DNA of 64,000 bases from Acidimicrobiia bacterium (GTDB lineage: Bacteria; Actinomycetota; Acidimicrobiia; Acidimicrobiales; Poriferisodalaceae), in assembly GCA_022821985.1 (NCBI GenBank), contig JAJECP010000035.1:1-64000 (forward strand), given 5' to 3'. Positions 1-64,000 of the stretch are shown piece after piece. The notes below the pieces were generated by a model. It was not told where the DNA came from and did not search any database. It saw nothing but the letters and a program-made list of their open reading frames with translations. Each line of letters begins with the position of its first letter. The stretch's first letter is position 1. The position numbers and the translations under genes were made by a program.

Positions 1-288
1 GACCCGCACCGCCGCCGCGAACGTCCGTATCCGGGGGGGGGGGGGGGGGCACTGGTAGCGAATCCTCGCCCCCCCCCGGGGCCCCCCCCTGCGCCCCGCG
101 CGGTGGCCGGCTGGGCAGGGCCCCAGGGCTGCGGGCGGCGACCCGGGGCGCCGCCCGCAGCCGAGCGGCCCCGCCCAGCCGGCCCACGCGCCGCGGGCAG
201 GGGGGGGCACCGCGGGGGGGCGTGGAATCGCTACCCGTGCCCCCCCCCCCCCCCCCGGATACGGACGTTCGCGGCGGCGGTGCGGGTC
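1..288. repeat. Fold-back palindrome with G17/C17 tracts at the window start
   Basis: Bases 1-50 and 239-288 are perfect reverse complements, each containing a 17-base homopolymer (G at 33-49, C at 240-256). The complementarity continues inward with mismatches and length differences (for example 51-65 against 224-238, and 131-140 against 149-158), so the whole segment folds on a centre near 144/145. No gene is supported here; the open frames across it are low-complexity Gly/Pro/Arg. It may be a fold-back artefact at a contig end, or a real hairpin-forming end. Confidence 0.85.
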
Positions 289-348
289 ATGAGCGGGGCA
301 ACGTAACCCCCGACAGCATCGCTGTCAACAACCCAGTCTTTCCTGGGC

Positions 349-1491
349 ATGGCAGCCGCTGTGCCCGCGACCGCACAGCCGCCGATGCCTGACGGGGCCG
401 AGACGTCGGCGGCCACCGTGGGGGCGGCGGTGCCGCCACGGACGCGTCGAAGGCTGCCGCGCGCGGCCAAGCGCGCCCTTGTCGCGCTCGCCGGTCTGGT
501 CTTAATGGCGGCCAGCGTGGCGGGGTTCTGGGCCACCGCCGCGGCGTTCGACGAGCGCATCACTGTGACGGTCGCGGCCCGCGACCTTCCCCGCGGCCAT
601 GTGCTGGCCGTGGCGGATCTGGCGTCGGCGGAGGTGCTGCTGGGCGACGTTCCCCATGTCGTGTGGACCCCCGGCACGGCCGAGGCGCTGGCGGGTTTGG
701 CCCTCGAGCACGCACTTCCTGCCGGTTCTTTGGTGGTGGCCGATGTGCTGGTGGAGCCGTCGGTCGGCGCGTTCGGGGATGCGCTCGAGGTGGTGGTGCC
801 GCTCGATGTCAGCTTGGCGCCGTCCGGCGTGAGCGAGGGCGAGGCGGTGCTGCTGGTCGATCCCGGGGTGGCGCCGTCGCAGGGGCGGGCGGGGCGGCCT
901 CGTTCGGTGATCCGCGCGCTCGAGCTGGCGGCTTTCGACGGCGCCGCTATGCGGCTGTTCGTGCCGCCTGGGGAGTGGGTGTGGTGGCGGGCGCTGCCCG
1001 GCGAGCTGGGCGCGCCGCCGATGGTGCTGCCGGTGCCGCTCGGTGGCGACGCCGCCGCGCTGGCTGCCGACCTGGACGAGCTGTGGGCGGCCTCCTACGC
1101 GCAGGAAGCCGCAGCGTTGCAGCCGTTCGGCGAGGGATGGCGCGACCAAGCAGCGCCGGGCCAGCTCGAGGTGCTGATCCCGCTCGATCTGAGCCTGGCG
1201 CCGTCAGGCATAGCGGCGGGCGATCTGGCTCTGCTGGTCGATCCCGGCGCGCCCCGAGGCAGCGTCGGCGGCGGGCGGCCTCGTTCGGTGCTGCGCTCGG
1301 TGCGGCTGGAGCACTACGAGGACGGCGTGCTGGGCGTGTGGGCCGAGCCGACCGAATGGGTGTGGTGGAGATCGCTGCCCGAACGGCTCGGCGCGGCCCC
1401 GATGGTGCTGCGCGTGCCCGAGGGTACCGACACCGAGGCCACAGCCCGCCGTCTCGACCAGGAATGGCAGCAGACATGGGAGCAACGCTGA
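349..1491 (+). CDS. CpaB/RcpC-like SAF-domain pilus assembly protein with a duplicated module
   Basis: This 380-residue protein has an Arg-rich cytoplasmic N-terminus, one membrane segment (about residues 42-66), and an exported SAF-type domain (about 70-138), the layout of CpaB/RcpC proteins that act at the outer side of tad pilus machines. The rest is a tandem duplication: about residues 146-235 and 273-360 share the motifs PLDVSLAPSG / PLDLSLAPSG, GRPRSV and EWVWWR. It is the first gene of the tad operon, and its stop overlaps the next ATG (TGATG). The ATG at 349 lacks an obvious Shine-Dalgarno site; GTG 361 is an alternative. The family call rests on the SAF segment plus context; the duplicated module is not recognised. 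Confidence 0.7.
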   Translation: MAAAVPATAQPPMPDGAETSAATVGAAVPPRTRRRLPRAAKRALVALAGLVLMAASVAGFWATAAAFDERITVTVAARDLPRGHVLAVADLASAEVLLGDVPHVVWTPGTAEALAGLALEHALPAGSLVVADVLVEPSVGAFGDALEVVVPLDVSLAPSGVSEGEAVLLVDPGVAPSQGRAGRPRSVIRALELAAFDGAAMRLFVPPGEWVWWRALPGELGAPPMVLPVPLGGDAAALAADLDELWAASYAQEAAALQPFGEGWRDQAAPGQLEVLIPLDLSLAPSGIAAGDLALLVDPGAPRGSVGGGRPRSVLRSVRLEHYEDGVLGVWAEPTEWVWWRSLPERLGAAPMVLRVPEGTDTEATARRLDQEWQQTWEQR

Positions 1492-2255
1492 TGCTGGCGG
1501 TTCGCGACGCAGCCGATGCCGGCCTGAGGGCGCCCGGGCTCGATGCCGGCGCGGTGGCGACCGCTGTCGCCCGGTCATGGGCGCGCACTGGTCGGGACGT
1601 GCTGTTGGTGGACGCCGATGCTCACGGCACGGGCCTCAGCGGCCGGATCGGCACCGCGACCCGCTTGGCGCTGGATCCCGCCCGGCGAGGGCTGCCCACC
1701 CTGATCGCCTCGCGGACATCGCTCAGCGCTGAGAGCGCGGCTGCGCACTGCTGGCTGCTGCCGACCAGCGGCAGCGGGTCGGTGCAGCTGCTGGGCGCGC
1801 CGGCCCATCCCGACGGGGCCCGTCAGGCCGCCTCGTGGCTGGCGGACCGCGCCGGGGAGCTGGCCGCGCTGGCGGGGAGCTGGGCAGTCGTCGTGTCGAT
1901 GCCCGGCGCGGCCGCCGCTGCGTATGAGCCGCTTATCGGGGCGGCGTCCCAGCGTCTGATTCTGGCTGTGGCGCCGGGCACGGCGTCTCCGGGCGGGTAT
2001 CGCGCCGTGCTGGCCGCGTTCGGGCCCCGGTTCGCACCCGACCCACGGGCGACGCTGTCGATTGCTCCGGCGTGCGTGTCTGGCTCGCGCTGCACTGCAG
2101 GGGTCTCGCCGGTTGCGGACGCGAGCGCGCCGCTCATCGGGGGCGTCGGCCGGACGCGTCCGGCGGCGCTGCTGGGAGCGCGCCCGATGCGCCGTGACCG
2201 TGTGCTGCTGGCGGCAATCGACGGTGTCGCTTCGTGTCTGGGAGCGGGCTTGTGA
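1491..2255 (+). CDS. CpaE/TadZ-like ParA-fold protein with degenerate P-loop
   Basis: The 254-residue product has a ParA/MinD-like core. The segment GRDVLLVDADAHGTGL matches the strand that follows the P-loop helix in ParA proteins. Where a KGGxGKT Walker A would be expected the sequence reads APGLDAGAVATAVA, with no lysine, so ATP hydrolysis is doubtful. Its place between a CpaB-like gene and TadA matches CpaE/TadZ, which places the secretion machine in the cell. It starts at ATG 1491, overlapping the upstream stop; an in-frame ATG at 1476 is possible. Sequence similarity alone is weak, so the name depends on context. Confidence 0.6.
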   Translation: MLAVRDAADAGLRAPGLDAGAVATAVARSWARTGRDVLLVDADAHGTGLSGRIGTATRLALDPARRGLPTLIASRTSLSAESAAAHCWLLPTSGSGSVQLLGAPAHPDGARQAASWLADRAGELAALAGSWAVVVSMPGAAAAAYEPLIGAASQRLILAVAPGTASPGGYRAVLAAFGPRFAPDPRATLSIAPACVSGSRCTAGVSPVADASAPLIGGVGRTRPAALLGARPMRRDRVLLAAIDGVASCLGAGL

Positions 2256-3535
2256 GCCTGGCAGCGTCGATCTGGAGCGAGGTGCTCGCCGAGGTGCAGA
2301 GCTACCGGCTCGACGCGACCGAGCCGTTGCCTGCGGTCGCCGACGCGTGCCGCCAGATCGCGGCGGGCATCGCCCAAGTCCGCGAGGCACAGGCGCTGGA
2401 CGCCCGCGGCGAATCGCTGAGCGATGACGATGCATCGTGGCTCGAACGTCAGCTCGCCGGGCTGCTGGGCACCGGCCCGCTCGAAGGGTTCCTGCGCCGC
2501 GGCGACGTGGAGAACATCTGGCTGTTCGGACCGCGCTTGGGACTGCTGGGCCTGTCGGGAGGCCGCCAGGAACGCATCATCGACCCGCCGTTCGCGGACG
2601 CGGAGGAGATGGTCCGGTTCGTCGCGCACCTGGCGGTCACCCACGGGCAGACCGGGCGGCGCTTCGACGCGTCGGCGCCCCTGCTGGACCTGCGTCTGCG
2701 CACCGGCGAGCGGGTGTTCGCGGCGATGGAGGTGTGCGGCACCCCCTATCTCACCGTCCGCTGCCACCGCCATCGGCTGATCCGCCTCGACGATCTGGTT
2801 GCGGGCGGGTCGCTGAGCGCTGATGCCGCAGGGTTCCTCGCCGCGGCGGTGCGTCCGCCCGCTCCGGCCAATGTGCTCATCTGCGGTGCGTTGGGATCGG
2901 GCAAGACCACGCTGCTGCGGGCGCTGCTGGGCGAGATCGCGCCCAATGAGGTGGTCTGCACCCTCGAGCAGACCTTCGAGCTGTTTCTCGACGAGACGCA
3001 CCCGTACACGTTCGCTGCGGAGACCCGCGAGCCCAACAGCGACGGCGAGGGCGAGATCACGATGGAAGAACTCGCCCGGCGGTCGCTGCGCTCGGGCGCG
3101 GACCGGGTGATCGTCGGGGAGCTGCGCGGCCCCGAGGCGGCCACGTTCCTGTCCGCGTGCGGCACCGGCTCGGACGGGTCGATGGCCACCATTCACGCCT
3201 CGTCGCCCCGCCAGGCGCTCGCGCGGCTCGTTCGCTACTGCATGGGATCGGGCCTGGCGGGTGCGCAGTCGGCGCTGATCGCCGAAGCGGCCGACGTGGT
3301 CCACCTCGTGGTGCACATGGCCGCCGACCCTCATACGGGTTTCCGCGGCGTCCGCCAGATCACCGAGGTGCTCGGTGCACCCGAGGGCCGGTTCGAGACC
3401 CACGACATCTATGCGCGGCGAGTGCGCACCGGCCCGCTCGAGCCTGTCGGACGCCCGCGCAACGACGAGCTTGCCGAGCGCCTGTCCGAAGGCGGCATCG
3501 ACATCACGACATGGCCGAGCGAGGCAGACCTGTGA
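2252..3535 (+). CDS. tadA: TadA/CpaF-type secretion ATPase
   Basis: This is the cytoplasmic hexameric ATPase that powers tad pilus assembly. Walker A is GALGSGKTT (Lys about residue 218), a Walker B-like RVIVGELRGPE lies near residue 286, and the His-box region GSMATIHASSP follows. An N-terminal helical domain precedes the core, as in CpaF. The length (427 residues) fits the family. GTG 2252 overlaps the upstream stop in GTGA and is preferred over the in-frame GTG at 2234. It ends in TGTGA, shared with the start of tadB. The function is confident. Confidence 0.93.
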   Translation: MSLAASIWSEVLAEVQSYRLDATEPLPAVADACRQIAAGIAQVREAQALDARGESLSDDDASWLERQLAGLLGTGPLEGFLRRGDVENIWLFGPRLGLLGLSGGRQERIIDPPFADAEEMVRFVAHLAVTHGQTGRRFDASAPLLDLRLRTGERVFAAMEVCGTPYLTVRCHRHRLIRLDDLVAGGSLSADAAGFLAAAVRPPAPANVLICGALGSGKTTLLRALLGEIAPNEVVCTLEQTFELFLDETHPYTFAAETREPNSDGEGEITMEELARRSLRSGADRVIVGELRGPEAATFLSACGTGSDGSMATIHASSPRQALARLVRYCMGSGLAGAQSALIAEAADVVHLVVHMAADPHTGFRGVRQITEVLGAPEGRFETHDIYARRVRTGPLEPVGRPRNDELAERLSEGGIDITTWPSEADL

Positions 3536-4452
3536 CCGGCAGCGCCGCGGGCTTCGCCGCGCTGTTCGCCGCCGGCGCAGTGCTGGCCGCAGCGGCAGTG
3601 AGGCGCACGCCGCTGGGTGCTGGGGCCGCCGCAGACGCCGCCGGGCGCTGGCTGAGACCGCTGCCGTTGCGGTCTGCGCTGCGGACCGAGGCGCCGCCTC
3701 GGTCCGGCGCCGGGTTCGCACGGCTGTGGACCATTCAGGCTGTCGCCGCTGCGGGCGGTGTCGGCGGCGGCTGGTGGGCGACCGGGCTGTGGGGCATGGC
3801 AGTGCTCGCCGGCGGGCTGGGGATGCTGCTGCCGCCGTTCATTGCCGCACCAGCCCGGCGACGTCGCCAGACCGCCGAGGCGCTGGCATGGCAGACCTGG
3901 ACTCGGCAGCTCGCCGAACTGGCGCGCTCGGGCGCAGGGCTGGGGGACGCGCTGACGGCCAGCATCGAACACGCCCCGCCCCAGATCGCCGCCGCCGTGA
4001 GCCGCGTCGCCCGCACAGCCCGCATCGGGGGCCTGCGCGCTGCCACCGACGAACTGGCCGGGCTCGGGCGGGTGTGGGAGCCCGAAGTGGCCGCCGGGCT
4101 GGCGATCGCAGCGTCATCGGGCGGGCCGCTGGTCGGGCCGCTGAGCGACCTCGCCGCGCGCATCGGAGACATCGTCGCCTTGCACCGCGCTCGCACCGAG
4201 GCCGTCGTGCAGTTGTGGACGCAGACCATCGCGCTGCTGGCGCTGGCCGGCGGCGTCGTGACCTTGATGTACCGCAACAACCCCGCCTACTTCGAGCCCT
4301 ACCGCACCCCTACCGGCCAGGCAGTGCTGCTGCTCATCGCGTTCATGCTGCTGGGCGCCACCGCTTTCCTGGTCCGCCATTCGGTGGTCCGCTCCGAAAC
4401 GTCGGTGCTCGTCGCCCCCAAACGCGCCAAGCGCGCCCCTGACCCGCTGTGA
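3532..4452 (+). CDS. tadB: TadB-like type II secretion F-domain membrane protein
   Basis: This 306-residue inner-membrane platform protein has two N-terminal hydrophobic stretches (about residues 1-20 and 63-103), a cytoplasmic helical T2SSF domain with the region WTRQLAELARSGAGLGDAL, and two C-terminal membrane segments (LWTQTIALLALAGGVVTLM and VLLLIAFMLLGATAFLV). GTG 3532 overlaps the tadA stop and its own end overlaps tadC, so the genes are translationally coupled. It pairs with TadC to form the platform on which TadA acts. Confidence 0.85.
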   Translation: MTGSAAGFAALFAAGAVLAAAAVRRTPLGAGAAADAAGRWLRPLPLRSALRTEAPPRSGAGFARLWTIQAVAAAGGVGGGWWATGLWGMAVLAGGLGMLLPPFIAAPARRRRQTAEALAWQTWTRQLAELARSGAGLGDALTASIEHAPPQIAAAVSRVARTARIGGLRAATDELAGLGRVWEPEVAAGLAIAASSGGPLVGPLSDLAARIGDIVALHRARTEAVVQLWTQTIALLALAGGVVTLMYRNNPAYFEPYRTPTGQAVLLLIAFMLLGATAFLVRHSVVRSETSVLVAPKRAKRAPDPL

Positions 4453-5273
4453 ACACCGCCGTCGCTGCAGCGCTCAGCGGTGCGGGCTTCGCCTGCGGGA
4501 TCTCCCTCGTGATCACTGCGTTCGCCGCAACATCGGCCCGTCGGCCGCTGCGAGCCGCGGCTGCGAGCGTGACAGCGCTGATCCCTGAGCCGAAGCCGAG
4601 CCGGGCAGCCGACCTGCTGCTCGCCGGAGTGACCCCCCGGGCGTACCTCGCCCAGCGCACCGCCGGCGTAGCCGCAGGGCTGGCTGTGGGTGCTGTTGCA
4701 GCTGCATGGCGCACCGGCACAGCCACCGCGGCCGCCGCCACGGTCGTGCTGTGCACTCTGGCGGGATGGCTCATCCCATCCCAAGGAGTCCGCGACGGCG
4801 CCAAGCGCGCCCGCGCCGAGCTCGACCAAGTCGTCCGGCTGTGGATCGTGCTCGCCGCACAGCAAGTCGCCGCCGGCGCCGAGCCGGCCAACGCGATGCT
4901 GACCGCCGCCCAGGCCGGCCGGCGCCCGACATGGCGGCTGCTGCACCGCCACCTCGTCGGCGCCCACAACGAGCGCCGACCCGCCGCGGACGGCCTGAGC
5001 GAGCTCACCGAGCGCTACCGGCTGACCAGCCTCACCCAGGCCGTCGGCGCATTCGGGCTCGCAGCACGCCGCGGCACCCGCATGGCAGACGCCGTGCTCG
5101 CCGCTGCCGACAACCTGTGGCGCGACACGATGCAACGCGAACGCGAGGCCGCCGAGCGCCGCGACCAGATCATCGTCCTGCCCGCCACCGCGGTCGCGCT
5201 GGCGCTCGCAGCCATCCTCATCTACCCGCCGTTCGTGTCGCTCACCGGCGGCATCATCACCCGCACTCCCTGA
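4449..5273 (+). CDS. tadC: TadC-like type II secretion F-domain membrane protein
   Basis: This 274-residue product is the second platform protein. Membrane segments lie near residues 5-20, 62-80, 88-105 and 250-268, with a T2SSF cytoplasmic region between them (QVVRLWIVLAAQQVAAGAEP through LTQAVGAFGLAARRGTRMAD). GTG 4449 overlaps the tadB stop. Order and spacing (tadA-tadB-tadC) are those of actinobacterial tad operons. The TadB/TadC naming follows order rather than a decisive residue. Confidence 0.85.
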   Translation: MNTAVAAALSGAGFACGISLVITAFAATSARRPLRAAAASVTALIPEPKPSRAADLLLAGVTPRAYLAQRTAGVAAGLAVGAVAAAWRTGTATAAAATVVLCTLAGWLIPSQGVRDGAKRARAELDQVVRLWIVLAAQQVAAGAEPANAMLTAAQAGRRPTWRLLHRHLVGAHNERRPAADGLSELTERYRLTSLTQAVGAFGLAARRGTRMADAVLAAADNLWRDTMQREREAAERRDQIIVLPATAVALALAAILIYPPFVSLTGGIITRTP

Positions 5274-5276
5274 GCG

Positions 5277-5864
5277 ATGGCCCAGATCGCCGACGCTCCC
5301 ACTGCGCACCACGCCCGATGCCCGCGTGGGTCCCGGGCCGCTCCGAGCCGTGATGCGGCAGGGCTCGCGACGCTGGAATGGCTGCTCGTCATCGCGGCGA
5401 CAGGCGGATTCGCCGCAGTCATGGCCGTCGCACTCCAAAGCGTCATCGACGACGCCAGCACCACCGGCAGCGACACCGACTCCCGGCTCATCGATGCCGG
5501 TATCGCCGCTGCTCGCGCCTCCGACGAGGCAGTCAGGGCGCTGATCGCGTCGGAGGCCTCACCGGGCGACCCGCAACGCACGGCGGCTGCCCAAGCAGCG
5601 CTAGCCGCGCTGGCCCAGCAGTGCGAATCGATCAAGACCGCCTACCCCGACGTCGTCGAGTCGGCCGACTGGACCTGGCAGACAGTCCCCATCCAGACAC
5701 CCGCGCCTGCACCTGCCGCCGTGCCCGGCACCGAGCCGCCGACCACTGCCGGCGATTCGCATACCCCGCAGAGTCCTGTCACCACGGCGCCGCCGGACAC
5801 AGCCGACGCGCCGGCGCTCGCCGACGGCCGCTGGGTGTGCCAGATCCGCCATCGCGCGCCATGA
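5277..5864 (+). CDS. Long Flp-like (type IVc) pilin, paralogue A
   Basis: The 195-residue product has a basic leader of about 28 residues, then GLATLEWLLVIAATGGFAAV, which resembles the Flp prepilin motif (cleavage after Gly, Glu at mature position 5, then a hydrophobic helix). Tyr6 of typical Flp is Trp here. The body is far longer than a usual Flp pilin; the C-terminal part is Pro/Thr-rich and ends with WVCQIRH. A segment near residue 120 (QQCESIKTAYPDV) resembles the RCERLEILYSDT region of paralogue B at 8183. It follows tadC by three bases, so it is in the tad operon. It may be the main or a minor pilin. Confidence 0.7.
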   Translation: MAQIADAPTAHHARCPRGSRAAPSRDAAGLATLEWLLVIAATGGFAAVMAVALQSVIDDASTTGSDTDSRLIDAGIAAARASDEAVRALIASEASPGDPQRTAAAQAALAALAQQCESIKTAYPDVVESADWTWQTVPIQTPAPAPAAVPGTEPPTTAGDSHTPQSPVTTAPPDTADAPALADGRWVCQIRHRAP

Positions 5865-5871
5865 CAGCGGC

Positions 5872-6462
5872 TCAGCACTCCGCCAGACCCGCAGGCACCG
5901 ACGGCACGCCGCCATCGGTGACGCCGGACGACTCTGAGACTGTCAAGGGCGCCAGCACGGCGGGGCCTGCCGCAGAGGCATGGACCCGGTCCAGCCGGCC
6001 CGGCCACAGAGCGCTGAACGGCCCGAACACGTCGCCCGACACGGCGACTCGAACCCAGCCCGGCTCGCCCGGACCCGGCCGCAAGCCAGCATCAGCACCG
6101 CTGTGGCACCAGTCGCTGAGCACCCTCACCGCACCCGGCGTCCACCAGCGCCACCCTCCCGCACCGCCCGATGCGGCTCGCGCGACCGTGTCGTGCGCAG
6201 CCGCCGACATCGCAGCCGCACGCGGATGCGGACCGGCGCCGATGTGCGGGCTGCCGTCATCGGCGTATGCAAGACCTGCGTCGCCGACCGTCTCCCAGAC
6301 AGCGCGCAGAGCTTCCGAAGCCGCGGCGTCAGCCTGCGCCCGCGCCCCGGCGACCAAGAACGCCTGGGCCGCGAGAATCAGCAGCAGCACCACCATCGCG
6401 GGCCACAGGATCAGCAGCGGCAGCACCTCGCCGCGCTCGTCGGGCCGACCGCGAGGGCACAT
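5872..6462 (-). CDS. TadE-like pseudopilin on the opposite strand
   Basis: Read on the minus strand, the 196-residue product starts MCPRGRPDERGEVLPLL, continues into a membrane helix (ILWPAMVVLLLILAAQAFLV) and then an Ala-rich helix (ARAQADAAASEALRAVW), the layout of TadE/TadG pseudopilins. The competing plus-strand frame is Arg/Pro-rich and implausible. The gene converges with pilin A (stops seven bases apart). Its ATG (6460-6462) lies only three bases from the divergent GTG at 6466, so the 5' regulatory signals of the two genes must overlap. An inverted gene inside a tad operon is unusual. Confidence 0.65.
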   Translation of the reverse strand: MCPRGRPDERGEVLPLLILWPAMVVLLLILAAQAFLVAGARAQADAAASEALRAVWETVGDAGLAYADDGSPHIGAGPHPRAAAMSAAAHDTVARAASGGAGGWRWWTPGAVRVLSDWCHSGADAGLRPGPGEPGWVRVAVSGDVFGPFSALWPGRLDRVHASAAGPAVLAPLTVSESSGVTDGGVPSVPAGLAEC

Positions 6463-6465
6463 CCG

Positions 6466-7218
6466 GTGAAAGCGCGGACCCCTCAGCCAGTGCGGCAGCG
6501 GCGGCGCCGTGACGAGGCCGGGGGCGCGGTGACCCTGCTGGTCATGCTCATGGTGCCCGTCTGCGTGCTCGCAGCCGTCGTCTCCGCCGCCATGCCGCGA
6601 CGGCTCGCAGCCCACGCCGCGGCCGACGCCGCCGCGGACAGCCTTGCATCGGTTGCCGTCGCGTGGCGCGACGCCCAAGCTCGCGACCACGGCGCCCTCG
6701 ACTGGTTCTTCGACGACTGCACCGCCACTGGCGACCGCGCCCCGACCGACGAGCCCGCGGCCCTCGAACCCGAACTGCGGCGAGGCTGCGAAACGCTCAC
6801 CGAGTCGCTGCTCGAAGGCCTGACCGCACGCGGCTTCGACGCCGGCACCGTCGTCGGCTTCTACAGCAGCGCCTACACGACATCGGCACACCCCACGATG
6901 ACCCCCGACGGCAACCACTCGGCCAGTCTGCCCTGCCACACAGGAGGCCGAGCAATCGTCGCCGACGCCGTCCATCTCGGGCTCGCTGCCGACTGGGCCA
7001 CCGCCGACTGGGCCGCATCGCAGACATGGCCCCAAGGGCTCAGGATCACAGCAGAATCCGTCGGCACCATCGCACTCCCCGCAGCCAGCGGCACGATCAC
7101 AGCCCCTGCCTGCGGCGGCCTGCTCGACCTCGCGCCGCTCGACGCCCGCCCCGCAAGCGAAAACGAAGCGAGACAGTTCGCCGAGTCGCTCCCCACACGC
7201 ACGGCGTTCGGCAACTGA
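6466..7218 (+). CDS. TadE/TadG-like pilus-locus protein
   Basis: The 250-residue product has a short basic N-terminus (RQRRRRDEAGGAV), one membrane helix (TLLVMLMVPVCVLAAVV), and an Ala/Asp-rich helix (AAHAAADAAADSLASVAVAW), followed by an exported domain with at least four Cys (DDCTATGD, RGCETL, LPCHTGG, APACGGL). This fits a Tad pseudopilin or TadG-like protein. GTG 6466 has a GAGGG about eight bases upstream. The gene starts back to back with the minus-strand TadE-like gene and is followed eight bases later by another TadE-like gene. Confidence 0.65.
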   Translation: MKARTPQPVRQRRRRDEAGGAVTLLVMLMVPVCVLAAVVSAAMPRRLAAHAAADAAADSLASVAVAWRDAQARDHGALDWFFDDCTATGDRAPTDEPAALEPELRRGCETLTESLLEGLTARGFDAGTVVGFYSSAYTTSAHPTMTPDGNHSASLPCHTGGRAIVADAVHLGLAADWATADWAASQTWPQGLRITAESVGTIALPAASGTITAPACGGLLDLAPLDARPASENEARQFAESLPTRTAFGN

Positions 7219-7226
7219 GCACCCCG

Positions 7227-7892
7227 ATGCGCTCCACGACACCGGCCCGACCTCGGCGACGGCGCCCACAGCACAACACCGGGCTCGGCCCGGTGCGACA
7301 GACCCGAAGGGGCCGCGGCGATCGCGGCTCGACATCGTCGCTGGAGCTCATGGCGCTCACACCGATGCTCGCGCTCGGCGTGCTGTTCATCCTGTGGGCG
7401 GGCCGAAGCGCCCGCGCCGAGCTCGTCACCAGCCTCGCAGCACAAGAAGCAGCCGTAGCCGCCGCGCTCTGCTGCAACGACAACCCGGCGAACAGACCCC
7501 CCGACGGCGAGCCAGACCCGCACACCGGCATCGAACTGCGCCGCGAGCTCATGGCCGAAGCAGTGCTCGGCGCCCGTCCCGGCCTCGACTACCTCTGCCT
7601 CGACGGTCCCCGGCCCGCCGCCGGGCGCACCGGATTCGTCACAGCCACCGCCGCCGACCTGACCGCCGGACGGCCCACCGCCAGCGCAGCCCAGCGAGCG
7701 CTGGTCGTCACCACCCATGTGACCTGCCAAACCGACGGCGCCACAGCCCCAGTCCGCGGACTGTTCGGCACCCGCACGCTGCACGGACACGGCGCCCACG
7801 TGACCGTGCTCACCCGCCCACCGATCCCAGACAACAACGCACCAGACGACCGGGGCGACAAGACGCTCGACGATGAAAGCGACGCGCCGTGA
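7227..7892 (+). CDS. TadE-like pseudopilin
   Basis: This 221-residue protein shows the clearest TadE signature of the locus: RGSTSSLELMALTPMLALG leading into a single membrane helix and then AGRSARAELVTSLAAQEAA. TadE proteins are processed by the prepilin peptidase and are needed for pilus assembly. The exported part holds Cys at ALCCND, YLCLDG and HVTCQT. Its stop overlaps the next GTG (GTGA at 7889). Confidence 0.75.
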   Translation: MRSTTPARPRRRRPQHNTGLGPVRQTRRGRGDRGSTSSLELMALTPMLALGVLFILWAGRSARAELVTSLAAQEAAVAAALCCNDNPANRPPDGEPDPHTGIELRRELMAEAVLGARPGLDYLCLDGPRPAAGRTGFVTATAADLTAGRPTASAAQRALVVTTHVTCQTDGATAPVRGLFGTRTLHGHGAHVTVLTRPPIPDNNAPDDRGDKTLDDESDAP

Positions 7893-8150
7893 ACGCGCCC
7901 ATCGGGGTCTGGGCCGCCGCCGGGGCGTGGTCGCTGCTCGCCGCGCACGCAACATGGACAGACCTGCGCAGCGCCATCATCAGCCGACGAGCCTGCTGGG
8001 CCGCCGGCATCACAGTTGCCGTGCTGCTCGCATGCACAGCCTTCGCGCTCGGCGAACCCGGCCGCTGCCTGCGCGCCCTCGCCGGCGCTCGCGCTGGGCA
8101 CCGCACTCGTCCTAGGCATACGCCTGGCCGCCGTCGGGCCGATCCCATGA
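7889..8150 (+). pseudogene. Truncated, frameshifted prepilin peptidase (TadV/CpaA-like) remnant
   Basis: GTG 7889 opens a product with a membrane segment and TDLRSAIISRR, which resembles the first aspartate motif of type IV prepilin peptidases (A24), then a second membrane segment (GITVAVLLACTAFALG). Near 8065-8090 this phase turns Arg-rich. A one-base shift restores a hydrophobic stretch (LALGTALVLGIRLAAVGPIP) that stops at TGA 8148-8150. The second catalytic motif (GxGD) is absent in any phase. This looks like a decayed or cut-off prepilin peptidase; a sequencing indel could explain the shift but not the missing second half. Confidence 0.55.
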
Positions 8151-8182
8151 CCCGCCCCCAACCCAACCAAAGGAACACTCCC

Positions 8183-8629
8183 ATGACCCATCGCACCAAC
8201 CGCCGCAACCAAGCCGGCCTCACCACCCTGGAATGGCTGCTCATCGTCGCCGCCGTCGCCGGGCTCGCCGCGCTCGCGGTCGTGCTCGTCCAGAACGTGG
8301 TCGACGACACGGCCGAACAGCTCGGCGGCAGCAGCGCCCGCGAAACAGCCGCCAACGTCGCCGCGGACACCGTCATCCGCGAAGCGCGCACCGCATCACC
8401 CGACGACGCCCGCTACCACACCTGGCAGCGATGGGAGCTGTACTTCACCGCACGCTGCGAACGTCTCGAAATCCTCTACAGCGACACCAACCTCGACGTC
8501 GAAGCCGTGTTCGTGAAACCCACCGGTGCCACCGACGCCACGCCCCCCACCGTCGCCGAACTCAACAAAGCCGACCAACACGCCGCCGCCACCGGCAAAC
8601 CGCAGGCCATCTGCCGACGCAGACCCTGA
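8183..8629 (+). CDS. Long Flp-like (type IVc) pilin, paralogue B
   Basis: The 148-residue product has a short basic leader (MTHRTNRRNQAG) then LTTLEWLLIVAAVAGLAALA, a good prepilin motif with Glu at mature position 5 and Trp at 6. ATG 8183 is chosen because AGGA lies at 8171-8174, eight bases upstream; the same phase is open further upstream but there it covers the peptidase remnant. The C-terminal half has RCERLEILYSDTN, shared in form with paralogue C on the other strand (RCARLGITYADTE). Two Cys suggest a disulfide. Confidence 0.75.
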   Translation: MTHRTNRRNQAGLTTLEWLLIVAAVAGLAALAVVLVQNVVDDTAEQLGGSSARETAANVAADTVIREARTASPDDARYHTWQRWELYFTARCERLEILYSDTNLDVEAVFVKPTGATDATPPTVAELNKADQHAAATGKPQAICRRRP

Positions 8630-8636
8630 CCCCCCA

Positions 8637-9173
8637 TCACTCCACCAGCAACCGACCGGGCCGTCCAAACAGCGACTCCTCAGGGGCCTGCTGCGACGAC
8701 CCGAACCGCTCACGCTCGCCTCGGACATTGCGCAGACTGCACACCGGCAGCTTGTGCGCCTCGAACCAGCCGCCTCCCGAATCCAGCACACCCGGCTTCC
8801 AGAACGGCAACGCCTCGGTATCGGCGTAGGTGATCCCCAGCCGGGCGCAGCGCTCGCCGTAGCGCCGATTCAGCGAGTCAGCCTCGAACTGATCAACAGG
8901 ATGATGCGAGCGCCACTCCCGCGTCACGCCGTCGGCCGCTATGCGCGCCGCCCGGAACCGCGCGCTGAAGCTCGCCGCGTCGACGCCTACGTCACGCACC
9001 ACCGACTGCACCACCACAACCGCTGAGCCGGCAAACCCCGCCACCGCCGCCGTCAGCAACAGCCAGCCAAGCGTCGTCAGACCGCTCTCGGACGACCGGG
9101 TGATGTGCCGAGCATCAGACGCTCTCTTGTCAGAGAAAGCCTCGGACAAACACCCTCCCGGGCGGTGCCTCAC
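8637..9173 (-). CDS. Flp-like pilin, paralogue C, lacking the conserved Glu5
   Basis: The 178-residue product on the minus strand reads SGLTTLGWLLLTAAVAGFAG, aligning with paralogue B but with Gly at the position of the conserved Glu5. The rest also matches B (FSARFRAARIAADGVTREW and RCARLGITYADTE), with Cys at ERCARL and LPVCSL. GTG 9173 is preceded by GGAGGGG, a strong ribosome site. It converges with paralogue B (seven bases between stops) and lies 22 bases after the stop of the PEP-utiliser gene, so it may be cotranscribed with that gene. It may be a minor pilin or a decaying copy. Confidence 0.65.
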   Translation of the reverse strand: MRHRPGGCLSEAFSDKRASDARHITRSSESGLTTLGWLLLTAAVAGFAGSAVVVVQSVVRDVGVDAASFSARFRAARIAADGVTREWRSHHPVDQFEADSLNRRYGERCARLGITYADTEALPFWKPGVLDSGGGWFEAHKLPVCSLRNVRGERERFGSSQQAPEESLFGRPGRLLVE

Positions 9174-9195
9174 GTCCCCTCCGATGGCTCCGGGC

Positions 9196-10995
9196 TCACA
9201 GATCCAGCACGGTGATCATGCCGGTGTCGCCATTCACTTCGATGAGGGCGCCGTCCGGGATGCGTCCTGTCGCGCCGGTTGCCGAGATGACACATGGCAG
9301 TCCGAGTTCGCGGCTCACGATCACCGAGTGGCTGAGCGCTGCGCCGACGTCCACGACCACCGCGCTCGCGCTGACGAACAGCGGCGTCCACGACGGATCG
9401 GTGAGCGGCGCCACGAGCACATCGCCGGGCGAGAGGGCGGTCGGGTCGCTGCTGTCGAGCACGACTCGGGCCCGCCCACGGGCGATGCCAGGGCAGCCTG
9501 GCAAGCCGGCGAGCGTCTCGCCCGCCGAGAGCTGCGGCAGTTCAGATTCACCTCGGCGAGGCCACTCTGACATCGGCGGCGGGTCGCCGACGATGACGAA
9601 CGGCTCCTGACGCGACGCGGCGTCGTCCCACTGGGCCTGACGCTCGGCAATCACCTCTGCCCAACCGGTCGGGTCGTCGAGCATCTCGTGGATCTCGGAC
9701 AGTCGCAGCATGCCGAACTCGGTCTGTCCGCTGAACTGACCCCGCTCGACGAGCCGCTCACCCAGCACCCGTGAGGCGATGCGGCACTCGTTCACGAAGC
9801 GCACGCAGTTGGTCTTGGTGCGCTCGCGCCCCGGCAGGTACACGGCTGCCGCACCGAGGGCCAGGTTGAACTGCATCTGGGTGTCTGCGTCGGCCTCGAG
9901 CAACGCGGAGATCTCTGCAGTCAGCGCCTCTCGCTGGGCGGCCAATTCTGCCCGGCGCCGTGCCGGCTCGGCATCGGCGGGCGCCAGGCGCATGCGGTCG
10001 ATAGCCGCCAGCGCGATGTCGGGGTCGGTCTCCCACGTCGGGCAGCTCATCTCCCATTCGTTCGGCCCCCGCGAGCCGAACTCGTACACGAAGGAGGCGA
10101 AGGCCTCGTTGAACGCCGCGGCGTCGCCTGAAGGTTCCCCAGCACCGGCCGCAGCCAGGCGGTCGGCCAAGCCCACCGGTCCCTCGTCGAACAGCGCACC
10201 CAGCGCGCTCGACGCGGCGACCTGCCGCCCGAGCTCCCACATCGCATCGGAGGGCGCGGCAGAGGCCACGTCGCCGAAGCCGGCCACCAGCTTGAGCGTG
10301 TCCTCGGGCCGGCCCAGCGCCGTGCACACCTGCTCGATCGCGCCCAGCGGCACCGCCGCCAGGAACGACACCTTCAGGTGGCGCGCGAACAGCAGCCGGA
10401 ATCCGGCCCCGTCGCCGTAGCCCGACTGGAGGAAATCGTCGATCCAATCGATGATCTCGTGATCGCCCATCTGGGTGAAGTCGGGCCGCTGTGCACGCAG
10501 CTCGGCGATGTTCTGCTCGTCATCGTGCACCTCCGGCAACGCCGGCGCCGTGAACAGCATGAGGAAGGTCTCGCCGATGCGCTGCTCCGCCGCGGGGCTG
10601 GCGTCGTCGGGATGCGGTTCGTACGGCGGGATGCCCGGCTGCTCGCCGAAGAAGGTCCGGTCGACGGTGTCGACGTCGATGCCGGGGGCGCGGGCGCCGA
10701 ACACGCGACCGACGGCGGCGTTGAGATAGGTGTAGCCGCCGAAGACGCCCAAGAAGACGCAGTTGTCGGGATCGAACTCGTCGTAGTCGAACGCGCCCAT
10801 CTCCACATACGCATCGCGGAATCCCCACTCGGATATGCGAATGCCGTCGTCGTTCTGGAACGCGAAGTCGAAGGTGCTCATCCTCACCGGATCCGGGAAC
10901 ACCTCGCCCACGTTGGCGCGCGTCCAGATGGGGTAGCGCTCCGAAGGCTTGGTGCCGACGAAGTAGCCGCCGCTCCGGTCTGTCAGATCCGCCAT
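9196..10995 (-). CDS. PEP-utilising enzyme mobile-domain protein without ATP-grasp domain
   Basis: The 599-residue product ends in the swivelling phosphohistidine domain of PEP synthase/rifampin phosphotransferase-type enzymes: LPGCPGIARGRARVV, then GDVLVAPLTDPSWTPLF, and the catalytic-His region ALSHSVIVSRELGLPCV. The upstream 500 residues are a helical region seen in these proteins, but no ATP-grasp nucleotide-binding domain is visible. It could act with a separate ATP-binding subunit or transfer phosphate to an unknown acceptor. ATG 10995 is chosen because GGGAGGGAAC lies directly upstream; an in-frame start 33 bases earlier is less likely. Confidence 0.7.
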   Translation of the reverse strand: MADLTDRSGGYFVGTKPSERYPIWTRANVGEVFPDPVRMSTFDFAFQNDDGIRISEWGFRDAYVEMGAFDYDEFDPDNCVFLGVFGGYTYLNAAVGRVFGARAPGIDVDTVDRTFFGEQPGIPPYEPHPDDASPAAEQRIGETFLMLFTAPALPEVHDDEQNIAELRAQRPDFTQMGDHEIIDWIDDFLQSGYGDGAGFRLLFARHLKVSFLAAVPLGAIEQVCTALGRPEDTLKLVAGFGDVASAAPSDAMWELGRQVAASSALGALFDEGPVGLADRLAAAGAGEPSGDAAAFNEAFASFVYEFGSRGPNEWEMSCPTWETDPDIALAAIDRMRLAPADAEPARRRAELAAQREALTAEISALLEADADTQMQFNLALGAAAVYLPGRERTKTNCVRFVNECRIASRVLGERLVERGQFSGQTEFGMLRLSEIHEMLDDPTGWAEVIAERQAQWDDAASRQEPFVIVGDPPPMSEWPRRGESELPQLSAGETLAGLPGCPGIARGRARVVLDSSDPTALSPGDVLVAPLTDPSWTPLFVSASAVVVDVGAALSHSVIVSRELGLPCVISATGATGRIPDGALIEVNGDTGMITVLDL

Positions 10996-11131
10996 GTTCC
11001 CTCCCGACGGTGCTGAACGTGAAAGCACAGCGGGCCGGGCAGCCGCCTCCCCCTCATGGCGGCTGCCCGGCCAGGCCGTGATGTGATGCTAGACCGTCAC
11101 GCACGCGTTCCGACCCGACATGGAGCAGCCG

Positions 11132-12151
11132 ATGCCGGTGACCATCGAGCACTATCGAGATCTCGGCGAGTTCGACTATGGCGCCTGCGACCAGGTGTCA
11201 CCGATGATCCGCCGTGTCATCTGCAAGAACCCGACGCCGTTCACCTATCGCGGCACCGGCACCTACATCGTCGGGCGCGGCGAGGTTGCAGTGATCGACG
11301 CCGGGCCGCCGCTCGCGAGCCATCTCGACGATGTCCTCGCGGCACTCGAGCCTGGCGAGACGGTCGGTGCTGCTCTCGTGACGCACACCCACAGCGATCA
11401 CTCGCCCCTCACCGGCGACCTGGTCGCGGCCACCGGCGCGCTCAGCTACGGCTACGGCCCGCACGCCAGTGTGTGGAAGCTCGATCCCGACGATCGTGTC
11501 GACTTCTCCGGCTACATCAGCGCCGAGGAGCAGGAGAAGTACCAAGCCGAGTTCGACGAGCTGCCCGAGGAACTGAAGCGGGAAGGTGCCGACACCGAGT
11601 TCGTCCCCGATGTCGCGCTGGTCGACGGCGACATCGTCGCCGGTGACGGCTGGACGCTGCGCGCGGTGCACACGCCGGGTCACTGCTCGAACCACCTGTG
11701 CTACGAGCTGCTGGAGGAAAACTCGCTCTTCTCGGGCGACCACGTCATGGGCTGGGCAACGAGTGTCGTGGGTCCTCCCGACGGCTCCATGCAGGACTAC
11801 CTCGACTCGCTGGCGAAGCTGCTCGAATTCGACCATGAGCGGTACTGGCCGACCCACGGCCCCCCGATTCCCGAACCCACGGCATACGTGCGCTCGTTCA
11901 TCGCGCACCGCAGCGACCGCGAGCAGCAGATCATCGAGCACCTCCGGCCGGGGCCGTGCCGCATAGCGGATTTCGTTCCGAAGATGTACGAGGCCTACGA
12001 CAAGCGGCTGTGGTACCCGGCGGCAAGCTCGGTCTACGCGCACATGCTCCATCTCGTCGAGAGCGGCCGCGCCCGGGTGCTCGATGCCGACGGGCCCGAC
12101 GGGGGCGAGCCCAAGCTCACGTCGGTCTACGAGCTGACAGCAGCCGCCTAG
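11132..12151 (+). CDS. Metallo-beta-lactamase-fold hydrolase (LACTB2-like)
   Basis: This protein of about 339 residues carries the di-metal motifs HTHSDHSP (near residue 87), [12 protein letters not shown] and SGDHVMGW, and ends with a helical winged-helix-like region ([16 protein letters not shown]). This is the plan of LACTB2-like hydrolases, which act on RNA or thioesters; the substrate cannot be told from sequence. ATG 11132 has GGAG seven bases upstream; ATG 11120 is an alternative. It is followed four bases later by nucS, so the two may be cotranscribed. Confidence 0.85.
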
Positions 12152-12155
12152 CGAC

Positions 12156-12815
12156 GTGCGGCTGGTCATCGCTCGCTGCACGGTCGACTACTCGGGACGG
12201 CTCGACGCGCACCTGCCCGAGGCCGTCCGACTGATCATGGTGAAGGCCGACGGATGCGTGGCCATTCATGCCGACGGCGGTGCCTACAAGCCGCTGAACT
12301 GGATGAATGCGCCCAACCGGCTCGTCTGCGAGCCCGATCTGTGGCGCGTCACGAACGACAAGGGCGAGCGTCTCGAGATCCGCATCGCCGAGGTGATCAG
12401 CGACACCGCCCATGACATGGGCATCGATCCCGGCCTCGAGCGGGACGGCGTCGAAGCCCACCTGCAAGAACTGGTGGCCGCACATCCCGAGACGCTGGCC
12501 GACGGCGCGGAGCTGGTGCGGCGCGAGTACCCGACCGACATCGGTCCCGTCGATCTGCTGTGCCGCGACAGCGACGGCTCGACGCTGGCAGTGGAGATCA
12601 AGCGGCGGGGCGAGATCGACGGCGTCGAGCAGCTGTGCCGCTATCTCGAGTACCTGAACAGGGATGCCCGCTTGGCGCCCGTGAGCGGTGTCTTCGCTGC
12701 GCAGGAGATCAAGCCCCAGGCGCGGGTGCTCGCGGCCGATCGGGGCATCCGCTGTGTCGTGCTCAACTACGACGAGCTGCGCGGCATCACCAGCGACGCC
12801 CTCAAGCTGTTTTAG
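12156..12815 (+). CDS. nucS: NucS/EndoMS mismatch-specific endonuclease
   Basis: The 219-residue product starts [16 protein letters not shown], typical of actinobacterial NucS. The N-terminal DNA-binding domain contains KPLNWM. The RecB-like PD-(D/E)xK nuclease domain has the GPVDLLCRD aspartate (D133) and VEIKRRG (E147, K149). In Actinobacteria and some Archaea NucS replaces MutS/MutL in mismatch repair by cutting both strands at mismatches. The C-terminal tail SDALKLF resembles the short sliding-clamp-binding tail known in this family. It starts at GTG 12156. Confidence 0.95.
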
Positions 12816-12827
12816 GGCTGTTCTAGA

Positions 12828-13709
12828 TCAGGCGTAGGTGCACAGGCCGTTGTCGATGACCACGCGCTGCTCGTCGGTGCCCTTCTGGGCCACCGTGCGG
12901 TAGATCGCTCGGCCCTCGCCGTCGTCCCACACCTGGACGGTGAGCTCGTCACCGGGAAACACCGGTGCAGAGAACCTGGAATCCATTGATCGGAAGCGGG
13001 CGGGATCGCCCTCGCACAGGGTGTGCAGCAGCGCCCTGCCGGTGAAACCATACGTGCACAGGCCGTGCAGGATCGGCTTGGGGAAGCCTGCGAGCTCGGT
13101 CGCGAACCACGGGTCGCTGTGCAGCGGGTTGTAGTCGCCGCTCAGCCGGTAGGTGAGGGCCTGATCGGGGCGGGTCTGGTACGAGATCTCGTAGTCGGGG
13201 TCGCGGTCGGGCGCGCTGACCAGCGGCGCAGTGCTGCCCGCCTCGCCCCCGAAACCGCCTGAGCCGCGGATCACCACCGAGCTTCGAAGCTCGAAGATGA
13301 CGTCGCCAGAATCAGGATCGACCGCGCTGGCCTCGGTGTCGATGATGGCGTTGCGGCCCTCGCCCTTGTCCCACATACCAGCGATGCGATCGGTGATCTC
13401 GACGGATCCCTCGGTCGGGATCGGCTGGTGCACGGTGATCCCTTGACTGCCGTGCAGCAGCTTGCCCCAGTCGAGATCACCGGCGTTGGCCATGGCACCG
13501 CCAGCACCGAATCCGATGACGACGCCCTGGGTCGGGAACGCCTGGTGGGCGATGTCCTTGGAGTTGTGGGTGGTGAACTCCAGCTCGGATCCGAACGGAT
13601 CCTCCGCGCCGGCGCCGATGCCGACGGCATACAGCAGCGAATCGCGGAATGTCCACGACCGCTTGGTCGGTGTGCCGGTGGCGCCGACTGCTTCCGGATT
13701 GAGTCCCAT
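12828..13709 (-). CDS. MaoC-type enoyl-CoA hydratase 2
   Basis: The 293-residue double hot-dog protein carries the hydratase-2 motif LSGDYNPLHSDPWFA near residue 200, followed by LHGLCTYGFTGRALLH. This family hydrates trans-2-enoyl-CoA to (R)-3-hydroxyacyl-CoA. The start is ATG 13709, with AGAGG nine bases upstream. The gene follows an SDR gene on the same strand (52 bases apart); together they mirror the two enzymatic parts of peroxisomal multifunctional enzyme 2 (hydratase 2 plus dehydrogenase). Confidence 0.88.
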   Translation of the reverse strand: MGLNPEAVGATGTPTKRSWTFRDSLLYAVGIGAGAEDPFGSELEFTTHNSKDIAHQAFPTQGVVIGFGAGGAMANAGDLDWGKLLHGSQGITVHQPIPTEGSVEITDRIAGMWDKGEGRNAIIDTEASAVDPDSGDVIFELRSSVVIRGSGGFGGEAGSTAPLVSAPDRDPDYEISYQTRPDQALTYRLSGDYNPLHSDPWFATELAGFPKPILHGLCTYGFTGRALLHTLCEGDPARFRSMDSRFSAPVFPGDELTVQVWDDGEGRAIYRTVAQKGTDEQRVVIDNGLCTYA

Positions 13710-13761
13710 GATTGATGGCCTCTCTTGTTCTTGTGGTGTGCGGGTTCTTGGAGCGTACGGT

Positions 13762-14679
13762 TCAGTCGGCCACGCCGCCGTCGGCCGGCGCACCGCTCAT
13801 GCCGCTGTTGAGGCGGGCATCGCGCACGAGCTGTCGGGCTGCATCGCCGATCTTCGTCGGGTCGTCGATGGCCTCGATGGTCGGGCCGCGCTCCCAGCCC
13901 TCGGCAATCGCCAGCATGCGTCCGGAGGCCTCGAAGACACGGCCGGACACGCCCGCTGCTTCTTCCGAGCACAGCCAGGTGACAATCGGCGCGATATAGC
14001 GGGGATGCATCATGGCTTGGTCTTCCTCGGAGGCTTCGCCCATGCCCAAGTCCTCGGTCATGCGCGTGAGCGCGCCCGGCGCCACAGCATTCACCCGCAC
14101 GCCATAGCGCGCCAGTTCACGCGCTGCGATGATCGTGAACGCCGCAATGCCCATCTTGGCGGCGCCGTAGTTGGTCTGGCCCGGATTGCCGTAGATGCCT
14201 GACACCGATGTCGTGTTCACGATCGATGCGTTCACCTGCTCGCCGGCCTTCGATTTCTCCCGCCAGTAGGAACTGGCCCAGCGCGCCGGGGCGAACGTGC
14301 CCTTGAGGTGAACCTTGATCACCGCATCCCATTCGGCCTCGGTCATGTTCACCAGCATCCGGTCGCGCAGGATGCCGGCGTTGTTCACGACGCCATGCAG
14401 GTCACCGAAGGTCTCGATGGCCTGATTCACGAGACGCTGGGCGCCTTCCCAGTCGGAGACATCGTCGCCGTTCGCCACCGCCTCGCCGCCCATCGCCGCA
14501 ATCTCGTTGACGACGTCGTCGGCGGGACCGGTGTCGGCACCGGTGCCGTCGCGCGCACCGCCCAAGTCGTTGCAGACCACCTTTGCGCCGTGCTCAGCGA
14601 GCATCAGGCAGTGCTCACGCCCGATGCCCCGGGCACCTCCGGTCACGATGACGACCCGACCTTCGCACAGCTTGCTCAT
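13762..14679 (-). CDS. SDR-family 3-hydroxyacyl-CoA dehydrogenase-like protein
   Basis: This 305-residue short-chain dehydrogenase has the cofactor motif TGGARGIGREH, NNAG, and the catalytic segment NTTSVSGIYGNPGQTNYGAAK (Ser, YxxxK). The long loop after the second strand (DLGGARDGTGADTGPADD) is characteristic of the dehydrogenase part of multifunctional enzyme 2 type proteins. It probably oxidises (R)-3-hydroxyacyl-CoA made by the adjacent hydratase. ATG 14679 has a purine-rich GGAAGGGA about 12 bases upstream. Confidence 0.85.
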   Translation of the reverse strand: MSKLCEGRVVIVTGGARGIGREHCLMLAEHGAKVVCNDLGGARDGTGADTGPADDVVNEIAAMGGEAVANGDDVSDWEGAQRLVNQAIETFGDLHGVVNNAGILRDRMLVNMTEAEWDAVIKVHLKGTFAPARWASSYWREKSKAGEQVNASIVNTTSVSGIYGNPGQTNYGAAKMGIAAFTIIAARELARYGVRVNAVAPGALTRMTEDLGMGEASEEDQAMMHPRYIAPIVTWLCSEEAAGVSGRVFEASGRMLAIAEGWERGPTIEAIDDPTKIGDAARQLVRDARLNSGMSGAPADGGVAD

Positions 14680-14809
14680 GATGTTGTGAATCCCTTCCCA
14701 CTCGCCGACGACGGGCCTCACTCGGCGCCGCCGGGCAGCCTCGTATGCGGTGATGACGGCTCGGAGTATCGCACGCTCGACGCGCCGCCCGCAGCCCCCA
14801 AGTGACCCG

Positions 14810-14815
14810 TACGAT
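14810..14815 (+). promoter_or_regulatory. TACGAT -10 box of a probable leaderless promoter
   Basis: TACGAT lies eight bases before GTG 14824, and no Shine-Dalgarno site is present between them. Transcription would start at or next to the start codon. Confidence 0.5.
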
Positions 14816-14823
14816 CAACCCTC

Positions 14824-16980
14824 GTGCACTGGCCGACGTGGGCCCCTCGCTGGTCGATCATCACGGCGGCCGCCATCCTGGCCGCGTCCATCGGCGGGAC
14901 GGCTGTGCTGGCGATCCGGGACCCGGCTGATGCCCCCCCGCCGACTGCTCCGACGACGTCAGCCGCGCCTGCGACTACTCGTGCGCCAATCGTCGTTCCC
15001 ACGACAGCTCCGGGCACACCGACGCAGGTGAGCCCCGACACCGTGCACTTGCGGATTGCCGCGCTCGCAACGGAACTGGCGGCCACGCCTGTCGTCGTGC
15101 GCACCGCCACAGGTGAGCGGACGCTCACGGTGGCCGACCTCGGCATCGCGCTGGAGCGCGACGCCACGTTCGGGGCAGTTCGGGAGCTGCGAGCAGCCGA
15201 TGCCGAAGAAACCGGCGAAAACGCTGAGTCGTGGGTGGCGTGGTCCACCGACCCCCAGTTCACCGAGCGCCGGTACCTCGTCGATCGGTCGATGGCCCGA
15301 ACCGTGCTGGCCAACGCCACCGACCTCGGTGTGACGGCGACTCCCCCATCGGTGGTGGTCGTCAATGGCACGCTGGCGGTCGACCTCGGCCTGCCCGGGC
15401 AGATCGTCGACGCAGATGCCATCGTCGACCAAGTGCTCGAGGGCATCGCACGCTCGTTCACCCGCATCGAGATCGCCGCAGAGCTGACGCAGAGCGAACC
15501 GATCGCGTACACGCCCGAATTGCAGCAGGCCGTCAACACGGCACACCAGAACTACGGGCGCAGCCTCCTCGTGGCGTACAGCGAGGCAACCCACGACCTC
15601 ACCATCGAGACGATCGCCGGCTGGCTCCGGCTCGACACCGGGGCAATACCCCCGGAGATCGCTTTCGATCATGCGCAGGTCGGGCCGTACCTCGAGGAAG
15701 CATTTGCCGCAGCATCGGCACCCTTCACCACCGGCGCGATGGCCGTTGTCGGCGGCGTGCCGACGGTGGCAGCGAGCGATGGCAGCGTCGCTTGCTGTGC
15801 GGACGATGTGGGCGCCCTGATCGAGGAAGCGCTGCTGGCGGGCATCGAGGGACCGCTGGCGCTGCCGTCGCGCCCGGCGGTGAGCCGGGAAGAGCAGGCA
15901 CACCTGGAAGCGCTGGGCATCGTCGAGCTCGTCGGCACCTTCACCACGAAGCACGCGTGCTGCCAGGGACGCGTCGAGAACATCCACCTCTTCGCGGACC
16001 TGATGCGCGGCGCGATGGTCGAGCCAGGTGAGAGCCTCTCGCTGAACGGGCATGTCGGCCGGCGAACCGAAGAAAAGGGCTTCGTGGAGGGCGGCTTCAT
16101 CGAGAAGGGCGTGCTGGTCGACGACATCGGCGGCGGGGTGTCGCAGTTCGCCACCACCATCTTCAATGCGTTGATCCGGGCCGGTATGACCATCGACGAG
16201 TACCAGACGCACTCGCTGTACCTCAGCCGGTACCCGTTCGGGTTGGATCCCACCATCTCGTACCCGAAGCCCGATCTGAAGTTCACCAATCCCACGCCGT
16301 ACGGGCTGCTCATCTGGCCGACATACACCGACACATCGATAACTGTCGAGCTGTACTCCACGCGCAATGTGCAGGTGACCATCGGCGAGCCCGAGGAGGA
16401 AATGCAGGAATTCTGCCGGCGGGTCCGGACGGAGCGGATACGGGTGTTCTCGGATGGCACCGTCGACACGGACACGTTCCACGCCCGCTACCGGCCCGAA
16501 GAAGGACGCGACTGCGACGGCGCGCGTTCGGTGCCGCGGCAATGCGTGGATCCGCTGCTCGCACCCTCGGAGACACCAGGCGGCGAGCAAGCGGCCGACG
16601 GCGAGGCGCCGGAGGATGCTTCGAGCGCGGCCGAGGCTGAGGGGGCTGAGCCAGAGTTGGTCGATGACGGCAGCGAGCGTGCAGACGGGTCGATCGTGGA
16701 GTGCCCGCCGCTCGAATGCGTTGAACAGCCCGGCGAGCGCGACTCGGAACTGCAGCGCTATCCCGACGATCCCTGTCTCGGTGTCGATCTGAGCACGCTG
16801 AGGGCCGACGAGGGAACGGAATCCGGCGAAGGCGACGCAGCCGACGGCCAGGGCGATTCCACCGAGCCTGACGACTCCGGCGAAACCGACAGCACCGGCA
16901 CCGAAGGCGACGACGCCGAGGACGGGCAGTCCGACACAGGCGATGGGATCACCGAAACCGGCGAGCCCCAGAGGTCATGA
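14824..16980 (+). CDS. VanW-family cell-wall protein with acidic tail
   Basis: The 718-residue product has an N-terminal membrane segment (ITAAAILAASIGGTAVLAI), a Thr/Pro-rich linker, two regions resembling the putative peptidoglycan-binding domain common in YoaR-type proteins (about 80-190 and 230-345), and a VanW domain (about 372-520) with FTTKHACCQGR, PGESLSLNGHVGRR and GGGVSQFATTIFNA. The final 140 residues are rich in Glu, Asp, Ser and Thr. VanW proteins are linked to vancomycin-resistance clusters, but their activity is unsettled. The product is probably anchored outside the membrane. Confidence 0.85.
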   Translation: MHWPTWAPRWSIITAAAILAASIGGTAVLAIRDPADAPPPTAPTTSAAPATTRAPIVVPTTAPGTPTQVSPDTVHLRIAALATELAATPVVVRTATGERTLTVADLGIALERDATFGAVRELRAADAEETGENAESWVAWSTDPQFTERRYLVDRSMARTVLANATDLGVTATPPSVVVVNGTLAVDLGLPGQIVDADAIVDQVLEGIARSFTRIEIAAELTQSEPIAYTPELQQAVNTAHQNYGRSLLVAYSEATHDLTIETIAGWLRLDTGAIPPEIAFDHAQVGPYLEEAFAAASAPFTTGAMAVVGGVPTVAASDGSVACCADDVGALIEEALLAGIEGPLALPSRPAVSREEQAHLEALGIVELVGTFTTKHACCQGRVENIHLFADLMRGAMVEPGESLSLNGHVGRRTEEKGFVEGGFIEKGVLVDDIGGGVSQFATTIFNALIRAGMTIDEYQTHSLYLSRYPFGLDPTISYPKPDLKFTNPTPYGLLIWPTYTDTSITVELYSTRNVQVTIGEPEEEMQEFCRRVRTERIRVFSDGTVDTDTFHARYRPEEGRDCDGARSVPRQCVDPLLAPSETPGGEQAADGEAPEDASSAAEAEGAEPELVDDGSERADGSIVECPPLECVEQPGERDSELQRYPDDPCLGVDLSTLRADEGTESGEGDAADGQGDSTEPDDSGETDSTGTEGDDAEDGQSDTGDGITETGEPQRS

Positions 16981-16984
16981 GCGG

Positions 16985-18253
16985 GTGACCATCGTCGATG
17001 TCCTGATCGTCGGTGCGGGCCCGGCGGGCGCATCCGCAGCCGTGTGGGCACGGCGCGCAGGACTCGGGGTCATGCTCGTCGACCGAGCGGCGCCAGGACG
17101 TGACAAGTGCTGCGGCGACGGCCTCACAGCGCTCGCGCTGCGCGAGCTCGAGTCGCTCGGCCTGCAGCCGGAGCGGATGAATTCGTGGATGCCGGTGGCA
17201 GCTGCGTGCGTGCGCACGCCGCGCGGGCGCGTCATGAGGCTGCCCCTCCCCGAAGGGCGCGGGCAGTTTGCGAGCGTGTGCCGGCGCGCCGAGCTGGATG
17301 CGGAGCTCGTCGACCTCGCGGCCGCAGCGCAGGCCGACGTGCGTCTCGGCATCGCATTCGACAGCTTCGAGGACCCCGGCGTGCGAGCGAGCTCGGCGTC
17401 CGTCCGGCTCAGCGACGGCAGCGTCGTGCAGGCCCGATTCGTGGTGGCTGCCGATGGCGTCTATTCCGCCGTGCGCAAAGCGCTCGGCATAGGCCCACAT
17501 CGCTACCGCGGCGATTGGCATGCGTTTCGCGGCTACCTGCGCGCGAGCGGACCTGCTGCCCGCGACATGTGGGTCTGGTTCGAGCCCGACCTGCTGCCGG
17601 GCTACGCCTGGTCGTTCCCCTTGGGGGACGGGCGAGTCAATGTCGGCTTCGGAGTGCCACGAGACCGCCGCGGCCACGACTCCGCTGGCGACGCTGGCAA
17701 GCTCGACGGCAGCGAGATCGCTTCGGTCTGGGCGAGCCTCACCGAGCGTCGTCACATCGCGAGCGTGCTCGGCCCTCACCAACCCGACGGCCCGACGCGG
17801 GCGTGGCCGATACCGGCGCGGCTGGGAGAGCTGGAGCTGGCCCGAGGCCGCACGCTGCTGTGCGGCGACGCCGCTGCGGCCGCAGACCCGCTCACCGGCG
17901 AGGGAATCGGCCAGGCACTGCAGATGGGGCGGATGGCAGCGGCGGCGATCGCGCGCGGCGGCCCCCCGCACAGCGTGACGGCTCGCTACGTGCGCGAGGC
18001 GCGAGGCGAGTTCACGCTCGACCACCGGCTGGCGCGCGGCCTCAGCCGCGTCTTGGCGCACAATCGTCTGGCCGAACTCTCGCTGCGAGCGGTCGACTGG
18101 TCCGGTTGGACACGCCGGCAATTCGCCCGTTGGATGTTCGAGGACTACCCGCGAGCCGCCGTTGCGACACCTCGTCGCTGGCACCGAGGCATGACGACAG
18201 CACAGGGCGCATACGACCCGGTTGCGGTCGGTGCCATAAGTTCGCCAAGCTAA
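16985..18253 (+). CDS. Geranylgeranyl reductase-family FAD oxidoreductase
   Basis: The 422-residue flavoprotein starts VTIVDVLIVGAGPAGASAAV (FAD dinucleotide-binding motif), has the family cysteine segment DKCCGDGLT, VVAADGVYSAVRKALG, and the second FAD motif LLCGDAAAAADPLTGEGIG. Members saturate isoprenoid chains of menaquinone, chlorophyll or archaeal lipids; menaquinone side-chain reduction is plausible in an actinobacterium but is inferred. GTG 16985 lies five bases after the VanW stop and five bases before the next gene's start region begins the same pattern downstream. Confidence 0.85.
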   Translation: MTIVDVLIVGAGPAGASAAVWARRAGLGVMLVDRAAPGRDKCCGDGLTALALRELESLGLQPERMNSWMPVAAACVRTPRGRVMRLPLPEGRGQFASVCRRAELDAELVDLAAAAQADVRLGIAFDSFEDPGVRASSASVRLSDGSVVQARFVVAADGVYSAVRKALGIGPHRYRGDWHAFRGYLRASGPAARDMWVWFEPDLLPGYAWSFPLGDGRVNVGFGVPRDRRGHDSAGDAGKLDGSEIASVWASLTERRHIASVLGPHQPDGPTRAWPIPARLGELELARGRTLLCGDAAAAADPLTGEGIGQALQMGRMAAAAIARGGPPHSVTARYVREARGEFTLDHRLARGLSRVLAHNRLAELSLRAVDWSGWTRRQFARWMFEDYPRAAVATPRRWHRGMTTAQGAYDPVAVGAISSPS

Positions 18254-18257
18254 GCGG

Positions 18258-19217
18258 GTGACGGACGCCGCTGCATTCGACAGAAGGCTCGAGCCGGGCA
18301 TCGATGACCGGCATTGCAGGTTCACTCGCGAGCAGTGGGCGAAGCTGCGAGATGCCACGCCGCTGTCGTTGACGGAAGCCGAACTCGAGGCGCTGGCGGG
18401 TCTCGTGGAGCCTGTGACGCTCGACATGGTGCGCGACATCTACCTGCCCCTGTCGCGCCTGTTGAACCTGCGTGTGGCGACCAAACGCCAACTGCGCGCC
18501 GCCACCGAGGGCTTCTTCGGCAGGGTGCTGCCGCCGCGCCCGTACCTGATCGGCATCGGCGGAAGCGTCTCGGCCGGCAAGAGCACCACGGCACGCATCC
18601 TGCGAGCTGTCTTGGCTTCGTGGCCGGATCACCCGGAAGTGGATCTGGTCACGACGGACGGTTTCCTGCTGCCGAATGCCGAGCTCACCGCGCGCGGCAT
18701 CCTCGGGCGCAAGGGCTTTCCCGAGTCCTACCGCCGCGGCGAGCTGCGCGACTTCCTCCAGCGGATCTCAAGCGGCGAACCCGATGTCGCTGCGCCCGTC
18801 TACTCGCACAGCCTGTACGACGTGACCGACGAGGTGCAGCTCATCAACCAGCCCGACATCCTCATCGTCGAGGGTCTGAATGTGCTGCAGACCGGACCAC
18901 CGTCAAGCACGCCCTTCGTGTCGGACTTCTTCGACTTCACGATCTATGTCGACGCCGAAGCTGAAGATCTTGAGGAGTGGTACGTCGAGCGCTTCCAGCA
19001 ACTGCGCAAGACGGTGTTCCGCGAGCAGACCGCCTATTTCGCTCAGTTTGCCGATCTGCCGCCTTCTGCCGCCGACGCGGTCGCGCGCACGATCTGGCGC
19101 TCGATCAACCTCGTCAACCTGCAGGAGAACATCCTGCCGACACGGGCTCGAGCCGACTTGGTGCTCGCGAAAGGGCACGATCACGTCGTTGACCACGTCG
19201 AGCTCCGGTACCACTGA
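18258..19217 (+). CDS. coaA: Type I pantothenate kinase
   Basis: This 319-residue kinase phosphorylates pantothenate, the first committed step of coenzyme A synthesis. The P-loop is GIGGSVSAGKSTTA (Lys108), followed by VTTDGFLLPNAEL and KGFPESYRRGEL, all typical of CoaA. YSHSLYDV and the substrate region near FDFTIYVDA also fit. GTG 18258 lies four bases after the upstream stop. The many CoA-dependent genes in this window make the location unsurprising. Confidence 0.95.
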   Translation: MTDAAAFDRRLEPGIDDRHCRFTREQWAKLRDATPLSLTEAELEALAGLVEPVTLDMVRDIYLPLSRLLNLRVATKRQLRAATEGFFGRVLPPRPYLIGIGGSVSAGKSTTARILRAVLASWPDHPEVDLVTTDGFLLPNAELTARGILGRKGFPESYRRGELRDFLQRISSGEPDVAAPVYSHSLYDVTDEVQLINQPDILIVEGLNVLQTGPPSSTPFVSDFFDFTIYVDAEAEDLEEWYVERFQQLRKTVFREQTAYFAQFADLPPSAADAVARTIWRSINLVNLQENILPTRARADLVLAKGHDHVVDHVELRYH

Positions 19218-19238
19218 GCCGCAACGGATGCTCGACTC

Positions 19239-19724
19239 GTGACGAATTCCTCGCCGGACCCTGGGCTGGCTGCAGGCCGGATGCCGGGCTGCACCTTCTG
19301 TTCGATCGTGGCAGGTGACATCCCGGCACTGCGCATCTACGAAGACGATCACGCCGTGGCGTTCATGGATCGCCTGCCCATGACCGTCGGTCACTGTCTG
19401 GTCATTCCCCGCAGGCACGTGACCGACATCTGGGAACTCACCGATGACGATGCGGCTCACGTGATGCAGGCGGCGCGCCGGGTGGCGAGCCTGGTGCGCG
19501 AGCGGTTGAAGCCGGCAGGCGTGAACTTGCTCAACAACAACGGCGCCGCTGCCGACCAGACGCAGTTTCACTTCCACATCCACGTGATCCCGCGCTACGG
19601 GCGGGACCGGCTGCTGCACCCCTGGGAACGGATCTTCGCGCCCGCAGGCGAGATCGAATCGGCGTACCGGTTGCTCAGCGCGCCCAGCTCGCAGGCCCCG
19701 GCGGCTGCCACCCCGAACAACTAG
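19239..19724 (+). CDS. HIT-family nucleotide hydrolase/transferase
   Basis: This 161-residue protein has [13 protein letters not shown] at the start of the fold and the catalytic histidine triad [14 protein letters not shown] proteins hydrolyse or transfer nucleoside phosphates (for example adenosine phosphoramidates). GTG 19239 opens the frame, but the family usually begins just before the CxxC segment, so ATG 19281 is a credible alternative. It sits 21 bases after coaA. Confidence 0.9.
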
Positions 19725-19727
19725 CTT
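19722..19727 (+). promoter_or_regulatory. TAGCTT -10 box overlapping the HIT gene stop
   Basis: TAGCTT includes the TAG stop of the HIT gene and lies eight bases before ATG 19736. There is no ribosome site, so the next gene may be read from a leaderless transcript. Confidence 0.4.
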
Positions 19728-19735
19728 CGGGCGCC

Positions 19736-20533
19736 ATGAACGACCGCTACGCCCCCTTCTCCGCGCTCCAGATCATCGGTCCCGACGACGACGGCGTGCT
19801 CGAGATCGTGATCGATACGCCAGGTCGGCTGAATTCGGTGGATGCCCCCAAGCACCTGGCGCTGGCCGATGTCTGGCGGGCAGTAGACGACGATCCTGGC
19901 ACCCGGGTGGCCGTCATCCGGGGCGCCAACGGCACCTTCTCCGTCGGCGGCGACCTGGACATGATCCAGGAGATCATGGACGACTTCGAGACACGCCAAC
20001 GGGCACTGCGCGAGGCGCGAGACATCGTCTACAACATGATCAACTGCTCCAAGATCATCGTGTCGGCCATCGAGGGTGTTGCCGTCGGGGCCGGTCTGGC
20101 GGCGGCGCTGATGGCCGACATCTCCATCGCCGGGCGCAGCGCTCGGATCGTGGACGGGCACACCAAGCTCGGCGTGGCCGCCGGCGATCACGCAGCGATC
20201 GTGTGGCCGATCCTGTGCGGCATGGCCAAGTCGAAGTACTACCTGTTGACCTGCGACACGATCACGGGAGAAGAGGCCGACGACATGGGCCTCGTCAGCA
20301 AGGTGGTCGACGACGATGCCGTGCTCGATGAGGCATTCGCCGTCGCCCGCAGGCTGGCGGCGGGGAGCCAGAGCGCCATCCGCTGGACCAAGTACAGCCT
20401 CAACAACTGGATGCGGATGGCGGGGCCCATCTTCGACACCTCGGCAGCGCTCGAGATGCTGGGCTTCACCGGCGCGGACGTGCGGGAAGGTCACGCTGCC
20501 ATCGTCGAGAAGCGCCGCCCGAATTTCGCCTGA
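19736..20533 (+). CDS. Enoyl-CoA hydratase/isomerase family protein
   Basis: The 265-residue crotonase-fold protein has the oxyanion-hole segments [12 protein letters not shown] and [19 protein letters not shown]. The usual second catalytic Glu region reads [20 protein letters not shown], so the exact reaction (hydratase, isomerase or other) is open. It is followed 29 bases later by a CaiB/BaiF CoA-transferase, which suggests one pathway for activating and degrading an acid. Confidence 0.87.
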
Positions 20534-20562
20534 TCCGGGCAGAGAATCGAAGAGACGAAGAC

Positions 20563-21837
20563 ATGACGAAGCTGGATCCCCCTGACGAAGACCATCTCAC
20601 CGCGCATGAGCGGGCTGCGCCGATGGCTGCCCAGAACTCAGGCCCGCTCCAAGGTGTTCGCATCATCGACTGCACCCACGCGCTGGCAGGTCCATGGTCG
20701 ACGATGATGCTTGCCGACTTGGGCGCCGACGTGATCAAGGTGGAGCCGCCGCGGGGTGAGCTGGCCCGCAAGATGCCGCCGTTCACCCGCGAGGACACCG
20801 AACGGAATTTCGGTGCCGGGTTCGCCAACTACAACCGCAACAAGCGAGGCATAGCCCTCGATCTCACCGATGACGACCAGCGGGAACAGTTCCTGCAGCT
20901 CGTCGACACCGCGGACGCACTCGTCGAGAACATGCGCGCGGGCGTGATGGATGCGCTCGGAGTGGGCTGGGAAGTGCTCCACGAGCGCAACCCCCGGCTC
21001 GTGTACGGGGCCATCCGGGGCTTCGGCGACCCGCGCTCAGGCGAGAGCCCCTATGTCGACTGGCCTGCGTACGACGTCGTGGCCCAGGCAATGTCGGGCA
21101 TGGTCTCGGCCACCGGCAGCGGTCCCGACGACCGGCACGTGGTGGGCCCCTACATCGGCGATACCTACCCCGGCACGATCGGCGCCATGGGGGTGCTGGC
21201 TGCGCTGTTCCACGCACAGCGGACCGGCGAGGGGCAGTTCGTGGACGTCTCGATGGTGGATGCCGTGATGGCGCTCAGCGAGGTCGGCGTCACCCGTTAC
21301 AGCGTGATGGGCCAGCCCGATACGCCCCCCAGCGGCAACAAGAACCAGTACATCGTGCCGTTCGACATCTTCGACACCGTCGACGGGGCCATCGCCATCG
21401 GCGCTCCCACCGACAACCACTGGCGCGAGCTGGCGGTTGCGATGGGTCGACCCGAGTGGGCCTGGGCAGAAGAGACCCGCACCCTGCGGGCGCGGTACCA
21501 CCATCGCGACGAGATCATCGCGGCGTTGACCGAGTGGGCCGCGACGCTCACCAACGCGGAGGTCATCGCTGCCATCGGGGGCAAGGTGCCCTGCGGGCCG
21601 GTCAACCACCCCGGCGACCTGTTCAGCGATCCCCATGTCGCGGCCCGCGACATGCTGGTGGCGGTCGAGCAGCCCGTGGGTCGGCCGATCGTCCAGATCG
21701 CGCCGCCGATCCGCATGAGCGCCACGCCGCCGGGCATCCACCGCCGCGCTCCCAAGCTGGGCGAGCACAACAACGAAGTGCTCGGCGAGCTCGGCGAGCA
21801 CCATGACGAAGTGCGCGGCGGGCTCGGCGACGACTGA
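20563..21837 (+). CDS. CaiB/BaiF family (class III) CoA-transferase
   Basis: The 424-residue class III CoA-transferase has LAGPWSTMMLADLGADVIKVE near the N-terminus, the catalytic-Asp region DALVENMRAGVMDALG, and YVDWPAYDVVAQAMSGM. It moves CoA between a donor thioester and an acid. The C-terminus holds a short imperfect repeat (LGEHNNEVLGELGEHHDEV). ATG 20563 has a weak GAAGAGA upstream; ATG 20623 is possible. The substrate cannot be read from sequence. Confidence 0.88.
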   Translation: MTKLDPPDEDHLTAHERAAPMAAQNSGPLQGVRIIDCTHALAGPWSTMMLADLGADVIKVEPPRGELARKMPPFTREDTERNFGAGFANYNRNKRGIALDLTDDDQREQFLQLVDTADALVENMRAGVMDALGVGWEVLHERNPRLVYGAIRGFGDPRSGESPYVDWPAYDVVAQAMSGMVSATGSGPDDRHVVGPYIGDTYPGTIGAMGVLAALFHAQRTGEGQFVDVSMVDAVMALSEVGVTRYSVMGQPDTPPSGNKNQYIVPFDIFDTVDGAIAIGAPTDNHWRELAVAMGRPEWAWAEETRTLRARYHHRDEIIAALTEWAATLTNAEVIAAIGGKVPCGPVNHPGDLFSDPHVAARDMLVAVEQPVGRPIVQIAPPIRMSATPPGIHRRAPKLGEHNNEVLGELGEHHDEVRGGLGDD

Positions 21838-21888
21838 CCGCGCCCGCTGGCAAGGCGGCACGATCACAGAGCACCCCTGACCCACGGG

Positions 21889-21894
21889 TAGCGT
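21889..21894 (+). promoter_or_regulatory. TAGCGT -10 box of a probable leaderless promoter
   Basis: TAGCGT ends seven bases before ATG 21902. This favours ATG 21902 over GTG 21893, which lies inside the box. Confidence 0.5.
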
Positions 21895-21901
21895 GACGAC
21901 G

Positions 21902-22903
21902 ATGGGCAGGCGCAAGCGTCGAGTGCCAGCAGCGCGCACGAGGCCTACTGGCTTCGAGCCAGTGATTGCTGGCTTGGTCTCGCCCCGCCGGGCGGTGCCC
22001 GCGCACATCGAATTGCCGCCCTACGCGCTCAGCGGTAAGTCTTCGCCGGCGCCGAGCGGCGTGGAGCCCTCCGACAGCTCCACGATCGACGCCATGCGGT
22101 CGGCAGGTTCGGCGGCACGGCGCGTGCTGAGGGCCGTGGCAGCAGAGATCGCACCAGGCGTCACCAGTGATCATCTCGACGAGGTCTGCCACGAGGCGTG
22201 CATCGCCGAAGGCGGCTACCCGAGCCCGCTCAACTACAACGGCTTCCCGAAGTCGCTGTGCACTTCGGCCAACGAGATCATCTGCCACGGCATCCCCGAT
22301 GACCGGCGGCTGCGCGACGGCGACATCGTGAACTGCGATGTGACGATTTTCGTCGGCGGCGTGCACGGCGACCACTCCGAGACGTTCTTGGTGGGCGACG
22401 TCGACGAGGCCTCGCGGCGGCTCGTCGAGGTCACCCGCGAATCCATGTACCACGGCATCGCTGCGGTACGGCCAGGGGCCCAGGTGTGCGACATCGGGCG
22501 CGCCATCCAAGCTCGGGCAGAGTCCGAGGGGTACGGCGTCGTGCGCGAGTTCGTCGGTCACGGCATCGGGCAGATCTTCCACCGGCTGCCCAACATCCCG
22601 CACTACTTCGACCCCTCTGCGCGAACCGAGCTGGTCGAAGGCATGACCTTCACCGTGGAGCCGATGATCACGGCGGGCACACCACGCGCCCAGCTCTGGC
22701 CTGACGGCTGGACTGCCATGACGGCCGATCGCAGCCGCACCGCGCAGTTCGAACACACCGTGCTGGTCACCGCTGACGGCGCCGAATTGCTGACCGTGAC
22801 CGACGACGAACCACAACCGTTTCTCTCCGCCAGCGCCGCGAGCCGGCTCGATCTCGACGCCTGGCCCCGGCAGCTCCCCACAGCGGCCGTTCGAACCGGC
22901 TGA
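21902..22903 (+). CDS. map: Type I methionine aminopeptidase
   Basis: The 333-residue enzyme removes N-terminal methionine from nascent proteins. Metal ligands are visible in DIVNCDVTIFVGGVHGDHSET (two Asp), GHGIGQIFH (His), FTVEPMI (Glu) and TAQFEHTVLV (Glu). The N-terminal extension with SPRRAVPAHIELPPYA matches the actinobacterial long form. ATG 21902 is preferred because of the -10 box seven bases upstream; GTG 21893 would add three residues. The C-terminus runs about 30 residues past the catalytic core. Confidence 0.93.
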   Translation: MGRRKRRVPAARTRPTGFEPVIAGLVSPRRAVPAHIELPPYALSGKSSPAPSGVEPSDSSTIDAMRSAGSAARRVLRAVAAEIAPGVTSDHLDEVCHEACIAEGGYPSPLNYNGFPKSLCTSANEIICHGIPDDRRLRDGDIVNCDVTIFVGGVHGDHSETFLVGDVDEASRRLVEVTRESMYHGIAAVRPGAQVCDIGRAIQARAESEGYGVVREFVGHGIGQIFHRLPNIPHYFDPSARTELVEGMTFTVEPMITAGTPRAQLWPDGWTAMTADRSRTAQFEHTVLVTADGAELLTVTDDEPQPFLSASAASRLDLDAWPRQLPTAAVRTG

Positions 22904-22906
22904 GCC

Positions 22907-23266
22907 ATGCGTCGACCACGTGGGGCAGATGCCGCATGCGCTGGCCAGCTCGCTGCCGCACTGGTGGCCGTGGCTGCGATAGGCGGCGCCTGCGCCTCCG
23001 AGCCGGAGGCAGAGCCGATCCCGACGACCCTTCCCGTGCTCACGACGCTGCGCCCGCAGCTCACCACCACAACCATCGCCGCGCCGCCCCCGCAGCGCCG
23101 CATCTACGTGGTGCAGCCGGGAGACACCCTCAGCAAGATCGCCAACGGATTCGGCGTCTCCGTCCAGGCGCTCATGGAAGAGAACGGCAAGGAAGACACG
23201 CTGCTCCGCATCGGGGAGCAGCTCGTCATCCCGCCGACCGTGGTCGGCGCCAACAGCTCACAGTGA
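22907..23266 (+). CDS. LysM-domain lipoprotein 1
   Basis: The 119-residue product has a hydrophobic signal ending in a lipobox-like AIGGAC, a Thr/Pro linker, and one LysM domain (YVVQPGDTLSKIANGFGVSV through IGEQLVIP). LysM binds peptidoglycan or chitin-like sugars, so this is probably a small cell-envelope lipoprotein. It is followed directly (GTGA overlap) by a second LysM lipoprotein, a likely duplication. Confidence 0.85.
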   Translation: MRRPRGADAACAGQLAAALVAVAAIGGACASEPEAEPIPTTLPVLTTLRPQLTTTTIAAPPPQRRIYVVQPGDTLSKIANGFGVSVQALMEENGKEDTLLRIGEQLVIPPTVVGANSSQ

Positions 23267-23709
23267 CGAAGGCCAGTGACTGCTCCTGCTCACGGCGCCG
23301 GCGAGCAATGAGCGTGGCAATCGCTGTCGCTGCTTCGGGCATGGCAATCGGGTGCACCCTGCTGCCGGGCGAATCTCGCACCCAGACCTCCGCCACGACG
23401 GTTCCTGCGCCCACGGTGGCACCGGCCACCACGACCGAACCCCCGGTGCTGACGCCGTACACGGTGGTGCGCGGCGACACGCTGATCCAGATCGCCGACC
23501 GGTACGGCATTCACCTGAACGACCTGGTGCGGGTCAACAACATCGCCGACCCCACCAAGATCTTCGTCGGCCAGATTCTTCTGATCCCGCCGCCGCCCGA
23601 CCCCGATGCCGGGCCCGCGCTCACCATCGCTCCCGCCACCGATCCCGTCCTCCCGCCGCTGCTGCCCACCACCACCGCGCCGCCGATCACGCTTGCGGGG
23701 TCCGGATGA
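23263..23709 (+). CDS. LysM-domain lipoprotein 2
   Basis: This 148-residue paralogue of the preceding gene has a signal ending in SGMAIGC (lipobox), a Thr/Pro linker, a LysM domain (YTVVRGDTLIQIADRYGIHL through VGQILLIP), and a Pro/Thr tail. GTG 23263 overlaps the upstream stop; ATG 23308, just before the hydrophobic segment, is the alternative start. Its stop overlaps the start of the PAP2 gene (ATGA). Confidence 0.85.
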   Translation: MTKASDCSCSRRRRAMSVAIAVAASGMAIGCTLLPGESRTQTSATTVPAPTVAPATTTEPPVLTPYTVVRGDTLIQIADRYGIHLNDLVRVNNIADPTKIFVGQILLIPPPPDPDAGPALTIAPATDPVLPPLLPTTTAPPITLAGSG

Positions 23710-24293
23710 TGTCTGCATCGCCGCCGGGCGACCCAGAGCCAGCCGAGCCGCACGATCCGCTGTCGGCGGGGGCGCAGCAGATCGCTCGCTTTGATCGTGC
23801 CGTCGACAGGTGGTGGGAGGCGCTCCGCGGCCGCAAGCTGATAGATCGGGTGATGTACGGGGCCTCAGACGTGGGCGAGTTCAGCCAGATCTGGCACGTG
23901 CTGGGTGCTATTCGAGCCCTGGGCCCACGCCGGGAAGCCTCCGACGCATTGCGCTTCAGCGCACTCATGGCGCTCGAGTCGCTGGTCGTAAATCAGGGTG
24001 TCAAGCGGTTGTTCGCACGGCGCAGGCCCGGCACGGCCGCAGAGAACCCGACCCAGCACCGGCTCCGCCAGCCGATCACGTCCAGCTTCCCCTCCGGCCA
24101 CGCCTCGGCAGCTTTCTGTGCCGCGGTGGTGCTGTCACGCGGGTCGCGGCTGGGGCCGCTCTACCGCCTGGCGGCAGCCATCGTGGCCGTCTCACGCATC
24201 CACGTGCGCTTGCATCACGCGAGCGACGTCATTGCAGGAGCCGCCGTCGGCGAGGCAATCGGGCGTCTGGCGTCGCGGCTGATGCGGCGCTGA
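23706..24293 (+). CDS. PAP2-family phosphatase
   Basis: The 195-residue membrane phosphatase has the three PAP2 motifs: KRLFARRRPG, SFPSGHAS, and SRIHVRLHHASDVIAG. These enzymes remove phosphate from lipids such as undecaprenyl or phosphatidyl diphosphates. It is translationally coupled to the LysM lipoproteins, in keeping with a cell-envelope role. ATG 23706 is used; ATG 23709 is equally possible. Confidence 0.88.
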   Translation: MMSASPPGDPEPAEPHDPLSAGAQQIARFDRAVDRWWEALRGRKLIDRVMYGASDVGEFSQIWHVLGAIRALGPRREASDALRFSALMALESLVVNQGVKRLFARRRPGTAAENPTQHRLRQPITSSFPSGHASAAFCAAVVLSRGSRLGPLYRLAAAIVAVSRIHVRLHHASDVIAGAAVGEAIGRLASRLMRR

Positions 24294-24302
24294 GCCGGCG
24301 CT

Positions 24303-24527
24303 TCAGGCTCGTGCGACGTCCTGATCGGCCTTGGTGACCGTGGGCAGCTCGTCGGCTTCGTCGCCTCGGCGGAGCAGCGTGCGCACGTCGAGCAGTACAT
24401 CGGTGACCTCGACCGACGAGACAAGTTCGCGGCTGAAGAAGTCGCCCAGCGCACTGTCGATGACCTCGAGTGCATCGGAAATGATCCGGGGCTCAGCTGT
24501 CCGAGTCGGTTCCGTTGTCTCGGTCAT
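24303..24527 (-). CDS. Small acidic protein of unknown function
   Basis: The 74-residue product (MTETTEPTRTAEPRIISDAL onward) is acidic and predicted helical, with EVIDSALGDFFSRELVSS and TDVLLDVRTLLRRGDE. No family is recognised. GGGGAGGGAACAGAG directly before ATG 24527 is a strong ribosome site, which supports a real gene. It converges with the PAP2 gene (nine bases between stops). Cytoplasmic location is likely since no signal or membrane segment is seen. Confidence 0.55.
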   Translation of the reverse strand: MTETTEPTRTAEPRIISDALEVIDSALGDFFSRELVSSVEVTDVLLDVRTLLRRGDEADELPTVTKADQDVARA

Positions 24528-24676
24528 CTCTGTTCCCTCCCCGCTCCCGACGCCTGTGCAGACGGCGTTGCTGGCTGTGAACCTCACCCTATCTCGCACC
24601 CGGCGCCAGACACCGTCAGTTCACTGACACGTCACATAACAGGCTGCGCCACAAGATGAACCCTGCGGTCGGCAGG

Positions 24677-24682
24677 TACGGT
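24677..24682 (+). promoter_or_regulatory. TACGGT -10 box of a probable leaderless promoter
   Basis: TACGGT lies eight bases before ATG 24691, with no ribosome site between. Confidence 0.45.
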
Positions 24683-24690
24683 GCGCCGCC

Positions 24691-25686
24691 ATGAGCGCGA
24701 ATGGACGACTTCCCTATGGCGTGACCTTCGGCAGCCTGGGGGTGCTGGGACCAGCCGCTGTCACCGACGTCGCCTGTGCGGCCGAGGCGCAGGGCTACTC
24801 GTCGATCTGGACGGTCGAGGCGACGGGGACCGACGCGTTCTCGCTCCTGGGTGCCGTCGCCCATGCTGCGCCCGGCCTCGACCTGGCCACCGGCATCATT
24901 CCCATCCAGCTGCGTGCCCCCACGCTGGTGGCCATGACGGCCGCCACCCTGCAGTCGATCAGCGACGACCGGGACGTGCTGGTGGGACTCGGCGTATCGG
25001 CACCCGGCATCCTCCGCCAGCACGGCGAACCGCCGCCAGAGCGCCCCATTGCGATGATGCGCGAGTACGTGGCGCTGCTGCGCGAGTGCCTGAGCGGCGA
25101 ATCGGTGACCTTCGAGGGCGACTTCTGGCAGGTGCGCCGGTTCCGTCTCGCGATGCGGCTGGGCGAGCGCCGACCGAAGATCGTGCTCGCAGCACTCAAC
25201 CCGCAGATGCTGCGGTTGGCGGGCGAGGTGGCCGACGGCGTCCTGCTCAACTACCTGCCCGCCTCGCACGTCCCGAGCGTGGTGGCCGAGGTCCGCAAGG
25301 GCGGCGACGCGCAGATCATCTGCTATGTCCATGCCGCCGCCGGCGAGCTGGAACGCTCGGCCCGCTCGGCGCAGCGCGACTTGCTCAACTACACCATGGC
25401 CGACGGCTACGCCAACGCCTTCCGGGCCGCGGGCTTCGGCGACGAGGTGGACGAAGCCCGCGCCCGCCAGTCCGAGCGGGATCGGGACGGCGCGCTCGCT
25501 GCCATCTCCAATGAGATGATCCAGGCGATCGACTTCATCGGCACGCCCGCCGAGATCGGCGAGTTCACACGGGCGTACGTGGACGCGGGCGTGGAGTACC
25601 CGGTGCTGATGCCGTTGCCCTGGGGTGACGACCGGCGCGCCGTGACCGACGAGACGATGGCGGCGTTCGCCGACGCCTTCGCCTGA
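24691..25686 (+). CDS. LLM-class F420-type oxidoreductase
   Basis: The 331-residue luciferase-like monooxygenase-fold protein starts YGVTFGSLGVLGPAAVTDVA and contains ATGIIPIQLRAPTLVAMTAAT and LGVSAPGILRQHGEPP, matching F420-dependent enzymes of this superfamily in Actinobacteria. The substrate is unknown. It is close in form to the minus-strand gene at 61853-62839 (shared plan AEAQGYSSIWTVEATGTDAF / ADLGYTEFWSSEADGTDGF). Confidence 0.85.
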   Translation: MSANGRLPYGVTFGSLGVLGPAAVTDVACAAEAQGYSSIWTVEATGTDAFSLLGAVAHAAPGLDLATGIIPIQLRAPTLVAMTAATLQSISDDRDVLVGLGVSAPGILRQHGEPPPERPIAMMREYVALLRECLSGESVTFEGDFWQVRRFRLAMRLGERRPKIVLAALNPQMLRLAGEVADGVLLNYLPASHVPSVVAEVRKGGDAQIICYVHAAAGELERSARSAQRDLLNYTMADGYANAFRAAGFGDEVDEARARQSERDRDGALAAISNEMIQAIDFIGTPAEIGEFTRAYVDAGVEYPVLMPLPWGDDRRAVTDETMAAFADAFA

Positions 25687-25712
25687 TTCGGCGGCACGCC
25701 GAGGGGCGCAGC

Positions 25713-26366
25713 TCAGTCGGCGGTGGCGACGCCCACCGGGCAGGTCTGGCCGGTGCTGCCCAGACCGCAGTAGCCCCACGGGATCTTGTGCAGGTACTGC
25801 TGGTGGTAGTCCTCGGCGTAGTAGAAGGGCCCGGCCAGGCAGATCTCGGTGGTGATGCGGCCGAGGCCGGCGCCGTCGAGCACGCCTTGGAACATGTCGC
25901 GGGAGGCCTCCGCGGCTGCCAGGTCGGCTTCGTCGAATACGTAGATGCCCGACCGGTACTGCGTGCCGATGTCATTGCCCTGCCGCATGCCCTGGGTGGG
26001 GTCGTGCCCTTCCCAGAAGGCCTTCAGCATGGCGTCGAAGCTCGTGACCGCTGGATCGAAAACCACGAGGGCCACTTCATTGTGCCCGGTCAGCCCCGAG
26101 CACACCTCTTCGTAGCTGGGGTTCGGCGTGTGGCCGCCCGCGTAGCCCACCGCCGTCGTGTGCACGCCGGGCAGCTGCCAGAAGATGCGCTCCACTCCCC
26201 AGAAACAGCCCATGCCGACCACGACGTGCTTGAAGCCCTCGGGGAACGGCGGCGTCATCGACGTTCCGAGCACGACATGCGCCGGAGCGACCGGCATCGT
26301 CTGGCTGCGACCGGGCAGCGCGGCGTCGGCGTCCGGAATCTCCAGCTTCCTCGACCACAACGCCAC
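25713..26366 (-). CDS. msrA: Peptide methionine sulfoxide reductase A
   Basis: The 217-residue enzyme repairs methionine-S-sulfoxide. The catalytic motif is GMGCFWG (Cys54), followed by [27 protein letters not shown] and [12 protein letters not shown]. The C-terminal [13 protein letters not shown] supplies the resolving cysteines. GTG 26366 is preceded by AGGAGGAAA, an ideal ribosome site. It is divergent from a hydratase gene at 26417. Confidence 0.95.
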
Positions 26367-26403
26367 GGTGTTTCCTCCTGCTGTGCCATAGACGCTAGCG
26401 ACG

Positions 26404-26409
26404 TAATGT
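26404..26409 (+). promoter_or_regulatory. TAATGT -10 box of a probable leaderless promoter
   Basis: TAATGT lies seven bases before ATG 26417. No ribosome site is present, so a leaderless transcript for the hydratase pair is likely. Confidence 0.5.
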
Positions 26410-26416
26410 CAGTGCA

Positions 26417-26908
26417 ATGAGCGAGTCGCTGATTCCGGCCGAGACGCTGGAGCGCGTCGGCGAAGTGCTGTCGGGACCGGTCACCACCGTCATCGACCGT
26501 CGGGAGGCGCAGCGGTACGCATACGCCGTCGGCGACGAGAACCCCATCTATTTCGATGAGGTCGCAGCACAGGCGGCCGGGTACCGGACGCTGGTGGCGC
26601 CGCCCACCTACGTCACCCATGCCGTGGTGCAACCGCGGACGGCAGCCGACCTGCGCACCGACGGCCTGTACCGCGAGGGCACCCGGATCCGGCTGCTGGT
26701 CGACCGGGTGATGTTCGGCGGCGAGGAATGGGACTTTCTCGAACCCGTCTGCGTCGGCGACGAGATCACGGCCACCGTCCGGCTTGCCGCAGTCGACCAG
26801 AAGGAGGGCCGCAAGGGACCCTTCGTCCGGCAGGTGCGCGAGACCACCTTCGTCAACCAATTCGGCGACGAGGTCGCCCGTTCCCGCATGATCGGCATCG
26901 CACGATGA
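26417..26908 (+). CDS. FAS1-type/MaoC N-terminal-like dehydratase subunit
   Basis: This 163-residue hot-dog protein has VTTVIDRREAQRYAYAVGDE and PIYFDEVAAQAAGYRTLVAP, typical of the non-catalytic-type dehydratase half (as in HadA/HadC). It overlaps the next gene (ATGA), which encodes the MaoC half. Two such subunits normally form a heterodimeric 3-hydroxyacyl-thioester dehydratase. The substrate is unknown. Confidence 0.85.
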   Translation: MSESLIPAETLERVGEVLSGPVTTVIDRREAQRYAYAVGDENPIYFDEVAAQAAGYRTLVAPPTYVTHAVVQPRTAADLRTDGLYREGTRIRLLVDRVMFGGEEWDFLEPVCVGDEITATVRLAAVDQKEGRKGPFVRQVRETTFVNQFGDEVARSRMIGIAR

Positions 26909-27348
26909 GCACTGACACCGACACAGCCGCCGCAGCGCCGGACCTCGCAACGCTCGAGGCCGGCCAGGAACTGCCGCCGATGCACAAATTCCCCGACGAG
27001 GCGCAGCTCTTCCTCTACAGCGCGGCCAGCCACAACCCGCACCGGATCCACTACGACCGCGAATACGCCCGCTTCGAGGGGCACGACGACATCATCGTGC
27101 ACGGCCCGCTGCAGGGCGCATGGCTCACGCAGTTCGTGACGGACTGGGCGGGCCCGGCCGCTCGGCTGCTGGGCGTCACATGGCAGAACCGCGCCAGCGG
27201 CCTTCCAGGCGAGGAGCTGGTGTTCTCGGGCACGGTGACATCCGTCGACGCCGAGACGGGGGTCGTCGAGCTGGAGATCGCCGAGCACACCTCCGACGGG
27301 AGACTGCTCATGCCGGCGACAGCTAGGGTCCGCCTGCCCACGACGTAG
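26905..27348 (+). CDS. MaoC-family dehydratase subunit
   Basis: The 147-residue hot-dog protein has AASHNPHRIHYDREYARFEG, resembling the catalytic hydratase motif (here SHNPHRIHYD, with the hydratase His), and HDDIIVHGPLQGAWL. It pairs with the preceding subunit, coupled by an ATGA overlap. It is followed 14 bases later by an F420-type oxidoreductase in what looks like one operon. Confidence 0.85.
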   Translation: MSTDTDTAAAAPDLATLEAGQELPPMHKFPDEAQLFLYSAASHNPHRIHYDREYARFEGHDDIIVHGPLQGAWLTQFVTDWAGPAARLLGVTWQNRASGLPGEELVFSGTVTSVDAETGVVELEIAEHTSDGRLLMPATARVRLPTT

Positions 27349-27362
27349 GAGAGGGTTCACGC

Positions 27363-28274
27363 ATGAAGATCGCCGTCGACTTCCCGTCCATTGCGTTCCG
27401 GGAAGGACCTCAGCGTGTGCTCGACCTGGCCAAGGCCATCGAGGATCTGGGCTACGACGAGATTGCCGCGTTCGACCACGTGGTGATGGGGCACCCTGGC
27501 GAGGGCCGCTTCACGATCTACCCCGCCAACATGCCGATTCTCGAGGCCCTGATGCTGCTGGCCAACGTGGCAGCGGTGACCGAGCGAGTCTCGCTGTCGA
27601 CCGAGGTGCTGGTGCTGCCGCAGCGCCAGCCCGTGCTGGTGGCCAAGCAGATCTCCACGCTGGACACCCTGTCGAACGGGCGGGTGCGCCTCGGCATCGG
27701 CGTGGGTTGGCAGGATTCCGAGTACGACGCCCTCGAGGAGGACTTCAGCACTCGGGGCAAGCGCATGGACGAGGCCATCGACCTCATGCGCACCTACTGG
27801 GCAGGCGGGCGGATCGAGTACTCGGGCGAGCACTACAACAGCCACGACATGGGCATGGAGCCCGTGTCGCCCCAAGGCGCCGGAATCCCGCTGTGGATCG
27901 GCGGCGACAGCCGTGCCGCGCTGCGACGCACCGCCCAGAAGGGCGACGGCTGGATGGCGTCGGGCGTCAGCGACGAGCGGGCGCTCGAGTGCGTGACGGA
28001 GATCCGCCGCCGGGCCGAGGAGGACTTCGGCCGCGATCCCGACGCGATCGGCATGCAGCTCATGCTGGCCCCGCCGCCCCGCACCGATGCCGACAAGGGC
28101 TTCTACAAGGACTTGGACGCCATCGGCGAGCGGGCCGCCGTGGTCAAGGCGCTGGGATTCGACTGGGCCTCGGTGAATGTCACGGCCATCTTCCAGGCCG
28201 GTGCCCGCTCGGTCGATGCCATGATCGACCGGCTGGGCGAGATTCTCGAACGCATCCGGGCCGAGACCGGCTGA
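27363..28274 (+). CDS. LLM-class F420-type oxidoreductase
   Basis: The 303-residue protein has KIAVDFPSIAFREGPQRVLD, LSTEVLVLPQRQPVLVAKQ and VRLGIGVGWQDSEYDALEED, all typical of F420-dependent luciferase-like oxidoreductases (TIGR03619-like pattern). A GGAGAGGG ribosome site precedes ATG 27363. Its position after a two-part dehydratase suggests one catabolic route. The cofactor assignment is by family. Confidence 0.87.
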   Translation: MKIAVDFPSIAFREGPQRVLDLAKAIEDLGYDEIAAFDHVVMGHPGEGRFTIYPANMPILEALMLLANVAAVTERVSLSTEVLVLPQRQPVLVAKQISTLDTLSNGRVRLGIGVGWQDSEYDALEEDFSTRGKRMDEAIDLMRTYWAGGRIEYSGEHYNSHDMGMEPVSPQGAGIPLWIGGDSRAALRRTAQKGDGWMASGVSDERALECVTEIRRRAEEDFGRDPDAIGMQLMLAPPPRTDADKGFYKDLDAIGERAAVVKALGFDWASVNVTAIFQAGARSVDAMIDRLGEILERIRAETG

Positions 28275-28344
28275 GCCCTGCCGGATCAGCTTCCGGCACC
28301 ACGATCACCATTCAGGGACCACAGGACAGAACAGGACAGCCACC

Positions 28345-29133
28345 ATGAGTCAGCCGCAACTCATCATCGACAACCTCAAGGCTTGCTGGGCGAGCTCGAA
28401 GGAGCTCTACGGCTCGCTCGCGGGCGACCAGTGGGACGTGCAGTCGCACTGCCCCGACTGGACCGTCAAGGGCGTGCTGGCACACCAGGTGTCCGTCGAG
28501 CAAGGTCTGTCGGGCTGGCTGCCCGAATCAGTCGAGACTCCGCCCCCGTTCGGCGAGATTCCCGGCCTCTTCACGGCGGCCATGGCGATGAGCGGCCCGG
28601 AGCTGACGGCGCTGGCTGCCGAGGTGTGGGACGAACGCGCTGCACAGCTCGAGGCGCTCGACGAGGAGGTGTTCGACCGCGGATCGATGACCCCCGTCGG
28701 ACCGGGCACCTACGGTCGCTTCATGGCCATCCGAGAGTTCGATCACTGGATGCACGAGCGCGACTGCCGCACCCCACTGGGCCTGCCGACCGGCAACGGC
28801 GGCCCCGCCGCCGAGATGGCGCTGAACGAGGTGCACCTGTCGATCGGCTACATCGCCGGCAAGCGGGTCGGCCTGCCCGACGGCGCCACGATGCGCTTCG
28901 ACATCACCGGCGCTGTCGAGCGCGACATCTACGTGCAGGTCGAGGGCCGGGCCCGCGAGGTCGACCACGTCGAGAACCCCACCGTCACGCTGCACTGCGA
29001 CTCGATGGCGTTCATGGACCTCACCTGCGGGCGGATCGATCCTGAGGGCCCGATCGCTGCGGGCTTGGTGACGTGGTCGGGCGATGCCGAGCTCGGCGCC
29101 CACGCCGCCCGCAACCTGCGCTTCACGATGTAG
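28345..29133 (+). CDS. Mycothiol-dependent maleylpyruvate isomerase-family protein
   Basis: The 262-residue DinB-like four-helix protein has DWTVKGVLAHQVSVEQ and REFDHWMHERD, which supply the three metal-binding His of this family, and then a C-terminal SCP2-like part (YVQVEGRAREVDH, VTLHCDSMAFMDLTCGR). Family members use mycothiol, a thiol special to Actinobacteria; the actual reaction here is unknown. Confidence 0.83.
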   Translation: MSQPQLIIDNLKACWASSKELYGSLAGDQWDVQSHCPDWTVKGVLAHQVSVEQGLSGWLPESVETPPPFGEIPGLFTAAMAMSGPELTALAAEVWDERAAQLEALDEEVFDRGSMTPVGPGTYGRFMAIREFDHWMHERDCRTPLGLPTGNGGPAAEMALNEVHLSIGYIAGKRVGLPDGATMRFDITGAVERDIYVQVEGRAREVDHVENPTVTLHCDSMAFMDLTCGRIDPEGPIAAGLVTWSGDAELGAHAARNLRFTM

Positions 29134-29198
29134 TCCCACACGGCACCCTGATCTCGATAAGCCCTGATCTCCATAAGCCACCAGCAAGGAGCACCCAC

Positions 29199-29621
29199 AT
29201 GTCAGAAACGTCCCTGCCAGTACGGCACCTGTTCAGAATGGACATCGATGCCGACCTGTCCAATGCCGCTCGCATCCGCGGCGGGCCAGCCGGCACCCGG
29301 ATGGTCGCCTCGGTCGACGGCGGCACCGTCACCGGCGAGCGCATCAACGGCACCATCTTGGGCCCGTCAGGCGACTGGCTCTACCGCGCTGCCGACGGCA
29401 CGATGCACCTCGACGTCCGCATCTCGATCCGCACCGACGACGAGGTCGACATCCTGATGGAGTACCAGGGGAAGATCTACGGCGACGGCTCGCCGCGGTC
29501 CGCGCCCACCTTCCAGACGTCGATGGAGGGCCCGTACAACTGGCTCAACAAGATCCAGGCCATCGGCATCGGCTCGCTCGACGACGGCAAGCTGGCCTAC
29601 GAGGTGTACGAGCTGCTGTAG
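29199..29621 (+). CDS. DUF3237-family protein
   Basis: The 140-residue product has GGPAGTRMVASVDGGTVTGE and ILGPSGDWLYRAADGTMHLD, followed by ILMEYQGKIYGDG, the pattern of DUF3237 (a small beta-barrel family of unknown role, often near catabolic genes). ATG 29199 has AAGGAG eight bases upstream. It is the last plus-strand gene of the block that starts at 26417. Confidence 0.83.
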   Translation: MSETSLPVRHLFRMDIDADLSNAARIRGGPAGTRMVASVDGGTVTGERINGTILGPSGDWLYRAADGTMHLDVRISIRTDDEVDILMEYQGKIYGDGSPRSAPTFQTSMEGPYNWLNKIQAIGIGSLDDGKLAYEVYELL

Positions 29622-29658
29622 CCGGTCGGCGCCGCCCCGGTGCTGGGTCGGCGCTGCA

Positions 29659-31257
29659 TTACCTGGCGCTTGCAGGTCCGCGCGGGTAGCCGAACCACAT
29701 CAGCGGGATGCACAGCGCCTGCAGCGCGCCCAGCAGCAACCACATCCAGTTGTAGAGATGCACCTCGTGGGTGCCGCCGAGCACTGCAATTGCGGCGGCC
29801 ACGCCGACTGCAGCCAATCCATAGCGCAATGACTGGTGGACGCCGTTGGCGGTGGCGATCGAAGCGGCAGGGATGTCGGCGAGCGCTGCCGAGTTGAGGT
29901 GGCTGGCAAGCACGCCCAAGCCGAGCCCGAACAGCATTGTCGAGGGGAACAACGCCAGCCAGTAGCGCACGTTCTCGTCGAGGAAGAACAGCAGCCACAG
30001 CATGCCGGCGGTCGCGAAGACCGACGCCAAGGTCATCAGCCCCCGGAAGCCGTGCTTGTCGGCCCAGCGTCCGCTCAGAATCGCGACGGCACCTGAAACG
30101 ACCGGCGCCGGCGTGAACGCCAGCCCGACTCCCAGCAGGCTGTAGCCCCACACTCCCGTCAGGAACAGTGGCCAGAGGAACCAGCTCGTGAAGGCGCCGA
30201 TCATCGACAGCGCAACTGCGAGGTTGGCCACTGCGAAACTCCGAACCCGGAACAGCCGCGGATCGAACAGCGGCTCGGGGTGCCGCGCCGACCGCAGCAA
30301 GAAGAGCGGCAGCAGGACTGCGCCGCCGCCGAAGCACGCCAAGGTCCAGGCCGACGACCAGCCCCAGTGGCGGCCCTGCAGCGTCGCGAGCACGATCAGG
30401 AACACCGCCGCGGTGCCCATGATGACGCCCAGCAGATCCAAGGGAGTGCGCAAGTCTCGCTTGGCTGTCTCGTAGAGGAACCGCAGCGAGCCCAAGAATG
30501 CGAGCGCCGCGATGGGCGCGATCGCCAGGTAGACGCCTCGCCAGCTTGAGAACTCCAAGATCACTGCCGCGAGTCCGGGCGCGATGCCGGACGCGACCAT
30601 GCCCGCGGCTGCCCAGATGCCGATGACGCTGGCCTGGCGCCCCGCGGGGAATTGCGGCAGGACCAACGCCAGCGAAGACGGGACGGTGAGCGCACCGCAC
30701 AGGCCCTGAACAGCACGGGCAGCGAGCAACACGCCGATGCCCGGCGCGAATCCGGCGATGATCGACGAGACCAGCAGTCCCAGCACCCCTGCCCGGAAGA
30801 CCAGCAGGCGCCCGTAGCGGTCGGCCAACCGGCCGCCGACGATGATCGTCGAGGCGAAGGCGAGCGCATAGCCGCTGACGATCCAGCCGGTGATGGCGTC
30901 GGAGACCCCGGCGAATGAGCGGACGATGTCGGGGAACGCCACGTTGGTGACTGTGACGTTGACCGTGCCGAGCACGAACGCCAGCGATCCGGTCGCCAGT
31001 GCGAGGCCTGCCCGGCCGCGGGGAGCTTCAGCATCGCCGGAGGACCGGTGCGGGCCTGGCGCTGGCAACGGGCCCGTCGGCACGGCACGGTCGATGCGCT
31101 GCGGTGCGAGGTGATCTGTGGGCTCGGACGTGACGCGGTCGATGCGCGGCAGCGCCGCGCCGGCTGCGCTGGGCACCAGGCGCGCTGCACCTTCGCTGAG
31201 CCGGAGTTGGACGACCTGCGGTGCGGGGTTCGACGCTGGAGCGAGATCCTCAGTCAT
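29659..31257 (-). CDS. MFS transporter, DHA2/EmrB-QacA type
   Basis: The 532-residue product has an 85-residue hydrophilic N-terminal extension rich in Pro and Arg, then 14 predicted membrane segments. VNVTVTNVAFPDIVRSF and GRLADRYGRLLVFRAG match the drug:proton antiporter DHA2 signatures. ATG 31257 overlaps the end of the upstream enolase-superfamily gene by eight bases, so the two are cotranscribed and the exporter or importer may move the substrate or product of that enzyme. The direction of transport is unknown. Confidence 0.88.
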   Translation of the reverse strand: MTEDLAPASNPAPQVVQLRLSEGAARLVPSAAGAALPRIDRVTSEPTDHLAPQRIDRAVPTGPLPAPGPHRSSGDAEAPRGRAGLALATGSLAFVLGTVNVTVTNVAFPDIVRSFAGVSDAITGWIVSGYALAFASTIIVGGRLADRYGRLLVFRAGVLGLLVSSIIAGFAPGIGVLLAARAVQGLCGALTVPSSLALVLPQFPAGRQASVIGIWAAAGMVASGIAPGLAAVILEFSSWRGVYLAIAPIAALAFLGSLRFLYETAKRDLRTPLDLLGVIMGTAAVFLIVLATLQGRHWGWSSAWTLACFGGGAVLLPLFLLRSARHPEPLFDPRLFRVRSFAVANLAVALSMIGAFTSWFLWPLFLTGVWGYSLLGVGLAFTPAPVVSGAVAILSGRWADKHGFRGLMTLASVFATAGMLWLLFFLDENVRYWLALFPSTMLFGLGLGVLASHLNSAALADIPAASIATANGVHQSLRYGLAAVGVAAAIAVLGGTHEVHLYNWMWLLLGALQALCIPLMWFGYPRGPASAR

Positions 31258-32500
31258 CGCCCGCCGGCGGACGTCGGTCGCGCAGGCCGCTGAGCCGCGG
31301 CGGATGTGCAGCGAGAGCCTCTTCCACGGGCTCGGTGCCCCAGCCGGGCTCGTCGCCCAGCACCAGGTGGCCGTCCACGTAGTTGGGCGCAACCGTCACG
31401 ATCTCGTCGTCCCACGCGATCCGGTCGATGTCGGTCTCCATGATGATGATGTTCGGGGTGGCCGCCGCCCAGTGGGCATTCATCATGGTGGCGAGGTGAC
31501 CGTAGAAGTTGTGCGGCGCGACGCTGTGGCCCATGCCGTCGGCCATCGCGGCCATCTTGGACGACTGCCAGAAGCCGTTCCAGATGCCATCGATGATGGG
31601 CACGTCGAACGAGCCGGCCTGCAGGTACGGGTACAGCTCGCGCACGCCGAACAGGCTCTCTCCCCCGCTGATGGTGCAGCCGGCCTTCGAGCGGATGTGC
31701 GCCATGGCGTCGGGGTGGTCGGAGTCGATCTCGATCCAGAACATCCCGAAGTCGGCGAGTTCACGCACAATGCGGGCGTAGCCCTCAGTGCGAGCGTTGA
31801 AGTTCAGGTCCAGCAGGAGGTCCATGCCGTCGCCTGCGCCGTCGCGGAATGCCTGCAGGGTCGCCCGGATCTCGTCGATGAGCTGGCGCGACACGTTCAG
31901 CTCGGGCGCGAACGGCGTGCCGAAGCCCGGCAGCCAGCCGCGCAGGCCCTCGGGTGTCTGGCGGAAGATGTTGGTCTTGAGGGCGGTGAAGCCCTTCTCG
32001 GCAACCTCGGCGCCGAGCGCACGCACGCCGTCGAGGTCGGTGATGCGGTTGCCGTAGATGTGCCCGAGGTTGATGCGCCAGGTGCCGCAGTGCGACCAGT
32101 ACACGCGGATGCGGTCGCGCACCCTGCCGCCGAGCAGGTCATAACAGGGCACACCGAGCGTGCGCGCCTTGGCGTCGAGCAGCGCATTCTCGACGGCGCC
32201 GATGGCTTCGCCGATGATGCCGCTTGCGGCCTGGCGGGTGCGGGCGAACAGGTACTGATAGGTGGGCTCGTGGTCGAAGACCGAGCGCCCGATCACCAGC
32301 GGCGCCAAGGCCTCGATGGCCGTCGTGAGGCCGGGCGAGGCGAACCCCTCGTCGTACTCCGCCCAGCCGACCACGCCGTCGGCAGTGGTGATCTTCAAGA
32401 AGTAGTAGTTGCGCCACGCAGCGTCGCACGACAGCGTCTCGACTCGCTCCACCACCGTTCCGCGATCCGAAGAGCCGCCGACTCCTGCCAGGTCACTCAT
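31250..32500 (-). CDS. Mandelate racemase/enolase-superfamily dehydratase
   Basis: The 416-residue product has an N-terminal capping domain and a barrel with the expected ligands in order: LKTNIFR (Lys), LLLDLNFN (Asp), WIEIDSDH (Glu), SGGESLFG (Glu), then VAPHNFYGHLATM with a His. The arrangement suggests a sugar-acid dehydratase of the galactonate/gluconate type rather than a racemase. It is coupled to an MFS transporter and divergent from a TauD-like dioxygenase at 32580. Confidence 0.85.
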   Translation of the reverse strand: MSDLAGVGGSSDRGTVVERVETLSCDAAWRNYYFLKITTADGVVGWAEYDEGFASPGLTTAIEALAPLVIGRSVFDHEPTYQYLFARTRQAASGIIGEAIGAVENALLDAKARTLGVPCYDLLGGRVRDRIRVYWSHCGTWRINLGHIYGNRITDLDGVRALGAEVAEKGFTALKTNIFRQTPEGLRGWLPGFGTPFAPELNVSRQLIDEIRATLQAFRDGAGDGMDLLLDLNFNARTEGYARIVRELADFGMFWIEIDSDHPDAMAHIRSKAGCTISGGESLFGVRELYPYLQAGSFDVPIIDGIWNGFWQSSKMAAMADGMGHSVAPHNFYGHLATMMNAHWAAATPNIIIMETDIDRIAWDDEIVTVAPNYVDGHLVLGDEPGWGTEPVEEALAAHPPRLSGLRDRRPPAGDD

Positions 32501-32567
32501 TGCTGCCTTCCCGGTTCAGGCGTGCCGAGCCGCTCACCGGCCCCTGAAGCTAATTCGGCGCCGGTGG

Positions 32568-32573
32568 TACGAT
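32568..32573 (+). promoter_or_regulatory. TACGAT -10 box of a probable leaderless promoter
   Basis: TACGAT lies six bases before ATG 32580. No ribosome site is present. The box lies in the divergent region with the enolase-family gene. Confidence 0.5.
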
Positions 32574-32579
32574 CCGGCT

Positions 32580-33503
32580 ATGACGGCTGTCACGCTGAAT
32601 ATCGAACCGCTCGATGCCACGTTCGGAGCGTGGGTGCACGACATCGAGCTCCGCTCCATCGACGACGCCACCTTCGAGGCCCTGCACGAGACGTGGCTCG
32701 AGTACGCGCTGCTGATCTTCTCCGGTCAGTTCCTGACCAACGACGAGCAGGACGCGTTCGCCCTGCGCTTCGGCAACTTGGAATTCAACGCGGCACCCAT
32801 CTCGAATGTCGGCAAGGACGGCAAGGTCCACCACGAGTCCGGCGACGACCTCGTGAAGTCGCTGAAGGGCAATTGGGGCTGGCACCACGACAGCACCTAC
32901 ATGCCGCTGCAGGCCAAGGGCGCTGTGTTCACTGCCGAGCTGGTGCCCAAAGATGGCGCCGACACCGGCTGGGCCGACATGCGGGCGGCCTATGAGGTGC
33001 TGTCGGACGAAGACCGTGAGCTGGTGCACACGCTCGAGGCGCACCACTCGCTCTACTACAGCCAGGGCCGGGCCGGTCTGCTGCCGAAGAAGAAGGACGA
33101 CGGCACCTACGGCATGTACGGCTATCACGACATGGACATCTCGGTCCGGCCGATGGTGAAGTACCACCCAGACACCGGCCGTCCCAATCTGCTGATCGGC
33201 CGGCATGCGCACGACATCATCGGCATGGATCCAGACGAGTCGGTGGCACTGCTGGACCGGCTCAATCACGAGGCCTGCCAGCCGCCGCGCACCTACCAGC
33301 ACGCGTGGACCGAGGGCGAGGCCGTGATCTGGGACAACCGCCGGCTCATGCACCAGGGCGTGCCGTTCGACATGTCCCAGCCGCGCAAGATGTGGCATTC
33401 ACGCATCGCCGGTGAGCTTGAATCCGAGCTGGCGCTCAACCACACTGCCGAGACGGCGGGCTTCAAGCACGGCCGCGACGCCATCATGAACTCGGTTTCG
33501 TAG
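32580..33503 (+). CDS. TauD/TfdA-family alpha-ketoglutarate-dependent dioxygenase
   Basis: The 307-residue enzyme has the iron motif WHHDSTY (HxD) and a distal His region AVIWDNRRLMHQGVPFD, with an Arg shortly after for alpha-ketoglutarate. TauD-family enzymes hydroxylate substrates such as taurine or 2,4-D, releasing a side group. Neighbours (DUF1330, RidA, hydratase) point to a catabolic module; the substrate is unknown. Confidence 0.9.
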   Translation: MTAVTLNIEPLDATFGAWVHDIELRSIDDATFEALHETWLEYALLIFSGQFLTNDEQDAFALRFGNLEFNAAPISNVGKDGKVHHESGDDLVKSLKGNWGWHHDSTYMPLQAKGAVFTAELVPKDGADTGWADMRAAYEVLSDEDRELVHTLEAHHSLYYSQGRAGLLPKKKDDGTYGMYGYHDMDISVRPMVKYHPDTGRPNLLIGRHAHDIIGMDPDESVALLDRLNHEACQPPRTYQHAWTEGEAVIWDNRRLMHQGVPFDMSQPRKMWHSRIAGELESELALNHTAETAGFKHGRDAIMNSVS

Positions 33504-33534
33504 CCGGTCCGATACCTGCAACGAGAGGAACATC

Positions 33535-33822
33535 GTGGCTGCGTACGTCATCACGCGGGTCAACGTCACCGATCCGGACCAGTACGAGAAGTACAAGGCA
33601 CTGTCGCCGGCCGCTGTCGCCGAGAGCGGCGGGAAGTTCATCGTGCGCGGCGGCGATTCGGTGACGCTCGAGGGTCCTGACGAGCATCGCCGCATCGTGG
33701 TGCTGGAGTTCCCCGATGTCGACTCGGCGAAGAACTTCTACGACTCCGAGAAGTACCGTCACGCCCGCGACGTGAGGGCGGGTGCCGCCGAGTTTCAGAT
33801 GGTGGTCGTCGAAGGCGTCTAG
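33535..33822 (+). CDS. DUF1330-family protein
   Basis: This 95-residue alpha/beta protein has AYVITRVNVTDPDQYEKYK and VVLEFPDVDSAKNFYDSEKY, the standard DUF1330 pattern (a dimeric ferredoxin-like fold of unknown function). GAGAGGAA lies just before GTG 33535. It sits between the dioxygenase and a RidA gene in the same direction. Confidence 0.88.
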   Translation: MAAYVITRVNVTDPDQYEKYKALSPAAVAESGGKFIVRGGDSVTLEGPDEHRRIVVLEFPDVDSAKNFYDSEKYRHARDVRAGAAEFQMVVVEGV

Positions 33823-33876
33823 CCGGGCCGCCGCAGACGCCTACGTTCGGGTAGCGAGCACACAGGAGCAGGCAAC

Positions 33877-34263
33877 ATGGCGCGCACGTCGATCGAGATC
33901 GAGAGCTTCCAGCACGCGAACCCCATTCCGGCGGCCACGCGGATCGGGCCGCTGGTGATGTCCAGCATCACGCCGCCGACGAATCCGGGAAGCCGCGACG
34001 TTCCAGACACGCTCGAGGAGCAGATCGACAATCTGTTCACGCACGTCGGCCAGATGCTCGAAGGCGCCGGCGCGACCTGGGACGACATGGCGAAGATGAC
34101 GTTCTACGTCGCCGATCCGGCGGCGTCACGCCCGGCGCTGAACGGCCCATGGCTGGAGCGCTTCCCCGACCCCGAGTCGCGCCCCGCTCGCCACAACATG
34201 AAGGTGGAGGGCGGCGGGCCTGTGCAGATCTCCTGCACCTTCGTGGCCTACATCCAAGACTGA
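33877..34263 (+). CDS. RidA-family protein
   Basis: The 128-residue single-domain RidA (YjgF/YER057c) protein has NPIPAATRIGPLVMSS, EEQIDNLFTHVGQMLEGAGA and ESRPARHNMKVEG, the last near the substrate-binding Arg of the family. Family members hydrolyse reactive enamines or imines, or act in catabolic pathways. AGGAG precedes ATG 33877. It contrasts with the three-domain RidA gene at 59839. Confidence 0.87.
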   Translation: MARTSIEIESFQHANPIPAATRIGPLVMSSITPPTNPGSRDVPDTLEEQIDNLFTHVGQMLEGAGATWDDMAKMTFYVADPAASRPALNGPWLERFPDPESRPARHNMKVEGGGPVQISCTFVAYIQD

Positions 34264-34274
34264 GCAGTTGAGCT

Positions 34275-35087
34275 TCAGTTCTCGTCGTCAGGCAACCCCA
34301 CACCGAAGCTGATCTGGCCGAGGGGGCCGAAGTCGGCGACGATGGCATCGCCGGGGCGGATCGTGCGGGCACGGATGAACGAGCCCGACAGGATGGCATG
34401 GCCGGCCGACATGGTGACGCCGAACTCGTGGAGCTTGCGGGCCAGCCAGGCCACCGAGTTGAGCGGGTTGCCCATGACGGCCGCGGCAGTGCCGGACTCT
34501 TCGAGATCGCCGTTGAGATACAGCGCACCGCCGATGTGGCGGATGTCGACGTCGGTGAGCTTGGTGGGGCGGCCGCCCACGATGATGAATCCGCATGAGG
34601 CGGCGTCGGCGATGCTGTCGGCCACGCCCGCCTGGGTGCTGCGCCGGTTGTAGCGCCGGTCCACCACCTCGATGGCCGGAAGGATGAAGTCGGTCGCCCG
34701 CATCACGTCGATGGCGTTGGTGTCGGGCCCGCCGAGGTCGGACTTCAGCACGAAGACGATCTCGATCTCCACCAGCGGAACGTTGAGGATCGACGCCGGC
34801 ACGATCGAGCCCTCGTCGAGGAACCAGTTGTCGAACAGCGTGCCGTAGTCGGGCTCGGTGGCGCCCGACGTCGAGCGCATGGCCTTGGACGTGAGCCCGA
34901 CCTTGTACCCCTTGATGACGCGGCCGGCTGCCACCTTGGCGTCGGTGACGTACTGGCCGATGGCATACGCGTCGTCGTTGTCAGCGCCCGGGTAGGTGTC
35001 GGTGATCGGGTCGATCCACTCGCGGGTGTTCTCGGCATGCAGCAGCGCCGCAGCTGCCTCACGCCGCTGCTCGTCAGTCATCGCCAT
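34275..35087 (-). CDS. 2-keto-4-pentenoate hydratase-family enzyme (MhpD-like)
   Basis: The 270-residue FAH-superfamily enzyme has YKVGLTSKAMRSTSG, the metal-binding EIEIVFVLKSDL (two Glu), and NSVAWLARKLHEFG. Members hydrate 2-hydroxypentadienoate or the related dioate in meta-cleavage of aromatic rings. No ring-cleavage dioxygenase is seen nearby, so the pathway is open. It converges with the RidA gene (11 bases between stops). Confidence 0.87.
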   Translation of the reverse strand: MAMTDEQRREAAAALLHAENTREWIDPITDTYPGADNDDAYAIGQYVTDAKVAAGRVIKGYKVGLTSKAMRSTSGATEPDYGTLFDNWFLDEGSIVPASILNVPLVEIEIVFVLKSDLGGPDTNAIDVMRATDFILPAIEVVDRRYNRRSTQAGVADSIADAASCGFIIVGGRPTKLTDVDIRHIGGALYLNGDLEESGTAAAVMGNPLNSVAWLARKLHEFGVTMSAGHAILSGSFIRARTIRPGDAIVADFGPLGQISFGVGLPDDEN

Positions 35088-35242
35088 GTCGTGCTCCCCG
35101 CCTCCAGCGCCTTCGCGCGCCTCATGACCAGCCGGCCCAGTCAGCCGAGAACGCTAGAGCTTGCGCGGCCCCAGTCGTTCGTCGCTGCAGAACTCGGCGA
35201 ACGTGCCGACAGATCGGGTAGCCGCCGCGAACGGGGCTTGGC

Positions 35243-36571
35243 TCATGCGAAGCCGAAGATCGGCGGGAACGCCACCACCACGAGCGCAGCCCAGGCAGCA
35301 TAGATGCCGAAGTGGGCGGTCTGCCAGCGAACGATGTCGCCGAAGGGGCGCCGCCGGCGCCACAGCTCCAAGTAGAGCCACACGCTCCCGGTCAGGTTCA
35401 CCAGGAAGATGGCGTTGATGCCGGCAATTGCTGCTCGGTTCGGGCTCCAGCCGAAGTCCGCGATGCGCCCGACGACAGCAACCAGTGTCAAGACGCTGGT
35501 GAGCAGCCCCGCAGCGGCGAGCACTGTGGCAGCGCCGTCGAAGAATCCCAGTCGATCACCCGGGCGCCGCGCGGCGCCGCAGAACAGCAGCAGGCCCACC
35601 ACGAAGCCCAGCAGCACGTTGAACAGGATGAGCGCCTCTCGGTCGGCCTCGATGCTGCGGCCCGTCGCCGGCACCGCCACGAGAAACACCACCAGCATCG
35701 CTGCAAACAGGGGCGTGAAGATGTACGCCAGCATCGAGGCGAATCTCGACACGGCGCCCGCCCAGAACTCGACGAGCCAGGCGGTGACAACAACGGCGCC
35801 GGCCGACCCGGCCACCATCACCCACTCGGTCATCCATCTCGTGTCGATGTCGAGGGCCACGAAGGCGCCGACAGTCAGGGCGCTGAACACCGCACCGGCC
35901 AGCGCGATCAGCACGCCGTACACGATCCACTCGCCTGTGAAGCGCACGTAGTCCATACGCGGGCCGGCCAGCCTCCAGCGTTCTCCGGTTCGGGCGAGGC
36001 CGATGACCAGCCACAGCAGAACTGGTAGGTGCAGCGCAGCGAGCACGAACGTGGAGCTGTCGTCGTCGAACGGGTAGGCGTTGATGACCGCCGCCGAGAC
36101 GGCGACGACAGCGCCGATCACGGCCGTCACCCAGTACGGCGGCCGCTTCAGCCACACGAACCAGCCCCCCAGCGTCGGCAGCACGAGCAGGCTGAGGTTG
36201 CGCGTATAGAAGCTGGCGTCGTCGGAGTCGGTCAGGTTGAATCCGAATGCCTCGGGCAGCCGCACCGCAACCGCCGCCGCGACGGCGAACGCAGCCATGA
36301 TCCAGAACCCGCGCCGCTCGGCGCCGCGCTCGCCAGCATCCCCCGCGGCATCGGCATCCGTCGACGCGGGCTTGGGCTCGTCCCACATTCCCGCGAAGCG
36401 CTCCCGAGCGAACGCCCTCACTTCAGCATCGGTCGCAGCCAACCGCCGTGCCGCAACGAGCAACGCCTCGTCAGCGGAGAGGCCGTCCGCCCGAAGCGCC
36501 CCAGTCTCTGCCCGTAGGCCAGCGTGCTCGACAGTCGGACCAGCCGCCGCCGAATCGCCCGGCTCAGTCAT
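35243..36571 (-). CDS. Polytopic membrane protein of unknown function
   Basis: The 442-residue product has a cytoplasmic helical N-terminus (ADEALLVAARRLAATDAEVRAFARERFAGMWDEP), then about 11-12 membrane segments beginning FWIMAAFAVAAAVAVRLPEAF. The plan resembles DUF4153-type membrane proteins, though no decisive motif is seen. ATG 36571 lies five bases from the nitroreductase stop (36577), so it follows that gene in one transcript. The role is unknown. Confidence 0.7.
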   Translation of the reverse strand: MTEPGDSAAAGPTVEHAGLRAETGALRADGLSADEALLVAARRLAATDAEVRAFARERFAGMWDEPKPASTDADAAGDAGERGAERRGFWIMAAFAVAAAVAVRLPEAFGFNLTDSDDASFYTRNLSLLVLPTLGGWFVWLKRPPYWVTAVIGAVVAVSAAVINAYPFDDDSSTFVLAALHLPVLLWLVIGLARTGERWRLAGPRMDYVRFTGEWIVYGVLIALAGAVFSALTVGAFVALDIDTRWMTEWVMVAGSAGAVVVTAWLVEFWAGAVSRFASMLAYIFTPLFAAMLVVFLVAVPATGRSIEADREALILFNVLLGFVVGLLLFCGAARRPGDRLGFFDGAATVLAAAGLLTSVLTLVAVVGRIADFGWSPNRAAIAGINAIFLVNLTGSVWLYLELWRRRRPFGDIVRWQTAHFGIYAAWAALVVVAFPPIFGFA

Positions 36572-36576
36572 GACAG

Positions 36577-37218
36577 CTAATAGGTGGCGTTGCCCCAGGT
36601 CTCGTCGAAGACGATCTCCGACAGCGGCAGCCGGTCGAGCTTGCGCGGGAATGGCGTCGACCGGTAGCCGACGGCGATGTGGGCGGCCGTGGCCACGCCT
36701 TCGGGAATATCGAGCATCTCGGCGACCTGCGGTTCGTACATGCACAGCAGTGTGGTGAGGGCCGTGCCCAGGCCGGCCTCGCGGCAGCCGAGCAGGAAGT
36801 TCTGCACGGCCGGGTAGATCGAGCCGCCGCCCACGACACTGAGCCGGCCCAGCTCGGTGTCGGTGGGATGGACACCGTCGATGTACCCGCAGGCCACCAC
36901 GATCACCGGCACCTCGGCGAAGTGCTCAGCGAAGTAGTCGGCGCTGTCGAGCAGCCGCTTGGCCTTGTCGCCGACGATCTCGATGTCGCCGCTGCGAGCC
37001 ATGCCCAGGTAGGCCTTCCACGGCTCCAGGTACCACTCCTGCAGCTGCTGCTTCTTGGCCTCATCGCGCACCACGATGAAGCGCACCGGCTGGCGGTTGC
37101 CGCCCTGCGGCGCGTGCCGCGCATAGTCGAACGCCTGCTCCAGCGTCGCGTCCGACACCGGATCCTTCGTGAAGTACCGCGTCGTCATCGACGTCAGTGC
37201 TGCCTCGCCAAGTTCCAT
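36577..37218 (-). CDS. Nitroreductase-family FMN oxidoreductase
   Basis: The 213-residue flavoprotein has TRYFTKDPVSDATLEQAF, YARHAPQGGNRQPVRFIVV (FMN-binding Arg/Asn region) and SIYPAVQNFLLGCREAGLGT, all typical of the family. It reduces nitro groups, quinones or other acceptors with NAD(P)H. GAGGG precedes ATG 37218. A longer frame upstream is unlikely to be used. Confidence 0.87.
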   Translation of the reverse strand: MELGEAALTSMTTRYFTKDPVSDATLEQAFDYARHAPQGGNRQPVRFIVVRDEAKKQQLQEWYLEPWKAYLGMARSGDIEIVGDKAKRLLDSADYFAEHFAEVPVIVVACGYIDGVHPTDTELGRLSVVGGGSIYPAVQNFLLGCREAGLGTALTTLLCMYEPQVAEMLDIPEGVATAAHIAVGYRSTPFPRKLDRLPLSEIVFDETWGNATY

Positions 37219-37350
37219 GATTCCCTCGCTCTGGTCGTGCCACCCCACCTCCGGCGACAACCAGATCGAGCGTGACGGCGCAACAGTACCCACCACCGGT
37301 CACGCTGTCGGCGTAGTCCGCTAGTGCGGGGCCGTGTCGACGGCGTGGCT

Positions 37351-38487
37351 CTACCGGAGCAGTGCGAGCACCTCGCCCTTGCCTTCAGGCCCCAGCGGTC
37401 GAATGCCGTGCTCGTAGTCCCAGACTCCAGTCGACGTATCAAGAACCTCATAGATCCGCGATGCAACTCGCCGCACGCTGTCAATGCCTGTTGGCCAGCT
37501 GTGGTCATCTGCGCATTGTCGAATCTCGTCTGATTTGGTGTGGACGTGGTCAAGCCATCGCTCAAGCGCAGCGGGTGCCAGTAAGGAGTCCCTCTTCTTG
37601 CTGTTGACGCTCGAGGTCGTCATGAGGAAATTCTCGATTTGAGACAGATGTACCCGCGACCACGGCAAGACGTGATCTAGCGAACCGCCAGATGTAGGCA
37701 GCGAATCACCGCTGAAGATGCAGCGCCCGCCCTGCAACTGAACCAGACGCCGACGCATGCTCGAAGGCGGCATGATCCGGTCGCGGCCAAAAAGGTGAGA
37801 ATAGACATCGTCAACTGGCTGCGTAATGCGGTTGATCCTTGCGACCGTCTGGGCGAATCTGAACTCGACCAAGGGACGGAGCACACCTGCGAATCTGGTG
37901 AGACTCTCCGCGACACCGGGAAGCAGCGTGAGCCCGGACTCGTCCAGCGTCACGTTGTACAGAAATGGTTCGGGATCACCCGGCAGATTTTGAAGTTTGT
38001 CTACAGGGTTCTTCAGTAAGGCCGCCCGAACCTTGACGAGCGCCGTCTCAAACTCCTCTGCCCACTCTTGTTGCCATGGAGAACCTTCAGCACTGTGCCT
38101 GACGACGTCCAGCGGCTTGTCGAGGAGGTTTCCGCACCCCCGGTCTGCGAGCAGCTTTCTCAGCCTGTGGATCTCCTGCATGACTGTCGTGTCATCAGCC
38201 GTCGTGCCATCGTTCCGCCGTTTGCTGACCGAACTCTGACGCAGCGTGAGTTCGCCACCGGCCCCCGCGTACGGACGTGCATGCTCCCAGTGAATCTCGA
38301 GGTAGCGCTCGGCCATCGTCGGCCGCGTGATGCTCGGGTCATCCCGGTCGAGTGTCGGAGCCAAGTCGAGCAGCGTGAGCAACAGACCAAGTTTGTTAGT
38401 ACCCGTCTTCGATGAGCGGTCGAGAATCTCCAACACTCCCTGGATGGGGTCCAACCGAGCTGAGCTACTCGATGCCGGGATGGTCAC
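37351..38487 (-). CDS. HNH endonuclease-domain protein
   Basis: The 378-residue product has a mostly helical N-terminal region (about 1-240) of no recognised family and a C-terminal HNH domain (about 253-305): GGRCIFSGDSL, SLDHVLPWSRVHLSQIENF and SSVNSKKRDSLL. GTG 38487 overlaps the end of the upstream small gene by 23 bases; an ATG at 38556 would lengthen both the protein and the overlap. The region is visibly less GC-rich than its surroundings, a sign of acquisition. The pair could be a defence or mobile-element module; that is inference from domain and context. Confidence 0.72.
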   Translation of the reverse strand: MTIPASSSSARLDPIQGVLEILDRSSKTGTNKLGLLLTLLDLAPTLDRDDPSITRPTMAERYLEIHWEHARPYAGAGGELTLRQSSVSKRRNDGTTADDTTVMQEIHRLRKLLADRGCGNLLDKPLDVVRHSAEGSPWQQEWAEEFETALVKVRAALLKNPVDKLQNLPGDPEPFLYNVTLDESGLTLLPGVAESLTRFAGVLRPLVEFRFAQTVARINRITQPVDDVYSHLFGRDRIMPPSSMRRRLVQLQGGRCIFSGDSLPTSGGSLDHVLPWSRVHLSQIENFLMTTSSVNSKKRDSLLAPAALERWLDHVHTKSDEIRQCADDHSWPTGIDSVRRVASRIYEVLDTSTGVWDYEHGIRPLGPEGKGEVLALLR

Positions 38488-38818
38488 CGGAGCGACCGTA
38501 GCCGCAGATCTCGCACACGCACCCCGCGTGATTGAGCTGTTCAGATGGACAATCAACCTGAATGCCGAGATGGATGAGTTGTGCGTTGAGCCTGGCGACT
38601 GTCAGCGCTTGGAACCGGTGGCTGGATCCGTCGACGAATTGGACATAGGCGACGGGCCCGAAGTGATACTCGTTGGCGCCAGTCTCCTTGTTGATGATGT
38701 CGACGTCACCCCACCAAGTGTCGAAATCGGCAACATCGCTCGCTGCTCTTGACGAGGCCGTTGCGCGACTTCTGGCATCGATCTCGGTCAATTCGGATCC
38801 GGCGTCCATATCAGGCAT
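38465..38818 (-). CDS. Small protein of unknown function with C-terminal Cys cluster
   Basis: The 117-residue product (MPDMDAGSELTEIDARSR onward) has a central segment DTWWGDVDIINKETGANEYH and ends with GCVCEICGYGRSGDH. CxCxxC is compatible with a small metal site. No family is recognised. A purine-rich GGAAGTGG precedes ATG 38818. It overlaps the HNH gene downstream, so the two are probably translated together. Codon use is less GC-biased than in flanking genes. Confidence 0.6.
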   Translation of the reverse strand: MPDMDAGSELTEIDARSRATASSRAASDVADFDTWWGDVDIINKETGANEYHFGPVAYVQFVDGSSHRFQALTVARLNAQLIHLGIQVDCPSEQLNHAGCVCEICGYGRSGDHPGIE

Positions 38819-39003
38819 TTCCACTTCCCATAGCAGCGACCTCAATTTCGCAACGGGGTGTGACGCCCATTGTCGATGAGACGTCCGAATGGAGACTTCA
38901 ACCGGGTGGAGAGGGGACCGAAAATATGGATGCACGAGGTTGCGCGCGCCTAGGTTCGGGGCGAGGCAGGCTGAGGCCGGCCTGAGGCGTGCTGGGAGGA
39001 CGG

Positions 39004-39510
39004 GTGAGCGAGGCAACCGACGCTGAGGAACGGGAGGTGATGGACTGGCAGCGCTACGGCGTCGCCGTACGGGAGCTGGCGCAGATGATCGCCGACGACG
39101 GCTACCGGCCCCACATGATCCTGGCGATCGCCCGGGGCGGGCTGTTCTGCGCCGGCTCGCTGGGCTACGCCCTGTCGGTCAAGAACATCTACGTCATGAA
39201 CTGCGAGTACTACACCGGTGTCGACGAGCGCCTCGAAGTACCGATCATGCTGCCGCCCACGCCCGACCTCGTCGACCACCGCGACTCCGACATCCTCATC
39301 GCCGACGACGTGGCCGACACCGGCCACACGCTCAAGCTGGTCTACGACTTCTGCCTGCCGCGGGTGCGCAGCGTCCGCACAGCGGTGCTGTACGAGAAGC
39401 CGTGGTCGACGGTCAACTGCGACTGGGTATGGCGCCGCACCGACCTGTGGATCAACTTCCCCTGGTCGACCGAGCCGCCCATCGTCACCGACGAGCAGGC
39501 CCGCTCCTGA
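39004..39510 (+). CDS. Phosphoribosyltransferase (hypoxanthine/xanthine type)
   Basis: The 168-residue product has the PRPP-binding loop DILIADDVADTGHTLKL and an N-terminal ILAIARGGLFCAGSLGYAL, typical of type I phosphoribosyltransferases. The C-terminal WRRTDLWINFPWSTEPP resembles purine (Gpt/Xpt-like) salvage enzymes. GGGAGGA precedes GTG 39004; ATG 39040 is a shorter alternative. The base specificity is not certain. Confidence 0.85.
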   Translation: MSEATDAEEREVMDWQRYGVAVRELAQMIADDGYRPHMILAIARGGLFCAGSLGYALSVKNIYVMNCEYYTGVDERLEVPIMLPPTPDLVDHRDSDILIADDVADTGHTLKLVYDFCLPRVRSVRTAVLYEKPWSTVNCDWVWRRTDLWINFPWSTEPPIVTDEQARS

Positions 39511-39532
39511 GCTCGGCGCACCGGCTGCGGCG

Positions 39533-39991
39533 CTAGGCGACCTCGCCGCAGTCGGAGCACTCGCCGTAGAGATCGAGGCTGTGGCGCAGGGGCGTGAAGC
39601 CCGCTGCGCCCGCGGCCCCGGTCAGTGCCCGATCCACCTCGGCCTCGAGCTCGCCGTCGATGCGCATGTCCTCGATCGTCCCGCACGACACGCAGATCAG
39701 GTGATGGTGATGGCCGAGCAGCGCTTCGGTGAGCTCGAAATGCGCACGGTCACCGCCCGCACTGATGCGAACCACGATGCCGCCCTCGCGCAGCGCTTCG
39801 AGGTTGCGATATGCCGAGCTCTGGGGCACCTCGGGAACGGTTGACACGATGTCGCGCAGCGTGAGCGGCCGTTGCGCCGACGCCAGCACCGTGACGAGGG
39901 CGCGCCGTCCGTCGGTGTAGCGGTGCCCCGCTACCGCGAGCCGCTGCTTCACATCTTCGTGGAGCTGCTCGAGATCCTTCGGAGGCTCCAT
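39533..39991 (-). CDS. zur: Fur-family metal regulator, probably Zur
   Basis: The 152-residue Fur-family repressor has a winged-helix part (LTLRDIVSTVPEVPQSSAYRN), the metal region GHHHHLICVSCG, and a second CxxC (CSDC), giving the Cys4 structural zinc site. Its place behind znuC and next to the znuA operon, with a Zur-like box at 40990-41004, argues for zinc. It would repress zinc uptake when zinc is ample. GGGAGGG precedes ATG 39991. Confidence 0.88.
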   Translation of the reverse strand: MEPPKDLEQLHEDVKQRLAVAGHRYTDGRRALVTVLASAQRPLTLRDIVSTVPEVPQSSAYRNLEALREGGIVVRISAGGDRAHFELTEALLGHHHHLICVSCGTIEDMRIDGELEAEVDRALTGAAGAAGFTPLRHSLDLYGECSDCGEVA

Positions 39992-40053
39992 CTAGCCCTC
40001 CCGGTCAGATTCGCAAACGGATCAAGGAGGCGAGGCCCAGTCGCCCCCGGCGG

Positions 40054-40944
40054 TCACAGTTGGCGGGCGTGCTCATGGGAAGCATCGTGGTCAAAGTCGT
40101 GGTGGTGACCGTGGTGGCTGCCCGCCGGCGAGAACTGTCCCTGGTGGGAGTGCGAGATAACACCGACATTCGGGCCACAGCCAGGATCGCCCGCCTCATG
40201 GGCGTGGATGCTCTCCATGACGAACTCGCGCTCGGCACCGTCGCGGGCCACCACTTCGCCGCCGAAGGCCGCGGTCAGGTTCGCATCGGTCAGCACCTCG
40301 TCGGGAGGCCCGTCGGCAAGCACCATCCCCTTCAGCAGCAGCACGCGATCGCAGCGTCGTGCCTCCTGCAGGTGGTGCGTCGACATCACCACAAGATGCC
40401 CGGCTGCACGCTCAGCCTCGATCACCTCGAGAATGGTCGTCTGGCTCGGCAAGTCGAGGCCGGTGATCGGCTCGTCGAACAGCAAGCAGTCATAGTCGGA
40501 CGCGAGGACCATCGCCACCATGACTCGCTGACGCTGACCCCCGGAGAGCTCGCCGAAGGAACGCTGACGCAGGTGCGCAACGTCGAGCCGCTCAGCCGCA
40601 ACACGAACCGCTTCCTTGTCGCTGCGACGAAACCGCTTCAGCAGTCCGCGACTGCGATAGCGCCCGATGGTCAGTACCTCTTGCACCGTCATCGGCATGA
40701 AGGGATGCGGCTGGTGGTGCTGGCACACAAACCCCACCCTGACGTCGCCGAGAGACTCCATTCGGCCCGACGTCGGGCGCTGCAGCCCGCTGAGCACCCG
40801 CAGCAAGGTGGTCTTGCCGCTCCCGTTCGGACCCATGAGTGCGACCGACGACGCGTCTTCGAGCTTCAGATCGCCTGTTTCGAGCACATGGCAGGGCCCA
40901 AAAGAGACTCGGACGTCGTGGAGATGGAACAGGGCGTGCCTCAC
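40054..40944 (-). CDS. znuC: Zinc ABC transporter ATPase with His-rich tail
   Basis: The 296-residue ATPase has Walker A MGPNGSGKTT, Q-loop QHHQPHPF, signature LSGGQRQRV and Walker B CLLFDEPITGLD. The last 35 residues are His-rich (SHHGHHHDFDHDASHEH), probably a cytoplasmic metal-sensing or buffering tail. It is followed by zur and is divergent from znuA and znuB, so both arms can be controlled by the shared region 40945-41080. It starts at GTG 40944. Confidence 0.92.
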   Translation of the reverse strand: MRHALFHLHDVRVSFGPCHVLETGDLKLEDASSVALMGPNGSGKTTLLRVLSGLQRPTSGRMESLGDVRVGFVCQHHQPHPFMPMTVQEVLTIGRYRSRGLLKRFRRSDKEAVRVAAERLDVAHLRQRSFGELSGGQRQRVMVAMVLASDYDCLLFDEPITGLDLPSQTTILEVIEAERAAGHLVVMSTHHLQEARRCDRVLLLKGMVLADGPPDEVLTDANLTAAFGGEVVARDGAEREFVMESIHAHEAGDPGCGPNVGVISHSHQGQFSPAGSHHGHHHDFDHDASHEHARQL

Positions 40945-40989
40945 TTCGATTTCGAAGGTGGTTGGGTGCTCAAGCCTCGATAGGGTAGC

Positions 40990-41004
40990 TGAAACTGGTT
41001 CTCA
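40990..41004. promoter_or_regulatory. Zur-box-like palindrome between znuC and znuA
   Basis: TGAAACTGGTTCTCA matches 12 of 15 positions of the actinobacterial Zur operator form TGAAAATGATTTTCA (7-1-7 symmetry). It lies in the 136-base region between divergent znuC and znuA, where one site could control both. Confidence 0.7.
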
Positions 41005-41080
41005 TTCTCAAAACCTGAAGTGAGGCTAGAGCACCACTGGGGCTCTTCCGCACCTGAATCGGAGCATAGGGGAGGCACAA

Positions 41081-42349
41081 ATGACGGTCGAAGCTGGCGC
41101 GAGTCAACGGAGGCGTCGACGGATCCGCAAGAGCGGATTGGTGGTGGCGGCGGCTGCGGCGCTGTTCGCTGCTGCATGCACGGGAACCGATGCCGATACC
41201 GACGCGGCTGACGCGACAGATGCATCCTCGGCAGTGCCGTCGGTGGTCACCACGACGAGCATCTGGGGCGACGTGGTCAGCAACGTGGGTTGCGAGGACA
41301 GCGTCTCGGTAACCACCCTCATCCCGCAGGGCGGCGATCCGCACTCCTACGAGCCGTCGTTGCGAGACCGCGAGACGATGGGCGCAGCCGACCTGGTGGT
41401 GGCGAACGGCCTGGGTCTCGAGGAGCGCCTCCACGACACCCTGGAAGCTGTCGCAGCTGAGGGCGTGCATGTGTTCGAGGTGGCGGAGCACATCGACACC
41501 ATCGAATTCGAATTCGGCGGAGCGCACGGCGGGCACGGCGATGACGAACACGATGACCACGGCGACGAGGACGGGCACGACCACGACGAAGGCCACGACG
41601 AGGACGGACACGACGACCACGACGACGAAGACGGCCACGACCACGACGACGAGGGTCACGAGGACGACCACGACGAGGAAGACGGGCACGACCACGACGA
41701 GGATGACGGGCACGACGAGGAAGACGGGCACGACCACGACGAAGACGGCCACGACGACGAGGACATGCACGACCACGAGGACGAAAACGGGCATGAAGAC
41801 GAGCACGGGCACGACCACAGCGGTGGCGACCCCCACGTCTGGTTCGATCCGCAGCGCGTCGCCGGAGTGCTGGGCGAGTTGGCCGACGAACTGATCCATG
41901 CCGGCGCCGATGCCGACACCGTCAACCGCTGCTTGGATTCCTACCGGGAAGCCTTGGGAGTCGCCGATGCCGAGATCGCCGAGATTCTCGACGCAGTGCC
42001 GGCGGACCGGCGCATCCTGATCACCAACCACGATGCGTTCGGATACTTCGCCGACCGCTACGGCTTCGAGATCGTGGGCACCGTGATTCCCTCGCTCTCT
42101 ACGGGAGCCGAGACCAACCCCGCTCTGCTGGAGGAGCTGGCCGAGATCATCGAGCACGAAGGCGTGCCCGCTGTGTTCTCGGAGACGACACACTCCGATG
42201 CCGATATCCAGGCCTTGGCAACCGCCGCAGGCAACATCAACGTGGTGCAGTTGCTCACTGGCAGCCTCGCGCCGGAGGGTGAAGACGGCGACACGCTGAT
42301 CGGAATGCTGAGGTTCAACGCACAAGCAATTGCGGATGCGCTGGGTTGA
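41081..42349 (+). CDS. znuA: Zinc ABC transporter substrate-binding lipoprotein
   Basis: The 422-residue protein has a signal ending in a lipobox-like FAAAC, the cluster A-1 fold (VVTTTSIWGDVVSNVG, GGDPHSYEPSLRD, GGDPHVWFDPQRV, ITNHDAFGYFADRYG, FSETTHSDADI) and a very long His/Asp/Glu-rich loop (about residues 149-245), much larger than the loop usual in ZnuA. Such loops bind extra zinc. GGGAGG precedes ATG 41081. It is followed by znuB. Confidence 0.94.
   Translation: MTVEAGASQRRRRRIRKSGLVVAAAAALFAAACTGTDADTDAADATDASSAVPSVVTTTSIWGDVVSNVGCEDSVSVTTLIPQGGDPHSYEPSLRDRETMGAADLVVANGLGLEERLHDTLEAVAAEGVHVFEVAEHIDTIEFEFGGAHGGHGDDEHDDHGDEDGHDHDEGHDEDGHDDHDDEDGHDHDDEGHEDDHDEEDGHDHDEDDGHDEEDGHDHDEDGHDDEDMHDHEDENGHEDEHGHDHSGGDPHVWFDPQRVAGVLGELADELIHAGADADTVNRCLDSYREALGVADAEIAEILDAVPADRRILITNHDAFGYFADRYGFEIVGTVIPSLSTGAETNPALLEELAEIIEHEGVPAVFSETTHSDADIQALATAAGNINVVQLLTGSLAPEGEDGDTLIGMLRFNAQAIADALG
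41522..41820 (+). repeat. Imperfect tandem repeat encoding the ZnuA His/Asp/Glu-rich loop
   Basis: About 300 bases are built of degenerate units such as gacgggcacgaccacgacga, coding for GHDHDE-like blocks. Unit length is uneven, so it has probably grown by slippage or unequal exchange. Confidence 0.8.
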
Positions 42350-42420
42350 GGGATCTAGCGTTGCGGCGACACCACCCCTGACCAGGGGCGAGCCGACCAC
42401 CAGCCCATCAGGGGGATGAC

Positions 42421-43320
42421 ATGACGTTCCTCACCGATCCGATGGGCTGGTGGATCGAGCCGTTCACCTCCAACCCGTTCATGACCAAGGCGCTGGCCGC
42501 GGGACTGCTCGCGGTGCTGACCACCTCGATGGTGGGCACCTGGGTGGTGCTGCGAAGCCTCAACTTCCTCGGCGACGCCCTGGCGCACGGGGTGCTTCCC
42601 GGCATCGCGATTGCATTCATCGTGGGCTTCGACACGGGCCTCGGCGCTCTAGTAGCGGCAATTGTGATGGTGAGTGCCATCTCGTTCATCCCGCGCATTT
42701 CGCCCCTCTCCGAGGACACCTCCATCGGCGTGCTGTTCGTGGGACTGCTGGCGCTCGCCGTGGTGATCATGTCGTCGGGGGCAGCCGCCGGCACCGGCGA
42801 CATCGACCGCTTCCTGTTCGGCTCGATCACCGGCGTGCAGAACACAGACCTCGTGCGCCAGGTGGTGGTTGCCGTGGTGGCTGTCGGCGGTGCAGTCGTC
42901 TTCTATCGGGCGTTCTTCGTGATGACGTTTTGCGAGGTACAAGCAGAGATGGCCCGGCTTCGCCCACGCCTCACGCACGGTGTACTCATGGCGTTGCTGG
43001 CCGTCACCATCGTGGGTTCGTTCCAAGTAGTCGGAAGCCTGCTCGTCATGGCCTTCTTGATCGCCCCGCCAGCGACCGCCTCGATGTTCCTGCGGCGTGT
43101 GCCGCTCATCATGGTCGTAGCGGTGCTGATTGGAGCGGTGTCGGTCTATGTCGGCCTGCTGCTGAGCTATCACCATCGGCTCGCGGGCGGCGCATCAATG
43201 GCCCTGACGGCCGTCGCCATTCTGTTCGCGACGATGCTGATCAGGGCGCTCGTGTACGCGCTGCGGCCGGCGCCGCCAGAGGATCAACTGCCCGTGCAGA
43301 TGCTCGCTGACAGCCGCTGA
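42421..43320 (+). CDS. znuB: Zinc ABC transporter permease
   Basis: This 299-residue membrane protein of the ABC-3 family has about eight hydrophobic segments. LRSLNFLGDALAHGVLPGIA and SFQVVGSLLVMAFLIAPPAT are characteristic of ZnuB/MntB permeases. It forms the channel for zinc delivered by ZnuA, powered by ZnuC. It follows znuA by 71 bases on the same strand. Confidence 0.93.
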   Translation: MTFLTDPMGWWIEPFTSNPFMTKALAAGLLAVLTTSMVGTWVVLRSLNFLGDALAHGVLPGIAIAFIVGFDTGLGALVAAIVMVSAISFIPRISPLSEDTSIGVLFVGLLALAVVIMSSGAAAGTGDIDRFLFGSITGVQNTDLVRQVVVAVVAVGGAVVFYRAFFVMTFCEVQAEMARLRPRLTHGVLMALLAVTIVGSFQVVGSLLVMAFLIAPPATASMFLRRVPLIMVVAVLIGAVSVYVGLLLSYHHRLAGGASMALTAVAILFATMLIRALVYALRPAPPEDQLPVQMLADSR

Positions 43321-43337
43321 GCGCCGCAGGAGGCGCT
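43320..43337. terminator. Weak hairpin between convergent znuB and SDR genes
   Basis: AGCGCC (43320-43325) pairs with GGCGCT (43332-43337) around a six-base loop, between two convergent stops. There is no U-run beyond two bases. Confidence 0.3.
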
Positions 43338-43342
43338 TCCGG

Positions 43343-44227
43343 CTACTGCTCGCCGTCGGTGAAGCTCGTGTAGATCGTCGGGTTCTCGAGGTCGGCGAGC
43401 TGCTGGTTGCGGTGGTTGACATCAGCCAGCAGCTCGGGATGCGACAGCACCCAGAAGCGTCGCTCATACATGGCCTCGATCACCTTGGCGGCCACTTCGG
43501 ATGGGTCCATGCCTCGTTCCAGCGCAGCGGCGATATTGGCGTTGCGGCGGCGAGCGTCCGCGGTCTCCGACGGTGCCTCGCCCTCCGGTCGAGGCCGGCG
43601 CTCACGGCGCAGCTCTTCGGGCCGGTTCCGCTGGGCCGTGGCGATGTTGGTGCGCACCACGCCGGGGCACAGCACTGACACGCCCACATCGGCGTTGCGG
43701 TCGCGCTGCATCTCGAGGTGCAGCGTCTCCATGATCGCCACCACGCCGTACTTGGCGGCGTTGTAGGGGCCGAGGCCGGGCACCGACATGAGCCCGGCCA
43801 CCGAGGCGGTGCTCATGATGTGGGACTCCTCGGCCTCGATGAGATGGGGCAGGAAGTGATGCACGCCGTGGATCACGCCCCACAGGCATACGTCCACCAC
43901 CCACTTCCAGTCGACGAGCTGCTGGTTGCGGATCAGCCCTCCCCCGCCGACGCCGGCGTTGTTGCACACCATGTGCACGGCGCCGAAGCGGTCGATGGTG
44001 GCCTGCGCCAGCGCGCCCACCGAGTCGGCGTCGGTCACATCAGTAATGACGCCGAGCGTCTCGACGCCGTGGCCGGCCACCTCGGCCTCGGCGGCACGCA
44101 GCGGCTCTTCCTCGATGTCGGCCAGCACCACGTTGGCGCCCTCGCCGGCAAATCCCAGTGCCAGGGCCTTGCCGATCCCCGATGCGGCCCCGGTCACCAC
44201 CGCGACGCGTCCGGTCATGGTCTCCAT
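43343..44227 (-). CDS. SDR-family oxidoreductase
   Basis: The 294-residue classical short-chain dehydrogenase has VVTGAASGIGKALALGF (cofactor site), CNNAGVGGGG, and STASVAGLMSVPGLGPYNAAK (Ser, YxxxK). The substrate is not recognisable. GAGGGGGA precedes ATG 44227. It converges with znuB. Confidence 0.9.
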   Translation of the reverse strand: METMTGRVAVVTGAASGIGKALALGFAGEGANVVLADIEEEPLRAAEAEVAGHGVETLGVITDVTDADSVGALAQATIDRFGAVHMVCNNAGVGGGGLIRNQQLVDWKWVVDVCLWGVIHGVHHFLPHLIEAEESHIMSTASVAGLMSVPGLGPYNAAKYGVVAIMETLHLEMQRDRNADVGVSVLCPGVVRTNIATAQRNRPEELRRERRPRPEGEAPSETADARRRNANIAAALERGMDPSEVAAKVIEAMYERRFWVLSHPELLADVNHRNQQLADLENPTIYTSFTDGEQ

Positions 44228-44270
44228 GTCTGTCCCCCTCTTGCGAGATTGCCTGGGCTGCGTCTCGCGC

Positions 44271-45407
44271 TCAGGCGTTGAGCTGCTCGAAGCGCTCCAT
44301 GACGTCGAGATACTCGCTGATCATCTCCTCGACGACCCGCGTGGCCGAGATCGACTCATTGAGCTGCCCGACCACCTGGCCGACGAAGTAGTTGGCGAGC
44401 TCGACCGCGCCCGTATTGGACGGGTTCATGGCGGCCCGGTCGATGCGGCGGCTGGCAGCGCCGATCAGCATCGGCTGCAGCGGCATGGGGAGCGTGCCCG
44501 GCGAGTTCTCGCCCTCCCACTCGTCGGTCCAGGCCGAGCGGAGCTGGCGGGCCGGCTTGCCCGTGCGAGAGCGTGAGCGCAGCGTGTCCGACGAGCCTGC
44601 CGCCAGAAACTTGTCCTTCACGACGGGATGCGTCTCGGCTTCCTGGGTGGTGAGCCAGACCGACCCGCACCACACGCCCTGGGCGCCGAGTGCCAGCGCG
44701 GCAGCTACCTGACGCCCGTTGCCGATGCCGCCCGCTGCCAGCACGGGCACCGGCGCAATGGCATCCACCACCTCGGGCACCAGCACCATCGTGGCGATGT
44801 CGCCGGTGTGGCCGCCGGCCTCATGGCCCTGGGCGATCACGATGTCGACGCCCGCAGCGACATGGCGCTCGGCGTGCACCTTCTTGCCGGCCAGCGCCCC
44901 CACCAGCACGTCGTTGTCGTGCGCCCGAGCGATCATGTCGGGCGGCGGCGGGCCGAGCGCGTTCACAGCCAGCCGAATCGGGTACGAGAACGCCACGTCC
45001 ATGAGCGGCACCGCCTGGGCGTAGGTCATGGGCGGCTCGGCGTCTCCGGCAATGGCGCCGGGCTTGTCCTCAGCCGGCAGCGGCGGGACGTCGTAGCGCT
45101 CCATCATGTCGTCGAGAAAGTCGCGGTGCGCCGGCGGGATCATCGCCTTGAGGTCCTTGACCGACAGCTCGCCCTCAGACTTGCCCTCGTACTTGGCGGG
45201 CACGATGATGTCGACGCCGAAGGGCCGGCCGCCCACCTCGTCCTGGATCCACCCCATGTCGATGTCGAGCTGTTCGGGCGTGTGACCGGCTGCGCCGAGC
45301 ACGCCGAAGCCGCCCGCCTTGGTCACTGCCGCCACCACGTCCCGGCAATGGGTGAATGCGACGATCGGAACGTCGCAGCCCAGCATCTCGCACACAGGTG
45401 TCTTCAT
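44271..45407 (-). CDS. Nitronate monooxygenase-family FMN enzyme
   Basis: The 378-residue TIM-barrel flavoprotein starts MKTPVCEMLGCDVPI and has AGGFGVLGAAGHTPEQLD, then VDIVIAQGHEAGGHTGDIAT and VPVLAAGGIGNGRQVAAALA, which are the phosphate/FMN-binding signatures of 2-nitropropane dioxygenase-like enzymes. It oxidises nitronates or related compounds; many members have other roles. A leaderless-type start is likely (see the -10 box upstream). Confidence 0.87.
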   Translation of the reverse strand: MKTPVCEMLGCDVPIVAFTHCRDVVAAVTKAGGFGVLGAAGHTPEQLDIDMGWIQDEVGGRPFGVDIIVPAKYEGKSEGELSVKDLKAMIPPAHRDFLDDMMERYDVPPLPAEDKPGAIAGDAEPPMTYAQAVPLMDVAFSYPIRLAVNALGPPPPDMIARAHDNDVLVGALAGKKVHAERHVAAGVDIVIAQGHEAGGHTGDIATMVLVPEVVDAIAPVPVLAAGGIGNGRQVAAALALGAQGVWCGSVWLTTQEAETHPVVKDKFLAAGSSDTLRSRSRTGKPARQLRSAWTDEWEGENSPGTLPMPLQPMLIGAASRRIDRAAMNPSNTGAVELANYFVGQVVGQLNESISATRVVEEMISEYLDVMERFEQLNA

Positions 45408-45413
45408 GCCCCG

Positions 45414-45419
45414 AAACTA
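45414..45419 (-). promoter_or_regulatory. TAGTTT -10 box of a probable leaderless promoter (minus strand)
   Basis: On the minus strand TAGTTT ends six bases before the ATG at 45407, with no ribosome site. Confidence 0.45.
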
Positions 45420-45529
45420 CCGGCGCGCAGCGCCCCCTCGCAGCGGACGGGCGCCTCGCGGCGCTCTGCAGCACGGCGGCATCGCACGGGCAACACCGCG
45501 CTGGCGCTGCGACCGGCTAGAGAACAGGA

Positions 45530-48448
45530 ATGCCCAAGCGCCGCAAGCGTTCGACCGGCACCTCCGCCGTCGCGCTGCTCGCTGTCACGGCGCTGGCAGT
45601 CTCGTCGTGCACGGGAGGCGGCGACGGATCGACGAGATCGACCGTCCCTGAGTCCGAGCCAGCACCGCTGGAATTGGCCGGAGACGACTCGGTCACGAAC
45701 GTTGCCGAGCAGTGCCTGTCTGGCGGCGAGCCACTGCCGCGCGACGACGAGCTCGTGCTGGGCCGGCTCGACAATGGCCTCACGTACTACGCGAGGTCGA
45801 ACGATGTTCCCGCAGGCCACTTGGATCTGCGTCTGGTCGTCAGGGCCGGCGGCGTCACCGACCCGGACGGTGCCGAAGGAACTGCTCACTTCGTCGAGCA
45901 CATGCTCTTCAACGGGACTGATCTGTACCCGCGCAACGAACTGCACCAAGCACTGCGCGACATCGGCGTCGAGTTCGGCCCGGACGAGAACGCATTCACG
46001 TCATACGACTCGACCGTGTACATCATGTCGATCAGCACGAGCGGCACCGAACGGCTCGTCGACAAAGTGCCAGTGGCCTTCGAGATCCTGAGCCAGTGGG
46101 CGTCATTCGCCAGCATCAGCACGAGCGAGGTCGAGGCGGAGCGCGGCATCGTCCAGAACGAGCTCGACCTGCGAGATGGCTCAGCCTTCGGGCACGTCAG
46201 CCGAGTGACGACAGACCTGATGTTCGAAGGCACGCCGTACGAGGGCGACCGCATCGGCGGCACCGCAGCCTCGCTCGCGGGCATCTCCCCCGCGCAGCTT
46301 CGGCAGTTCTACGACACCTGGTACGTGCCCTCGAACATGGCAGTGATCGCAGTCGGCGATCTCGAGGTGGACGAACTTGAAGCGCATATCGAACGCCATT
46401 TCCGCAGGCTGCGTGCTGAGGCTTCCGTCCCGAGCCAGGAGGCGTGGGCGGCGCCGATCGCCGACGGCCCCCGGTTCGCCTCGGCCGTGCATCCCGACAT
46501 CGGCAGTCCCTACGCCACCATCAGCTGGCTGACTCCTGCTTGGCCGGAAGGCACCGCGTGCGGCGAGGCGCTCAACGTCCTCGACCGGCTGCTGCTGAGC
46601 ATGCTGAATGCCCGGCTGTCCCGGGCACACGAGGCGGGCACGCTGTCCCAGGCGAACTCGCCGCTCGTCCGCGAGCAGGCTCCCGCTCGGTGGGTCCGGT
46701 ACCACTCGGCCGAGCTGCAGGGGCCCGAACTCGGAGCGGCCGTCACCGACTTCTGGTCCGTGGTGACAGGAACGGCGGTGCACCCGTTCACCAATGTCGA
46801 GTTGGCGCAGGCGATGGGCAGTATTCGGGCACAACTCAACGACGAGTCGAAGGATCGGCAATCGCGCAGCGATTTCCGGTACGCGCAGGACTATGCGGAC
46901 CACTTCGTCGGGGGCAAAGATCTGCGCGACGCAGACGATTGGCTGGCCAGCGCAATCCAGACTCTCCATGGCATTTCGCTCGAGGGCTTGAATCGCTATC
47001 ACCAATGGGTTCTCGCGAGATCCCAACCGGTCGTGGTGGCAGCCGGGTCGGACCAATCCGCGCTGCCGTCGACAGACGAACTCGCATCGGCGATCGCATC
47101 GGCTGCGCCCGCGGCCCCGACACCCATCGATGCAGTCATCAGCGAGCTCATGAAGCGTCCGGATGCCGTGGACCCGGTGAGTTCGAGGCAGCAGCCGAAC
47201 GGCCATCGCACCATCCATGAATGGACCTTCCCCAACGGTGCTCGGGTCGTGTACGAACAGGGCAATTCGGCGCCTGGCTCTGTTCATTTCTTTGCTGAGT
47301 CCCGTGGCGGCCTCTCGCAGCTGCCTCCGGGCAGCGCTGCGCTGGCGCCATTCGCACTCGAGGCCGTGATGGCCAGCGGCGTCGGCGAACTTTCGGCATC
47401 ACAAGTCCGCGCAAAGTTGGAACAGGCAGATGTCCAGCTGACACCGTTCATCGAGCACACGGCCGAGGGCTTCTTCGGCTATGTCAACACAGCAGGTCTC
47501 GAGACGATGTTGGCATACGTCCATCTGCTGCTCACCGAACCCAGGGTGAGCGAGACCGCAGCGCGCGGTGCCCAGCAGAGTGCGCGCAATGCGGTAGCAG
47601 AGATGGGAACTTCGTCGGGCCGCCAAGCCCGGGCCGCCTACGCGACGGCACGCTTCGGCGACAACGAGTACTTCAGGGTGAGTCCGACTGCAGCCGAAGT
47701 CGAGGCCATGACGCCCGATGGCCTGCTGACGCTCTACAGCAATCGCTTCGTCGGCGTCGACGATCTGGTCATCGCAGTCACCGGCAACGTGGTGAGTTCG
47801 AAGGTACGGGAGCTCGCAGAGAGCTACATCGGCACGTTGCCTGCCAGGACGCCTGACCCGGGGTTCGACCGCAGGCCCCCGCATCCCGAGGGCCCGACGC
47901 GCATGGAGGTCGCTGCGGACACTCTTGCCGAATCAGGCCTCGAGTATCACTTCGAACTCCCCACCGATCTGTCGCCCGAGCTGGTCGCAACGTCCGACGT
48001 GCTGACAGCGATTCTCAATGAGCATCTCGTGCAGTGGGTACGAGAGGACTTGGGGCAGACGTACGCGGTCTACATCTGGAGCGTGCCGCAGTACCGGCCG
48101 GTGCCGGGGCTGTACGCCTATATCTCGGCCACCGGCCCTGGCGATGCGATACCGGCAATCGAGCAGCGAATCGACGACGTGATACGACAGCTCGCGTCGG
48201 AGGGCCCGAGCATCTCTGACCTCGAGCAGGCAATCAGCATCGTCGCCAACGATGCGCACTTCGGCGGTCGGCTGTTTCCTCCCTACCTGCTGTTGATGCG
48301 CGAGGCCATCGGCCACGACAACGTGCCGTGGGCTCGGTCAATCGAAGAGGCAGTGGGCGAAATCAGTACAGCCGATGTGCGCGACCTGGCACGGCAACTG
48401 CTCGACAGCAGCCGCCGGATTGAAATCGTCCGTCTGCCGCCGCGCTAG
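45530..48448 (+). CDS. M16-family zinc metallopeptidase, lipoprotein
   Basis: The 972-residue product has a signal ending in a lipobox-like AVSSC, then an insulinase/pitrilysin-type fold: inverted zinc motif HFVEH (residues 120-124) in AHFVEHMLFNG, downstream Glu region SEVEAERGIVQNE, and repeated half-domains (second half from about residue 560: TFPNGARVVYEQGNSAPGSV). Such two-half proteins degrade peptides in a closed chamber. As a lipoprotein it would work outside the membrane. No pqqL-like neighbours are present. Confidence 0.88.
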   Translation: MPKRRKRSTGTSAVALLAVTALAVSSCTGGGDGSTRSTVPESEPAPLELAGDDSVTNVAEQCLSGGEPLPRDDELVLGRLDNGLTYYARSNDVPAGHLDLRLVVRAGGVTDPDGAEGTAHFVEHMLFNGTDLYPRNELHQALRDIGVEFGPDENAFTSYDSTVYIMSISTSGTERLVDKVPVAFEILSQWASFASISTSEVEAERGIVQNELDLRDGSAFGHVSRVTTDLMFEGTPYEGDRIGGTAASLAGISPAQLRQFYDTWYVPSNMAVIAVGDLEVDELEAHIERHFRRLRAEASVPSQEAWAAPIADGPRFASAVHPDIGSPYATISWLTPAWPEGTACGEALNVLDRLLLSMLNARLSRAHEAGTLSQANSPLVREQAPARWVRYHSAELQGPELGAAVTDFWSVVTGTAVHPFTNVELAQAMGSIRAQLNDESKDRQSRSDFRYAQDYADHFVGGKDLRDADDWLASAIQTLHGISLEGLNRYHQWVLARSQPVVVAAGSDQSALPSTDELASAIASAAPAAPTPIDAVISELMKRPDAVDPVSSRQQPNGHRTIHEWTFPNGARVVYEQGNSAPGSVHFFAESRGGLSQLPPGSAALAPFALEAVMASGVGELSASQVRAKLEQADVQLTPFIEHTAEGFFGYVNTAGLETMLAYVHLLLTEPRVSETAARGAQQSARNAVAEMGTSSGRQARAAYATARFGDNEYFRVSPTAAEVEAMTPDGLLTLYSNRFVGVDDLVIAVTGNVVSSKVRELAESYIGTLPARTPDPGFDRRPPHPEGPTRMEVAADTLAESGLEYHFELPTDLSPELVATSDVLTAILNEHLVQWVREDLGQTYAVYIWSVPQYRPVPGLYAYISATGPGDAIPAIEQRIDDVIRQLASEGPSISDLEQAISIVANDAHFGGRLFPPYLLLMREAIGHDNVPWARSIEEAVGEISTADVRDLARQLLDSSRRIEIVRLPPR

Positions 48449-48547
48449 CCCTGCGCCCGCTAGCGGTGTGCATGAGAGAGCGTTCCTCCGAGCACACAGT
48501 CAGTGCGCAGCAGCGTGATTGCGGCGTTGCGGTGGCAGGATGCGCAG

Positions 48548-49477
48548 GTGAATACATCGGGGAGCAACTCGGGCAGCATCAGCGCAGTCGGGCACAGCTA
48601 TGTGGACGCCGCTACAGGAACGCGGCTGGACGCTTGGTTTCCGGAAGGGGCGACGGAGGACTCGCCGCCGGCCCGTTCGTGCTTGGCGGTGGAGCTCGGC
48701 GTGAATGTGGGCGAGACCGTCACGGTCACGATCGACGATCTCGATGCTCCACCGGCAGACCTGGCTGATGCGTACCTGCGGCTGCACCTGCTGAGCCGTC
48801 GTGAGATCCAGCCTCACGACGCCAACCTCGACGGCATGTTCGGCCTGATGACCAATTGCGCGTGGACCAGTGGCGGGCCCGTGCTTCCCGAACGGGTCGA
48901 CAATCTGCGCACTGCGGCCGCTGCGCTCGCCCACCCCGTCAGCGTGACGGCGGTGGACAAGATCCCGCGCATGGTCGACTACGTGATTCCTCAGGGCGTC
49001 CGCATCGGCGATGCCGACCGGGTGCGGCTCGGCGCCCACCTGGCAGACGGCACCACGGTCATGCACGAGGGCTTCGTCAACTTCAACGCCGGCACGCTCG
49101 GCCCTGCCATGGTCGAGGGGCGCATCTCTGCCGGCGTGGTCATCGGGGCGCATTCCGACCTTGGCGGCAGCGCTTCCACCATGGGGATGCTGTCGGGCGG
49201 CGGCAGGGAGCGGGTGTCGATCGGCGAGCACTGCCTGCTCGGCGCCAACTCGGGCATCGGCATCGCCCTCGGCGACAACTGCACGGTCGAAGCAGGGCTG
49301 TATGTCACCGCCGGAAGCCGGATCACCCTGCCCGACGGCTCGGTCGTGAAGGGCCGCGACATCTCCGGAAGCTCAGGGATGCTGCTCATCCGCAACAGCG
49401 TCACCGGCGCCATCGAGATGCGAGTTGCCGACCCGAGCCGCTGGGAAGGCATCAACCCCGAACTCCACAAGAACTGA
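48548..49477 (+). CDS. dapD: Tetrahydrodipicolinate N-succinyltransferase, actinobacterial DapD type
   Basis: The 309-residue enzyme has a left-handed beta-helix region (VRLGAHLADGTTVMHEGFVN, GVVIGAHSDLGGSAST, CLLGANSGIGIALGDNCTVE) and matches the long actinobacterial DapD form. It transfers succinyl from succinyl-CoA in lysine and diaminopimelate synthesis. GTG 48548 with AGGA seven bases upstream is chosen over the GTG/ATG start 45 bases earlier. Confidence 0.88.
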   Translation: MNTSGSNSGSISAVGHSYVDAATGTRLDAWFPEGATEDSPPARSCLAVELGVNVGETVTVTIDDLDAPPADLADAYLRLHLLSRREIQPHDANLDGMFGLMTNCAWTSGGPVLPERVDNLRTAAAALAHPVSVTAVDKIPRMVDYVIPQGVRIGDADRVRLGAHLADGTTVMHEGFVNFNAGTLGPAMVEGRISAGVVIGAHSDLGGSASTMGMLSGGGRERVSIGEHCLLGANSGIGIALGDNCTVEAGLYVTAGSRITLPDGSVVKGRDISGSSGMLLIRNSVTGAIEMRVADPSRWEGINPELHKN

Positions 49478-49614
49478 CCACACGCCTCCCCACGGACGGC
49501 CGCACACGTCAGGTCGCTTGCGATCGCCTGATCCGAGCCGATCCGAGCTCGGAATGTTGCCGGGAGTCGCCAGTATCGTCGGGTACGGCGCCGGGAACGC
49601 AGGGAGGCATCGGC

Positions 49615-50799
49615 ATGGCCTATGTCGAGGACAGGATCATTCACGACGCGGATGCGCACACCATGGAGCCGCCGGAGTGGCTGGAGCCGTTCGCTTCTGC
49701 CGAGGTGGCGCGGTATGCGCTCGACCACTTCTCCATCGGCGACAACGACAGGGTGTTCGCGGACATCGAGAAGGCCCGGGCCCGCCAGGCCGACCCGGAG
49801 TTCCGCGCCGGCGCCGCGGCCGAGGTGATGCTGCGCAAGAACTACATCGCCCCGGGCGCCTGGGATCCCGCCGATCGGTCCCAAGCACTCGACGATCTGG
49901 GGTTCGCCAGCCAGCTTGTGTTCCCCTCGATGCCCAACACGCTCATCGAGGAGATGGAGCACGCTGCCGAGCCCGCCCTCACCTATGCCGCAGCCACGGC
50001 GGCGAACCGGGCCCAGGTCGCGTTCTGCTCGGAAGATCCCCGCTTGCTGCCGGTGTGCTCGGTGCCGCTGCAGGACATCGAACGAGCGGGGCCGCATGCC
50101 CGCCAGGCCATTGAAGACGGCGCGGCGGCGCTGCTCATTCCCAACCGCATGCCGAAGCACCACGCCCACAGCCACGTCGGCTTCGACCCCGTCTGGGCGG
50201 CCGCCCAAGAAGCAGGCATCCCGGTGGTGATGCACGTGGCCACGCCCGACCTGGTGATGCCGCCGCAGCACCGCAACAACGGCCTGCCGCCCGAGCCCGA
50301 CTTCCACGGCGGCGGCGAGAACTTCCGCTCCGTGTCGTACATGGCGATCTCCGCCGCGCCGCTGCAGGCGCTGTCGATGCTGATCTTCGACGGCGTGCTC
50401 GAGCGCTTTCCGGAGCTGAAGATCGGCGTGATCGAGCTGGGCGCCGTGTGGGTGCCAGGCTTCCTGCGCCAGCTCGAAGCAGCGTTCGACGCCTTCGAGC
50501 GGCACGAGCAGCGGCTGGGCAAGCTCAGCCTGCGGCCTTCGGAGTACGTGCACCGACAGGTACGGGTCACTCCCTACCCCACCGAGCCGACCGGCTGGAT
50601 CATCGAGAACACGGCGCCGGAGATCTGCATGTTCAGCTCCGACTATCCACACGTGGAGGGCGGCCGCAACCCGCTGCGGCGTTTTGACCGCGAAGTGGAG
50701 CACCTGCCCGCCGACGTGCAAGAGAAGTTCTTCCGGCTGAACTTCGAAGACCTGATGGGCACCGCAGTGACCGACGTGCCGGTCGTGGCGGCTGCATAG
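49615..50799 (+). CDS. Amidohydrolase-family metal enzyme (ACMSD-like)
   Basis: The 394-residue product has IIHDADAHTMEPPEW near the N-terminus (metal ligands), VVMHVATPD in the middle, and CMFSSDYPHVEGGRNPL near the end with the catalytic Asp. This matches amidohydrolase-2 (aminocarboxymuconate semialdehyde decarboxylase-like) enzymes that hydrolyse or decarboxylate small acids. GGGAGG precedes ATG 49615. The substrate is unknown. Confidence 0.87.
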   Translation: MAYVEDRIIHDADAHTMEPPEWLEPFASAEVARYALDHFSIGDNDRVFADIEKARARQADPEFRAGAAAEVMLRKNYIAPGAWDPADRSQALDDLGFASQLVFPSMPNTLIEEMEHAAEPALTYAAATAANRAQVAFCSEDPRLLPVCSVPLQDIERAGPHARQAIEDGAAALLIPNRMPKHHAHSHVGFDPVWAAAQEAGIPVVMHVATPDLVMPPQHRNNGLPPEPDFHGGGENFRSVSYMAISAAPLQALSMLIFDGVLERFPELKIGVIELGAVWVPGFLRQLEAAFDAFERHEQRLGKLSLRPSEYVHRQVRVTPYPTEPTGWIIENTAPEICMFSSDYPHVEGGRNPLRRFDREVEHLPADVQEKFFRLNFEDLMGTAVTDVPVVAAA

Positions 50800-50869
50800 G
50801 CCCCGGGGCACGCACCTCGCCAATCGACGCACCCGCGCCATTACGACCTGACCCGAAAGGCGACGCCAG

Positions 50870-51202
50870 ATGGGTATCCGGCTCGACAAGCCATGGCAGA
50901 GCCTCGATGACGGGGCGATCGACGCACTGCCCTCGCAGCTCGGCGTGTATCACGTCGCCGACGCCGAGGGCAGGGTGCTGTCGGTGGGTTATGCCGGTGC
51001 ACACGAGCTCTTCGGCATGCAGTCCGCGCTCCGGCGTGAAATGGAGCAGCACGGCGGTGCCACTCAGTTCCGCTTCGAGTTCACCTCCAACTACCGCAGC
51101 CGTTGGGACGAGCTGCTCATGCTGCACCTCGCCGACCACGACGAGCTTCCCGCACCCCAGCGCGACCAAGCACAGCGCGTCGGCAGGCTCTCCCCCGCCT
51201 GA
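50870..51202 (+). CDS. Small GIY-YIG-like protein
   Basis: The 110-residue product contains LGVYHVADAEGRVLSVGYAG followed by ELFGMQSALRREMEQHG and FRFEFTSNYRSRWDELLMLHLADH. The first part has the spacing of a GIY-YIG fold (GVY and VGYAG), but the catalytic Tyr/Arg/Glu set is incomplete, so nuclease activity is uncertain. AAAGG precedes ATG 50870. It is alone, between an amidohydrolase and a convergent ProX-like gene. Confidence 0.55.
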   Translation: MGIRLDKPWQSLDDGAIDALPSQLGVYHVADAEGRVLSVGYAGAHELFGMQSALRREMEQHGGATQFRFEFTSNYRSRWDELLMLHLADHDELPAPQRDQAQRVGRLSPA

Positions 51203-51226
51203 TCAGCGGCATCTGGGGGCTGAGTC

Positions 51227-52192
51227 CTAGGACGCAGCCCGTGCGTTCTCGAGCCAGCCGTTGACCCTGGCCCGGTTCTCCTCAATCCACTGCATTGCAT
51301 CGGCACGGATGTGCTCTTGGGTGTAGCCACCCGCTGCCATCCGCTCGTTCTGTGTCGCTATCCATCCCAGATCGATCTTGACCTGCTCGAGCAGGCTGCG
51401 AATGTCTGGATGGCTGTCGAGGAAATCGGCATTGGCGACGGCCCGGATGTCGTTCACTTCGAACGCGGAGTCCAGCCACACCACGTTCTCACCGGGAGTG
51501 AGAACGGCGTAGGTCCAGTTCGGAGTCCAGCCGTAGAACAGCACCGGCAGGCCAGCATCGACGCGGGCTCGCACCTCGCCGATGAGGTCGTTGTAGTTGC
51601 CCGAGTCCTGCTCCACATTGGCGCCCCAATCGCTGTCGGCAATGTGGCCATCAATGATCTGGGCACATCCCCAGTCCTCGTTGCATCCGTACAGGTCGGC
51701 GGTGCCGTCGCCGTCGGTGTCGAACTCCGCAGCGATTGAGGAGTTGGACAGCTGGCTCATCGACGACAGGCCCAGCCTGTCGGCGGTGGTCTTGTCGACC
51801 AGGTACCCCTCTCGGCCGCCACCGCCCACCTGCACACCGACCGGTTCGATCTCGCCTTCGGTCGAGAGCCCTGCGGCGGTTTCGAAGTCGAGGAACAGGT
51901 CGTGGTTGGGGAACCAACCGTTGGCCCACAGGTCGTATTGGCCGGTCCTCAGGGCGGGGTAGAAGTTGAGCGGTCCGAACTCGTGCTCGGAGGGATCGGT
52001 CACCTCGTAGCCCAGCTCTTCGATGAGCGAGGCGTAAATCTCCGCCTGTGCATAGCCGCTGTCCCAATTGGCCCGAGCCATGCGCACCGTGCCGTCTTCC
52101 TCCTCGCTCGAGAAGATCACGACGAGTGCGACGACAACCAAACCAACCAAGGCGCCGACCAAGATCAGACTTCTGCGTCGTTGCTTTGTCAT
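51227..52192 (-). CDS. Membrane-anchored glycine betaine-binding protein (ProX/OpuAC)
   Basis: The 321-residue product has an N-terminal membrane segment (ILVGALVGLVVVALVVIF) without a lipobox Cys, so it is anchored by the helix. The OpuAC fold shows ANWDSGYAQAEIY, DLWANGWFPNHD, NEDWGCAQII and FYGWTPNWTYAVL; the Trp residues match the aromatic betaine cage of ProX. Residues 158-166 (DTDGDGTAD) form a calcium-like loop. No ABC ATPase or permease partner is present; it sits 31 bases after a BCCT transporter gene. Confidence 0.9.
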   Translation of the reverse strand: MTKQRRRSLILVGALVGLVVVALVVIFSSEEEDGTVRMARANWDSGYAQAEIYASLIEELGYEVTDPSEHEFGPLNFYPALRTGQYDLWANGWFPNHDLFLDFETAAGLSTEGEIEPVGVQVGGGGREGYLVDKTTADRLGLSSMSQLSNSSIAAEFDTDGDGTADLYGCNEDWGCAQIIDGHIADSDWGANVEQDSGNYNDLIGEVRARVDAGLPVLFYGWTPNWTYAVLTPGENVVWLDSAFEVNDIRAVANADFLDSHPDIRSLLEQVKIDLGWIATQNERMAAGGYTQEHIRADAMQWIEENRARVNGWLENARAAS

Positions 52193-52223
52193 TGCTTGTC
52201 TCCTCGCTGCCGTGTGCGGCCGG

Positions 52224-54050
52224 TCACCGTGTCGGCCCGTGCTGAAGGCGGTCTTTGACCGTGGCGATCAATCCGCTGTGCTGCGATCGGAAGATCTGCT
52301 CGTCGTAGTGGCTCTCGAGCAGGTCGAGTTCCTCGTCGAACGCCTTCTTGCAGCTCCAGCACATGATCAGCAGGATCAGCGCGAACGGCAGTCCGATCGA
52401 GACAGCCGCCGTCTGCAGAGCGCTCAATCCGCCGCCGATGAGCAGCGCAATTGCCACCGCGCCCTCCATGCACGCCCAGAAGACCCGCTGGGGCTTCGGC
52501 GAATCCAGCTTGCCTCCGGAGGTGAGATGGTCGACGACCAACGAGCCTGAATCCGACGACGTCACGAAGAACGACACCAACAACAGCACGCCGACGAACG
52601 AGACGATGCCGGTGAGCGGGAACGACTCCAGCATGTCGAACAGGGCGGTGGCGACGTTGTCGTTCACTGCGGTTGCCACGTCGCGCAGCCCATTCTGCTG
52701 CAGGTGGATGGCAGAGCCTCCGAAGACCGCCATCCACAGGAAGCACAGGATCGACGGCAGGACGATCACGCCCAGGAGCAGTTCGCGCACCGAGCGGCCC
52801 TTGGAGATGCGAGCGATGAACATTCCGACGAATGGCGACCACGAGATCCACCATCCCCAATAGAAGATGGTCCACCACGCTTGCCATTGCGTCTCAGAGA
52901 AGGCCGCATTCCAGAATGCGAACTCCGGCAGGACCTGGATGTAGTTTCCGACGCTCTGCGTGAACAACGACAAGATGAACAGCGTCGGGCCGACCAGCAG
53001 CACGAAGATCAGGAAGGCGCCGGCCAGCCAGATGTTCAGTTCGCTGAGCCGTTTCACGCCGGCGTCGAGCCCGGCAACCACCGATATGGTCGCCAAGAAC
53101 GTGATGCCGACGATCAGGAGCACCTGGAACCACTGCTCGTCAGGAAGTCCGAACAGCTTGTTCAGGCCCGCTGATGCCTGGCTTGCGCCGAAGCCGAGCG
53201 ATGTGGCCAACCCGAACAGCGTGGCCATGACCGTCAGGATGTCGATGACGTTGCCCCACGTGCCGTAGATCTTCTTGCCGAGGATCGGGTAGAAGATCGA
53301 GCGGAATGTCAGGGGCAGGCCCCGGTTGTAGGCAAAGAAGCCCAGAGCCAGCGCAACCAGCCCATATAGCGCCCAGCCATGGATCCCCCAGTGGAGATAG
53401 GTGGTCGCGAGCGCCGCCTGCCCCGCCGCGCCGGTTCCAGCCTCGATGCCCTCAAAGAACGGGGACGGCGACATGAAGTGGAAGATCGGCTCGGCAACCC
53501 CCCAGAACATCAGCCCGATGCCCAAGCCCGCCGACAGCAACATCGCGTACCACGAGACCGTGGAGAACTCCGGCAAAGCGAACGGGCCGCCCAGCTTGAT
53601 CTTCCCGTACCTGCTGAACGCGAAGTAGATCGCAACGATCAGGAAAATGTTGAAGTCGAGGATGTAGAACCAGCCGAGCTTCTCGTTGATGAAGTCGAGG
53701 ATTGAGCTGAACACATCCTGGGTGCCGTCGACGAAGATCGACAGCAGGATGAAGGCCAGCAGGATTCCCGACGACCAGAACGTGACTTGGGGATGGATGT
53801 CGAAGCCGGCACGCACGATGTTGCGGTCACCCGGTTCCCGGTCGGCCACTTCGGGGTAAAAGTCGATGTCCGGATCGATCTGCAGACCCTGCAGTGGCTT
53901 GCGGTTGTGGATCGCGTCGTCGCGGCGGCGTTCCTCCTCTTCCTCCCAATCGTGCAAGGCGAGCGTCGCCTCGGTCAGATTGACGTCGGTGTCGTCAGGA
54001 CTGCGGTGGATCCGCGGATCCCCCTCAGCCTCCGTTTGCGCGTCGTCCAT
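52224..54050 (-). CDS. BCCT-family betaine/choline/carnitine transporter
   Basis: The 608-residue transporter has 12 predicted membrane segments after an acidic N-terminal tail of about 85 residues. GLGIGLMFWGVAEPIFHFMSP is the family signature; WTIFYWGWWISWSPFVGMFIA carries the Trp-rich substrate site. BCCT proteins take up betaine or similar compounds with sodium or protons. It is in one transcript with the ProX-like gene and divergent from the channel fusion at 54141. Confidence 0.95.
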   Translation of the reverse strand: MDDAQTEAEGDPRIHRSPDDTDVNLTEATLALHDWEEEEERRRDDAIHNRKPLQGLQIDPDIDFYPEVADREPGDRNIVRAGFDIHPQVTFWSSGILLAFILLSIFVDGTQDVFSSILDFINEKLGWFYILDFNIFLIVAIYFAFSRYGKIKLGGPFALPEFSTVSWYAMLLSAGLGIGLMFWGVAEPIFHFMSPSPFFEGIEAGTGAAGQAALATTYLHWGIHGWALYGLVALALGFFAYNRGLPLTFRSIFYPILGKKIYGTWGNVIDILTVMATLFGLATSLGFGASQASAGLNKLFGLPDEQWFQVLLIVGITFLATISVVAGLDAGVKRLSELNIWLAGAFLIFVLLVGPTLFILSLFTQSVGNYIQVLPEFAFWNAAFSETQWQAWWTIFYWGWWISWSPFVGMFIARISKGRSVRELLLGVIVLPSILCFLWMAVFGGSAIHLQQNGLRDVATAVNDNVATALFDMLESFPLTGIVSFVGVLLLVSFFVTSSDSGSLVVDHLTSGGKLDSPKPQRVFWACMEGAVAIALLIGGGLSALQTAAVSIGLPFALILLIMCWSCKKAFDEELDLLESHYDEQIFRSQHSGLIATVKDRLQHGPTR

Positions 54051-54127
54051 AGCGGGCCCCCAAATTCCCCCAAGAAGGCCCGAGACAGATCGCGTTGGAG
54101 CCGGCGATCGTCTCGCGGCCTGAGACC

Positions 54128-54133
54128 TAACGT
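54128..54133 (+). promoter_or_regulatory. TAACGT -10 box of a probable leaderless promoter
   Basis: TAACGT ends seven bases before GTG 54141. No ribosome site is present. The spacing supports GTG 54141 as the start of the channel gene. Confidence 0.5.
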
Positions 54134-54140
54134 AGTTCGC

Positions 54141-56300
54141 GTGAATGGTCGGGATGAACGCTGTTCACCATCAACGGCCCAGCAAGTCCGAGAAAGGCGC
54201 CGGAGCTTCGCTGGCGCCCGGCTGCGCTCGGTGTGCGCGCGCTCGGCAGTGACACTGCTCCTCGCTGGGTTGTTCATGGGATTGGCCCCGGCGGCACAGG
54301 CACAAACGTCCGCCGACGAACCGGTCGTCCGCCTGGCCCGTGCTACGTGGGACACGGGATGGTTCCAAGCGGAGGTCTACCGCCTGCTGCTCCAGCGACT
54401 CGGCTACGCCGTCGAGGGCCCGGTGACCATGGACAACGCGGAGTTCTACGAGGCGGTCGCTGCCGGCGATGTCGACCTGTGGGCCAACGGCTGGTTCCCG
54501 CTGCATGATGCCCACATCGCCTCCGATGCCCCGGTGGAGGTGGTCGGCACGGCAGTAGACGACGGTGCGCTGCAGGGCTACTTCATCGACGCGAGCACCG
54601 CCTCCGCCCACGGCATCGCCGATCTGAGCGACCTCGCCGATCCATCGCTCGCGGCACTGTTCGACCGGGACGGCGACGGGCGAGCTGACCTAGTGGGCTG
54701 CAATGTCGGGTGGTCGTGCGCACAGACGATCGACCACCATCTCGACGCATACGGTCTCACCGACACCGTCGAGCACATCCAAGGCGACTACTCGCCGCTG
54801 ATCACCGAAACCATCGCCCGCCATCGAGCCGGCCAGCCGGTCCTGTATTTCTCCTGGACGCCCAATTGGACGGTCGGCGAGCTTGTTCCAGGCACCGATG
54901 TCGTCTGGCTGGAAACGCCGTTCCCGTCATTGCCCGACGACCAAGCAGCCGCAATTGATCGCACATTCGTCGCGGGGCTTCCCGGCTGCGCCGACGACCC
55001 GTGCCAGACCGGTTGGCCTCCGAACGACATTCGAGCGGTCGCCAACTCAGATTTCCTGAAGGCGAATCCCGCCATCCGGAGGCTGCTGGAGGAGATCGCC
55101 ATCCCGCTGGAGGACATCTCGGCGCAGAACGCCCGCATGATCACCGAAGGAGGTGACCCGGCCGACATCCGCCGACATGCTGAGGACTGGGTGCAATCCA
55201 ACCTGGCGACAGTCCGCGAGTGGATCCGGGCTGCCGATCCCGCTGCGGTGGAAGTGCGGCCCGGACGCGACGAAGCGCCGGTGGGCGGCACGCTCTCCGT
55301 GGCCGCCCGTGCCCTGCCGCCGTTCGTGATCTACGAGAACGCCAGCTACAGCGGCTTCGAGGTGGAGCTGATCAAACTGCTCGCAGCCGACCTCGGCATG
55401 GAGGCCGAGATCTACGCGGTGGACACGGTTGCCAAGCAGATCGACGACATCCAGCGCGGCGTCGCCGATGTCGGCCTCGGCGGTACAGCGGTCACAGCTC
55501 ATCGCGAACAAGACATCGACTTCTCGGTGCCGGTGCTCGACTCGGGTCTCAGCATCCTCACTACTGCCGAGTCTTCCCGCAACGTCGGCGACCGGATCGC
55601 GACGTTCTTCACGGCAATCGCGTCATCGGACCTGCCGTGGCTCCTCGGGGTGTTTGCGTTAGCTGTGCTCATTGCCGCCCATCTGATCTGGCTGCTCGAG
55701 CGCCGTCACAATCCCGATTTCGCCGTGCCCTATCGCAGGGGGATCTGGGATTCCTTCTACTGGTCGGTTGTCACCATGAGCACGGTCGGTTACGGCGACA
55801 AGGTGGCCCGCGGCAATCGGGGCCGAGTGCTGGCACTGCTGTGGATCGCCTTGGGAACACTGGTGTTCGCCAGCTTCACCGCGGCTATCGCATCGTCGCT
55901 GGCCGTGAACGAGCTGCGGTCGGAGATCTCCGGACCGGCGGATCTGTCAGGCCGGCGAGTCGCCACAGTCAAGCACTCCGCCGGCGAGACCTACCTCCCG
56001 TCGATCGGCGTCGGCCCGGTCGTCGTCGATGAGATCGACGCCGCGTACGAATTGCTGTCAGAGGGGGAGGTTGAGGCGGTGGTGTTCGACGCGCCCGTGC
56101 TGCACTACTACGCCTCCCACCTGGGCGGCGGAGATGTGGTGACGGTCGGATCGGACTTCCAGCGAGTCCGCTACGGCTTGATGGTCGACGAGGACAATGC
56201 TGAGCTGCGCGAGCGTCTCAACCTGGCGTTGCTGGAGCTCATGGAAACCGGCATATACGCACGCCTGCACGACGGCTGGTTTGGCAACGAAGGCTCCTGA
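54141..56300 (+). CDS. OpuAC-GluR0 fusion: betaine-type sensor joined to a ligand-gated potassium channel
   Basis: The 719-residue product has a basic N-terminus and signal (VTLLLAGLFMGLAPAAQA, to about residue 54), an OpuAC domain (about 58-365) with ATWDTGWFQAEVY, DLWANGWFPLHD and YFSWTPNWTVGEL, then a type 3 binding lobe 1 (about 382-480), TM1 (about 500-520), a pore loop SVVTMSTVGYGDKV (filter TVGYGD, 548-553), TM2 (about 563-589), and lobe 2 (about 592-719). The second half is the plan of the bacterial glutamate-receptor-like channel GluR0. Residues 175-183 (DRDGDGRAD) repeat the calcium-like loop of the adjacent ProX. It is divergent from the BCCT gene; a betaine- or osmolyte-controlled potassium channel is inferred. 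GTG 54231 is an alternative start. Confidence 0.85.
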   Translation: MNGRDERCSPSTAQQVRERRRSFAGARLRSVCARSAVTLLLAGLFMGLAPAAQAQTSADEPVVRLARATWDTGWFQAEVYRLLLQRLGYAVEGPVTMDNAEFYEAVAAGDVDLWANGWFPLHDAHIASDAPVEVVGTAVDDGALQGYFIDASTASAHGIADLSDLADPSLAALFDRDGDGRADLVGCNVGWSCAQTIDHHLDAYGLTDTVEHIQGDYSPLITETIARHRAGQPVLYFSWTPNWTVGELVPGTDVVWLETPFPSLPDDQAAAIDRTFVAGLPGCADDPCQTGWPPNDIRAVANSDFLKANPAIRRLLEEIAIPLEDISAQNARMITEGGDPADIRRHAEDWVQSNLATVREWIRAADPAAVEVRPGRDEAPVGGTLSVAARALPPFVIYENASYSGFEVELIKLLAADLGMEAEIYAVDTVAKQIDDIQRGVADVGLGGTAVTAHREQDIDFSVPVLDSGLSILTTAESSRNVGDRIATFFTAIASSDLPWLLGVFALAVLIAAHLIWLLERRHNPDFAVPYRRGIWDSFYWSVVTMSTVGYGDKVARGNRGRVLALLWIALGTLVFASFTAAIASSLAVNELRSEISGPADLSGRRVATVKHSAGETYLPSIGVGPVVVDEIDAAYELLSEGEVEAVVFDAPVLHYYASHLGGGDVVTVGSDFQRVRYGLMVDEDNAELRERLNLALLELMETGIYARLHDGWFGNEGS

Positions 56301-56320
56301 GCGGTCGGCGCCCTGGCGGG

Positions 56321-57529
56321 TCAGATGATGCGTTCGGCAGCCAACGCAGCGAGGTCGTCGGCTTCGAGCCCGCAGAACTCGCGGTAGATCGCCTCGTTGT
56401 CGGCGCCGACAGGCCGGTAGGGCTCTACCTCGCGCATGTCCGAGCCGTGCCAGCGCAGCGGGCTGTGCGCCAGCGGGATCTCGCCCAGGCCATCCAGCTC
56501 GGTCCATTGCAGGAATCCGCGCTCGATCATGTGGTCGTCATGCACGACGTCGGTGACTTCGCGGACTTCCGCCACCGGCACGCCCGCCGCCGACAGTGCC
56601 GCAGCCGCCTCGGCGCGGGTGCGCCCAGAGGTCCAGGCCGTCACGAGCTCGTCCACCTCGTCCATGTGCTCGCAGCGACCGGCGTTGCTGCGCAGGCGCT
56701 CGTCGCCCAACAGGTCGGCTCGGCCGATCACCTCCAGCACGGATCGCCAGTGCGAATTCATCGCCGCGATCAACGCGATGTGACCGTCGCTGCACGGATA
56801 CACGTTGGACGGCGAGACGCTCATGGCGGCATTGCGGTTGCCCATGCGCCCGGTCACGCCGTGCAACTGCCACGCCTGCAACGAAGTGGTGAGCGTGTAG
56901 TAGGCAGCCTCGGCCATCGATGTAGACACCAGGCGACCGCGGCCGGTTCGCTGCGCTTCGAACAGCGCCGTCACGACGGCGCCGTACAGGTGGGTGCCGC
57001 CGAGGAAGTCGATGAACGTCGCGCCGGACTTCACCGGCGGGCGGTCCGCGAAGCCGTTGATGCTCATCACGCCCATGTGCGCCTGAACGGTGACGTCCAT
57101 GGCAGTCCGCTGAGCGTCCGGGCCGTCGAGGCCGTAGCCGCTGGCCTGGGCGAACACCAGCTTGGGGTTCGTCTGCCAGAGCGTCTCGGCGTCGATCCCT
57201 AGCCGCTCGGGAACGCCGGGGGCGAAGTTGCACAGCACCGCATCGGCGCCGCCGGCGAGCTGGATGAACAGCTCGCGGCCGCGCGGCGACTTGAGATCCA
57301 ACGACACGATCTCTTTCGACGAGTTGAGCATGGCGAAGGGCAGCTGGTGGCTGTGGCCTCGCAGGGCCTCGCCCCGGGGATGCTCCACCTTGATGACGCG
57401 CGCTCCCGAGTACGCCAGCAGCAGACCGGCGTAGGGCCCCTGGTAGATCTGGCCGAGGTCCAGCACGACCACGCCGTCGAGCGGCAGCGGTCGGGCCGGC
57501 TCGCCGGCCCCGGTGTCCGATTCGCTCAT
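56321..57529 (-). CDS. CaiB/BaiF family (class III) CoA-transferase
   Basis: The 402-residue product has YAGLLLAYSGARVIKVEHPR, DAVLCNFAPGVPERLGIDA (catalytic-Asp region) and FADRPPVKSGATFIDFLGGTH. It transfers CoA to an unknown acid. ATG 57529 overlaps the stop of an upstream acyl-CoA dehydrogenase (ATGA), so the two belong to one pathway. It is a second family member beside the gene at 20563. Confidence 0.9.
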   Translation of the reverse strand: MSESDTGAGEPARPLPLDGVVVLDLGQIYQGPYAGLLLAYSGARVIKVEHPRGEALRGHSHQLPFAMLNSSKEIVSLDLKSPRGRELFIQLAGGADAVLCNFAPGVPERLGIDAETLWQTNPKLVFAQASGYGLDGPDAQRTAMDVTVQAHMGVMSINGFADRPPVKSGATFIDFLGGTHLYGAVVTALFEAQRTGRGRLVSTSMAEAAYYTLTTSLQAWQLHGVTGRMGNRNAAMSVSPSNVYPCSDGHIALIAAMNSHWRSVLEVIGRADLLGDERLRSNAGRCEHMDEVDELVTAWTSGRTRAEAAAALSAAGVPVAEVREVTDVVHDDHMIERGFLQWTELDGLGEIPLAHSPLRWHGSDMREVEPYRPVGADNEAIYREFCGLEADDLAALAAERII

Positions 57530-58692
57530 TTGAAGCTGCCGCCGAGGATGTCGCGGGCCATGATCAGCCGCTGCACCTCGCTGGGGCCCTCTCCGATCCG
57601 GCGGATGCGCAGCTCGCGGTACCAGCGCTCCAGCGGCAGGTCCTTGGTGACGCCGATGCCGCCGTGGATCTGGATGCAGCGGTCGACCACCCGCCCGGCG
57701 GCCTCGGAGGCGACGAGCTTGGCCATCGCGGCCTCGGTGCGGAAACGCTCACCGCGGTCGGCCTTCTGGGCCGCCTCCAGCACGCACCAGCGCCCGTGGC
57801 GGATGTCGATCTCGTTGTCGACGATCATCCACTGCACCGCCTGCTTCTCGGCCAGCACCGATCCGAACGTCTCGCGGCTGCGGGCCCACTCGATTGCCAT
57901 CTCCTGCGCCATGATCGCCGGCCCCAGGCAGCCCGCTGCGTACGGGATGCGTTGACGGCTCAGCCGGTCGTTGGCGATGCCGAATCCGCCGTTCACCTCG
58001 CCGAGCACGTGGCTCTCGGGCACCCGCATGTCGGTGAACTCCAGCTCGGTGGCGTAGCGGGTGGCCCGCAGGGTGTGCACCACGCGGCGCACGTTGAACC
58101 CGGGCGTGTCGGTGTCGACGATGAACGCCGTCACCCCGTTGCGCCCCGGATCGTCCGACGTACGGGCGAACAGCAGTGCGTAGTCGGCCTTGTCGGCACC
58201 GGAGATGAACAGCTTCGAGCCGTTCAGCACCCACTCGTCGCCGTCCTTGTAGCCCCGGGTGCGAATGGCCCGGCCGGGGTCGGACCCTCCCGACGGCTCG
58301 GTCAGGGCGAAACAGCCCATCTTCTCGCCGCGCAGGGTCGGGTACAGCCAGCGCTCCTTCTGTTCGTCGGTGGCCTCGTAGAGCTGCGCCAGGCCTGCGC
58401 CGCCGAACACCCCGTAGCAGGGGTTGTAGAGCCCGGCTCGGTGCTTGGACATCTCGATGGCCATGAGCGCGCGGGTGGTGGTGTCGAGACCCGGCCCGCC
58501 GTACTCCGCGGGAATGTCGAGCCCGTAGAAGCCCATGTCGCGGGTCATCTGCGTGAGCCGGGCCGCATCGTCGGGCTCAAGCTCGCCGGCGTCGGGGTCG
58601 AGGTCGGCCTCGAGGGGGATGATCTCGCTCTCGACGAAACGCTGAACGGTCTCGACGATCAGCGCCTGCTCGTCGCTCATGGAGAAGTCCAC
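57526..58692 (-). CDS. Acyl-CoA dehydrogenase
   Basis: The 388-residue flavoprotein has the signature GCFALTEPSGGSDPG, GGFGIANDRLSRQRI, and the C-terminal IHGGIGVTKDLPLERWYREL and GEGPSEVQRL, the Glu of which is at the catalytic-base position. It makes a double bond in an acyl-CoA with FAD. GTG 58692 has AGAGGGGG seven bases upstream; ATG 58680 is possible. A longer open frame upstream is not credible. Confidence 0.92.
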   Translation of the reverse strand: MDFSMSDEQALIVETVQRFVESEIIPLEADLDPDAGELEPDDAARLTQMTRDMGFYGLDIPAEYGGPGLDTTTRALMAIEMSKHRAGLYNPCYGVFGGAGLAQLYEATDEQKERWLYPTLRGEKMGCFALTEPSGGSDPGRAIRTRGYKDGDEWVLNGSKLFISGADKADYALLFARTSDDPGRNGVTAFIVDTDTPGFNVRRVVHTLRATRYATELEFTDMRVPESHVLGEVNGGFGIANDRLSRQRIPYAAGCLGPAIMAQEMAIEWARSRETFGSVLAEKQAVQWMIVDNEIDIRHGRWCVLEAAQKADRGERFRTEAAMAKLVASEAAGRVVDRCIQIHGGIGVTKDLPLERWYRELRIRRIGEGPSEVQRLIMARDILGGSFK

Positions 58693-58760
58693 GTTGTGCC
58701 CCCTCTTGTCGGCGCCGTGTCGGCGCCCGATGCTAGGAGGCTGGCGGCATTCGGGCCGTG

Positions 58761-59810
58761 TCAGCCGGACGTCCAGGCGAGCTGAGCGAATGCCGGCGCC
58801 ACGACAAGCTGCTCGCCGACCGAGACCGACATGTCGACGCTGAAGCCTGCATCGTCGGATGTCGCGATCGTGCCAGCGCCGACCACCGTCTCGCCGGCGC
58901 GCACCGGCGCACGGTTGCGGTACGAGAGCCGGACCAGCCGGGCGCCGGGGCCTGCGGCCCGAAGCACGCACTCGGCCAGCAGCGCCCCCAGCATCTGGCC
59001 GTCGACCAGTGGTGCCGGAGCGCCCAGCCGGCGGGCGTGCGCCTCGTCATAGTGCAGGCGATGCCAGTCCCACGTGGCGGCGCCGTAGGCGACCATGTCC
59101 GCCAAGGCGATGTGTCGATGCAGCGGCCGCAGCGACCGGCCGGGGGTCAAACGTTGACGTGGCAGCGGCGTGGCGCCGTCGGCATGGTCCGCCGCGGGTT
59201 CCGCCGTTGCCGTCGCGCCATCGGCTGCCGAATCTTGGAGTCGTTTTCCCGCCGCCACCTCCGCGGTCTCCCCCGCAGGGTCTCGGGATCGCTCATCGTC
59301 TGCAGGCGGCGTGGCATCGGCATGTTCGTCCCCGGCGTCGGCGGCCGCAGGCTCGATCGGTCGGAAGATCATCGTCTCGGTGTTCGTGGCGAGCAGTTCG
59401 TCGCCCGCGGTGTAGCGGGCCTCGGCGGTGACCAGCAGCAGCGATCCGCCGGCACGGTCGAGCCGCTCGGTCGCATCGGTCAACGTCCACGTCGTGGTGA
59501 TGACGTCGTCGAAGCGGGCAGGCCGCTCGAACCGGTAGTCGTTGCCCCCGCGGAACATGGCGCATGGCACCGGCAGCGGAAGCTCCCAGGTGTGCCCGAG
59601 ATACGAATTCCCGTCAGGAACGGCCCGACCGGTCAGCTGCGCTGTCTCGCAGATGAGCGTCGGCGGCGCTTCGTCGGTCCACCGCCCGGGATCGGCACCG
59701 ATGGCCAACGCGAAATAGCGAATGGACGCCCGGCTGAGCGGCTCGGGCGCCGCATAGGTGTACGTCGAGCCGAGCGCAGCACGCACGTCGGGAGTCAGCA
59801 ACTGCGTCAT
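58761..59810 (-). CDS. HTD2-like double hot-dog dehydratase with long linker
   Basis: The 349-residue product joins two hot-dog halves: an N-terminal FAS1-type dehydratase part (about 1-150, with YFALAIGADPGRWTD) and a C-terminal MaoC-like part (about 232-349, with YGAATWDWHRLHYDEAHAR). The linker (about 150-230) is Ala/Asp/Glu-rich and probably disordered. It resembles 3-hydroxyacyl dehydratases of mycobacterial type (HTD2, HadAB fused). It lies between the acyl-CoA dehydrogenase and the RidA-like gene on the same strand. Confidence 0.82.
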   Translation of the reverse strand: MTQLLTPDVRAALGSTYTYAAPEPLSRASIRYFALAIGADPGRWTDEAPPTLICETAQLTGRAVPDGNSYLGHTWELPLPVPCAMFRGGNDYRFERPARFDDVITTTWTLTDATERLDRAGGSLLLVTAEARYTAGDELLATNTETMIFRPIEPAAADAGDEHADATPPADDERSRDPAGETAEVAAGKRLQDSAADGATATAEPAADHADGATPLPRQRLTPGRSLRPLHRHIALADMVAYGAATWDWHRLHYDEAHARRLGAPAPLVDGQMLGALLAECVLRAAGPGARLVRLSYRNRAPVRAGETVVGAGTIATSDDAGFSVDMSVSVGEQLVVAPAFAQLAWTSG

Positions 59811-59838
59811 GGCGAGCGCCCAGACCCTGCTCAGCCTC

Positions 59839-60963
59839 TCAGGGCATCAAGGCGACGGCTTCCACCTCGATCAGCCACCGGCGGCTCAGCAGCCCCGACA
59901 CCACGACACCGGTCGAGGCGGGGAATGGCCGGCCCATCATGCGCTGGCGCACCTCGCCGACGGCCCGGTAGTCGCCGACGCCGTCGGGCGTCACGTATTC
60001 GACCGTCTTGACGAGGTTGTCGATGGAGGTGCCGGCCATCTCGCAGATGGCGGCGATCTCTCCGTAGACAAACTCGGCCTGCCCGCCGATGTCGCCCTCG
60101 GCAACAGTCTCTCCGGTGCCGAGATTGAACGCCGTGGTGCCGGAGATGAACAGCAGCCCGCCGGCCTCCACGGCGGGGCTGAAGGTGAGTGACGAGTAGG
60201 CGTCAGCCAAGTAGGGCACCACCGCCTTGGGATGCGCCGACGCCCACACATCGAGCGCCACGAGCGCCCCGGGATGGGGAAGCTCAGGCATCAGCAACCC
60301 CGTTGATGACGGGAACTGCGGTGCGAGCAGCCGCCGGCGTGCCTCCGCGGTCTCGTTGTACTGGCGGCGGGTGGCCGCGGTGGTCTGCTGCACGATTCGT
60401 ACGACGTTGCTCAAGTCCATGCCGTGGGGCTCGAGCCGGCGGCCGGCTTCTTCGAGCGCCCACTCGCACTGGCCGACGAAATCGCCCTCCAGCACCGCAT
60501 TGCCGTCGTCGTCGACGGGCAGCACCTGGGGCACGTTCACCAAGCCGTCGACCTGCCCGGCTACCACCTCTACTTCCACCAGCGCCTCGGGTCGCACGAG
60601 CGATTCGACGATGAATGTCGCAGGGCGCACGCCGCCCATCGCCGAACCCAGGCTGTGAGGCCGCTGGGCCGCAATCGCATCGCGTTCAGGAGCCCCGGCC
60701 ACCGTGATGTACTCGGTCACTTCAGAGCAGTCGCTGACGTCTCGCCCGGCTGCGTCGAGCACTGCTTCCACCTTGGCCCAGCACACGCTGGCCTGTTCGG
60801 CGCCGTCGCCGCGCACGGTGACCCGGCCGGACTCGGCGTCGTACGCGCCGGCGGTCTGCCCCGCCAGCCATGCAGCTCCCGAAGCGTCGATGCCCTGAGA
60901 GAATGAATACCGGCTGGTGTCCAGCCAGGGGAATGGCTCTGCTGTGATCTCCTGGGGGGGCAT
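59839..60963 (-). CDS. Three-domain RidA-like protein
   Basis: The 374-residue product contains three tandem RidA (YjgF) folds: about residues 18-137 (YSFSQGIDASGAAWLAGQTA), 145-243 (shorter, lacking the first strands; SSTGLLMPELPHPGALVALD) and 256-374 (LTFSPAVEAGGLLFISGTTA to LIEVEAVALMP). RidA proteins are usually single domains that form trimers, so this could be a covalent trimer. The Arg that binds the imine substrate in E. coli RidA is not evident at the matching place in any domain. The function is unknown; neighbours are CoA-pathway genes. Confidence 0.8.
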   Translation of the reverse strand: MPPQEITAEPFPWLDTSRYSFSQGIDASGAAWLAGQTAGAYDAESGRVTVRGDGAEQASVCWAKVEAVLDAAGRDVSDCSEVTEYITVAGAPERDAIAAQRPHSLGSAMGGVRPATFIVESLVRPEALVEVEVVAGQVDGLVNVPQVLPVDDDGNAVLEGDFVGQCEWALEEAGRRLEPHGMDLSNVVRIVQQTTAATRRQYNETAEARRRLLAPQFPSSTGLLMPELPHPGALVALDVWASAHPKAVVPYLADAYSSLTFSPAVEAGGLLFISGTTAFNLGTGETVAEGDIGGQAEFVYGEIAAICEMAGTSIDNLVKTVEYVTPDGVGDYRAVGEVRQRMMGRPFPASTGVVVSGLLSRRWLIEVEAVALMP

Positions 60964-60974
60964 GGTTCGTGCTC

Positions 60975-61763
60975 CTAGTTGCCGGTGAAGTTCGGCGCGC
61001 GGCGCTCCACGAAGGCAGCGATGCCCTCACGGCCGTCATGGGTCAGCATGGCGTCGGTAATCGTCTTGCCTTCGAACTCGCCCGCCTGCTCGAGCGGGGA
61101 GTCGATGCCGTTGTAGATCACCCGCTTGGCGTGGCCCAGCGCCCACGCCGGGCCGTCGGCCAGCGACTGGGCCAACTCGGCGGTGGCAGCGTCGACCTCA
61201 TCGTCGGGCACGACACGGTTGACCAGGCCCCACTGCTCGGCTTCCTCCGCAGACAGCACGCGGTTGGTGAGCGTCAGGTCGAGCATCCGGCGCAGCCCGA
61301 TGTGGCGCGCCAGGAAGTACGACGACGTGCCGTCGGGAGTCACGCCGGCCCGGGTGTAGGCCATGGTGAACTTCGCCGACTCGCCCGCTATCACCAAGTC
61401 GAACGAGGCGGCCAGCGACATGCCGGCCCCGCCGACACTGCCGCCCACGCCCGCGACGAACGGCTTGGGCGTGCGGTTCATCTTGTTGATCGCCGCGTGC
61501 AGGTCGATGACCATGTCCGACGCGAGCTGGGGCAGGCCGTCGCCCGCTGCGTGGAACTCCTTCAGATCGCCGCCCGCCGAGAACACCCGGCCTTCCGCGG
61601 TGACCGACGCTGCCTTGACCGCCTCATCGAACTCGATCTCGAGCATGACGGCCCGCAGCTCGCGTGAGAACTGGGGGTTGACGGCGTTGGCGCCCTCCGG
61701 TCGGTTGAACCGCACATGCGCGACGCCGTCACGCACTTCGTAGGTGATCGTCTCGAGGTCCAT
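60975..61763 (-). CDS. Enoyl-CoA hydratase/isomerase family protein
   Basis: The 262-residue crotonase-fold protein has VFSAGGDLKEFHAAGDG (oxyanion hole) and VAGVGGSVGGAGMSLAASFD, with TMAYTRAGVTPDGTSSYFLA. Glu residues usual for hydratase are not at the standard sites, as in many actinobacterial paralogues, so the reaction is open. It is 11 bases from the RidA-like start and in the same direction, so an operon is likely. Confidence 0.88.
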   Translation of the reverse strand: MDLETITYEVRDGVAHVRFNRPEGANAVNPQFSRELRAVMLEIEFDEAVKAASVTAEGRVFSAGGDLKEFHAAGDGLPQLASDMVIDLHAAINKMNRTPKPFVAGVGGSVGGAGMSLAASFDLVIAGESAKFTMAYTRAGVTPDGTSSYFLARHIGLRRMLDLTLTNRVLSAEEAEQWGLVNRVVPDDEVDAATAELAQSLADGPAWALGHAKRVIYNGIDSPLEQAGEFEGKTITDAMLTHDGREGIAAFVERRAPNFTGN

Positions 61764-61852
61764 GTCTGCTCCTTGAAGAATGCGCGGACAGGTGAGCCCG
61801 ATCCGGGCTCACCGGGAGGTTACGCGCCTGGGCAGCCCAGCGAATGAGCCGG

Positions 61853-62839
61853 CTAGCTACGAGCGGCGGGCGACAGGTCGCGGGCGGCCTGGACTGGGTC
61901 GATGCCGCCGAACGGCATGATCGAGATAGCCGATACGTCGACACCGTTCGCGTGATAGCGGTCGATGTGCTCCCGGCAGGCTTCTGGCGGGCCATGCACC
62001 AGCAATTCGTCGACAACGTCGTCGTCGATCACCTCGAGCGCCCCTCGACGGTCGCCCTCAGACCAGCGCTCCCACATGGCGGCGAGCAGTTCGCCCCTGC
62101 CGAGCCAGCGATGGAACTCGGCATAGACGGGAACATTGAGATACGCGGCGATCGCCCGCTTGAAGCCCGCCCGAGCCACGTCGGCATCGGGATTGGGGCA
62201 CACGAAGATCCGGGCGACCACCTCCTTGCCGTCACCGCCCTCATCGACATACGGACGGACGGTGGCAACGTCGTCGGCCGAGAGCCAATTGATGATGGCG
62301 CCGTCGCCCTCGCTGCCGGCCAGCCGCAGCATGCCGGGCCGCAGGGCTGCCAGCAGGATCGGCGGCTGCACCTCGGGCGGGCGGCCGAGGCGAAAGCCGC
62401 TGATATCGAACGTGTCGTAGGTCTCGCTGATCCGCTCGCCGGTGAGCGCCTGGCGCAGGAATCGAGCGGTGTCACGTGTTCGCTTGAACGGCTCGTCGAA
62501 GGGAATGCCGTTCCAGCGTTCCACGATGACGTTGGACGATGCTCCGATGCCCATGGCGAAGCGTCCCGGCGCCGCCTCGCAGATGGCTGCGGTCTGCTGG
62601 GCCAGCAATGCAGGGCCGCGGGTGAAGGCCGGGATGATGGCGATGCCCAGCCGCACATCGGGCACCCATTGGCTGGCCAGCACCAGCGGGGTGAACCCGT
62701 CGGTGCCATCGGCCTCCGAACTCCAGAACTCGGTGTAACCGAGATCTGCGAATTCGCGGTAGAGGTCGGCTTGGGCGTGAAGGGGATCATCGAAGGGAAC
62801 GGTGATGCCGTAGCGCCAGTCGTGTCGATTGTCGGTCAC
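61853..62839 (-). CDS. LLM-class F420-type oxidoreductase
   Basis: The 328-residue luciferase-like protein has YGITVPFDDPLHAQADLYRE, GYTEFWSSEADGTDGFTPLV and MGIGASSNVIVERWNGIPFD, typical of F420-dependent enzymes in Actinobacteria. The GTG start at 62839 follows a minus-strand TAGCCT box by seven bases. The substrate is unknown. It is the third LLM gene in this window. Confidence 0.87.
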   Translation of the reverse strand: MTDNRHDWRYGITVPFDDPLHAQADLYREFADLGYTEFWSSEADGTDGFTPLVLASQWVPDVRLGIAIIPAFTRGPALLAQQTAAICEAAPGRFAMGIGASSNVIVERWNGIPFDEPFKRTRDTARFLRQALTGERISETYDTFDISGFRLGRPPEVQPPILLAALRPGMLRLAGSEGDGAIINWLSADDVATVRPYVDEGGDGKEVVARIFVCPNPDADVARAGFKRAIAAYLNVPVYAEFHRWLGRGELLAAMWERWSEGDRRGALEVIDDDVVDELLVHGPPEACREHIDRYHANGVDVSAISIMPFGGIDPVQAARDLSPAARS

Positions 62840-62846
62840 GGCGCGC

Positions 62847-62852
62847 AGGCTA
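62847..62852 (-). promoter_or_regulatory. TAGCCT -10 box of a probable leaderless promoter (minus strand)
   Basis: On the minus strand TAGCCT ends seven bases before GTG 62839. No ribosome site is present. Confidence 0.45.
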
Positions 62853-62949
62853 GTGAGCGGAGTCGCGACGATTCCGTGAGGCGGCTTGGCAGTGCGTCCG
62901 AGGCGCAGTGGGGGCTATTCGTGTCACACCCCCCGATCACACTGGGCAC

Positions 62950-63120
62950 ATGACAGAACAGCTTGATGTCGCACCTCAGCTCCGGCTGGTGTCAACCAGC
63001 CGGATGCCCCACCGGTTAAACCGGGTTACCCGTCAGGAAGGTCTGCGGGGCGTTGCTCGGGCGCGGGCGGCGCTGGCAGCCACGGCACGTCCGCCCGAAA
63101 TCGATCTCCACGCCGCCTGA
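62950..63120 (+). CDS. Possible small basic protein of unknown function
   Basis: A 56-codon frame (MTEQLDVAPQLRLVSTSRMP onward, ending RPPEIDLHAA) occupies part of the 350-base gap between divergent genes. It is Arg/Ala-rich and soluble, with no recognised family. No strong ribosome site is seen, and the rest of the gap shows nothing more. It is listed as a low-confidence gene. Confidence 0.35.
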   Translation: MTEQLDVAPQLRLVSTSRMPHRLNRVTRQEGLRGVARARAALAATARPPEIDLHAA

Positions 63121-63180
63121 TGTCGGCCGCGACAGGCCAGTGCTGGCCAAACCATTGGGCGGGCAGTACGAGGGCGCAAG

Positions 63181-63186
63181 TACAGT
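63181..63186 (+). promoter_or_regulatory. TACAGT -10 box of a probable leaderless promoter
   Basis: TACAGT ends seven bases before ATG 63194. No ribosome site is present. Confidence 0.45.
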
Positions 63187-63193
63187 GCCGGCC

Positions 63194-64000
63194 ATGAGCA
63201 GCGCATCCGTGAACCAGCATCCCGACGACATCGTCATTGTCGACGCCGTCCGATCTCCCGTCGGCCGGCGCGGCGGCGACCTGAGCGGCATCCATCCGTC
63301 CGATCTGCTCAGCGATGTGCTGACCTCGCTGATGGAGCGCACCCAGGTCGACCCGGCCAGCATCGGCCAGATCGTGGGCGGCTGCGTCAGCCAAGCCGGA
63401 GAGCAGACCGCCAACATCGCGCGCACTGCGTGGCTCGGCGCGGGCTATCCCCTGTCGGTCGCGGCCACCACTGTCGACGCGCAGTGCGGTTCGAGCCAGC
63501 AGGCCACCACGCTGGCCTACGGCCTCGTGCGCAGCGGCGTGGTCGACTCGGCCATCGGATGCGGCGTCGAGTCGATGACGCGCAATCCGATGGGATCGAG
63601 CTACAAGAAGGGGCAGCGCACGGCCACCTCTCGTTACAAGGAGCACTACGAGTACACAACGCAGTTCCAGGGTGCCGAGCTCATGGCCAAGCAGTGGGGC
63701 ATCAGCCGTGAAGAATGCGATGCCTACGGCCTGCGAAGCCAGAACAACGCCGCCCGGGCGTGGACCGAAGACCGCTTCGCCACACAGATCGTCGAGATCG
63801 ATGCGCCGGTGCTCGACGAAGACGGCAAGCCCACCGACGAAGTTCGCCACGTCGTGCGCGACGGCGGCATCCGGCCCACCACGGCGGAAGGCCTTGCCGG
63901 GATCTCGCCGGTGATGGACGGCGGCGTGCACACCGCCGGCAGCTCGTCGCAGATCAGCGATGGATCGGGAGCGGTTCTGCTCATGCGGGCCAGCCGTGCC
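63194..64000 (+). CDS. Thiolase (acetyl-CoA acetyltransferase family), cut by the window end
   Basis: The first 269 residues of a thiolase are present: VDAVRSPVGRRGGDLSGIHP, the catalytic-Cys region VDAQCGSSQQATTLAYGLV, and GCGVESMTRNPMGSSY; the C-terminal His and second Cys lie beyond the window. The sequence is closest in form to FadA-type 3-ketoacyl-CoA thiolases of lipid or steroid breakdown. The final visible part GSSSQISDGSGAVLLM is normal, so the gene runs on. Confidence 0.9.
   Translation, partial: MSSASVNQHPDDIVIVDAVRSPVGRRGGDLSGIHPSDLLSDVLTSLMERTQVDPASIGQIVGGCVSQAGEQTANIARTAWLGAGYPLSVAATTVDAQCGSSQQATTLAYGLVRSGVVDSAIGCGVESMTRNPMGSSYKKGQRTATSRYKEHYEYTTQFQGAELMAKQWGISREECDAYGLRSQNNAARAWTEDRFATQIVEIDAPVLDEDGKPTDEVRHVVRDGGIRPTTAEGLAGISPVMDGGVHTAGSSSQISDGSGAVLLMRASRA

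Follow-up and report, generated by a model that had tools for sequence, protein, structure and literature searches.

A predicted GluR0-type potassium channel with an additional ProX-type ligand-binding domain in Acidimicrobiia and its association with BCCT transporter genes

Judged by its domains, the protein encoded at 54141-56300 (plus strand) of the DNA analysed here is a GluR0-type channel to which a ProX domain has been added at the N-terminus. The DNA, a stretch of 64,000 nucleotides designated the window, belongs to a draft assembly (41 contigs) of an Acidimicrobiia bacterium. Both the K+ selectivity predicted for the channel and the predicted binding of betaine by its ProX domain are well supported by sequence; we consider the fusion protein very probably to be a K+ channel and a betaine-type ligand in its first domain to be likely. 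Together with the BCCT cluster in which it is located, the fusion suggests that cells tie K+ flow to external betaine. With some reserve, we favour a K+-selective GluR0-type channel with two external sensors, in which betaine would modulate gating and K+ flow would be coordinated with betaine uptake by the BCCT transporter.

Domain architecture of the fusion protein

The gene is contained in one stop-free frame, which is open from 53787 and extends to 56300. Plausible GTG start codons are located at 54141 and 54231, and the choice between them is uncertain; residue numbers refer to the protein starting at 54141. This protein is composed of a signal peptide, a ProX/OpuAC domain, lobe 1 of a second ligand-binding domain, a transmembrane helix (M1), a pore region containing the sequence TVGYGD, a further transmembrane helix (M3) and lobe 2 (Table 1). 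Apart from the signal peptide, the first-pass annotation had proposed this order, together with a divergently transcribed BCCT gene and a second OpuAC protein. The order is borne out by Pfam, NCBIfam and structure matches, with OpuAC, SBP_bac_3, Ion_trans_2 and Lig_chan all matched in one protein, and both neighbouring genes are present.

The Pfam domain OpuAC (PF04069) covers residues 63-352 (5.7e-49; 167.5 bits at a cut-off of 21.2). SBP_bac_3 covers residues 390-715 and is split by Ion_trans_2 (507-587; 2.7e-14), and Lig_chan matches residues 505-604 (4.5e-12). The eukaryotic-type amino-terminal domain (PF01094) had no match in the fusion at E values up to 1 in the Pfam search; OpuAC is found there instead. 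With the NCBIfam equivalog for ProX (NF008334), the fusion scores 347.2 bits at a cut-off of 215. The nearest solved structures by sequence are E. coli ProX (1r9l; 3.9e-64) and the ligand core of Nostoc GluR0 (2pyy; 1.7e-35), and the next matches of the channel half are plant GLR3.4 and NMDA receptors, among other amino-acid-binding proteins. The hydropathy profile has its maximum in the signal-peptide-like segment 31-49 and further peaks at 501-519 (M1) and 563-592 (M3); hydrophobic N-termini are also present in the eight orthologues compared. For the M3 gate of ionotropic glutamate receptors (iGluRs), the consensus motif SYTAxLxxx has been given (PMC11479355).

A single-chain structure model calculated from 57 rows (34 fusions and 23 neighbouring ProX proteins) reached moderate confidence (pLDDT 73.7, pTM 0.46) and supersedes a poor earlier model from 34 rows (pLDDT 62.1, pTM 0.39). 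Among known folds, it is most similar to ProX with betaine (1r9l; 5.2e-29, TM score 0.88 of target, 2.6 Å), and it also matches the Nostoc GluR0 core (0.86 of target) and LBD-TMD chains of AMPA receptors (from 4.8e-19, about 0.5 of target). As a prediction, the model confirms the two folds, not the domain placement or the oligomer.

Table 1 Features of the fusion gene and of the adjacent genes in the window
Feature	Position	Strand	Basis or remark
Fusion gene, ProX/OpuAC domain and predicted GluR0-type K+ channel	54141-56300	+	719 aa from GTG 54141; alternative GTG 54231
Putative signal peptide, residues ~31-54, ends AQA	54231-54302	+	Hydropathy, orthologue N-termini; cleavage site judged by eye
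OpuAC/ProX domain, residues 63-352; W118, W191, W239, H122, C187/C193	54327-55196	+	Pfam, NCBIfam, structure matches, conservation
Variable linker joining the two sensors, residues 366-383	55236-55289	+	pLDDT <50 at 371-381; dN/dS
Ligand lobe S1, residues 384-480, Arg455	55290-55580	+	Pfam, structure-sequence match, conservation
Transmembrane helix M1, residues 498-523	55632-55709	+	Hydropathy; model helix 498-523
Pore helix and K+ filter	55731-55799	+	TVGYGD at 55782-55799 = residues 548-553; invariant in 37 of 37 rows
Transmembrane helix M3 (residues 559-592), bearing the iGluR gate motif SFTAAI	55815-55916	+	Alignment, hydropathy, model
Ligand lobe S2, residues 600-715, Asp650	55938-56285	+	Pfam, structure-sequence match, conservation
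Presumed promoter region, a 90-bp gap separating the divergent BCCT and fusion genes	54051-54140	.	
BCCT family betaine/carnitine/choline transporter, 608 aa	52224-54050	-	PF02028 5.3e-189; TIGR00842 508.8 bits, above cut-off
Stand-alone ProX-like binding protein, membrane-anchored at the N-terminus	51227-52192	-	31 bp after BCCT; Pfam, NCBIfam, N-terminus

Occurrence of the fusion

A pattern scan of 84,980 species (one genome per species), which is sensitive to close relatives only and also covered genomes outside the phylum, retrieved the fusion architecture at 39 loci of other genomes. Twenty-seven of these are assigned to Acidimicrobiia or Acidimicrobiaceae, 11 are labelled 'bacterium' and one belongs to the isolate Salsipaludibacter albus AS10 (L038). 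The frame is complete and aligned over more than 600 residues in 36 loci. Two others are fragments cut by contig ends (L035, L041), and the last one (L043; 6001-7046, plus strand, of a 13-kb stretch) comprises residues 305-652 with a frame change inside and is either a pseudogene or a misassembly. Alignment A1, consisting of the window and 33 of the loci (L011, L017, L029, L035, L041 and L043 were left out), gives identities to the window protein of 57-82%, and OpuAC, SBP_bac_3 and Ion_trans_2 were detected in all 34 rows.

An artefact in which two genes were fused by an assembly or sequencing error is exceedingly improbable: the 36 complete copies, that of the named isolate included, come from other records and have neither a stop nor a frameshift at the joint where the first-pass annotation had placed such a risk. 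Because the same architecture occurs at 39 loci of other genomes, a chance or assembly join was rejected as an explanation.

The fusion was also found in related genomes; its absence there was the second objection raised by the annotation. A full fusion is present in 3 of 99 genomes of relatives of the window's organism (2 of the 11 within the genus), in at least 28 of 395 genomes of a class sample, in which the copy of G292 is split over two contigs, and in at least 5 of 396 genomes of a phylum sample, the organism's own genome being included each time. The genome-sample counts are lower bounds because few candidates were scored per genome (two for the class and phylum fusion counts, five in the later genome-sample search). 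The gene is thus patchily distributed even within its genus. A profile of the channel half matched at least 11 of the 396 phylum genomes at E values up to 1e-20; the matches comprise five fusions, four proteins that do not carry a ProX domain, a fusion that has decayed (G751) and a weak, partial match (G580). Three of the four plain channels have a GYGD filter (G057, G557, G185) and one lacks it (G817). With five fused and four plain proteins, the two forms are about equally frequent in the phylum sample.

No fusion was obtained in a search of plasmids, in which none of the 71 matched records covers 80% of the query. A search of viral contigs gave one match, a stand-alone GluR0-like K+ channel of 396 aa with the sequence STVGYGD (L072; 2821-4011, plus strand) on a 186-kb contig of a viral collection. 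Its gene directly follows one of the PspA/IM30 family and lies upstream of DNA glycosylase-like and DNA methylase genes; either a large phage carries the channel or the contig is not viral. In addition, iGluR-like proteins with TGGEAV in place of TVGYGD are encoded in relatives of the window genome (L047, 113-1363, plus strand; L048, 2719-3873, plus strand), and one with yet another pore was observed in L073 (1215-2639, minus strand).

Ligand-binding sites, K+ filter and selection

Conservation was evaluated in 37 rows, i.e. the window protein and those of 36 of the 39 loci. The residues W118, W191, W239, H122, C187 and C193 of the fusion align with W65, W140, W188, H69, C136 and C142 of E. 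coli ProX, which we take to form the betaine-contact site. W118, W191, C187 and C193 are invariant in all 37 rows, W239 is tryptophan in 34 and phenylalanine in 3 (L033, L034, L038), and H122 is histidine in 33 and glutamine in 4 (L023, L024, L025, L039). R455 in S1, D650 in S2 and the TVGYGD sequence are unchanged in every row.

In GluR0, an arginine in S1 and an aspartate in S2 hold the amino acid (PMC2950845). At the side-chain end of the clamshell, position 613 is serine in 33 rows and threonine in 4, and position 614 is alanine in 34 of 37; the corresponding residues of Nostoc GluR0 are S-T. With R455 and D650 invariant, the clamshell should bind some amino acid.

The comparison of the window with L006 yields dN/dS values of 0.118 (ProX domain), 0.105 (channel), 0.375 (linker) and 0.869 (signal region), and in three pairs the linker has values of 0.38-0.50 compared with 0.10-0.19 in the two domains. 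The dS of the fusion to L006 (6001-8157) is 0.67, that of six other genes (BCCT, ProX and four flanking genes) 0.14-0.32; an exchange by recombination or faster evolution may perhaps be responsible for the high value.

Gene neighbourhood

The stand-alone ProX-like protein next to the BCCT gene is 41% identical to the OpuAC domain of the fusion. BCCT is clustered with the fusion in 34 of the 39 loci, and 33 have both BCCT and the ProX-like gene; in L007, counted among the former only, the contig ends inside BCCT. Three gene orders occur in the 33 loci: divergent (27), co-directional BCCT-ProX-fusion (3) and convergent fusion-ProX-BCCT (3), and the same trio is present in two further convergent cases (G688, G542). 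The loci L009, L012, L035 and L041 have the contig end on the upstream side, which is the BCCT position in the commonest order, and their downstream stretches contain neither BCCT nor ProX; the broken copy L043 has neither gene as well. The 39 loci were also searched for nine further genes that flank the trio in the window. Close matches were obtained only in the nearest relative L006, for six of them, along with two weak enoyl-CoA hydratase matches of about 30%; three genes match nothing, two of these being located partly or wholly beyond the 6-kb flanks. BCCT, ProX and the fusion are thus retained as a unit, whereas their surroundings and order vary.

BCCT-ProX pairs without the channel are found in L062, L064, L065, L066 and L068 and partially in L067, and the channel-half profile had no match in the genomes of these channel-free pairs; the pair therefore does not need the channel. 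A decayed fusion, from which the ProX domain, M1 and the pore helix have gone, is located beside a BCCT-ProX pair in L063 (6584-7435, minus strand), which suggests that a locus can lose the channel and retain the pair. As judged by eye from the N-termini, the neighbouring ProX resembles a lipoprotein at many loci, whereas that of the window's clade begins with a plain membrane helix. All 34 rows of the neighbouring ProX share the box residues W93, H97, C170, W174 and C176, with tryptophan (29 rows) or tyrosine (5 rows) at position 222. No ABC permease or ATPase domain was detected among the 13 window proteins scanned, and the genome's own ProV is encoded elsewhere (C28:20812), near another OpuAC. 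That an anchored binding protein is encoded beside BCCT and no ABC partner was seen in the window is unusual in its own right.

The neighbourhood also bears on the ligand of the N-terminal domain, which might be proline betaine, carnitine, choline, TMAO or DMSP in an otherwise identical channel. Choline, TMAO and DMSP are ligands of proteins that have the same fold (2reg, 4xz6, 7yle), and the BCCT protein scores 551.8 bits with the betaine equivalog NF047988, i.e. below the cut-off of 650. Downstream in the window are genes for a class III CoA-transferase, an acyl-CoA dehydrogenase and an enoyl-CoA hydratase, a set reminiscent of carnitine breakdown. As a constant context, these genes were rejected, with close matches to the acyl-CoA dehydrogenase and the enoyl-CoA hydratase only in L006 of the 39 loci and none to the CoA-transferase. 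The scores obtained with the ProX equivalog (347 bits) and with the choline-binding family (28.6 bits, cut-off 379) likewise argue for betaine, and a different ligand is not very likely in our view.

Origin of the ProX domain

A first tree was calculated from 37 fusion domains, 34 neighbouring ProX proteins and 2 OpuAC proteins from elsewhere in the window's own genome. It hinted at a duplication because no other ProX was included. A wider tree retained 16 of the 37 fusion and 16 of the 34 neighbour rows and added nine ProX proteins, five of them from Pseudomonadota plasmids and four linked to BCCT without a fusion. In this unrooted tree, which has one long-branched external row, one row with two stops (L076) and the own-genome pair on a very long branch, the fusion domain groups with the plasmid ProX proteins against 20 BCCT-linked ProX proteins (100/99). 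This overturns the assumption that the neighbouring ProX was the source of the domain. In both trees, from which the copies of G688 and G542 are absent, the ProX domains of the fusions fall into a single group, which is present in 100% of bootstrap trees. The sequence relationships favour derivation of the fusion ProX domain from an ordinary betaine-binding protein.

Proposed function

In the mechanism that we favour, the N-terminal ProX-type sensor would read external glycine betaine or a close relative, and the S1/S2 clamshell, which is wired to the pore, would read an amino acid. By analogy with GluR0, the protein would be a tetramer with both sensors outside and, in analogy to the N-terminal domain of eukaryotic receptors, betaine in the ProX domain would modulate, and most likely favour, opening by the clamshell ligand. 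K+ would move while the BCCT transporter of the same cluster takes up betaine, and the cell would trade K+ (glutamate) for betaine. Uptake by BCCT presumably brings in Na+, and the exit of K+ would compensate the positive charge from Na+-coupled betaine uptake. The channel would thus be a valve for K+/betaine exchange, through which K+ leaves when betaine can enter. The tetramer, the gating by betaine, its polarity, the physiological role and the Na+ coupling of this BCCT are those parts of the scheme that we infer. Modulation of gating by betaine appears rather likely to us; for opening with K+ efflux as the polarity, the chances are about even. Points that speak against the scheme are the deviating side-chain site of the clamshell, the moderate confidence of the structure model, the patchy occurrence of the gene and the BCCT-ProX pairs that lack it.

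Alternatively, the ProX domain might not gate at all and serve as an assembly aid or capture betaine near the membrane for BCCT, with the clamshell alone running the channel. The variable linker between the sensors would be in keeping with this, as would a chimera of GluA1 and a viral K+ channel whose assembly and function were intact after removal of the N-terminal domain (PMC6385376), so that such domains need not be essential. However, a pure assembly domain would not need the ligand-contact residues, which are kept at a dN/dS of about 0.12, and a membrane-anchored ProX-like protein is already encoded beside BCCT; we regard a non-gating domain as unlikely. Similarly improbable, in our assessment, is the opposite polarity, i.e. 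that betaine closes the channel or ends the early K+-uptake phase after an osmotic upshock. Ligand binding to proteins of this kind normally leads to closure of the clamshell, and it is closure that opens GluR0-type pores, which counts indirectly against an inhibitory effect. Polarity is nevertheless something that sequence cannot fix, and in Synechocystis GluR0 has been described as a route of passive K+ influx; it also rescued an E. coli strain deficient in K+ uptake (PMC13099474).

The exchange of K+ for betaine proposed here can be compared with what has been reported for salt adaptation. K+, which bacteria accumulate together with glutamate in the first phase, is subsequently replaced by compatible solutes (PMC13099474). 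GluR0 of Synechocystis carries K+, has both termini outside, depends on the soluble domains and, for a brief period following a KCl upshock, slows shrinkage (PMC13099474). Its deletion led to better growth with KCl only, not with NaCl or sorbitol, and on agar, not in liquid (PMC13099474); given this KCl-only effect of a plain GluR0, a general role of the channel type in osmotic adaptation is not established.

K+ and betaine are two of the main osmolytes exchanged by bacteria during salt adaptation, and a bacterial channel which has gained an N-terminal domain is a natural test of the coupling between domain and pore, with a known ligand class and, in S. albus, a host available as an isolate. 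We know of no earlier betaine-controlled K+ channel and of no prokaryotic iGluR with an N-terminal sensor; if the two-input reading is true, the fusion would be the first of both, to our knowledge. The chances are evenly balanced that a glutamate-receptor channel independently acquired a second ligand-binding domain in bacteria and thereby became a coincidence detector for betaine and an amino acid which swaps K+ for betaine in step with BCCT.

Comparison with known systems

The closest counterparts are the K+-selective prokaryotic glutamate receptors of Group 1 of Ger et al. 2010, which include GluR0 of Synechocystis (slr1257) and of Nostoc punctiforme (PMC2950845). The fusion shares with them a split SBP_bac_3 clamshell around M1-pore-M3, the K+ filter, the arginine in S1, the aspartate in S2, a signal peptide and the lack of M4, but differs in the extra N-terminal ProX domain of about 300 aa, in the side-chain site of the clamshell and in its BCCT/ProX cluster. 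GluR0 has been described as having no N-terminal domain (PMC6385376, PMC11479355), such a domain having later developed in eukaryotes (PMC11479355).

The InterPro entry IPR001828, extracellular ligand-binding receptor, is relevant in this respect, as we take it to be the type of the eukaryotic N-terminal domain. The 2010 survey, whose prokaryotic set comprises 100 proteins that have the lobe motif (channel topology in 22, a K+ filter in 12), lists this entry in the legend of a domain network that includes human receptors; the network may contain a prokaryotic carrier, the text naming no carriers (PMC2950845). In the main text of the survey, OpuAC and betaine are not mentioned (PMC2950845). Among the open-access papers searched, none describes a ProX-channel fusion or a bacterial channel reading external betaine, as far as can be judged from titles and the beginnings of abstracts.

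With ProX, the binding protein of ProU (1r9l), the fusion has in common the fold, the aromatic box, the histidine on the carboxylate side and the cysteine pair. Unlike ProX, it is joined to a channel, and its gene stands in a window with no ABC partner among the genes scanned. The betaine-gated channels of nematodes belong to an unrelated family of pentameric receptors. They are ion channels answering betaine, of animal origin (DEG-3/DES-2; PMC8747062; PMC9860315).

Two tandem binding-protein domains on a membrane protein are also known from systems that have no channel pore, GlnPQ serving a transporter and BvgS a sensor kinase. Both (6h30 and 4q0c, respectively) were among the fold matches of the fusion.

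The amino-terminal domain of eukaryotic iGluRs is of the PF01094 type. The fusion resembles these receptors and the plant GLRs in the succession of an N-terminal binding domain, S1, M1, pore, M3 and S2 as well as in the M3 gate motif, and chains of NMDA receptors, AMPA receptors and GLR3.4 match its channel half, but it has a K+ filter, no M4 and an N-terminal domain from another type of binding protein. In relation to the eukaryotic receptors with an amino-terminal domain, the fusion would therefore represent at most a parallel invention, which is not a member of that group but may work alike.
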